From positions 1 through 35,550 of the forward strand of contig LFLF01000025.1 of the NCBI GenBank assembly GCA_001184395.1: a stretch of DNA of 35,550 nucleotides, in the 5' to 3' direction. The stretch is from Candidatus Paraburkholderia calva (GTDB lineage Bacteria > Pseudomonadota > Gammaproteobacteria > Burkholderiales > Burkholderiaceae). This document shows, piece after piece, positions 1 through 35,550 of the stretch. The stretch's first letter is position 1, and every line of letters begins with the position of its first letter. The notes below the pieces were generated by a model. The model was not told the DNA's origin. It was given only the letters and a program-made list of their open reading frames with translations, and searched no databases. Made by a program: the position numbers and the translations under genes.

Positions 1-127
1 AGCGAGCCGCAGGCCCAGGCGCAACACCCTGGTGGACCGGAAATCCAGGCGCAAAGCCTCACTCACGATGAATCTGCCGCTGTTTGCGCCTGAATCGATG
101 AATACAACCGGCTGGTTCAGCGTTGCC
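1..127 (-). repeat. Outward-facing inverted repeat, left copy (probable IS end)
   Basis: The reverse complement of this stretch matches 35379-35504 almost base for base; I count one indel and two substitutions. Read on the minus strand it runs out of the window and keeps an open frame (TLNQPVVFIDSGANSGRF...). The right copy lost that frame by a one-base deletion near 35396. The homology stops sharply at about 127, as expected of an element boundary. The right copy interrupts an autotransporter gene, which fits insertion of a mobile element. I do not recognise the family and no transposase core is visible, so IS identity is inferred. Confidence 0.65.
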
Positions 128-281
128 CTATACGATTGGCTAGCTATCGGGTCGGACGCGGCCAGGTAATGATGACGTTTCGCCAGCCGGGCAAGTCATA
201 TCTTCAGGATACCAAATGTTACTTCTAGTCAAGTCAGCGCCACTGGTAAGGTACACACTCTCGTACCCACCGGAATTCGCC

Positions 282-517
282 ATGCCAATCACCCGTATTT
301 TCCGCAACGGAAACTCACAAGCAGTTCGTATTCCCGCCAAAGTCGCGTTCCCCGAAACGCAAGCCGAAGTCGAGATCAAGCGTATTGGTGATGCGCTTCA
401 CATTCATCCCGTGTGCCATTCGCTCGCGGGGCGCTCGACTGCTTCAGACGCTTCAATCCTGAGTTCATGGCGGAAGGCCGTGGTGAACATGAACAAGCTG
501 ACCGGAAGGAACTGTGA
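282..517 (+). pseudogene. vapB: VapB-type antitoxin (AbrB/SpoVT fold), frameshifted
   Basis: The ATG at 282 opens MPITRIFRNGNSQAVRIPAK, the N-terminal swapped-hairpin AbrB/MazE domain typical of VapB. After about residue 52 the frame is lost at the G-run near 437-441. Restoring one base gives the usual tail (...ALDCFRRFNPEFMAEGRGE...) and a TGA at 515-517 overlapping the vapC GTG at 514, the classic coupled arrangement. As it stands, translation continues in the wrong frame to 536. The DNA-binding half would survive, while the C-terminal segment that normally wraps VapC is replaced by unrelated residues. Seen: the domain, the frameshift and the overlap. Inferred: loss of neutralising function. 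Confidence 0.85.
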
Positions 518-924
518 AGCCACGTTATATGCTTGACACCAACATGTGCATCTACCTGATGCGTAACCAGCCCGAACAGGTCGCGCGGCGCTTCGAGCAA
601 TGCTGCGTCGGCGAGGTGATCATTTCGTCGATCACGTATTGTGAGCTACAATACGGTATCGTCGCCAGCGAAACGCCCGAGCGCGACGCCGTCGCGCTGG
701 CCGCGTTGACCGAACTCATCGGGGTCGCGCCGCCCGGCAAGGAAACGGGTATGCGTTACGGACCTATCCGGCTCGCCACGCGCGAGCGGAAGTCGGACAT
801 GCTCGACAAGCTCATCGCGGCGCACGCCACCGCGCTGGACGTGCCGCTCGTGACGAACGATGTCAAAGGCTTCAGTAATCTTCACGGCTTGCAAGTCCAG
901 AACTGGCTGGAGTTAGCGGCGTAG
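514..924 (+). CDS. vapC: VapC-family PIN-domain ribonuclease toxin
   Basis: A full-length PIN-domain toxin of 136 residues starting at GTG 514. The acidic active-site positions are all present: Asp in YMLDTN near residue 8, Glu in the CELQYG segment, Asp in MLDKLIAAHA near residue 97 and Asp in LVTND near residue 115. The family consists of Mg-dependent endoribonucleases that cleave tRNA or other RNAs and are held inactive by VapB. The gene overlaps the vapB end by four bases when the vapB frame is restored. The toxin reads intact although its antitoxin is frameshifted, which is unusual because the reverse order of loss is expected. It may be silent, weakly active or neutralised by an antitoxin elsewhere. 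Confidence 0.9.
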   Translation: MKPRYMLDTNMCIYLMRNQPEQVARRFEQCCVGEVIISSITYCELQYGIVASETPERDAVALAALTELIGVAPPGKETGMRYGPIRLATRERKSDMLDKLIAAHATALDVPLVTNDVKGFSNLHGLQVQNWLELAA

Positions 925-1022
925 CACGCTGTCGCGGTGGGTCTCGCGCCGAACATATTGATTTGGATGACGAATCGATCGGAAGCGACGTCTTGCTGCA
1001 CGAGACGCCGCTTCCACTCGCA

Positions 1023-1455
1023 TCAGACAGTCACGCGCATAACGCCGCCGCTCGACAGCAATCGCACGCGTTGTCCGGCGCGGAACATCTGACCGTCGTC
1101 GGCCTGCGTGATCGCGCGCAGGTCGCCGTTGGCGAGCCGCACGGTAATTTCGAGCCCGTTCTGCCGTTCCAGCCGCCCTTGCACTTCATTGCCCACAACC
1201 GCGCCTGCAATCCCGCCGATGATGCTCGTCAGCAGCGAACCGCGTCCGCCGCCGAACGCGCCGAAGGGCGCGCTGCGGTCGGCGTCGATGGCCACGCGCC
1301 GCACGCTCTCGACGGTCGCCATGCGCACGGTCTGTTCGTGCTGCGTCTGCGTGCTGTCGTAGACGTCGGCTGAATCGTTCATGCTGGCGCAGCACGCTCA
1401 TGCCGAGCGTGCACAGCACCGTCAGCGCGCATACCGCGACAATGGATGACTTCAT
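1023..1455 (-). pseudogene. Glycine-zipper outer-membrane lipoprotein, frameshifted in the signal peptide
   Basis: ATG at 1455 opens a lipoprotein signal (MKSSIVAVCALTVLCTLG). About 20 codons later the frame shifts by one base. The restored frame continues CASMNDSADVYDSTQ, with a Cys-Ala-Ser that would be the lipobox cleavage point. The body holds a glycine-zipper segment (LLTSIIGGIAGAVVGNEVQG), as in SlyB/17-kDa-antigen proteins, followed by a small beta domain ending VMRVTV. About 140 residues when restored, normal for the family. The mature part starts with an internal ATG at 1382, but without the signal it could not be exported. Role in the family: envelope integrity. Divergently transcribed from the lipoprotein gene at 1696. 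Confidence 0.75.
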
Positions 1456-1695
1456 GGTTCCCTCTTCGAATGGTCGATGTTGTCGATGTCTTGTCCGTAA
1501 TCGTGACCGCTTCATGGGTGCGGAGTCCGCGTGGACATGAAGACATCGTAGAGAGGCCGGGTGAGGGCAGAATGAGGAGGCATCGGCTCGGGCGGGAAGC
1601 CGCGCATCGCTTGACCTGTCTTCGTCGAGCGCTTATACAGGACGTTCCGCGCGCGCCACGCAAGGCGCGCACCGATCGCGACCGGAGCCTCAACT

Positions 1696-2412
1696 ATGAC
1701 AAAAACCGCCAGATTCGGGCTGCCGTCCTTGTTGACGACAGGGCCGCTCACGGCGGGCGCCTGCGCGAAGTTGGTCATGAAGACGACCGGCGCGGCGGGC
1801 GCGGTGCCCACGCGATAATCGAGCGCGGTATTGCTCGCGAAGCGGCCGTCGCTGGTCTGCGTGCCGTTGGCCGCGATCGCGACGCCCGCCAGATTCGCGC
1901 TGCCGGATGCGCCGTAAAACAAAAAGGCGGTGCCGTCGAACATGGTGAGCAGAGTGGCGTCGTCGGTCGATCCTTTGAGCGTGCCCTTGTAGACGCCGCC
2001 GGACGGCATCGTCGTGGTGACCGAACCCGCGGGCGGGATGGTCGGGTTGCCCGTCGAGCAGGCGGCGAGAGTTGCGGCAAGCGCTGCGGCGCAAAGCGCC
2101 TTCACTGCCAACGCGGACGGCCTGTACAATGGGCGCGCCATGTCGCTGGGCGGCGCGACCGACACGCGCCTCGCCATCGGGCTGGATGGCTACGCGGCGG
2201 GCCAGACCTCATCCGGCTGCATCTTCCAGGGCAACATCTCGCCGCATGCGGGCGTGAACGCCTACGACATCTCGGTGACCTTCGGCTTCGCGCCCTGCCC
2301 GCTGCCCGGCGCGACCATGAATGGCAACGCGGTGCTCGACGGCCCCCGCCTGATGGTCGCGTTGCCGAGCAAGGACCGCAGCAACGTCTTCCTCTTCGAT
2401 GGTCGGAAATAG
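1696..2412 (+). pseudogene. Two-domain lipoprotein gene split by an exact internal inversion
   Basis: The C-terminal half lies on the plus strand from about 2107 (ANADGLYNGRAMSLGG ... VFLFDGRK stop at 2412). The signal peptide and N-terminal half lie on the minus strand from 2105 down to 1701 (VKALCAAALAATLAACS, lipobox LAAC, then STGNPTIPPAGS ... GSPNLAVF). Turning 1701-2106 around gives one frame of 238 codons: a GGAG ribosome site at 1684-1687, ATG at 1696, M-T-V-K-A-L, the whole N-domain, then GCG-GTT-TTT joined in frame to GCC-AAC-GCG. Both joints fit to the base. The restored protein resembles Burkholderia lipoproteins of unknown function with repeated YxGTL/DG..L domains. As it stands neither half can be made properly. 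Confidence 0.8.
1701..2106 (-). other. 406-bp inverted segment inside the lipoprotein gene
   Basis: Boundaries are deduced from the frame: reversing exactly this interval rejoins start codon, signal peptide, N-domain and C-domain with no gap. The two edges share only a couple of bases in inverted orientation. I see no recombination-site-like inverted repeats and no invertase gene next to it, which favours a one-off rearrangement over a programmed switch. Confidence 0.7.
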
Positions 2413-2609
2413 GTGCTGCCCGCCGTCCGTATGGGACCGAAAAAGAACTCGCCATTAGCTTACATAGGCGATTTGTGCCCTAAGATTCTTTTGCCCACAG
2501 TTTGAGTCGCGGCGTTTGCGTCCATCCAGTCAGCCTGCGCGCATCGCCGTAGCAGCAGTCGTCTTGTTCCAGTGCCTTTTCAAAAGCCTTAACGACAGGA
2601 GACAACCAG

Positions 2610-3867
2610 ATAAACGCAACGCTCAAGCTCTTGCCACTCGCGCTCTGCGCGATGATCGCCTGCGCGCCGTCTGCCTACGCGGCCCAGGACAACGTCAATT
2701 CGCTGTCGAATTTCAAGCAGACCGGCACGAGCACGCCGGCCGAGACCATTCCGCAAAGCGGCCAGACCACCGATGCGCTGCGCAAGCACCTCGACCAGAT
2801 CAAGCTGCCGCCGGGCTTCAAGATCGAACTGTATGCGGTCGTGCCGGAAGGGCAATGGCAATCGAGCCGTCCACGGGCGTGGTGTTCGTCGGCACGCGCA
2901 AGAACCGCGGGCAGGTGACGGACCGCACGCATCAGCGCGTGGCGAGCGATGTGGCGCAGTTCGCGTCGTCGGTCATGTTCAAGGTGCCCAACGGCGTGTG
3001 CTTCTCGCCGGACGGCCTGCTCTACGTGGTCGAGCAGAACCGCGTGCTCGGCTTTCCGGCCGCACAGTTCTTCGGCGAGGGCAGTCCCGACGTCGGCGCG
3101 GCCGTGGTCGTCGCACAGGGCAAGCTGATCCCGACGCAGTTCGAGAGCTTTAACCACGGCGCGCGCTATTGCCGCGTCGGGCCGGACAAGAAGCTGTACA
3201 TCGCGCTCGGTCAGCCGTGGAACGTGCCGCCGAAGGACAAGTGGCCGGAACTGAACAAGGCGGGACTCGCGGGCATCATCCGCATGGATCAGGACGGCAA
3301 GAATCGCGAAATCTATGCGCATGACATTCGTAATTCGATCGAGCTCGACTTCAACCCGAAGGACAAGTCGCTCTGGTTCACCGATAACCAAGTGGACGGC
3401 ATGGGCGACGATCAGCCGCCGGGCGAACTCAACCACGCAACCAAGACGGGCGAACAGTTCGGCTTTCCGGTACGGCGGCGGACATACGCGGACCGTCGAG
3501 TACAAGGACGAGACGCCGCCGGCGGGAGTCGTGTTTCCGGCCGCCGAATTCCCGGCGCACGAGGCCGATCTGGGCATGTCGTTCTATAGGCAAGATGTTC
3601 CCGCAGAAGTACCAGGGCGGAATCTTCGACGCGGAGCACGGCTCGTGGAATCCCACCAAGCCGATCGGCGCGTGCATCATGTTCACGCCGCTGAAGAACG
3701 ATGGCACGGCGGGCGATCCCGAAGTTTTCGCGGAAGGCTGGCTCACGCAGAGCGCCGAATACATGGGCCGCCCGGTGGATGTGCAGATGTTGCAGGACGG
3801 CTCGCTGCTCGTCTCCGATGACTACGCGGGCGCTATCCACCGCATCTCGTATGTAGGTGGCAAATGA
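2610..3867 (+). pseudogene. PQQ-type glucose/sorbosone dehydrogenase, start lost and three frameshifts
   Basis: The translation resembles soluble sugar dehydrogenases of the GSDH beta-propeller family (SVMFKVPNGVCFSPDGLLYVVE, HDIRNSIELDFNPKDKSLWF, GGIFDAEHGSWNP). These are periplasmic and pass electrons to cytochrome c. The expected start, 8 bases after an AGGAG site, reads ATA at 2610-2612 where an ATG is expected. An export signal follows (LPLALCAMIACAPSAYA). Frame changes lie near 2855, 3465 and 3590, and the last frame ends at TGA 3865-3867. That stop overlaps the ATG of the next gene (ATGA), so the two were translationally coupled. Restored length of about 420 residues is normal. It cannot be active as it stands. 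Confidence 0.85.
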
Positions 3868-4191
3868 AGCCCGCGCTCGTAGCCGTGTTTGCCGCGCTGA
3901 GCGGCGCGCTGCTGATGGCGTCGCAGGCATCACTCGCCGCCGGCGACGTCAAGGCAGGGCGCGCGAAGACGTCGGCATGCGCGACATGTCACGGCATCGA
4001 CAGCATGTCGAAACTGCCGGAGGCGCCGAATCTCGCCGGTCAGACGGAGGAGTATCTCGTGAAGGCGCTGAACGATTTCCGGCTCCGGCGCTCGCCAGAA
4101 CGAGATGATGTCGATGATGGCGAAAACGCTCTCGGACGCGGATGTCGCGAACCTCGCCGCGTACTATCACAGCCTCGGCGAGAAGCAGTAG
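3864..4191 (+). pseudogene. Periplasmic class I cytochrome c, frameshifted near the C-terminus
   Basis: MKPALVAVFAALSGALLMASQASLAA is a clear Sec signal. The haem-binding CATCH (CxxCH) follows at about residue 40, with the usual LPEAPNLAGQTEEYL region. An extra base near 4082 shifts the frame in NDF. The other frame gives the normal tail with a methionine-rich axial-ligand region (QNEMMSMMAKTLSDADV ... YYHSLGEKQ) and a stop at 4189-4191. About 108 residues when restored. Its start overlaps the end of the sugar dehydrogenase gene, so it is probably that enzyme's electron acceptor. The shifted product keeps the haem-attachment site but lacks the distal ligand segment and is presumably non-functional. 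Confidence 0.85.
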
Positions 4192-4234
4192 CGCGAAACA
4201 ATCGGCGGGATCGTTAAAATTTTTATTGGTATGC

Positions 4235-4262
4235 CTGACTTAGGGGACTAAGGGTTTATACT
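4235..4262 (+). promoter_or_regulatory. Candidate sigma-70 promoter
   Basis: CTGACT at 4235-4240 and TATACT at 4257-4262 with a 16-base spacer. It is followed 40 bases later by a strong terminator with no reading frame between, suggesting a short transcript. Confidence 0.4.
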
Positions 4263-4267
4263 AACTC

Positions 4268-4328
4268 TTGTCTCCTCTATGCCTCAATTGATTTGGATTC
4301 AAGCCGCTCATTGCAGCGGGCTTTTTTT
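4268..4328 (+). ncRNA. Candidate ~60-nt small RNA
   Basis: The interval runs from the expected start point after the TATACT box to the T-run of a hairpin terminator. It contains no ribosome site with a usable frame. It lies between two convergent dead genes, so it could also be only the 3' end of the cytochrome transcript. The sequence shows promoter-like and terminator elements; the RNA itself is inferred. Confidence 0.35.
4301..4328 (+). terminator. Rho-independent terminator
   Basis: AAGCCGCT and AGCGGGCTT pair around a six-base loop, with one bulged G, and are followed by a run of seven T. It ends the sugar dehydrogenase/cytochrome transcript or the candidate small RNA. Confidence 0.7.
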
Positions 4329-4383
4329 CGGCTGCACGGTGGGTGTTGGCCGTGCTTTCTGCCTCTTGCGCGAAGCAGTCCGG

Positions 4384-5737
4384 TCAGGCTCCTTTGCCGC
4401 GCGTAGCCAGCAATTCCGAGCGCCCGATCACCTCTTTTGCCTGATCGGACTTGTCGGCATCCGAAAACCCCGCTGCTTCGATCACCGGTGTGAGCGCCCT
4501 GAGGGCCACCTGCGGCTTGGCGCTGCGCAGCGATGCCATGCCGTCGTTCCATGCGTGCAGCATCTGCTTGGCGATCCAGTGCCAGCGTGTCTCGTTCCTC
4601 GCCGCCTCGGCCAAGTCCTTTCCCGTCGATACCGCTCGCACAGCGCTTCGACCATCTCGCGATAGCGCCTGGACGGAATGCTGAGCCGCGTATTGAAGAA
4701 TCGCTCCAGCGTCTTGCCCGGCGTCCACGTCTTGTGGCCGTCGATGCTGAGCCCCGGCAGATTGCTCGCAAAGCGCGGGTACGCCTGCGTCGTGACGATG
4801 TCATATGCGGGTGTGTAGACCACGTCGTCGATCGTCGAATACAGCAGCGCGATGTTCTTGGCGTGGCAGTCCGCGTTGCGCACCACGTATCACGTATTGG
4901 CGATCAGCAGCCAGCCGATCTGCTCGGCCTCACGCCGCCAATTCGCCGCGCCGATATATGGCTTCGTCGCGTTGAGCACCTGTTCGGTCGATGGCCGGTA
5001 CTTCTCGGGCGGCGGCAGGCCGAGCAGACTTGTATGCGTCTTCCACGCCGAAAACCGGCTTGCCCTGCTCGTCAACATCGAAGCGGTCCACGACGAGCAC
5101 GCGGCCGTCGTCCGACATTGTGGTCTTCGCAACGCACGCGACGCCGAGCCTCGCGAGCACCTGCATCGAGTAATGCTAATTGAAGCCGAGATAAGACGTC
5201 TGCTCGTCCGATCCTTTGATGATGTGCCGGCTCGTGCGCAGCGTCTGCTTGCTGACCGGCGTCTGCATCGAGGGGAATTCAGGCGCGAGAAACTTGGGTA
5301 CCGCGCCCGAGATCATCGCGCGTGTAATCAACGCACGAGTTCGGCGAAGCGGGTCGGTCGTGATGTCTTCGTGCAGCAGGCTTTTCAGATCGAGCAGCTC
5401 GAGTTCGCCGCCCGGCACGCCGCCTTCGGGCGCGACCGTGACCCGGCCAATGCCCGCGCCGCCGATCACCGCCAGCAGCGACAAAGCCGTGCCGTCGAGA
5501 TAGGGGCCGAATTCCTCGCGGATCACCTGAAAGAGAAAGCCTTCCGGCAGGTTCTAGCGGAAGAAGGGATGCAGATCGCGCGGCCACACCCACGCGTCTT
5601 CGCGCACCGGCATGGTCAGGCTCGAAGTCTTCGGCGCGTGCATCGGCGATGTAACGCAGCGCGTAATCGTCCGCCTGGCGATAGAGATGAGCGACAGGCC
5701 TGCCCTTTACGTACACGTGAAGGCGCATGCCGTTCAT
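4384..5737 (-). pseudogene. hipA: HipA-type serine/threonine kinase toxin, multiply broken
   Basis: Start at ATG 5737 (MNGMRLHVYVKGRPVAHLYR). The remaining protein is spread over several frames. It shows the N-subdomain (TMPVREDAWVWPRDLHPFFR), then a CAG-to-TAG type stop before NLPEGF, the ATP/core region (TSRHIIKGSDEQTSYLGFN followed by TAG where Glu is expected), the catalytic NADCHAKN and the metal-binding YDIVTT, and an intact-looking tail to 4384. HipA phosphorylates glutamyl-tRNA synthetase in E. coli and is neutralised by HipB. It lies one base after hipB, as in normal hipBA operons. With at least two stops and several frameshifts the kinase is dead. Confidence 0.85.
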
Positions 5738-5738
5738 G

Positions 5739-6015
5739 CTATCGGTCTCCTGCTGCGTCGCCTGCCTCGCGCTGTTCGCTCAGCACGTCTTCGAGCGTGC
5801 GCGCATGGCTGCGCTTGACGGTGCGCAGGTCGTTAGCCTGCGGCTTCAAAGAGCCGCACGAACGCAGAAACGCTCATGTCGCCCTGCGCGAGCGTTTCCA
5901 TGCGCGCGAGCGTGGTGCGCGCGATACCGGCGCGCTCAGCCAGTTCCTTTTGCGAAAACCCGGCGGCACGGCGGGCGTTTTTCAGCATGTCTCCGATATC
6001 GGCTAATGTGGTCAT
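5739..6015 (-). pseudogene. hipB: HipB-type Xre-family antitoxin/repressor, frameshifted
   Basis: ATG at 6015 opens MTTLADIGDMLKNARRAAGF followed by SQKELAERAGIARTTLARME, a canonical Cro/CI helix-turn-helix. The frame ends after FEAAG at a TAA made by one inserted base. The next frame gives the normal tail (DLRTVKRSHARTLEDVLSEQ ... GDR) and a TAG at 5739-5741, directly before the hipA start. The truncated 60-residue product keeps the whole DNA-binding domain and could in principle still bind the palindromes just upstream. Role: represses its own operon and neutralises HipA. Confidence 0.8.
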
Positions 6016-6016
6016 G

Positions 6017-6034
6017 TGTAGCCCCGGGGCATCA
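6017..6034. promoter_or_regulatory. Candidate HipB operator 1
   Basis: TGTAGC, six bases, GCATCA: the same half-site and spacing as the perfect palindrome at 6070, with two mismatches in the right arm. It begins 2 bp upstream of the hipB start codon. Confidence 0.4.
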
Positions 6035-6069
6035 TTCGTTGCCCGATTGGCGATTAGATTGGCGATTAT

Positions 6070-6087
6070 TGTAGCCCGTATGCTACA
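6070..6087. promoter_or_regulatory. Candidate HipB operator 2
   Basis: Perfect palindrome TGTAGC, six-base spacer, GCTACA. It lies 55 bp upstream of hipB. Its centre is 53 bp from operator 1, five helical turns. HipB proteins usually bind such spaced pairs, although with a different consensus in E. coli. Confidence 0.55.
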
Positions 6088-6701
6088 TATCTACCCAATG
6101 AATTTGGTGGTCCGTGGGATACAAAATCGCAAGAGACAGCGCCATTTGTACCTTTGGCTACAAAACGCAATCAGAGAATAATAAAGGGAAATGCGCCACG
6201 TCGAAGGCGGCGTCTGCTCACAAGAGGATGATGCACGGTCGATACCCGGCCGTCCGGCACGGCCCATCGAACGAACTCTCTCCACCCCGCGGAGAGAACC
6301 CGATTTCCACGCCCCAGCCCGGCCCCGTGCGCAGGCTGGGGATACTGTCCGGGATTCATCGATCCCGTTTGTCTTCTGACTACTGGTCTCCCAGGTTCCT
6401 GCTCGCGCTACACACTGCCGCACGAGGTCGCCCCGCCCTCGCTCGCTGCTTCGTCACTGCTTGCTGCTGGTCTCCCCGTCGCCGCGCTACGGTCGGGGTT
6501 ATGGTATATCGATCGCCGGTTTGGTCGATCGTCGTGCGAGGCTCATGGGCTCGCTTTCTCGGTGCTCTCAGGTCTTCCTCGTTATCCACAAAACGTGTGC
6601 ACAAGACTTTGGATAATCGCCTTGATTCGCCGCTCAACTGCCTATTTCTAAAACGCTTACGGCGCGCGCCTCACAAAGCGTCGCGGGCGCGCGGCCATGC
6701 G
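6088..6701. other. Stretch without a recognisable gene
   Basis: About 600 bases between hipB and the small gene at 6702. Frames on both strands are broken and give no family I recognise. It contains a second weak palindrome (TTTGTA...TACAAA, 6145-6164) and the DnaA-box cluster at 6582-6616. Probably an eroded gene. Confidence 0.5.
6582..6616. promoter_or_regulatory. Cluster of three DnaA-box-like sites
   Basis: TTATCCACA at 6582-6590 is a perfect DnaA box. TGTGCACAA at 6596-6604 and TTTGGATAA at 6608-6616 are reverse-strand boxes, each one mismatch from TTATNCACA. Three boxes in 35 bases is denser than chance. No AT-rich unwinding segment or initiator gene is adjacent. Confidence 0.5.
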
Positions 6702-6887
6702 TCATTCCCCGTCAGATGCGCACGATGCGAACAGCACAGTCATCCGGCTCACGTCCGCGCCGAAGATCGACTACGGGACGGTCACGGCGCTCAGTTCATC
6801 GGCCGCGGACTGCGGCAGCGCCGACACGATGGTGCTCGTCGCCAGCAATGCGACGAATATCGCGAAAAGCCAAGATAGGAGTTGCAT
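6702..6887 (-). pseudogene. Small exported protein of unknown function with internal stop
   Basis: ATG at 6887 follows a GAGGA ribosome site and opens MQLLSWLFAIFVALLATSTI, continuing VSALPQSAADELSA, a good Sec signal peptide. A TAG comes after 38 codons (6771-6773), and the same frame then runs 22 more codons to TGA at 6702-6704. Either the true gene ends at the first stop, or it is a 61-residue protein interrupted by a nonsense change. No family is recognised. Confidence 0.4.
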
Positions 6888-7046
6888 CGCCGTATCCTCG
6901 TCAGTTGTTTCCCAATTGCCCGAATTGCTCTGATTGCCTGGTCGGTGGCGCGCTTGTGAACGTCAACGCCTGAGACGAACTTTAATGAGATAAGGCAAAT
7001 CGCACGACCCCACTGACGTGGGGACATGAAGGAGGGGTGGCGGAAA

Positions 7047-7712
7047 TCAGCGGGCGTTTGGCGACGGAGTCGGCGAGATGCCTTGCGCGCGGGCCGCCTG
7101 ATCTTGCGCGCGCATCGCACGGATGAAGCCTTCGCGCGCCTTCAGACGCGTCCAGTACTGCGCGACCGGCGGCGCGAAGCGTTCGCTCAGACCGATGTGT
7201 TCCGCGAGCATCAGCGCATAGCCGACGGAAATATCCGCCGCCGTGAAGCGCCCCGCGCACACATGGTCCTGGCGCTCGAGCAGCGGCACGAGCCAACGCA
7301 AACGCGACACGAACCACTTCGCGTAGTCCTCGGTGACTTGCGGCTGACGCCGCTCGGGCGGTTCGAGGTGCGTGTAGCGCAGCACCAGCGTCTGCGGAAA
7401 CGTGAGCGTGGCCTCACCGAAATGCAGGAAGTTGAGATAGCGGCCGAAATCGGCCTCGTGCGGCGCGACATCCAGTGTGCCGAGCGCATAGCGCACCGCG
7501 AGATACTGGCAGATTGCCGACGATTCGGTCATGAACAGCGCTTCGTCCCGAAACGCGGGGATCGTGCCGAGCGGATTGAGCGCGAGATACTCCCGCGCGT
7601 GCACGCGCGGCGGAAACGGCAGCATCTTCAGTTCGTGCGGCACGCCGATTTCCTCGAGCGCCCACAGTGGCCGGAACGATCGCGCGCTGACGCAGTGATG
7701 CAGCGTGATCAC
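7047..7712 (-). CDS. Glutathione S-transferase family protein
   Basis: Intact frame of about 221 residues from GTG 7712 (VITLHHCVSARSFRPLWALE). An N-terminal thioredoxin-fold domain carries the cis-Pro/ES glutathione-binding motif (PAFRDEALFMTESSAICQYL, residues ~55-75). An all-helical C-terminal domain (FTAADISVGYALMLAEHIGL) has the conserved Asp N-cap. The family conjugates glutathione to electrophiles or acts in aromatic and acyl catabolism. I chose GTG 7712 because the upstream hydratase stops at 7717-7719, four bases before it. Co-directional and probably co-transcribed with the hydratase. One of the few undamaged genes on this side of the window; substrate unknown. Confidence 0.88.
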   Translation of the reverse strand: MITLHHCVSARSFRPLWALEEIGVPHELKMLPFPPRVHAREYLALNPLGTIPAFRDEALFMTESSAICQYLAVRYALGTLDVAPHEADFGRYLNFLHFGEATLTFPQTLVLRYTHLEPPERRQPQVTEDYAKWFVSRLRWLVPLLERQDHVCAGRFTAADISVGYALMLAEHIGLSERFAPPVAQYWTRLKAREGFIRAMRAQDQAARAQGISPTPSPNAR

Positions 7713-7716
7713 GGCG

Positions 7717-8514
7717 TCAATCGAGCCAGGAAGGCTTGCGTTTTTCAAGGAAGCTGCGCACGCCCTCGCGTCCTTCGTCCGATGCGCGGATACGCGCGAT
7801 GCGATCGGCCGTCTCAGCGATCAACGCTTCGTCAATATCGCGGCCGGCGAAGTCCGCGACCAGCCGCTTGCATTCCCGCACCGCGTTCGGACTGTTGGAC
7901 GCGGCCGCTTTCGCGACGGCATCGACGCTCGCACCGAGCTGATCCGGGGTGGTCACCTGATGCACGAAACCCAAGCGCTGCGCCTCCGCCGCATCGAATC
8001 GCTCCGCCGTGATGAAGTAGCGATGTGCCCCTCGCGCGCCCATCGCGCGAATCACGTAGGGTGCGATGGTCGCGGGCATCAGCCCGAGCCGCGCCTCCGA
8101 CAGGCAGAAGTGCGCGGAGTCCGCCGCCACCGCGATATCGCACACCGCGACGAGACCCATGCCGCCCGCGTAGGCATCGCCCTGCACGCGCGCGATTACG
8201 GGCTTGCTGCTCGCGTAGATCGTGTTGAACATGGTCGCGAGGCCCAGCGCGTCCGCGCGATTCTCCGCCTCCGAATACCAGGCCATGCGCTTCATGTAGT
8301 TGAGATCCGCGCCCGCACAGAACGCGGGGCCGTTCGCCGCGAGCACGATGGCTCGCACGTCGGGGTCGTCGTCGAGCGCACGGAAGACGGCGGTCAGTTC
8401 GACGATGGACGCGTCGTCAAACGCGTTGCGCACGTCGGGCCGGTCGAGCGTCACACGGGCGACATGCCCGGCAACGGAGAGCTTCAGGCGCTGAAGATTC
8501 AACGCGTCGGTCAT
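7717..8514 (-). CDS. Enoyl-CoA hydratase/isomerase, methylglutaconyl-CoA hydratase-like
   Basis: Intact 265-residue crotonase-fold protein starting at ATG 8514 after an AGGAG site. Visible features: CoA/oxyanion loop AFCAGADLNYMKRM (residues ~65-80), second oxyanion region GDAYAGGMGLVAVCDIAVA with the catalytic-position region SEARLGLMPATIAPYV, and C-terminal trimerisation helices. The ADLNYM and ARLGLMPATI stretches are typical of methylglutaconyl-CoA hydratases of leucine breakdown (liuC/AUH type). No other leu/liu pathway gene is in the window, so the exact substrate is uncertain. A longer frame reaches 8586, but the ribosome site fixes 8514. Confidence 0.85.
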   Translation of the reverse strand: MTDALNLQRLKLSVAGHVARVTLDRPDVRNAFDDASIVELTAVFRALDDDPDVRAIVLAANGPAFCAGADLNYMKRMAWYSEAENRADALGLATMFNTIYASSKPVIARVQGDAYAGGMGLVAVCDIAVAADSAHFCLSEARLGLMPATIAPYVIRAMGARGAHRYFITAERFDAAEAQRLGFVHQVTTPDQLGASVDAVAKAAASNSPNAVRECKRLVADFAGRDIDEALIAETADRIARIRASDEGREGVRSFLEKRKPSWLD

Positions 8515-8559
8515 GGTTTCGTCTCCTGCTTCCGGTGCGACGTCTTCCACCGGAAAAAA

Positions 8560-8572
8560 TGAGCATTGCTCA
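8560..8572. promoter_or_regulatory. Palindromic operator candidate upstream of the hydratase
   Basis: TGAGCATTGCTCA is palindromic except for its centre and lies 46 bp upstream of the hydratase start. Palindromes of this size in front of acyl-CoA genes are commonly TetR-type sites; the regulator is not in the window. Confidence 0.4.
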
Positions 8573-8842
8573 ATCCACGGAATCAAGCAAAACGCAGTCA
8601 GAGAGGAGTGACTTCTAGAAAAACAGCAACGGTCAACTCAATCTTCATGAGCGCGACTCATAAATTGATCGGGCAGCGAACGTATGACTGGCGGCATGAC
8701 CATCATGTCATGAATCCAAGATGTGCGATCGCCGTATAGTCGTATATATTATGGGGTTAGCCGCGCCGTCCACACGCCCTCGGCGCGCTGCTCGTCCGTA
8801 TTGCATAAGCCGTTCATACAACATCGAAACAAGGAGCTTTAC
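8573..8842. other. Intergenic region between the divergent hydratase and mod genes
   Basis: About 270 bases with no gene. It holds an AT-rich stretch at 8728-8752 (ATCG...TATA, four bases, TATATATTAT) that loosely resembles a ModE-type molybdate operator, and the AAGGAG site of modA at 8831-8836. Confidence 0.4.
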
Positions 8843-9600
<758 letters not shown>

Positions 9601-9616
9601 GCACTGGAACACGTTC

Positions 9617-9986
9617 ATGCCGATAGACAGCGCCGACCTTCAAGCCATCACGCTGACGCTGGAACTGGCATCGCTGACGACAGCGCTGCTGCTCGTCATC
9701 GGCACGCCAATCGCATGGTGGCTCACCCATACGCGCTCGCGCGCGAAGGGCATCGTCACCGCGATGATCCTCGGCTTCGCGCACAGCGTCGGCGAGTTCG
9801 GTGTCGTGCTGATGATCGGCGGCAATATTCCGGGCTCACGCGCGTGATGTCCGTGCAGATCTTCGATCACGTCGAAGCGCTCGAATACGCGCAGGCGCAC
9901 TGGCTCACGGGGGCATGGTGATATTCTCGTTCTCGTTCGCCATCCTCCTGCTGCTCTATTCGCGAGCCGATGCTCGACCGCGGCTC
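9617..9986 (+). pseudogene. modB: Molybdate ABC transporter permease, large internal deletion
   Basis: ATG at 9617, 16 bases after modA. The first transmembrane segment ([20 protein letters not shown]) and [12 protein letters not shown] run in frame straight into [20 protein letters not shown], the EAA-loop-proximal end of ModB. Roughly 100 codons, including the central membrane helices, are missing. Further frameshifts follow ([20 protein letters not shown] and MVIFSFSFAILLLLYS lie in other frames). ModB is normally about 225 residues. Without the middle helices no channel can form. The in-frame junction lies near 9750. Confidence 0.88.
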
Positions 9987-11125
9987 ATGTCTGAACTCAC
10001 CACCTCTCGTTTGACGCTCGACAGCGCACGCCGCGGCACGAGCGAAGCCATCGAGGCGCGCTTTCTGGTCGAGCAGAGCGGCTTCACGCTCGATCTCGAC
10101 CTGATGCTCCCCGGGCGCGGCATCACCGCGATCTTCGCCATTCGGGCTCGGGCAAGACCACGCTGCTGCGCTGTCTCGCCGGACTCACGCGGCCGACACG
10201 AGGCAAGCTCGTGGTCAACGGCGAGGTGGTCTGGCTCGATACCGAGCGCAACGTCTTCCTGCCGACGCACAAGCGTCCGCTCGGCTACGTCTTTCAGGAA
10301 GCGAGCCTGTTTCCGCACCTAAGCGTGAAGAAGAACCTGCGCTTCGGGCCGGAGCGCGTCGCGGCATCCGAGCGCCGCGTAAACCTTGCGCAGGCAGCGG
10401 AACTGCTCGACATCGGGCATCTGCTGGAGCGCATGCCCGCCGGATTGTCGGGCGGCAACGCGTAGGGATCGCGCGGGCGTTGCTGACGAGTCCGCGTCTC
10501 CTGCTGCTGAACGAACCGCTCGCCTCGCTCGATCAGAAACGCAAGTTCGAAATCCTGCCTTATCTCGAACGCCTGCACGACGAGCTGGAGATTCCCATGC
10601 TCTACGTAAGCCACGCGCCCGAGGAAGTCTCGCGTCTGGCACGATCATCTCGTGCTGCTCGAAGGCGGCCGCGCGCTCGCGAGCGGCCCGATCGCGGATA
10701 CGCTCGTGCGGCTCGACCTACCGCTCGCGTATTTCGACGATGCGTCGATCGTGATGGAAGGCGTCGTCACCGAGCACGACGACCGCTACGGGCTGCTATC
10801 GCTGCTGTTGCCGGGCGGACGCGCCGCACTGCGCTTCGTCCACGAGCCGATGGAGGCCGGCCGGCAACTGCGCGTAACGGTGAAGTCGCGCGATGTCAGC
10901 CTGATGACCGGCATCTACGAACACGAATTCAGCAGCGTGCTGAACGTGCTGCCCGCCAAGGTGATCGAGATCGCCGACGACGCGAACCCCTCTCAAGCCG
11001 TGGTGCGGCTCGATGTGGATGGTTCGCCGCTGCTCGCGCGCGTCACGCGCTATTCGCTGGGCCGGCAGATTGCCGTTGGCATGCAGGTGTGGGTGCAGGT
11101 CAAGGCGGTGTCGCTACTTGCGTGA
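9987..11125 (+). pseudogene. modC: Molybdate ABC transporter ATPase, frameshifts and a damaged signature motif
   Basis: Starts near ATG 9987 ([12 protein letters not shown]). The Walker A region [18 protein letters not shown] appears after a frameshift near 10137. Then come the Q-loop ([13 protein letters not shown]), the ABC signature broken at LSGG near 10455, Walker B ([17 protein letters not shown]; Asp of the usual DEP is Asn), the H-loop (YVSHAPEEV), another frameshift near 10640, and a C-terminal TOBE/MOP molybdate-binding domain to 11125. The signature damage looks like a short deletion between repeated CGG motifs removing the ERQR start. About 360 residues when restored. Non-functional. 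Confidence 0.9.
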
Positions 11126-11725
11126 GCGCGAACTTGAGCGCGCCTGCGTGCCCTGAAGCGCGAGGTGCTGCAAGAGCATGATCGTCTTGCCGTCCATGAT
11201 TTCGCCGCGCGCGATCATCTCCAGCGCCTCATCGAGCGGCACTTCGAGCGTTTCGATTTCCTCGCCCTCCTCCGCGACGCCGCCGCCGTCGTTCACGAGC
11301 ATGGAGCCATCGTATTCGCCGAGATAGAAGTACAGCTTCTCAGTGACCGACCCGGGGCTCATGAACGCCTCGAAAATCTTCTCCACGTAATGCACGCGGT
11401 AACCCGTTTCCTCTTCCACTTCGGCGCGGATGCGATCCTCGGGCGAGGCGTTGTCAAGCAAGCCGCCGGGCGCTTCGATCAGCATGCCGTCGTGCCCGTT
11501 GACGAACGCGGGCATGCGGAACTGACGCGTAAGCAGTACGGTGCGGGTCTTCGGGTTGTGCAGCAGGATGGTCACGCCGTTGCCACGATCGTAGGTCTCA
11601 CGGCTTTGACGCTGCCATGCGCCGTCGCGCCGCTGAAAATCGAAGATCACTTTTCTCAACACGTACCAGTCGTCCGACAGCAGGACGGTATCGAGAATGC
11701 GCACGCGATCTTGGGTTTTTGTCAC
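11114..11725 (-). CDS. NUDIX hydrolase of the NudK/ADP-ribose pyrophosphatase type
   Basis: Intact frame from GTG 11725 ([20 protein letters not shown]), placed by a GGAG site 8 bases upstream; about 203 residues. The NUDIX region is [20 protein letters not shown] followed by TGY near residues 96-118. The downstream [17 protein letters not shown] matches GDP-mannose/ADP-ribose-type pyrophosphatases such as NudK. These hydrolyse nucleoside diphosphate sugars using Mg. The 3' end overlaps the end of the dead modC by 12 bases, convergently. It is divergent from the DeoR gene, with the phased repeats between them. Substrate is inferred from similarity only. Confidence 0.85.
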
Positions 11726-11770
11726 GGTGATCTCCTTCGCTGGATCGACAATTCGATGCCTACATGATAG

Positions 11771-11810
11771 CGTGCAGTTTCGTGCAATTTCAAGAAAATT
11801 CGTGCAATCC
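11771..11810. promoter_or_regulatory. Phased direct repeats upstream of the DeoR gene
   Basis: CGTGCAGTTT at 11771, CGTGCAATTT at 11781 and CGTGCAATCC at 11801 are three copies of CGTGCA(A/G) spaced 10 and 20 bases, one face of the helix. They end one base before the DeoR start and lie in the divergent promoter region, so they are likely binding sites for the regulator itself. Confidence 0.55.
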
Positions 11811-11811
11811 C

Positions 11812-12567
11812 ATGTTGATGAATCAACGTAAGAAAGCGATTCTCGAAGCCCTCGCACGCGACGGTCAGGTGCTAGCAAACGACCTGAGCGCGCGCTTCAA
11901 CGTGTCGGAAGACACGGTGCGGCGCGATCTGCGCGAACTGGCCGCCGCCGGGCACTTGCAACGCGTGCATGGCGGCGCGCTGCCGGCGTCGCCGGCGGTG
12001 GCATCGTTCGCGCGCCGGCAGGAAATGGAGTCGGACGCGAAGCGCCGGATCGCGCACGCGGCAGCCGCGATGATCGCGCCGGGGCAAGTCGTCATCATCG
12101 ACGGCGGCACGACTTCCGCGCTGCTTGTCGCGCAATTGTCAGCGGATCTCGTGGCGACCGTCGTCACGCATAGTCCGAGCGTGGCGGTGGCGTTGGCGGA
12201 ACATCCTTCGCTCGATGTCGTACTAATCGGCGGCAAATTCTTCAAGCACTCCATCGTCACGGTCGGCGCCGCCGCCGTCGAAGCGATGTCCCATATCAAC
12301 GCGGACGTGTATTTCATGGGCGTCACGAGCATTCATCCCTCGGCGGGACTCTCCACCAGCGATTTCGAGGAAGCGCACGTCAAACGCGCCCTCGCCGCGC
12401 GCGCGGCCGAGACGGTCGTGCTCGCCTCGGCGGCAAAGCTCAACGCGGCGTCGGCGTACCGGATCGGCGGAATCGAGCTGGCGCAGACGGTGATCGTCGA
12501 GGCATCGACCGATGCGAAACTCACCGAACCACTGGAGCAAGCGGGCGTGACCGTAGTGCGTGCTTAA
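11812..12567 (+). CDS. DeoR-family transcriptional regulator
   Basis: Intact, about 251 residues from ATG 11812 (MLMNQRKKAILEAL); a start at 11818 is equally possible because no strong ribosome site is visible. The N-terminal helix-turn-helix DeoR signature is clear (VSEDTVRRDLRELAAAGHLQ, then RVHGGAL). The DeoRC sensor domain follows, with IIDGGTTSALLVAQL near residues 97-110, VLIGGKFFKHS and a C-terminal region AAKLNAASAY. Such proteins respond to phosphorylated sugars or related metabolites and usually repress a neighbouring operon. Here the only likely local targets are itself and the divergent NUDIX gene. Confidence 0.9.
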   Translation: MLMNQRKKAILEALARDGQVLANDLSARFNVSEDTVRRDLRELAAAGHLQRVHGGALPASPAVASFARRQEMESDAKRRIAHAAAAMIAPGQVVIIDGGTTSALLVAQLSADLVATVVTHSPSVAVALAEHPSLDVVLIGGKFFKHSIVTVGAAAVEAMSHINADVYFMGVTSIHPSAGLSTSDFEEAHVKRALAARAAETVVLASAAKLNAASAYRIGGIELAQTVIVEASTDAKLTEPLEQAGVTVVRA

Positions 12568-12597
12568 AGAAGCGGCTTCCGACTGCGACGCTTTTTT
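12566..12597 (+). terminator. Rho-independent terminator after the DeoR gene
   Basis: AAAGAAGCG pairs with CGCTTTTTT (one G-T pair) around a 14-base loop, ending in six T. It begins at the DeoR stop codon. Confidence 0.5.
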
Positions 12598-12739
12598 ACC
12601 GAGTAACGGCCAGAAAAAATCGCGCCAAGCGCTGTAATTGAATTTCCCACGCAAGTGGCATAGCGTTCAATGATGGGCTGCGCCTTGTCATGCAAACGGC
12701 ATTCAACGGCCGCAGCGGGAATTTCCTCTGGAGAAGGTC

Positions 12740-13080
12740 GTGAATCGCCTCAAGGCTTTATCGCGTTGTCGGTGCTGTGACCCTGGGCGGCGCGGGCAAC
12801 GCGTATGCGTGGGCGCGCATCGGCGTGTATGTCGGCGGTCCGGTGTACTACCGTATGCCGCGCCGGTCCCGTACTACTACTATCCGCCGCCTGTCATGGT
12901 GACGCCCGCCGCGCCGACGACTTACGTCGAGCAGGGCCAGCCCGCCGCCGATTCGTCGGCACCCGGCAATGCACCCGGCATCTGGTACTACTGCGAATCG
13001 GCAAAAGCGTATTACCCGTACGTCAAGCAGTTGTCAGCGGATGGCGCGAAGTGCCGGCCACTCCGCCGCCGTCGAACTGA
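12740..13080 (+). pseudogene. Small exported Tyr/Pro-rich protein, frameshifted
   Basis: GTG at 12740 follows a GGAGAAG site. The signal peptide is split over frames (VNRLKALSR, then VTLGGAGNAYAW in another). The mature part shows VPYYYYPPPVMVTPAAPTTY, continues to GIWYYCESAKAYYPYVKQ, and in a third frame to PATPPPSN with TGA at 13078-13080. At least three frame changes. The family is a small Burkholderia envelope protein with an aromatic/proline-rich start and a conserved C-terminal cysteine motif; its function is unknown to me. It lies just upstream of another envelope-protein remnant in the same direction. Confidence 0.6.
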
Positions 13081-13131
13081 TCGACGCGCGAACCACGGCA
13101 TTCCGATAACTCAGCGACACCGTACCAGCAC

Positions 13132-13500
13132 ATGAACCATTCAAGGCTCGCCCTGCTTTTCCTTGCGGCGACCGGCCTGTCGGCCTGCCTGTACCGTGAT
13201 GCCCACCGGACCCAGCGTGATGGCACTGCCCAGCACGGGCAAGACATTCGACCAATTCCGCGCGGACGATAGCTCGGGTGCGGCCATCGGCGCGAGCGCG
13301 GGTCTTCTGACCGGCAGCGCGTTCGGCGTGGGTGCGGCGCAGGCATCGGGCTACAACGTGCAGCAGCGTTATGACTATTCATACCTGCAATGCGTGTACG
13401 CGGCGGGCGACAAGGTGCCCGTACGCGGCGCGGTGAGAACGTTGCGCAGCCGCCAGCGGGGGCGTATTACACGCCACCGCCTCCGCCGGGGTGGCAATCG
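13132..13500 (+). pseudogene. Glycine-zipper lipoprotein with internal deletion and frameshifts
   Basis: ATG at 13132 (MNHSRLALLFLAATGLSAC) is a lipoprotein signal with lipobox LSAC. The frame then changes to TVMPTGPSVMALPSTGKTFD and QFRADDSSGAAIGASAGLLT, continuing to YDYSYLQCVYAAGDKVPVRG, and to a proline-rich tail (YYTPPPPPG) in a further frame. In related proteins QFRADD is followed by a longer cysteine and glycine-zipper segment. Here it jumps to a short Gly/Ala stretch, so part of the zipper seems deleted. The 3' end runs into the end of the convergent membrane-protein gene without a clear stop, suggesting the boundary itself is rearranged. Confidence 0.6.
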
Positions 13501-13559
13501 CCCCGGGCAGCTATTGATCGCCTTGTCGCTTCGCAATACCGCGTGTGCCGTTCATCGGC

Positions 13560-14342
13560 GCCGGGAAGCGGCGGCGCATCCAGCGCGGGCGCGATGAACA
13601 GCCCGATCATCCAGCCGATATAAAACCGCAGGTCGCTCCAGAACTCCGTCCATTCGTAGACGCGAAACGCTTCCACGTGCGCCAATGACAGCACCGCCTG
13701 CATCGCGCCCGTCACGGCGAGCCACGCCAGCGCGACCGCCGCCGTGGCGCGGGCGTAGCGCTGGAAGGTCGCCGCGTTCCACTGCTCTCGCACGATGATG
13801 CTGCCCGCAATTAGCACGCATATCGCCGAAATTTCGCTCGTGAGCAGCGAGCGCGCGTCCCACTTGAAGATGAGGCTGAAGATGAGGCCGATCGCATAGC
13901 CCGCGATCACGACGACGCCCGCCATGCTCCGCGCGAACCACTTGCCGCCGCGCACGGCGATCCACGCGATGGTGATAAAAACGGCATCGACCAGATTTTC
14001 TGGTGGTGCGCTCGTTGGAATGCGCCGCGTTGACGTACACGGTGATCGCCTCGCCCACGCAAATGGCGACGATCGCGAAGCCCAGCGCCTCGCACGCCGC
14101 GAAGGTCGGCGTCTTGGGCCGGCGCGGCGTGTGCGTGCGCAGGCTACGCAAGCGTTCCAGTATCGGTTCGACGAAAAAGCCAGAATCGCGCCGATGAACA
14201 GCGCCGCGGCGACATCGATCAGCGAAAGCTGGCCGAGCAGCGAGAAGAGGCCTTGCCACAGAAATTCCAGCGCGGCCGCACACACGGCCACCCACAACGC
14301 AAAGAAGAAGGCATTCGCGACGCGTCGTACCGGCATGTCCAT
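13560..14342 (-). pseudogene. Polytopic inner-membrane protein, frameshifted
   Basis: Starts at ATG 14342 (MDMPVRRVANAFFFALWVAV). Hydrophobic segments follow: LFSLLGQLSLIDVAAALFIG, then in a second frame CEALGFAIVAICVGEAITVY, then back in the first frame VFITIAWIAV, AGVVVIAGYAIGLIFSLIFK, SEISAICVLIAGSIIV and FYIGWMIGLFIAPALD. That makes at least six likely membrane helices. Frame changes lie near 14180 and 14000. The C-terminal end after about 13580 looks foreign and overlaps the remnant of the convergent lipoprotein gene, so the true end may be deleted. I do not recognise the family. Confidence 0.6.
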
Positions 14343-14349
14343 CTCGCTG

Positions 14350-15131
14350 CGTTTCTAATAATGAGGCAGGGACGTTTCCTTTTTCCTTCACCTGTTCGAT
14401 CAACGCATCGCGCACGCACGCGCGCAAATCGGCGGGAATCGCTAAGCCTTCGTAGGCGAGCGCTTGCGCCACCGTGACAATCTTCAGGTTTCGTCTTCAT
14501 AGTGTTTGGCGCTGCCGATCATCGCCTCGAACGCGTTGGCGCGCGCGTTGATTTCGACTGGATCGGCATCGACCAGCAATGCTTCATGAGCCAGCACGGC
14601 GTAAGCGGTTCGTCCTTGTTCTCGTGCGGCACACGACGCCAGTATTGCGCCGTGCCCGCGATCTTGCGCGCGCCCGAATAAGCGAATAGGGTTTCCGCGC
14701 CCGGTCCCCACGCGAGATTGAATCGGCCATCGCAGAACAACCCTTCGACGGCCTACCAGTGCGTGAGCACGCCGAGCGGCCGCAGTGCATCGGCAAGGAT
14801 CTCGCACAGATGCACATAGACCGCCTCGGACAACGCGCCCATCGGCACCCGCACCGGATACGCGAGGCTCAGATTGACGATGCCCGGACCTTGCGACACG
14901 AGCCCGCCGCCCGACAAAAAACGCAGCCACACCGGACAGCCGCGTCGCGCGAACTCGGCCCGCGCGTGCGCGAGCGGCGCGTAACGCTGATAACTGCGGC
15001 ACGATCAGCGAAACCGGCGCATCCCACACGTGTACGATGGCGTCGCCCGTGGTAGCGTGGGCGAACAGCGTCTCTTCGGCGTCGAGCGGATCGCCGGAAA
15101 GCGAGACGGGATCGATGAGTTGGAAGAGCAT
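14350..15131 (-). pseudogene. Lipoate-protein ligase A family, frameshifted and with a nonsense codon
   Basis: Starts at ATG 15131 (MLFQLIDPVSLSGDPLDAEE). After a frameshift near 14990 it shows the ligase signature WLRFLSGGGLVSQGPGIVNL. After THW comes a TAG where Gln is expected (W*AVEGLFCDGRFN). The conserved lysine region ARKIAGTAQYWRR is present, and a last frame gives VAQALAYEGLAIPADLRACV. Family: attaches lipoate to E2 subunits of 2-oxo-acid-type dehydrogenases. Its position right after acoC suggests it served the lipoyl domain of the acetoin dehydrogenase complex. Not functional as it stands. Confidence 0.75.
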
Positions 15132-15249
15132 GGACTTGGTGCAGAAAGCGGGGGAGATTCAAGCATGGTAGCCGCTCTCCGCGAAAAACAGACGTGCCCC
15201 CGCCAGAATGTCGTTCCGGCGGAGCGCGCAACGTGCAGCGAATCAAAGA

Positions 15250-16387
15250 TCAGGCGGCACTCGCGGAAACATGCTCTTTCAACAAGCCATTGACCTCGTT
15301 CGCCTTCTCCATCTGGCTCATGTGTCCGGCGTCGTCGAACACACGCGCACCGTCGCGTCGGCGGCACGTTTTTCGTGTGCGCGGCAGGAATGATCTGATC
15401 CTGCCCGTCCCAGATCACCAGCACCGGCTTACCCGATTCCGCCAGCTTGCCGCCCAGCTTCCCGCTCTGCTTGCCGCCGCCGAACAGCCCGTTCCCGAGC
15501 GACGTCAGCGCTTCGCTGACGCCATCGAGCCGCTTGTACTTGAGCAGATCGTCCAGCATCTGACGGCTGAACAGTTCCGGATTGGCAAACAGCAATTCGA
15601 CGATCGGCTTCAGCTCGCGCCGCGACTCCGCCTTGGACGAAGCCTTCGATGTACGCTTTGTTGATCTCGTCGCCCAGACCGACCGGCGAAATCAGCGCGA
15701 CCGATTCAACCCGCGCCGGCGCATCCACGGCCATCTGCGCCGCGATGCCGCCGCCCATCGAATGACCGACGAGATGCGCCTTGCCGATATTCACCGCATC
15801 CATGAACTTCGCGGTGAACGCGGCGAGATCGGCCAGTGTCGTGCCGGGCACTTTCGGCGTCGATTGCCCGTGTCCCGGCAAATCGAAGGCGAACACGCGA
15901 TGCTTCTCCGCGACTGCATCGAGATTGAAGAGCCAGTTGTCCAGATCGCCGCCGAAGCCGTGGATGAAAAGCACCGCGGGACTGCTCGCATCGTCGCCGC
16001 CGCGCGCGGCATAGCGCACGCGCATGCCATTGCCATCGACATCGACGAAGTGATAAGCCGCCGCTTCCTCGTCATCGCCCTCGTCCTCGGCGGGCGTCAC
16101 GTACGAAGAAACGTAAGCGTCGATATCGGCATCGCTCACGTCGGCCGGCGCGAGCACGCCGAGCAGCGCCTTCACCGGCAGCGTAACGCCCGCCTGCACC
16201 ACGCGTCGCCGGAGCAGGCCCGCGTCGAGCGCTTCGACCGCGTTGGCGATCTTGTCGGTCTCGACGTCGAGAATCGGCATGCCGACGGTGATCTCCGTGC
16301 TCTCCTCCACGAGCCACTCTCGTTGACCGTGCCTTTCTTCATCGACAGCCCCCATTTGGGCATGACAATCGGTGTGATTGTGGACAT
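15250..16387 (-). pseudogene. acoC: Acetoin dehydrogenase E2 (dihydrolipoyl acetyltransferase), frameshifted
   Basis: ATG at 16387 overlaps the acoB stop (TGATG). The lipoyl domain begins MSTITPIVMPKWGLSMKKGT, shifts frame near 16325, and continues ITVGMPILDVETDKIANAVE with the lipoylated Lys in ETDKIAN. After a linker comes an alpha/beta-hydrolase-fold acetyltransferase domain (AVLFIHGFGGDLDNWLFNLD; nucleophile motif LVGHSMGGGIA), typical of AcoC. Another frameshift near 15625 and one near 15360 precede the tail (KEHVSASAA, stop 15250-15252). About 375 residues when restored. It transfers the acetyl group from acetoin cleavage to CoA. The lesion inside the lipoyl domain inactivates it. Confidence 0.9.
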
Positions 16388-17400
16388 CAGTGCTTTCCTC
16401 CCTTCATGGTTTTTCGGGCGGCGTCGGCGATCTGCGCGGCGCTTGGAATGTACAGGTCCTCGAGCGTCGGTGAGAACGGCACGGGCGTGTGCGGCGGCGT
16501 CACCATCTCGATGCCCGCCTTCAACGCGCCGAACGCCTGCTGCGCGACTTGCGCTGAAATATCGATGGCGATGTTGCAGCGCGGATTAGCTTCATCGACG
16601 ACGAGGCGTCCGGTATTCTCCACTATCTCCAGCACGGTGTCGATATCGAGCGGCGACAGCGAGCGCAAATCGACCACTTCCGCTTCGATGCCCTCCTTCG
16701 CGAGCGGCGCGGCCGTCTCCAGCACGCGATGCACGATCAGGCCATACGTGACGATCAACACGTCCTTTCCGTCGCGAACGATATTGGCTTCGCCGAACGG
16801 AATCGCATACGAGTTCTCGGGCACTTCGCCTTCGAAGCCGTACAGGTTCTTGTGCTCGCAGAAGATCACCGGATCGTTGTCGCGGATCGCCTGAATCAGG
16901 AAACCTTTCGTGTCGTACGGCGTCGACGGACACACGACCTTGAGGCCGGGAATGTGCGTGAACAGGGACGTCAGCATCTGGCTATGCTGGGCGGCTTCGC
17001 GGAATCCGGCGCCGACCATCGCGCGAATCACAACGGGCGTTTCCGTTTTGCCACCGAACATGTAACGGAACTTCGCCGCCTGGTTGAAGATCTGGTCGAA
17101 GCACACGCCCATGAAGTCGATGAACATCAGTTCGGCGACCGGACGCATGCTGCACATCGCGGCGCCGATTGCCGCACCCACATACGCCGACTCCGACAAC
17201 GGCGTATCGAGCAGACGGTCGCCGTGTTTGGCGTACAAGCCTTTGGTCACGCCGAGTACACCGCCCCACGCGTCCTTTTCACCATCGGCGCCAGCGCCGC
17301 CAACGATGTCCTCACCCAGTACGATCACGCTCGGATCGCGCTGCATTTCCTGATCGAGCGCTTCGTTGATCGCTATCTTCATGCTCAGTTTGCGGGCCAT
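16387..17400 (-). CDS. acoB: Acetoin dehydrogenase E1 beta subunit
   Basis: Intact, about 337 residues from ATG 17400 (MARKLSMKIAINEALDQEMQ), placed by AAGGAG 14 bases before. It shows the transketolase-type pyrimidine-binding domain: VIVLGEDIVGGAGA, TPLSESAYVGAAIGAAMCSM and VAELMFIDFMGVCFDQIFNQ, continuing AAKFRYMFGG. The C-terminal transketolase domain includes VVDLRSLSPLDIDTVLEIVE. With AcoA it forms the thiamine-diphosphate heterotetramer that cleaves acetoin. It is the only undamaged aco gene although AcoA, AcoC, AcoX and AcoR are all broken, so it is probably a recent relict without function. Confidence 0.93.
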   Translation of the reverse strand: MARKLSMKIAINEALDQEMQRDPSVIVLGEDIVGGAGADGEKDAWGGVLGVTKGLYAKHGDRLLDTPLSESAYVGAAIGAAMCSMRPVAELMFIDFMGVCFDQIFNQAAKFRYMFGGKTETPVVIRAMVGAGFREAAQHSQMLTSLFTHIPGLKVVCPSTPYDTKGFLIQAIRDNDPVIFCEHKNLYGFEGEVPENSYAIPFGEANIVRDGKDVLIVTYGLIVHRVLETAAPLAKEGIEAEVVDLRSLSPLDIDTVLEIVENTGRLVVDEANPRCNIAIDISAQVAQQAFGALKAGIEMVTPPHTPVPFSPTLEDLYIPSAAQIADAARKTMKGGKH

Positions 17401-17419
17401 GATTGTCGTCTCCTTCGAT

Positions 17420-18422
17420 TTAGTATTTGACGTAGACATCAGTGAGCAAGTCGGCCGCGCTCGGCAGCGGCGCTTCCTTCGCCTCTACCACGGCGCGGTC
17501 GATCAGCGCGGCGACTTCCTTGTCGATCGTGTCGAGCTCTCCCGGTGAGATCACGTTGGCCTGCGTCACGGCATCGGCGAACTTCTTCAGGCAGTCCTTG
17601 TTCGAGCGGATATCGTCCAGTTCGCCCGGCGGTTCGCCCGGCGCGCGATAGGTCTGCGCATCGCCTTCGAAGTGGCCATAGAAGCGGATCATCTTGCATT
17701 CGAGCAGCGACGGTCCGCCGCCTTCGCGCGCGCCGGATCACTTCGCCCGCGGCTTCGTAGACGGCGAAGAAATCGGTGCCGTCCACCGTCACGCCCGAAA
17801 TGCCGAAGCCCGCCGCGCGATCCACGTAGCTATCGACCGCCGTGCCGTAATCGCGCGCCGTCGATTCCGCGTAGCCGTTGTTCTCGATCACGAAAATCAC
17901 CGGGAGGTTCCACACGACCGCGAGATTCAGGCTTTCGAGGAAAGTGCCCTGGTTCGCCGCGCCACCGCCCGCGAAGGTGATGCTCACTTCGCCCTTGCCA
18001 CGAAACTTCGCCGTCAGCACCGCGCCGCAAATCAGCGGTGTGCCCGCGCCGAGAATGCCGTTCGCGCCCATCATCCCTTTTGACAGATCGGCGATGTGCA
18101 TGGAACTGCCCTTGCCGTTGCACGAGCCGCCTTTCTTGCCGTAGATCTCCTTCATCATCTCGACCGGATCGACGCCCTTGGCGATGCAATGCCCGTGTCT
18201 GCGGTGCGTGCTCGCGCTGCGGTCGCCATCGTTCAGATGGCTCATGATGCCGACGCCCGCCGCTTCCTCGCCCACGTAGAGATGCATGAAGCCGGGAATG
18301 TCGCCGCGTCCAAAATCGACGTGCAGGCGCTCTTTGAAACCGCGGATCGTGCGCATCTTGCGGTAGACGTTCAGCAAATCGTCCTTCGAAAGGGGCAAGC
18401 CGCCCGCATGTTCTGCTGTCAT
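17420..18422 (-). pseudogene. acoA: Acetoin dehydrogenase E1 alpha subunit, frameshifted and with altered ThDP motif
   Basis: ATG at 18422 (MTAEHAGGLPLSKDDLLNVY), then GFMHLYVGEEAAGVGIMSHL. The active-site loop reads STHRRHGHCIAKG where HRGHGHC is usual. The ThDP/Mg motif reads FAGGGAANQG where GDG is expected, from a GAT-to-GGT type change at about 17968. The frame breaks near 17735 (IRRAR / GPSLLECKMIRFYGHFEGDA) and ends VYVKY at 17420-17422. About 327 residues when restored. Besides the frameshift, loss of the metal-ligand Asp would abolish cofactor binding. Lies 19 bases upstream of acoB in the same operon. Confidence 0.92.
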
Positions 18423-18440
18423 CTCTGTCTCCTTGGTTGA

Positions 18441-19345
18441 TTAGCGGACTACGGTGTGACCGACGGGCTGCCGCATCAGCCCCGAGCGCGCCGCGTAACG
18501 CATGCACGCGGCAACGTCGATACTGCGGAAGGTGTTTTCCCTAAGCGTGATCGTGACTTCATCGCCCGCGTGGAACGCGAGCTCCCGTTCGTCGTCGAGC
18601 GCGACGATGCCCGCGCGCTGCATCACGCGATGCGGCACGCCGTCTTCCAGGCGCATCCAGTTGGCAATGGGCACCGGGGCTCCATCAAGCCCGGTGCAAT
18701 AGGCGCGTTCAGCGTGAACTCGCACTCGCCCGGGCGGCCGAGTTCGATGGCGAGTCCGCCGCGCTCGTTGCGCGCGACCGGATCGAGCAGGCCGGCAATG
18801 GCCGACATGCCGATGGCCTGCGGATCGGTATAAGATACATAGACGGCGGCGAGCTGGTCGATCTTCCACAACGCGCGTGCACCGATGAACTGCTCGTGCG
18901 AGATGATGGCATCGACGAGCGCGATGTCATGGCGCACGTTGCCTTTCGCATCGCGGATTTCGACGTCGAGCCGCTTGTTCGATGCCAGCGCCTCGTTCGG
19001 CGGAATGTGGCCGGTCGCGTACAGCCCGGCGGCGAGTCCGAAAATGGTCGGCTTGCGCATCTCCGGATAGACGTTGTTCGTCCCGGTCGATAAACCCGCG
19101 AGCGGCCCCTCGCCGTATTCGGCACTACCGCGCGATGCGTGCCGTCACTGCCCAGCACGATTAGCACATCAACGCCGGCTTTGCGCATCATGCGCGCGGC
19201 GCGGAAGGTGTCGTCGACGCGCGCCGTCACCGGCATGTCGAGAAACTCCACGGCGGCGAGCAGCGCGTCGGGGCCTTGCTTGCGCGCGAGATGGCGTGTG
19301 AGCATGACCTTTAGGCCTTCGCGGTCCGGCATCATCAGCACGCGG
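18441..19345 (-). pseudogene. acoX: AcoX (NAD-kinase-like), 5' end deleted and frameshifted
   Basis: The C-terminal two thirds of AcoX are present: RVLMMPDREGLKVMLTRHLA, then a nucleotide-binding motif VLGSDGTHRAV (GGDG is usual; here GSDG). A frameshift near 19110 leads to MRKPTIFGLAAGLYATGHIP and SHEQFIGARALWKIDQLAAV, continuing to APIAPGLMEP. After another frameshift come MQRAGIVALDDERELAFHAG and the stop at 18441. The first ~70 residues are missing: the frame joins directly to a fragment of acoR near 19345. AcoX accompanies acetoin dehydrogenase operons; its biochemical role is not firmly known. Confidence 0.85.
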
Positions 19346-19517
19346 TCGAGGGCAGAATGCGCACTTCCTGCATGCGCGAGGGATCGAGTCCGTACTGATG
19401 CACGCAGCGCCGCCACGAAGTCTGGATGATGCTTTCGGGACTGCGCGCGGGCGCGAGTGCCTCGCTTCGCTTGGTGACCGCAACGACTGCCTCGATGTGC
19501 TCGCGTTGCCGCATCAT
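19346..19517 (-). pseudogene. acoR: N-terminal fragment of the sigma-54 activator AcoR
   Basis: ATG at 19517 follows AAGGAGAGCACG. The 57 residues MMRQREHIEAVVAVTKRSEA, then ESIIQTSWRRCVHQYGLDPS and RMQEVRILPS, match the start of AcoR-type regulators (SWRRC..YGLDP). The protein, normally about 650 residues with GAF, AAA+ and Fis-type domains, stops here. The sequence passes directly into the middle of acoX, so one deletion removed nearly all of acoR, the acoR-acoX spacer with its expected -24/-12 promoter, and the acoX start. Confidence 0.82.
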
Positions 19518-19781
19518 CGTGCTCTCCTTGGTGTCTCCTGCATCGATGCGCGCGGGTCGTTATGAGTTTTTGCCCGATGAATGCATCGCTGTGCGCCACT
19601 CGAGGTTTTATTCGACCGCTGAAATTTCGCGGCCCGCGCGGCATCGCTGTAGCCATATGATGCTTGAATCGGCACGGCACGTCATGCGGCGGGGTCGTTG
19701 CATCGCAGCATCTTCGCGGCAATTAAACGCGCACAATCCACTGGCGGGGGATCACGACGAAAGAACAAGTGAGACAACGCG

Positions 19782-19976
19782 ATGACGAAAATCGCCTTCG
19801 AAGATTTCGAGCGGTAGGTCGTGCAGCATCACCTCATCAAAGACAACGTGTACGAGAACGGCGCGGCGCTGGTCGAGCGCGCGAACAGCTGGATCCTGGA
19901 GAACGGCATCGATGTGCCGAACGTCGAGAGGCTCTCGACGTTCGGCGCGAGCAACGATACCAGCGTCAGCCACTGA
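19782..19976 (+). pseudogene. Small protein of unknown function, interrupted by an amber codon
   Basis: ATG at 19782 opens MTKIAFEDFER, then TAG at codon 12, then VVQHHLIKDNVYENGAALVE and RANSWILENGIDVPNVERLS, ending SVSH with TGA at 19974-19976: 64 codons. The amphipathic, evenly coding-like sequence after the stop suggests a real small gene with a TGG or CAG to TAG change. No export signal and no family recognised. The region 19518-19781 upstream holds nothing I can name. Confidence 0.45.
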
Positions 19977-20030
19977 TATTCGGGCATCCGGGTCTGGTAT
20001 CGCGTGGCAGGCTAAGAAGCGGAACGCGCG

Positions 20031-20798
20031 TCAGCCGCGTCCGACGAACGGCATCTTCCTCGCCATCACGGTGTGGAACAACACATTCGCCTCCAGCGGC
20101 AGGTTCGCCATGTAAAGCACCGACTGGCCGACCACCTTCACATCCATCATCGGTTCGATGGCGATCTCGCCGTTCGCCTGCGGCACGCCCTTGGACATGC
20201 GCGCCGACAACTCCGTGAACGCGTCGCCGATATCGATCTGCCCCACCGCGATGTCGTACTTGCGGCCATCGAGCGAGGCGGATTTGGCCAGGCCCTGCAC
20301 CACGTGCTTGGTCGAGGTGTAGACGGCCGAATTCGGCCGCGGCGCGCTCGCCGAGATCGAGCCGTTGTTGATGATGCGGCCGCCCATCGGCGTTTGCGAT
20401 TTCATCGTGCGGAAGGCTTGCTGCAGGCAGTAGAACATTCCGTTCAGGTTGACGTTGACGACGTCCTGCCACTGCTCGGGTTCCAGTCCTCGAACAGTCC
20501 CGGCGGATTGCTTCGGTCCGCTTTATTAGAAGAGCAGATCGACGCGCCCGAAGCACTCGACCGCCGCCGCGAACAGCTTCTCGACGGCCACCGGGTCGCT
20601 CACGTCGGTCAGAACCGCAAGCGCACGGGCGCCGGCGCCGGCTTCCTCGATCACCGCGTCGAGCGTTTCCACGCGCCGTCCCGCGAGCACGACCGACCAG
20701 CCGTCGACGAGAAGCGCAAGCGCCGCCGCGCGGCCAATACCGCTTCCCACTCCGGTGACGAGGGCAATGCGTAAGGACTGGTTGGCTGCATCCGACAT
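20031..20798 (-). pseudogene. Short-chain dehydrogenase/reductase, damaged in the middle
   Basis: ATG at 20798 opens MSDAANQSLRIALVTGVGSG, then IGRAAALALL, with the NAD(P) motif TGxxxGIG. The frame stops after FGRVDLLF at 20526, where NNAG should follow. Remnants of the middle lie in another frame ([15 protein letters not shown]). The C-terminal half is clean ([20 protein letters not shown]): the catalytic Ser region [10 protein letters not shown] and YTSTKH (Tyr-x3-Lys) are present, and it ends FVGRG at 20031. About 255 residues when restored. Function unknown; classical SDR fold. Confidence 0.85.
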
Positions 20799-20939
20799 AT
20801 CGACGTTCTCCTGTTATTATGCGCGCAACAGAGATGCGCGCGTGAGCAGAGGTTGGCGTTTTCAGGAGAACATTATCGATGAATGCGACGTGCGACGCCG
20901 CATTCGTATCGATTCGCCGTGCTGATTCATGCGTGGTTT

Positions 20940-21441
20940 TTAGCGGTTGCGCGAAGCTTCTTTCGTCACGTTGACGGTGCCGGATGCCGTGTGCATCGCG
21001 CCGCCGTCGCAGAAGACCGCGGTCATGATCATCGGCACAACTTCGTGTACTACCGTGCTGCTATCTGAATCGCGTACGCGCTGCTAGACCGTGTCGGATG
21101 GCACCATCAGCACGACGCCGTAAGCGGAATCGTTGATCGGCTGACCGCTGCCCTGCTTGAAGATCGTCGCCTTGCTGATAGCCGAGCACGGCGTAGACGG
21201 GATAGCCGTATGCCGTGAGTTCGCCGCTGCGCGTCGGCCTGAAGGCGTTGACCGAATTCGCTTCGACGCGCATGGGCGTCGCTTCGATCGCGCGATCGTC
21301 GCGCAGCGGCACGATGAAGCGATGCATGCTCGACTTGCAGTCGAGTTGAGATTCGAGCGGTTGCGCGTTGCAGTGGCCGGGCAGCAGCACGGGGGCTACG
21401 GCAGCACACGCGGTAAGTCGGGCGAGAGGAGCGGTTTTCAT
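20940..21441 (-). pseudogene. Exported protein of unknown function, frameshift plus amber codon
   Basis: ATG at 21441 opens a signal peptide (MKTAPLARLTACAAVAPVLL, then PGHCNA). The mature part is QPLESQLDCKSSMHRFIVPL ... PTRSGELTAYGYPVYAVLGY. A base change near 21180 moves the rest to another frame: ATIFKQGSGQPINDSAYGVV, LMVPSDTV, a TAG, then VVHEVVPMIMTAVFCDGGAM and a TAA at 20940-20942. About 165 residues when restored, with two cysteines that could form a disulfide. No family recognised. Confidence 0.6.
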
Positions 21442-21827
21442 GGCAGCAGGAAACGTAACGACGTCGGACTTAAGGTTGCAAAGCAAGCCAAGTTTCGGAT
21501 CGCTTACATCTCTTGCGGCATCGTGTTCGATGCAATGCGAGCCAGTCTTGAAACGCTCGCCGTTTGCGCTGACGCCGTCGAATTCCCGTGGGGCTGGTCT
21601 GATCGTGATGTGTTTTCTGACGCGAAGCGCTGCCGCCGCTCGTCCAATTTCGCACAGCGATTCCTACAATCGCTCTGTAGCGGAGACATGAACAGTGTCC
21701 CGCAGTTTGGTATCGCGAGTCTGTACGCGCAGCCTCAGTCCCTGATTTGCCAGCGTTTTTGCCGATGTGGTTATAGTGAGTGACGCACGCAACTGAGATT
21801 CAACCGCTTTCCAACCGAGGACTTCGC

Positions 21828-22534
21828 ATGGCCACGCTCTCCGACTTTCCCATCAGCCGCAAATGGCCCGCGCATCATACCGAGCGCATCCAACTCTATT
21901 CGCTGCCCACGCCAAAAGGCGTCAAGGCGTCGATCATGCTCAAGGAAACCGGCCTGCCCTACGAGCCGCATCTCGTGCGCTTCGATACCGACGATCAGTT
22001 GTCGCCCGAATTCGTCTCGCTCAATCCGAATAACAAGATTCCCGCGATCGTCGATCCCAACGGGCCGAACGGCGAGCCGTTGCCGCTGTTCGAATCGGGC
22101 ACGATCCTGATCTATCTCGCGGACAAGAGCGGCCGCTCTTTCTGCCAGCCGATGCAGCGCGACGCTACGAGGCGATTCAGTGGCTGATGTTCCAGATGGG
22201 CGGCATCGGCCCGATATTCGGCCAGCTCGGTTTCTTCCATAAATTTACCGGCAAGGACTACGAGGACAAGCGTCCGCACGATCGCTATGTCGCCGAAACG
22301 AAGCGGCTTCTGAAGGTGCTCGACTAGCGGCTGGAAGCGCGCGAATAGATCATGGGCAACGAATACGGCATCGCGGATATCGCGACGTTTCCGTGGATGT
22401 GTAATCTGATCGGCTTTTACGAAGCGCGCGATCTCATCGGCTTCGATGCCTTCGCCAATGTCCGGCGCGTGCTCGATGCATTCCTCGCGCGCCCCGCCGT
22501 TCAGCGTGGACTGGAGGTTCCCGAACGCGTTTGA
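21828..22534 (+). pseudogene. Glutathione S-transferase (YghU/YfcG-like), frameshift and two stops
   Basis: ATG at 21828 opens MATLSDFPISRKWPAHHTER. The thioredoxin-fold domain includes YSLPTPKGVKASIMLKETGL, NKIPAIVDP and FESGTILIYLADKSG. A frameshift near 22165 moves on to YEAIQWLMFQMGGIGPIFGQ, continuing LGFFHKF, which is characteristic of this nucleophile-less glutathione/disulfide-reductase group. TAG codons occur in LKVLD*RLEARE*IMGNEYG, where Arg and Tyr are expected. The tail PWMCNLIGFYEARDLIGFDA is clean. About 235 residues when restored. Not functional. Confidence 0.88.
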
Positions 22535-22562
22535 AGGACGCAGTCAGCGCGCGTCGTCGTAC

Positions 22563-22748
22563 TTATTGTAAGGTGGGACGGCGCCAGGAATAGTAGATCG
22601 GCGTCGATGTTTCGATCTGCGGGTAAGGAGGCATGGCGCGATGCGCGCCGGCTTCCTTGTCTTCCGCGTTGAGCGCGCGAAACACGCTTTCGACGAGGTA
22701 AACGCTCAAGCGGCGTTCGATTCCGCGTCGTAGCGTGACCGTGAGCAA
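22563..22748 (-). CDS. Possible small hypothetical protein
   Basis: A frame of about 60 residues ending YYSWRRPTLQ at 22563, preceded by SVYLVESVFRALNAEDKEAG and HRAMPPYPQIE. The amino acid pattern looks coding, but no ATG start is visible; the frame opens only with a TTG at 22748. It lies convergent to the GST remnant. It may be the 3' part of a decayed gene. No family recognised. Confidence 0.35.
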   Translation of the reverse strand: MLTVTLRRGIERRLSVYLVESVFRALNAEDKEAGAHRAMPPYPQIETSTPIYYSWRRPTLQ

Positions 22749-22936
22749 GGCGAGCGAGCGGACGGATTTACGTTAAAGAACCGGTAGAGAACAAGCGAAC
22801 CTCGATTTGGGCAGCGGAGCCAGCAGGGATCAGCATCTTATCGGGATGCGTGTCTACCAAATTTCACGGCGCCTGTGGGAGCATGCGGACGCGTACATCG
22901 ACTGCGACGCTGGCGACCAGCAAATATGAAGTCGTC
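22749..22936. other. Non-coding stretch
   Basis: No supported gene. Together with 23048-23292, 23433-23658 and 23687-23976 it makes up most of a 1.2-kb region holding only the small elements listed separately. Confidence 0.5.
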
Positions 22937-22973
22937 GCAAAGAAAAAAGGCGTTGCTGGTGAGAGCAACGCCT
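22937..22973 (-). terminator. Rho-independent terminator (minus strand)
   Basis: AGGCGTTGCT and AGCAACGCCT form a perfect 10-bp stem with a six-base loop (22948-22973), followed on the minus strand by TTTTTTCTTT. Confidence 0.85.
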
Positions 22974-23035
22974 GAAAGTTCATACCGCCGAGGGCTAGCC
23001 GAACCTGAGAAATGGGTCCGCGAAACCACGCGGGC
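22938..23035 (-). ncRNA. Candidate ~95-nt small RNA with own promoter and terminator
   Basis: On the minus strand an extended -10 box TGCTATAGT (23050-23042) lies just upstream of about 95 bases without a plausible gene. That stretch contains a CCGCG/CGCGG hairpin and ends in a perfect hairpin terminator with a T-rich run. The -35 region is poor (TTTCAA). Promoter, internal hairpin and terminator together suggest an independent sRNA; no known family recognised. Confidence 0.45.
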
Positions 23036-23041
23036 GAACGA

Positions 23042-23050
23042 ACTATAGCA
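23042..23050 (-). promoter_or_regulatory. Extended -10 promoter element
   Basis: TGCTATAGT on the minus strand, upstream of the candidate sRNA. No good -35 box. Confidence 0.4.
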
Positions 23051-23293
23051 TCGTGCGTTTCGATTGAAATAGGTTGTCCGACCGTATATGCCGCGCAGGA
23101 ATTTGCTTTTAAGTTTTTGATTCGACGAATGCGTGTCCGCAATCGTTATCGTAATCACGCCGCTCATTCAAGCCGATTCGAAAAAACTAAATAGTGCGGA
23201 TTTAGATCTGCGGAGGTCGGGCGGCCACGTTCTAGTGGATTTCTTCCAATTTCCCGACTTTTGCACGGAAGGCATCAGTACAAAAACCCGGTC

Positions 23294-23322
23294 CAAAAAA
23301 GAAAGGCCACCCGAAGGTAGCC
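23294..23322 (-). terminator. Rho-independent terminator (minus strand)
   Basis: On the minus strand GGCTACC, loop TTCG, GGTGGCC (one G-T pair), then TTTCTTTTTT. A very stable UUCG tetraloop hairpin directly after the small basic gene. Confidence 0.85.
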
Positions 23323-23432
23323 TCAAACCTTACTGCTGGTTGCTTTCTTTGGTCTGCCTACGTACTGCTACTTCTCGTTGCTTTGTACTGCGTCGCCTGC
23401 GTGGGCCTACGGGCGACGTATTCCCCGAGCAT
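23323..23432 (-). pseudogene. Small Lys/Arg-rich protein, frameshifted
   Basis: ATG at 23432 opens MLGEYVARRPTQATQYKATR followed by SSST, then TAG. One base away the frame YVGRPKKATSSKV runs to TGA at 23323-23325, which abuts the terminator stem. Restored, it is a basic peptide of about 36 residues (MLGEYVARRP ... GRPKKATSSKV). The position of the stop against the hairpin and the Lys/Arg-rich composition argue for a true small gene. Function unknown; binding to nucleic acid is possible from charge alone. Confidence 0.45.
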
Positions 23433-23658
23433 GTGGTTTTTAGCGTGCTCTTTCCCTGAACGCCACGCCGCTATGCGTGGTCTGCATGACGCTCGAACAA
23501 TCGAGCGCCGCTACGTCTAGTGTCCGATGCGAATTCGCCTTGTCACTACTACGACATTGCGGTTTTGCATCGTATGAATTCGTTACCGGTACACATCGCG
23601 CTAGTCTTTAATTTTTAGAGTGTCGACTCGGCATGTTTTCGATTTGAACCCGCATTTT

Positions 23659-23686
23659 TGTCGCGCGCAACGCCACGCGCGCGACA
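23659..23686. repeat. Perfect inverted repeat
   Basis: TGTCGCGCGC and GCGCGCGACA, 10-bp perfect arms with an 8-base spacer. There is no T-run in the right place for either strand, so it is not an obvious terminator. Could be a protein-binding site. Confidence 0.45.
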
Positions 23687-23976
23687 GGTTCACAATGAGG
23701 CAGCAGCGCGAAAAGTTTGCGCGTCGGTCGAATGTCGTTGTTCATCGACGCATTTCGGCAGTCATGCCACAAGAAATCCAAACGGTTGTGCACAGAAACT
23801 GTAGACAACCTGACGTCGCCCGGCGTCGCGGATCGACTCGTTCGCGCCGAACTTTTTTCCATGAAAATGTCTCGCGATGGTGACATAATGGACACCTCTT
23901 CCCCGCTCTTTCAAGCCGGTTCTTTCGTCGCACAATCCGGCACGCGTAGCAATTATCCGCCACGACGTTCGTCGCT

Positions 23977-24261
23977 TTGATTTGCGTCGCCGCGCACGGC
24001 GAAACGCCCTGCCCCGGCTATGTCGAAACCGATGGCGGCAGCGCATTCGACATCGCGGCCGTGGTCAAAGACGCGGGCTCGCCGCAATCGGCGCTCGCCA
24101 GAATACGTAACACCGTGTCCAAGATCGACGCGGGCAGCGGATGTTCGATCTTTTCCGACAAGCACGCCTGTGATAAAACGCTGACGCTCGCGCACAAGGC
24201 CATCGAAGCGCTGCAAACGTGCGCATCGGCGAACCCGCCCAAGGGCACCACCCACGGTTGA
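23977..24261 (+). CDS. Hypothetical exported protein with uncertain start
   Basis: The frame reads SATTFVALICVAAHGETPCP, then GYVETDGGSAFDIAAVVKDA ... TLTLAHKAIEALQTCASANP, ending GTTHG at 24261. The first part is the end of a signal peptide, but no ATG precedes it; upstream the frame meets TAG at 23947. Only a TTG at 23977 is available inside the signal. The mature part has four or five cysteines. Probably a small periplasmic protein whose start has been lost. No family recognised. Confidence 0.45.
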   Translation: MICVAAHGETPCPGYVETDGGSAFDIAAVVKDAGSPQSALARIRNTVSKIDAGSGCSIFSDKHACDKTLTLAHKAIEALQTCASANPPKGTTHG

Positions 24262-24289
24262 TTGGCCGGAAGAAGCGACGGGCGCACAT

Positions 24290-24326
24290 AAAAAAACGCA
24301 TGCCGCCGAATCAGGCGGCACGCGTT
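24290..24326 (-). terminator. Rho-independent terminator of rpoD
   Basis: On the minus strand AACGCGTGCCGCC, loop TGATTC, GGCGGCATGCGTT, then TTTTTTT: a 13-bp stem with one G-T pair, starting 23 bp after the rpoD stop codon. Confidence 0.9.
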
Positions 24327-24348
24327 GCGTTACTTCGACTACTCGAGA

Positions 24349-26352
24349 TCAGCGATCCAGGAACGGACGCAGTTTGTCGGCGCGGCTCGGGTGCATGAGC
24401 TTGCGCATCGCCTTGCTTTCGATCTGGCGGATACGTTCACGCGTCACGTCGAACTGCTTACCCAGTTCTTCGAGCGTGTAGTCCGAAGCCGTGTCGATGC
24501 CGAAGCGCATGCGCAGCACCTTCGCCTCACGCGGCGACAACGCGTTGAGTGCGTCGTCGATGGCGGCGCGCATGTTCGCGTGCGCCGCCGCTTCCGCCGG
24601 CGAGGTCGCGCCCTGATCTTCGATCATGTCGCCGAGCGTCGCGTCGGCATCTTCACCGACGGGCGTTTCCAGCGACACAGGCTGCTTCGCGATTTTGAGG
24701 ATGCCGCGAATCTTCTCTTCCGGCATTTCCATGCGCTCGGCCAGCACCGACGGATGCGCTTCCTGTCCCGTCTGTTGCAGGATTTCGCGCGAGATGCGAT
24801 TCAGCTTGTTGATAGTTTCGATCATGTGCACCGGCACGCGGATCGTGCGCGCCTGATCGGCGAGCGAACGCGTGACGGCCTGACGCACCCACCACGTCGC
24901 GTAGGTCGAGAACTTCCAGCCACGGCGATATTCGAACTTGTCCACCGCCTTCATCAGACCGATGTTGCCTTCCTGGATCAGATCCAAGAACTGCATGCCG
25001 CGATTCACATACTTCTTCGCGATCGAAATGACGAGACGCAGGTTCGCCTCGATCATCTCGCGCTTGGCCTGACGCATCTTCAGTTCGGCAGCCGTCATCT
25101 GACGGTTGATCTGCTTGAGCTGCTTGAGCGACAACGCAATCGCGGCTTCGATGTCAATGAGCTTCTGCTGCTCGGCCTGAATCGCCGGCAAGCTGCGCTC
25201 GAGCGATGCGCCGTATTGCTTCGACCCGGCTGCTGCGCACGTCGTCCATTCGAGATCGGTCTCGTGACCGCGGAACGTTTCGACGAACTTCTCGCGCGGC
25301 ATGCCGCAACGGTCAACGGCGATCGCCAGCACACGCCGCTCGATCTCGCGAACTTGCGCGACTTGCTGCTGCACGTCGGCGCACAGACGATCGATGGTCT
25401 TGGCCGTGAAGCGGATCGAGCCGAGTTCACGCTGGATTTCAGCGCGCGCTTTCTCGATAGCCTTCGTCGCGACAGCGCTCGAACCCTTCGTATTGCTTGC
25501 CTGTTCGGCCAGCACACTTACGCGCGCGAAGATTTCGAGGCAGTCCGCCTTCAGCTGCTTCAGACGCACTTCGTTCGAAGCGCCAGATTCGCCGCCTTCC
25601 AGATCATCTTCGCTATCCTCATCGTCGACGGAGTCATCGCTATCGGTTTCCATATCCGACGACTCGGTCGTGTCGGACGCCGACATCTCTTCCGTGACTT
25701 CGTCTTCTTCCTTGAGACCGTCGACCAGGTCGTCGATCTTCAATTCACCCGATTCGACGTGCGCGGCATCGGCGAGAATCGTCGCGACAGTGGACGGGCA
25801 GGCGGCGATGGCCTGGATCATCTCGTGCAGGCCGTCTTCGATACGCTTCGCGATGGCGATTTCGCCGGCGCGCGTGAGCAGTTCGGTCGCGCCCATTTCT
25901 CGCATGTACATGCGAACCGGGTCGGTCGTGCGGCCGAACTCCGAATCGACGGTGGACAGCGCGTTTTCCGCTTCTTCGTCCGATTGTTCGTCGGACACGA
26001 CCGTGGGTAAGTTTTCGCTCAGGAGCAACGTTTCCGCATCGGGCGCTTGCTCGTAGACGGCGACGCCCATGTCGTGAAACGTGCTGATGATGGTTTCCAT
26101 CGCGGCCGTTTCCGCGAAATTGTCAGGCAGGTGATCGTTGATCTCGGCGTGCGTGAGATAACCACGTTCCTTACCCAATTGAATGAGCGCGCGCATCTGG
26201 CGCTGACGCTCTTCATTTTGTTCCGCGGTCATTGTGGCATCGGGCGGAATGATGCCGGCCTGGCCTTTCCCCTTGCTTGCGCGGCGGCCCGCGGTTTTGC
26301 GCGCCGGAGCGACGATATCCAGATCCGAATCTTCCCGATCAAAACTTGCCAT
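24349..26352 (-). CDS. rpoD: RNA polymerase sigma-70 factor, RpoD type
   Basis: Intact, about 667 residues from ATG 26352 ([20 protein letters not shown]), chosen for the GAGGAG site 6 bases before; the frame itself runs open to 26442. Region 1.1 ([20 protein letters not shown]), region 1.2 ([20 protein letters not shown]), an acidic non-conserved insert ([20 protein letters not shown]), region 2 ([20 protein letters not shown], then [20 protein letters not shown]), region 3 and region 4 with its helix-turn-helix ([20 protein letters not shown]). It directs housekeeping transcription. It stands alone, without the rpsU-dnaG neighbours of classic rpoD operons, beside the replication genes. That supports a secondary chromosome with an essential gene, or a second rpoD copy. 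Confidence 0.95.
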
Positions 26353-26665
26353 ACTTTCTCCTCGACAGGCTTGCTCGGCGATGACAGGTCCCCGGAGGTG
26401 AGCGTAACGGCCCACAATGATATCGATGACTTGTTCGACCACGGACGGCGGCTAGCTGAGAATCGCTTCGAGCAAAACGACACAATCCGCATATGGGTTG
26501 CGAAATGTGTTTTTTCAATCGCCATTTAAGGCGTAATTTAAGAGTATAGTAGGCATTGTTACCCTGCAGCAGATTTTTGCGGAATATTTGCGCAGGGCGC
26601 GTTTCGGGATTGCGGGAAATCCTCGACTTCACCTGATGAATACGCATGAGCGTTCGCTTTTACCT
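26353..26665 (-). other. Leader region of rpoD
   Basis: 313 bases without a gene between rep and rpoD. On the minus strand a TATACT box (26548-26543) could be the rpoD -10, with no convincing -35. A small palindrome CGCCATTTAAGGCG lies at 26520-26533. Nothing else recognised. Confidence 0.45.
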
Positions 26666-27961
26666 TTATTCATTTTGGTAAGCGCCCGCATGCGTCAACG
26701 AAAGCGGTGCCAATAAAAACTTCGTGTATAAGGTCTGAATTGGCCGGCGCGGTTCTTTGGCCGAAAGACCGGCTACGCCCGGTGCCGACTGCTTTAGCCG
26801 CAGTAATTGCTTTAGCCCGGAAAGGTGCTGTGCGATGGGTGTATCCTGCCGCAAGTCGGCTACTTGGCCGACAGATCTCGATTGCCTGTCTTCGATGCGT
26901 TCGACGTTGGGCATCGGTCGGATTCGGCCGGTGCGAAGCGCATTCACGAAAGTTTTTGCCCATGCTCCGGCCTGAACACGCGGTCTCGTTTCGTCACGGT
27001 GAATGACGGTCACGGAGGATGCATCGTCCGCAACGAGATAGGTCCGCAAACCGTCATCGCTTTCGAATTGACGACCGGCGTATTCGAGAGCGGTTGCCTC
27101 TGCTTCAGCGTTAAGCGATTTATCGATACTGCGCTCGATCGCAGCCGCATGCACGGTACGGACGCGATGCGCGAAATCAACCGGTGTGCCCAACAGGCTG
27201 CGCAGATAGTTGATTGGATGCGTCGCGCGCTTCAAATGGTCCCAGCAAGCCTCAACGACATCAGACAGTTTCTTGGCATGCAAACGTGCTTCGCGCATCA
27301 GCTTGAAAATCAGTAAATCACGAAAACCCAGTGCGCGCAGGCGCTCAAGGTCGGCAGGGACACGTCTTGGTTGTCTTTTTTGAGAGGTAGGGATTAGATC
27401 CTTATATATAGGGCCGTCTGCCAGCGTGGCAGACGGCATGGACAAAGAATGGTTCGGCAACGGACGCGCGCTCAATGTTGACGCTGGATTGACTGCTTCC
27501 GCGTGCGTCTCGTCTCGCTCGTCGGTGACCAGGCCAAGCAGCGAGGCGGCCATAGGCGTGAGATGCAGATACGCGCGACCGAATAGGCCTGCACCGCCGT
27601 AGCGAGTCTGTGGCGGCCGGGTGATGAAGTTGGCCGCCTCTAGATCGTCGAGGCTGCGATAGAAGGTTCGCATCGACTGCATGGCACGTCCGGTGAGTAA
27701 TTCACGCCGGGCAAAAATGGCTGCGTATGGACGGCCGGCGTCGACGGTGCGCGCGAGCGCCGCCAGAAGACTTCGCGCTCTCGCAGGAATGGCCACGATG
27801 TGATTGGCGCGGTGGGCTGCGCGAAAGATCACCCACGGTAAGTTGGATCGATCGCAGGCGAACTGATCGAGCGTCTGCTGATCGTATTCTCCAGCTTGGG
27901 CAGGAGTGAGGTGAGGGCGAATTGGAACCTCGCCGGCAACGGAATGTTGCACGATATACAT
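26666..27961 (-). CDS. Replication initiator protein of a secondary replicon
   Basis: Intact, 431 residues from ATG 27961 (MYIVQHSVAGEVPIRPHLTP). I recognise the N-terminal pattern of the Rep proteins that accompany parAB on Burkholderia secondary chromosomes and megaplasmids: DQFACDRSNLPWVIFRAAHR, then IVAIPARARSLLAALARTVD and a winged-helix-like YAAIFARRELLTGRAMQSMR, continuing TFYRSLDDLEAANFI. It would bind the origin near its own gene and start replication. Third gene of the minus-strand block parA-parB-rep. The 330-base gap between parB and rep carries repeats, a palindrome and a candidate antisense RNA that could control its synthesis. Assignment is by context and partial similarity. 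Confidence 0.75.
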   Translation of the reverse strand: MYIVQHSVAGEVPIRPHLTPAQAGEYDQQTLDQFACDRSNLPWVIFRAAHRANHIVAIPARARSLLAALARTVDAGRPYAAIFARRELLTGRAMQSMRTFYRSLDDLEAANFITRPPQTRYGGAGLFGRAYLHLTPMAASLLGLVTDERDETHAEAVNPASTLSARPLPNHSLSMPSATLADGPIYKDLIPTSQKRQPRRVPADLERLRALGFRDLLIFKLMREARLHAKKLSDVVEACWDHLKRATHPINYLRSLLGTPVDFAHRVRTVHAAAIERSIDKSLNAEAEATALEYAGRQFESDDGLRTYLVADDASSVTVIHRDETRPRVQAGAWAKTFVNALRTGRIRPMPNVERIEDRQSRSVGQVADLRQDTPIAQHLSGLKQLLRLKQSAPGVAGLSAKEPRRPIQTLYTKFLLAPLSLTHAGAYQNE

Positions 27962-27989
27962 GTCAAGCCGACCATTCTTGGAAAATGGA

Positions 27990-28005
27990 AGTCAAACGCT
28001 TGACT
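27990..28005. promoter_or_regulatory. Palindrome overlapping a plus-strand -35 box, upstream of rep
   Basis: AGTCAA, four bases, TTGACT: perfect 6-bp arms 29-44 bp upstream of the rep start. A further GTCAA lies at 27962-27966. The right arm is the -35 box of the candidate antisense promoter, so a protein bound here would govern both. Confidence 0.5.
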
Positions 28006-28027
28006 GCCGATCACTATCCGCTAAACT
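28000..28027 (+). promoter_or_regulatory. Sigma-70 promoter opposite the rep leader
   Basis: TTGACT at 28000-28005 (five of six consensus bases), 16-base spacer, TAAACT at 28022-28027 (four of six). It points away from rep. Confidence 0.5.
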
Positions 28028-28033
28028 TCGAGA

Positions 28034-28135
28034 TGTGCACCTCGTCACCCGATTGGCGTCGGGGAGCGAACGGGCGAGTAGCAGTTAAGCCCGAATTCAA
28101 AGGCCTTCGGTTGGCGCCGAAGGCCTTTGTCTTTC
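28034..28135 (+). ncRNA. Candidate antisense (countertranscript) RNA to the rep leader
   Basis: From the expected start of the plus-strand promoter to the end of a perfect hairpin is about 100 bases, with no gene. It is complementary to the 5' leader of the rep message, which runs the other way from parB toward 27961. Antisense RNAs of this layout set copy number in many plasmids. The sequence shows promoter-like and terminator-like elements; the function is inferred. Confidence 0.45.
28098..28129 (+). terminator. Perfect 13-bp hairpin, probable terminator
   Basis: CAAAGGCCTTCGG and CCGAAGGCCTTTG pair perfectly around a six-base loop and are followed by TCTTTCTTGT. The T-rich tail is on the plus strand. 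It would also form in the rep leader RNA. Confidence 0.65.
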
Positions 28136-28293
28136 TTGTGTCTGGTCGTTACATAAATCGATCCTTTTCGATTTAAAAAGAGCTTTAAAAAGAGCTAAGT
28201 GCTTGATTCTGAATGAGTCTCTAGTGGGTTTGCCGCTGAGTGTTTTGGTGACGAACATAACTAACTGATTTCAAAAGAAAACCTACTAGAGCA
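28131..28293. other. AT-rich repeat region between parB and rep, candidate origin
   Basis: Markedly richer in A and T than the rest of the window. It contains an exact tandem repeat of TTTAAAAAGAGC (28172-28183 and 28184-28195) and an inverted repeat CTCTAGTGGGTTT (28219-28231) / AAACCTACTAGAG (28279-28291) with one mismatch. AT-rich DNA with short tandem repeats beside rep is the usual place for an unwinding element. No perfect DnaA box is seen here. Confidence 0.45.
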
Positions 28294-29265
28294 TTATTTC
28301 TGCTCTGTCTCGCTGAGTGATTTGTTGATGAAGTCCGCAATCCGCTGGGCCCATTGCTCGGCTTCGTTTGCATCTTTATCAAAGAAGCGCACCCCTACCA
28401 CACCGTTTCTGGTTGAGACCTCGCAGACTTTCTTTCGGCCGGCTCGTACGACGGTTGTGCTTGGCGCCACGATCTTCGGCTTATCCGTGGCAAGCGACAC
28501 CGCTTTGTCTTGCGTGAAGTTTTCGTCTTCGACTAGACGGCGCACCGCTTCGATCACCTTATCTGCTTTACCCGCTTCAGCAAGCGCGGCAAGCTTCTGT
28601 GCTGCGTTACTTCCGAGCCGTTCCGGTCGTTCAGCGAGCGCTGCCTTGGCCACTTCCGGAATGGCGTCAAACGAGAAAATTCGTGTGACATGGCTCTTGC
28701 TGAGTCCGGCGCTTTCTGAAATCTCCGCGCGAGTCAGTCCGCTCAACTCCTGAAGTCTTTTGAAGTTCCAATACTTTTCGAAGTCGGTGAGCGACGGCGC
28801 AAGCAGGTTTGAGAAGAACGCAGCGAACTCGATTTCGCCCTCTTCGATTGATGCAACGTTCGCCCGGATCGTTTGGCGGCCGAGTTCGCGATATGCCGCG
28901 ACACGGTTATGCCCCGCAACGATCTCGAACCGATCCTCGGGCAATGTGCGAACCAAAATTGGCGTGGCGAGCGCGTGCTGAGCGAGGTTGTTCTTCAACT
29001 CCTGGAACTGCTCAGGCGTGAGCTTGCGACGTCGTCCGCTGACCTCCACAAGCGCGTCGAGCGGCACCTCGAGTGCCGCCCTTTCCTGTAGTTGTCCTTC
29101 CAGTTCCTTGATCCGCGCTTGCGCCGTGTTGATGCGGTATTGCGCGTCCATCAGGCGTCCCGGCGATGTCCGGGGTTCGGTGTTGACGGGCCGGCTCTGC
29201 GCTGCTTCCGCTGGCTTGTTGCCGACGTTTGCCGTCTTTGCCAGTAGTCTGTCGCCAATGCCCAT
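28294..29265 (-). CDS. parB: ParB-type partition protein
   Basis: Intact, 323 residues from ATG 29265, which directly follows the parA TAA (TAAATG), so translation is coupled. A coiled-coil-prone start (RINTAQARIKELEGQLQERA), then the ParB N-terminal domain with HALATPILVRTLPEDRFEIV and AGHNRVAAYRELGR, which corresponds to the CTP-binding GERR box. The central helix-turn-helix is LTRAEISESAGLSKSHVTRI. The C-terminal dimerisation region runs to SLSETEQK. It binds parS sites near the origin and works with ParA in segregation. No obvious parS palindrome was found inside the window by eye. Confidence 0.92.
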   Translation of the reverse strand: MGIGDRLLAKTANVGNKPAEAAQSRPVNTEPRTSPGRLMDAQYRINTAQARIKELEGQLQERAALEVPLDALVEVSGRRRKLTPEQFQELKNNLAQHALATPILVRTLPEDRFEIVAGHNRVAAYRELGRQTIRANVASIEEGEIEFAAFFSNLLAPSLTDFEKYWNFKRLQELSGLTRAEISESAGLSKSHVTRIFSFDAIPEVAKAALAERPERLGSNAAQKLAALAEAGKADKVIEAVRRLVEDENFTQDKAVSLATDKPKIVAPSTTVVRAGRKKVCEVSTRNGVVGVRFFDKDANEAEQWAQRIADFINKSLSETEQK

Positions 29266-30459
29266 TTAAACCTCCGTCTTATTCCACGCGCGAACGAATT
29301 GCGCGTCGAGGTGTTCGGCGAGCCGGTCGAGCGGCTCCTTGAATCGGTTATATGCAGTGGTGCTACCGTCAGGCTTCGACAAGTCGTAGACCGTGGAAAG
29401 CTGTGCGGACGCGCCCTTCGGCACCGTCGATTCGGGAATTTCGAACGGTAGCACGCGATCGCCATAGGCTTTTTGCAGCCAGCCCCGTACGACGCGTGAG
29501 ACTTCGTCGGACTTGGCCTTGGTCATGATTACGTTGACGAAATCGAAGCGCTTTTGCTCGAGCACGCCCGGAAGCTTCTTCGCGATGTCCGCGAAGAGAT
29601 GCCAGAACTGAGTCGAGCTGGCGAAGTCGAGCGCCTCGGGTGGGCAGGGCAGCAGAATGGCGTCGGACGCGAGGAGCGCGTTGATGGTCAGATAACTGAG
29701 CGCGGGCGGCGTGTCGATGACGACCGCGTCGTATTCTTCCGTCAGCGGCATCAGTCCCCTACGGACGATCTCCCAGAACTCGAACGTGCTGTCATTGAGT
29801 ACCTTGGCTGGGATCTCAAATTCCGCATCGAAAAGAGATGACGACGCGGGGATCAGATCGAGGTTGTGCCAGTACGTCTGCTGCACCGCATACTGGAGCG
29901 TGGCCTGATCGCCGTAGATGAGCGGGAGGAGGGTTTGATCGTCGGAAATCTCGGCGTCAGGCGCCCAGCCGCACAATTGCGTGGTGGTGCCTTGCGGATC
30001 GCAGTCAATTACGATAACCTTTCGACCTAGCAGCGTCAACGCTTGTGCAGCTGACACGGCGGTGGTCGTCTTGGCGACGCCACCCTTGAAGTTGGCAATG
30101 GTGACGATGCGCCCGCGCTTTCCCTCCGGCCGCCGCACACGCTCTTTCGTCGCGCGAATCCAGGTCAGCGCTTCTTCGAGCGTGAACTCCTTGCTGCGGC
30201 CCGCGCCCTTGGACGTGCCCGCGGGCAATTCGCCCTTGGTCGTCAGATATTGAAACCGCTGCTTGTCGATGCCGCACAACGACGCAACCTGCGCGCTCGT
30301 AAATGTTGGCGCGTTTTTGCGCGGATATGGCTCCAACATCGCATCGCGGATCTGATTGAGGATGTCAGTGGCTTGGGTGGCCACTCCCAAAAGCGTTTCG
30401 ATCGAAACGGATTGATCGACTTCGGGAAGCCGAGCGCTTAGCATAGAGTTTGCAGTCAC
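29266..30459 (-). CDS. parA: ParA-type partition ATPase
   Basis: Intact, about 397 residues. The start is GTG 30459 or ATG 30444 (MLSARLPEVDQSVSIETLLG); an AGG seven bases before the GTG favours the former. The N-terminal part carries a MerR-like helix-turn-helix (FTSAQVASLCGIDKQRFQYL), as in ParA proteins that repress their own operon. The deviant Walker A is NFKGGVAKTTTAV, the A' motif VIDCDPQGTTTQL and Walker B YDAVVIDTPPALSYL. It drives plasmid or chromosome segregation with ParB. A hairpin with a U-run lies directly upstream, and the frame is open well beyond the start without coding features. Confidence 0.93.
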   Translation of the reverse strand: MTANSMLSARLPEVDQSVSIETLLGVATQATDILNQIRDAMLEPYPRKNAPTFTSAQVASLCGIDKQRFQYLTTKGELPAGTSKGAGRSKEFTLEEALTWIRATKERVRRPEGKRGRIVTIANFKGGVAKTTTAVSAAQALTLLGRKVIVIDCDPQGTTTQLCGWAPDAEISDDQTLLPLIYGDQATLQYAVQQTYWHNLDLIPASSSLFDAEFEIPAKVLNDSTFEFWEIVRRGLMPLTEEYDAVVIDTPPALSYLTINALLASDAILLPCPPEALDFASSTQFWHLFADIAKKLPGVLEQKRFDFVNVIMTKAKSDEVSRVVRGWLQKAYGDRVLPFEIPESTVPKGASAQLSTVYDLSKPDGSTTAYNRFKEPLDRLAEHLDAQFVRAWNKTEV

Positions 30460-30476
30460 TGCCGAGCCTGAGTAAG

Positions 30477-30522
30477 CAAAAAATTCTTCAGTTTGTGGAA
30501 AACACACTGCAAACCGAAGAAT
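30477..30522 (-). terminator. Terminator or attenuator hairpin directly upstream of parA
   Basis: On the minus strand ATTCTTCGGTTTG pairs with CAAACTGAAGAAT (one G-T pair), loop 14 bases, then a run of T to about 30477. The parA start follows within about 20-35 bases, too close for a separate promoter to fit easily after the T-run. Transcripts entering from upstream would have to read through it. Confidence 0.6.
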
Positions 30523-30637
30523 AAACGTCGAACCGCTAAACCTCAAGTAAACTCTGAAGTTGTTGAAGCGTCGATTCGGGCGTTTTTGCAACACCAGCAG
30601 CCGGTCACTCTCGCGAACTAAAGTGATTCCTAAACGT

Positions 30638-31954
30638 TTACCGTCTTCCGCGCGGTTGTGGATCGAGCGTTCGTCGCCGCGCCTCGAACCTAGGCGGCGC
30701 AGCGATCCGATCGATCCCCGAAAACGGATTTGATGCCAGATAGCCAGTTTGGACGAGCCATTCGCACAGTGCCAACAGGATCGAGCGGGCGGTTTCGCGG
30801 CTCCGGTCAGAAAGCGGGCCCACAAATGGCCTCCACCCGGCGAGCTGCCGCTCGACACGCCCCGAAGCAATCCAGCGCGCAGCGGGTTGCGGGTCGGCGA
30901 GAAAAGACGCGAGATATTCGCTGCAATCGCTTGTGTCGAGCGAGGAGAGTGGCTTCTGCTTTTCGACAAGCGCCCACAGTAAGAGCCGCTCGGCTTCGCG
31001 CCGATAGGCGCGCATCGTGTGCTCGCTGGCTGAGCGCGCGGCGAGCCAGGCGTGAATCGCCGCGCTATCAGTGGGAAAGGAACCGGTGGCGCGATTTGTC
31101 CCCTTTGATCCATCGAGCGATGCCGGCACATAAAGCGCTTCCAGTGGCGCAACCGTTACCGCGCCGCTGCGCGCATCGGCGCGATCGGACAGCGAATCCG
31201 GCCATTGCCGCCGCGGAATTACGGCAAGTGGCGAGATCGTGTGCGAAAGCGCCTGCGCATTTAACCGCAACCAGTCGACGACCCGTTGCGCGCCTTTGGG
31301 GCCGAGTCGCGGAACATGCGTGTACCAGCGATGCCGCTTCGCCTCCACCAGAGCGATAACATCGCCGATCGTGCTGAGCTCGGCCGCGGCGAGCCGTTGC
31401 GCCACTGGCGGTTCGAACCAGCCATCTACCGGATGATCCGGATGCGGATCGTGCGCGAGATTCGCCTCCATCCGTGCGAGCGCATCGGCCTGCCGGCGTC
31501 TCAGGCGCGCATTGCGCGCCGCCCGTCGATCCACTGACGGCGAAGCGCCTTCCGGATATTCGTCCTCGAATAACGCGAGCAGCTCCGCCTCGGTAAAAAC
31601 ACCGTCCGGATCGACGCGCTCCCGAAACGCCTCCAGCGAAGGCGCGCTTGCCGCAGACGTATCGAATTGCGGAATGCTGCCAGGCCGAAGCCTCAGCAGC
31701 CGCGCGGCTTCGACGTCGTGTGCGCGGCGTGCGAGCACCGAGAGCGTGTCGCGCAATACCGCAATCAGCCGGCGTGTGGTGCGGACATCCGCGCTGCTAT
31801 CGCCATAAGATGCGTGCAACTGCACTTCCGCCACACCATCCAGATAGCCGCGATACAGTGCGAAATGTTGTCGTGTAAGAAGCGTGGGCAGGGCGACGCG
31901 CGCCTTCGATACGGCGCCGGAACCCACTGCTGAGCCCGTTTTCTCACGCGTCAT
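30638..31954 (-). pseudogene. Tyrosine recombinase lacking its catalytic domain
   Basis: Starts at ATG 31954 (MTREKTGSAVGSGAVSKARV); the frame is open to 31993. The first ~300 residues are the N-terminal domain seen on large integrases of Burkholderia secondary replicons, including WYTHVPRLGPKGAQRVVDWL. A SAM-like core-binding domain follows (SEHTMRAYRREAERLLLWAL ... ILLALCEWLVQTGYLASNPF). The frame ends after RRTLDPQPRGRR at 30638, exactly where the catalytic Arg...His-x-x-Arg...Tyr domain should begin. No frame downstream to parA shows those motifs. The protein could bind DNA but not cut it. Probably a deletion brought parA next to it. Confidence 0.75.
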
Positions 31955-32023
31955 TTGTCTTTTGTTTTCAGCTAGTTGTGGCGAGGTTATCAATCACCCT
32001 CAAATTTGGCAAAGAAAATCGTT

Positions 32024-32051
32024 GCATCTGATAAGTGACATTATCAGCTTA
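32024..32051. promoter_or_regulatory. dif-like 28-bp site beside the recombinase
   Basis: An 11-base arm ending in ATAA, a 6-base centre GTGACA, and an 11-base arm beginning with TTAT: the geometry and inner bases of Xer recombination sites. CTGATAA/TTATCAG are perfect 7-bp inverted arms. It lies 70 bp upstream of the recombinase and about 95 bp upstream of mntH, so an operator for either gene is the alternative. Confidence 0.4.
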
Positions 32052-32144
32052 ATGCCATGCTCCGCGCCACCGCGCTTAAATGTTGATTCTGCCCAGCGCA
32101 TATTGTGAGGACCTCCACAGCCGCCTGCGCAGGAGACACGTGCC

Positions 32145-33393
32145 ATGCGCCACTCTAGATGCACTGCCGCCCGCGCGGACGATCCCGACGATCCGAACGA
32201 AGCTCCCCGCCCGAGCTTGCCGGAGGCCTACGCGTCGATACGCGTGCCGTCGTCCGGCGGATGGGTGCGCCGCTTCCTTGCGTTCGCGGGTCCGGGCTAC
32301 ATGATCTCGGTCGGCTACATGGACCCCGGTAACTGGGCGACCGATATCGCCGGTGGATCGCGGTTCGGCTATACCTTGCTTTCGGTCATCCTGATATCGA
32401 ATCTGATAGCGGTTTTGCTTCAGGTGCTGGCCGTGCGTCTGGGCGTCGCGACCGGGCGCGATCTGGCGCAGGCATGCCGCGATCACTACTCGAAACCGGT
32501 CAATCTGGCGTTGTGGCTGGCGTGCGAGGCCGCGATCGTCGCTTGCGATCTCGCCGAAGTGATTGGCACGGCCATCGCGCTGCAGTTACTGTTCGGCCTT
32601 CCGCTGATCGCCGGCGCGCTCCTCACCGCGCTCGATGCGTTTCTCCTGCTGCTTCTGCTCAACCGGGACTTCCGCCTGCTCGCCGCCTTCGTGATCGCGC
32701 TGCTCGCAGTGATCGCCGTGTGCTTCCTGTTACAGATTGCCGCCGCCTCGCCACCGTGGGCCGCTGTGTTGCGCGGTTTCGTACCGTTGCCGCATATCGT
32801 GACAAATCGCGACATGCTTTACGTCGCGATCGGCATTCTCGGCGCGACCGTGATGCCGCACAACCTCTATCTGCACTCGTCGGTCGTGCAGACGCGCGCC
32901 TACGGGGAGTCCGTGCCAGCGCGCCGCGAAGCGATACGCTGGGCGACGCTCGACAGCACCCTCGCCCTCACGCTAGTGCTGTTCGTCAACGCGGCCATCC
33001 TGATACTCGCGGTGGCCGTCTTCCATGCGCGCGGCCATGCCGAAGTCGCCGAGATCGGCGATGCGTTCCATCTGCTCTCGCTGCTCTTGGGATTCGGTCT
33101 CGCGTCCACTTTGTTTGCGGTCGCGCTGCTTGCGTCGGGCCTCAACTCGACCGTCACCGCGACGCTCGCCGGTCAGATCGTGATGGAAGGCTTTCTGCGG
33201 TTGCGCATTCCGCGCTGGGGAGACGCCTCATTACGCGTGCGATCGTCATCGTGCCGGTGATCGTCGTCACCGCGATCTACGGCGACAAAGGCACGGCGCA
33301 ATTGCTCGTGCTCAGTCAGGTGATCCTGTCGATGCAACTGCCGTTCGCGGGTGTGCCGCTCGTGCGTTTTGTGTCCGATCGCGGCAAGATGGG
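32145..33393 (+). pseudogene. mntH: Nramp-type Mn(II)/Fe(II) transporter, frameshifted and 3'-truncated by fusion
   Basis: ATG 32145, after GGAGACACGTGCC. The first membrane helix carries the metal-binding motif region [20 protein letters not shown] (DPGN). Further helices are [20 protein letters not shown], the second metal motif [15 protein letters not shown] (MPH) and [21 protein letters not shown] base is missing near 33215 (PRW / [20 protein letters not shown]). The sequence then runs on to [18 protein letters not shown] and at GKMG passes in frame into a different protein. The last membrane segment is missing. MntH is a proton-coupled manganese importer; this copy is probably dead. Confidence 0.88.
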
Positions 33394-34284
33394 CGTCGTC
33401 GGCTTCGGGCACGGCGGACGGCTCGCGACGCGAATCGCCGCGCAAAGCGATATCGACTGCGCGGTGTGCTATTACGCCGATGACGCGTCGAGTTGCATCG
33501 ACGATATTCCGACCATTCGCTGCCCGATGGTCTTCCATTTCGCCCAGCGCGACACGCGCACGCCGCCCAACGCGCTGCAGCGCGTGCGCGCGGCGCTATC
33601 CGACCCAGCCGCAGATCGAACAGTATGGTTTACCCGGACGTAGCGGAAGGCTTTGCCGATCCTGCCCATGTAAACTCGGACAAGGCGGTGGGCCTGATGG
33701 CCTATTCGCGCACGCTTGCATTGCTGCGCAATGTGCTCCGCCCGGTCTACGACCTGAACCGGCTGTGGGAGCAGCATTGCTATTTCGAGTTCGCGCTGCG
33801 CGACGTCGATGCGGTGATGCCGACCATGGTCGCCGAACCGTACGTGAACCATGTGCCGACCATGACAGGCGGTGTCGGTTACGAACAGTTGAAGTGCTTC
33901 TACACGCATCACTTCGTCAATTCGAATCCAGCGGACACGAAGCTTATTCCCGTCTCGCGCACGATTGGCTCGGACCGGGTCGTCGACGAGTTCGTGTTTT
34001 GTGCGACGCACGACCGCGAGCTCGACTGGCTTTTGCCGGGACTCGAGCCGACAGGAAAATACTTCGAAGTGCCGATGCTCGCCGTCGTGCGCTTTCGCGG
34101 CGACAAACTGTACAACGAACACATCTACTGGGATCAGGCGTCCGTCCTTGTGCAGATCGGCGTGTTCGATCCGTCGGGGCTGCCCATCGCTGGGCGGCGC
34201 ACCGCACAAAAGCTCCTGGACGAAACGCTGCCGAGCAACGAACTGATGCCGAACTGGGGATCGAGCGAGGGCAAGCGGGTGTGA
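33385..34284 (+). pseudogene. Dienelactone hydrolase/SnoaL-type fusion protein, N-terminal part deleted
   Basis: From the GKMG joint it reads [20 protein letters not shown], the nucleophile region of dienelactone hydrolases. GFCxGG is usual; here Gly-His replace the Cys and its neighbour. [20 protein letters not shown] follows. Two frameshifts near 33605-33635 separate this from [20 protein letters not shown] and a second domain of NTF2/SnoaL type (YYxFA..DVDA pattern: FEFALRDVDAVMPTMVAEPY, CFYTHHFVNSNP), ending SEGKRV at 34284. The first ~100 residues are lost by the deletion that joined it to mntH. The C-terminal domain alone still has an open frame (33652-34284) but no natural start. Confidence 0.8.
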
Positions 34285-34474
34285 TGCGCTGACCTGAGAA
34301 TCGTTCGCAGTTCTTTGCATACGCGCGATACGTGCACTACGCTGATCCTTAACGATCCGGGCGAAAAATAAAGCGAATGCACATGCCGGACTGAACCGGC
34401 ATCGCGCGTCACCATGTTGCAGCCACCAAAAATGTCCGGACGGCCGGAGGTCTCGTGCACCGCTCGTCTACCCC

Positions 34475-35378
34475 GTGCTGAACGACGCCGCTCGCGCGAG
34501 CGCTTTCGCTCGCATGCGGTGTCTCCTGCCTGTTTCGCGCGCTGCGCTTGACAACAACACGCCGCAATCCGGACAAACCGCTACCTGCGATACCCGCGCG
34601 CCGAATCCATCGACAGTTCCGGTCATTGCGGTGCCCGGCAGCATGGATGTCACGATCGTCGTGCTGTCGGGTGTCCAGCTCGACATAGCCAGCCGGGAGT
34701 AGCGGCTTGCTCGTGCGCAACCGGAGCACGGCGATCAACAACGGCTCGATCACGACGACCGACGTGGCGGCTCGGCCGGTGGCGGCGGCCAGAACGTGCT
34801 GACCAACAACGGTTCGATCGAGGTCGCGGACAACGGCGCGCACGGCATGGTGTCACTGGATACGTCGCCGGGTCCGCTGAACAACGCAGGAACCATCGTA
34901 GCGCGCGGCGCGGGCAGTTTGGCGTGCTGATGGCCAACAGCGCGTCCTTCTCGAATGCGGCGAATGCAGGCGTCGTGAGTCAGCAGGCGAGCGGCATAAG
35001 CGCGAATGGCGGCACACTGAACAACGCCCGGTCGATTTCGGGCACGACCGGCGTGTCGATTGCGAACACAGCCGAAACGATCACGAACAGCAGCACGATT
35101 CTCGGCACGAGCGGCGAGGGCATCGTCGCGAACGGCAAGATCAACGTATCGATTACGAATACCGGCACGATTGTGGGCGTCGCGGGCGTCGCCGTGCGAA
35201 CCGATACCGGCAGCGACACGTTCAATATGAACGGCGGTACCGTGACGGGACAGATCCGTCAGGGCGACGGTTTCGATGCCTTCACGATGACCGCCGGACA
35301 AATCGATTCGCTCGATCAGGGCGACGGCACCGACATGTTCAACATGTCGGGCGGACGTATCGTCGGCGTGTTCATTAA
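34475..35378 (+). pseudogene. Autotransporter passenger domain, frameshifted and cut by the right-hand repeat
   Basis: A decayed start region (LLPVSRAALDNNTPQSGQTA, TVPVIAVPG, TIVVLSGVQLDIAS) is followed by imperfect repeats typical of secreted beta-helix passengers: NNGSI, NNAGTIVARGAG, SNAANAGVVSQQASGISANG, ITNTGTIVGVAGVAVRTDTG, FNMNGGTVTGQIRQGDGFDA and MFNMSGGRIVGVF. Frame changes lie near 34695, 34760 and 34915. At 35378 the reading passes into the terminal repeat (KATLNQP...) and soon stops at 35442. The beta-barrel translocator is absent. Start codon and signal peptide could not be fixed. Confidence 0.75.
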
Positions 35379-35550
35379 GGCAACGCTGAACCAGCCGTTG
35401 TATTCATCGATTCAGGCGCAAACAGCAGCAGATTCATCGTGAGTGAGGCTTTGCGCCTGGATTTCCGGTCCACCAGGGTGTTGCGCCTGGGCCTGCGGCC
35501 CGCTTTCCCCCATTACGGGCGAACCTGTGCCATCAATCGCTTGCGCGAAA
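35379..35550 (+). repeat. Outward-facing inverted repeat, right copy (probable IS end)
   Basis: 35379-35504 is the inverted counterpart of 1-127. From 35505 to the window end no match is possible because the left copy is cut off by the window edge. In one frame it reads SEALRLDFRSTRVLRLGLRP, then AFPHYGRTCAINRLRE, and stays open to the last base, so a gene probably continues outside. It interrupts the autotransporter gene. Confidence 0.65.

Follow-up and report, generated by a model that had tools for sequence, protein, structure and literature searches.

A small lipoprotein gene probably broken by a one-off illegitimate inversion in Candidatus Paraburkholderia calva

The window, i.e. the whole 35,550-nucleotide stretch of contig LFLF01000025.1 that was analysed, carries near its left end the parts of a single small lipoprotein gene. 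Its start codon and its back half (C half) lie on the plus strand, and its front half (N half) lies between them on the minus strand. The parts are the following, with kin denoting related genomes that hold the gene.

1683..1687, plus strand: CGGAG, a ribosome-site-like motif belonging to the original gene; it lies in the left flank, which has not moved, and nearly all 18 aligned kin have it ahead of their start codon.
1696..1709, plus strand: original start codon and first codons, still in place; 1696-1707 are identical to 12 bases of the relative G066.
1707..2099, minus strand: inverted segment with the N half and the signal peptide, minus the first codons; its strand is opposite to that of its flanks by comparison with 26 of 26 named loci.
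2100..2106, no strand: filler of 7 nt, without counterpart in kin.
2106..2107, no strand: site of the loss of ~45 bp (15 codons) present in kin, from protein and DNA alignments.
2107..2412, plus strand: C half with its stop codon, in native orientation and on the strand of its flanks; it is 56-74% identical to the C halves at the 26 named kin loci.

Both pieces are open, the N piece over 135 codons on the minus strand (1701-2105) and the C piece over 101 codons on the plus strand (2107-2409). The N piece has a hydrophobic stretch ending in LAAC, and LAAC or a near variant is found in the kin proteins read in frame. By the lipobox rule we take LAAC to be a lipobox with its cysteine, which on a reading of the sequence identifies the product as a lipoprotein; the intact kin product is ~252 aa long. 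Searches of Pfam and NCBIfam with both window halves gave no family, and neither a Pfam search with one intact kin protein nor a comparison of a profile of 25 kin proteins with solved structures gave a match. Within an intact kin protein, no repeat relationship between the two halves was detectable, and the window's genome yielded no further copy of the gene. No literature on the locus was found, which says nothing about what is in print, since the gene lacks a name under which it could be looked up.

Several other features of the window can be described. An open antitoxin/toxin-like pair is located at 282-924 (a MazE-type antitoxin, just below its cut-off, and a PIN-domain protein). Positions 1-130 show ~85% identity to a repeat present on many contigs of the genome G003, often at contig ends, and are probably the end of an insertion sequence at the contig edge. 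At 2595-4190, a gene that is intact in kin (a 444-residue frame in G005) is here found in three reading frames (2607-3864), and the short open frame that follows it to ~4190 resembles a small cytochrome c, judging from its sequence. On the minus strand, adjoining ParB-like and ParA-like genes occupy 28294-31152 (Pfam), and with them occurs a sigma-70-type gene at 24349-26442; together, these genes probably represent the partition region of a secondary replicon. An Rfam search of the window at gathering scores gave no match.

The initial annotation took the two halves for one gene, and the kin confirm this. The N and C pieces were searched apart in 40 relatives (24 of the same genus) and in the window's own genome. 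The N piece has matches in 15 of the 40 relatives, all of them among the 24 same-genus ones, and the C piece in 19 of the 40, some of these matches being weak and of paralogue level. In each of the 15 relatives holding the N piece, the C piece is adjacent to it and shares its strand. Twelve of the 15 extracted kin frames span both pieces. Of the other three, L014 has a frameshift in the C half, and L009 and L011 were read in the wrong frame and are uninformative in that extraction; in the search of the genus genomes, the lipoprotein gene of these two (genomes G001 and G017, respectively) is one open frame. A scan with the C half yielded 26 named Caballeronia-group loci, among them those of 'Candidatus Burkholderia humilis' UZHbot5 and of 'Candidatus Paraburkholderia kirkii' UZHbot2, and both pieces have the same strand and the same order in 26/26 of these loci, which were picked by their C half. 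An orthologue is present on one strand in 32 of the 57 other genus genomes (E of 1e-73 or better), while 6 show weak, paralogue-level matches and 19 no match. Matches split across strands occur in the window's genome only, the 58th of the genus. A homologue thus spans both halves in a single frame, and among the 32 genus genomes with an orthologue none has the halves as separate genes in the arrangement of the window.

On a larger scale, the window was compared with stretches of five kin with an unbroken copy (G014, G004, G005, G001 and G011), in which 20 to 28 kb of the window was spanned and only matching parts were considered. The block around 1703-2069 is the sole out-of-line block in all five. 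In G018 the block is likewise reversed with respect to its flanks, but window positions 24347-31585 are also on the other strand, a larger rearrangement.

Both edges of the inverted segment were aligned at the DNA level with 18 of the 26 named kin. The left flank matches the kin through the start codon and the next codons. The initial annotation had noted an orphan start codon and ribosome site at this edge, and a GGAG-type site with a start codon is indeed common to nearly all of the 18 kin (L041 is without it). Positions 1701-1707 match the kin gene start with a mean of 5.07 of 7 bases (27 rows), as compared with 2.67 of 7 for the alternative that follows from the initial annotation. The native reading is better in 26 of the 27 rows and equal in one (L041, with a wrongly picked start), and random 7-mers of the window match the kin gene start with a mean of 1.60, and with 4.04 at the 99% level. 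On these alignments, 1701-1707, counted with the inversion in the initial annotation, are native left-flank sequence.

The relative G066 has the same 12 bases, ATGACAAAAACC, as window positions 1696-1707; they are followed there by one differing base and then by the inverted segment, from window position 2098 on the minus strand. The minus-strand match in the window's own genome begins at 2099, and the G066 match reaches 2098. The CGC at 1707-1709 can be assigned by eye to either side, i.e. it forms a 3-bp microhomology. The next match in G066 corresponds to window position 2866, and most of the lipoprotein gene is gone there. At this G066 locus (L118, G066:C182) the start is kept, and a deletion that extends into the following gene has removed the rest.

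At the other edge, the filler (2100-2106) matches the kin bases before the C half in 1.23 of 7 positions, which is lower than for random 7-mers at the gene start (1.60); the value comes from 26 rows, three of which (L041, L051 and L059) are out of register, their match starting later. No other copy of this 7-mer is present on either strand of window positions 1-6000, and the kin match resumes from 2107. Between the two pieces the kin carry 13 residues by the cut of the initial annotation, or 15 codons (~45 bp) with the corrected edge, the exact edge of this loss being read by eye from the alignment. In principle, the 45-bp loss could predate the inversion. The breakpoints were set from kin at ~70% identity and one partial relative, G066, because the lipoprotein gene was not found in the genomes nearest by core region, namely G042 (93%), G015 (93% over part) and G065 (91% over part).

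These edges do not agree with the exact 406-bp inversion proposed initially (1701-2106), as the native left flank extends to ~1709, the inverted part, ~390 bases long, ends near 2099, and ~45 bp are absent before 2107. Nor would reversal restore the whole gene with no other change, since the conserved codons (13 by the original cut, 15 by the corrected one) would still be absent. Both joints had also been described as fitting to the base. They do fall in frame, but many bounds would serve. By coordinate arithmetic, positions 1696 (start codon) and 2107 (C half) share the same phase, so reversal of a segment from a to b frames both joints if and only if a + b is a multiple of 3. Because both joints come into frame together, they represent one coincidence (~one in three given the phase). 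That a reversal is in frame and 'exact' does not, on its own, point to a switch.

The window's genome comprises 4.2 Mb in 301 contigs, and 49 of the 57 other genus genomes measure 5.1-10.3 Mb. The remaining eight are of at most 3.9 Mb (G003, which is 60% complete, G018, G042, G046, G055, G065, G066 and G071), and no intact lipoprotein gene was found in any of them: seven have no orthologue (G066 keeps the remnant), and the copy of G018 is frameshifted. In UZHbot5 (L041) the match runs from residue 35 on, and the start region is altered. The loss of the gene suggests that the lipoprotein is dispensable in several small genomes, and it is probably dispensable in the lineage of the window too. 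Within the window, 28 kin-matched intervals were defined as matches to G005 frames of at least 120 residues, a rough count in which a few may be antisense; 15 are interrupted (this gene included), 8 are open and 5 partial. Judging from its genome size and its kin, the organism would be a leaf symbiont, and most leaf-nodule endophytes of this kind have undergone genome reduction, according to PMC8362603. That general sequencing error broke the surrounding genes looks unlikely, because all five matched core genes on one other contig are open. In the window's genome, the Ku matches (L140 and L141, at G000:C278:6137-6710) overlap in two reading frames that contain stops; the Ku gene may therefore no longer be intact, and canonical end joining may be lost.

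An error confined to the locus, i.e. a chimeric reversal made during amplification or assembly, has to be weighed separately. Chimeras of amplification are known to produce reversed joints with short microhomology and loss, which the present joints would fit, and the genome is a draft in many contigs. However, an artefact would have had to create two separate joints at one place, the core genes of the other contig are intact, and the locus lies amid many broken genes, the same gene being lost or broken in other small genomes. We regard such an artefact as improbable.

Surface lipoproteins are common targets of genetic switches, and both halves of this one remain open and would be rejoined in frame by reversal, as expected if the segment were inverted reversibly in a phase-variation programme, by a site-specific recombinase acting at unusual sites. 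The edges point the other way. The absence of long inverted repeats, already remarked in the initial annotation, holds, with none beyond chance: the longest exact inverted match is 4 bp within 15 bp of the edges (random pairs have a mean of 4.74 and 95% of them reach 4), and 7 bp within 25 bp or 40 bp (16% and 42% of random pairs, respectively; n = 300 draws). With respect to the kin at ~70% identity, ~45 bp are absent and 7 nt have been gained, whereas conservative recombination neither loses nor adds bases; this loss plus filler at the joint indicates a non-conservative origin, which argues against a site-specific switch. A scan of 15 window sequences, the two halves of this gene included, detected no recombinase domain. 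Among the genus genomes searched, the reversed orientation is seen in the window's genome only, and in none of the 32 others with an orthologue. Invertons, as described in PMC11892184, are flanked by inverted repeats of 10-40 nt and flipped reversibly by an invertase. The segment studied here is likewise a short intragenic one that has been reversed, but no repeat of that length is found at its edges, and bases were lost and gained. With no repeats and with non-conservative joints the switch was rejected, its probability being very low. Of the two options offered at first, a very recent illegitimate event or a switch, the kin comparison supports an illegitimate inversion. The idea of two separate divergent genes that were never one, which the open frame of each half might suggest, has next to no probability and is ruled out by the kin, where a single continuous frame covers both halves, and by the start codon and ribosome site, which adjoin the wrong end.

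Whether the inversion is very recent was approached through selection, with L063 excluded from the comparison as frameshifted. The dN/dS values of the window's C half versus eight kin are 0.31-0.48, as compared with 0.09-0.37 among eight kin pairs, whereas the N half (1710-2099) shows no rise (0.25-0.49 versus 0.30-0.54 in kin pairs). Of the columns invariant in kin, the window alters 2 of 26 and 3 of 40 in the two halves; when each of 25 kin was left out in turn, 24 altered 0 or 1 invariant column per half, and L041 altered 4 of 30 and 2 of 41. The pattern is consistent with relaxed selection on the C half and with an inversion that is not ancient. No date for the inversion can be drawn from relaxed selection, because both halves are stop-free and the N half has no increased dN/dS. 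The open halves favour a very recent event, but the raised dN/dS of the C half does not, and this part of the initial claim is weakly supported.

We therefore return to the illegitimate inversion. As explanation we favour a one-off event of this type that broke a small lipoprotein gene of a genome undergoing gene loss, with a probability of about 0.88 on the sequence comparisons. A break directly behind the fourth codon and another near the middle of the gene would have freed a fragment, which end processing and error-prone joining would have put back reversed, by alternative end joining or by template switching during replication. The outcome would be a pseudogene with no intended second state. 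Loss, filler and a 3-bp microhomology are the trace of error-prone joining or template switching, not of a conservative recombinase. The locus shows what an inversion pseudogene should show, namely an intact collinear orthologue in kin and junctions with little homology, with loss and filler.

Illegitimate micro-inversions typically consist of a short reversed segment with a few base pairs of microhomology, filler and a small loss at the joint. The pseudogenes that they create resemble the present one in this junction pattern, amid many broken genes, and differ in that both halves are here still open. Among confirmed spontaneous inversions in Salmonella, PMC3411829 gives a deduced cut-off for junction homology of at least 12 bp, longer than the 3 bp found here, with a filter that favoured long homology. 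It is rather unlikely, though conceivable from the sequence, that in this shrinking lineage, with its seemingly frameshifted Ku, genes are repeatedly broken by short inversions carrying microhomology and filler; if so, such inversions would constitute a mutational signature of decay in symbiont genomes, one overlooked by the usual pseudogene callers. In general, the locus looks like ordinary gene decay and not like a genetic switch, and it offers a clean, well-bounded case of gene loss via micro-inversion in a reduced genome.
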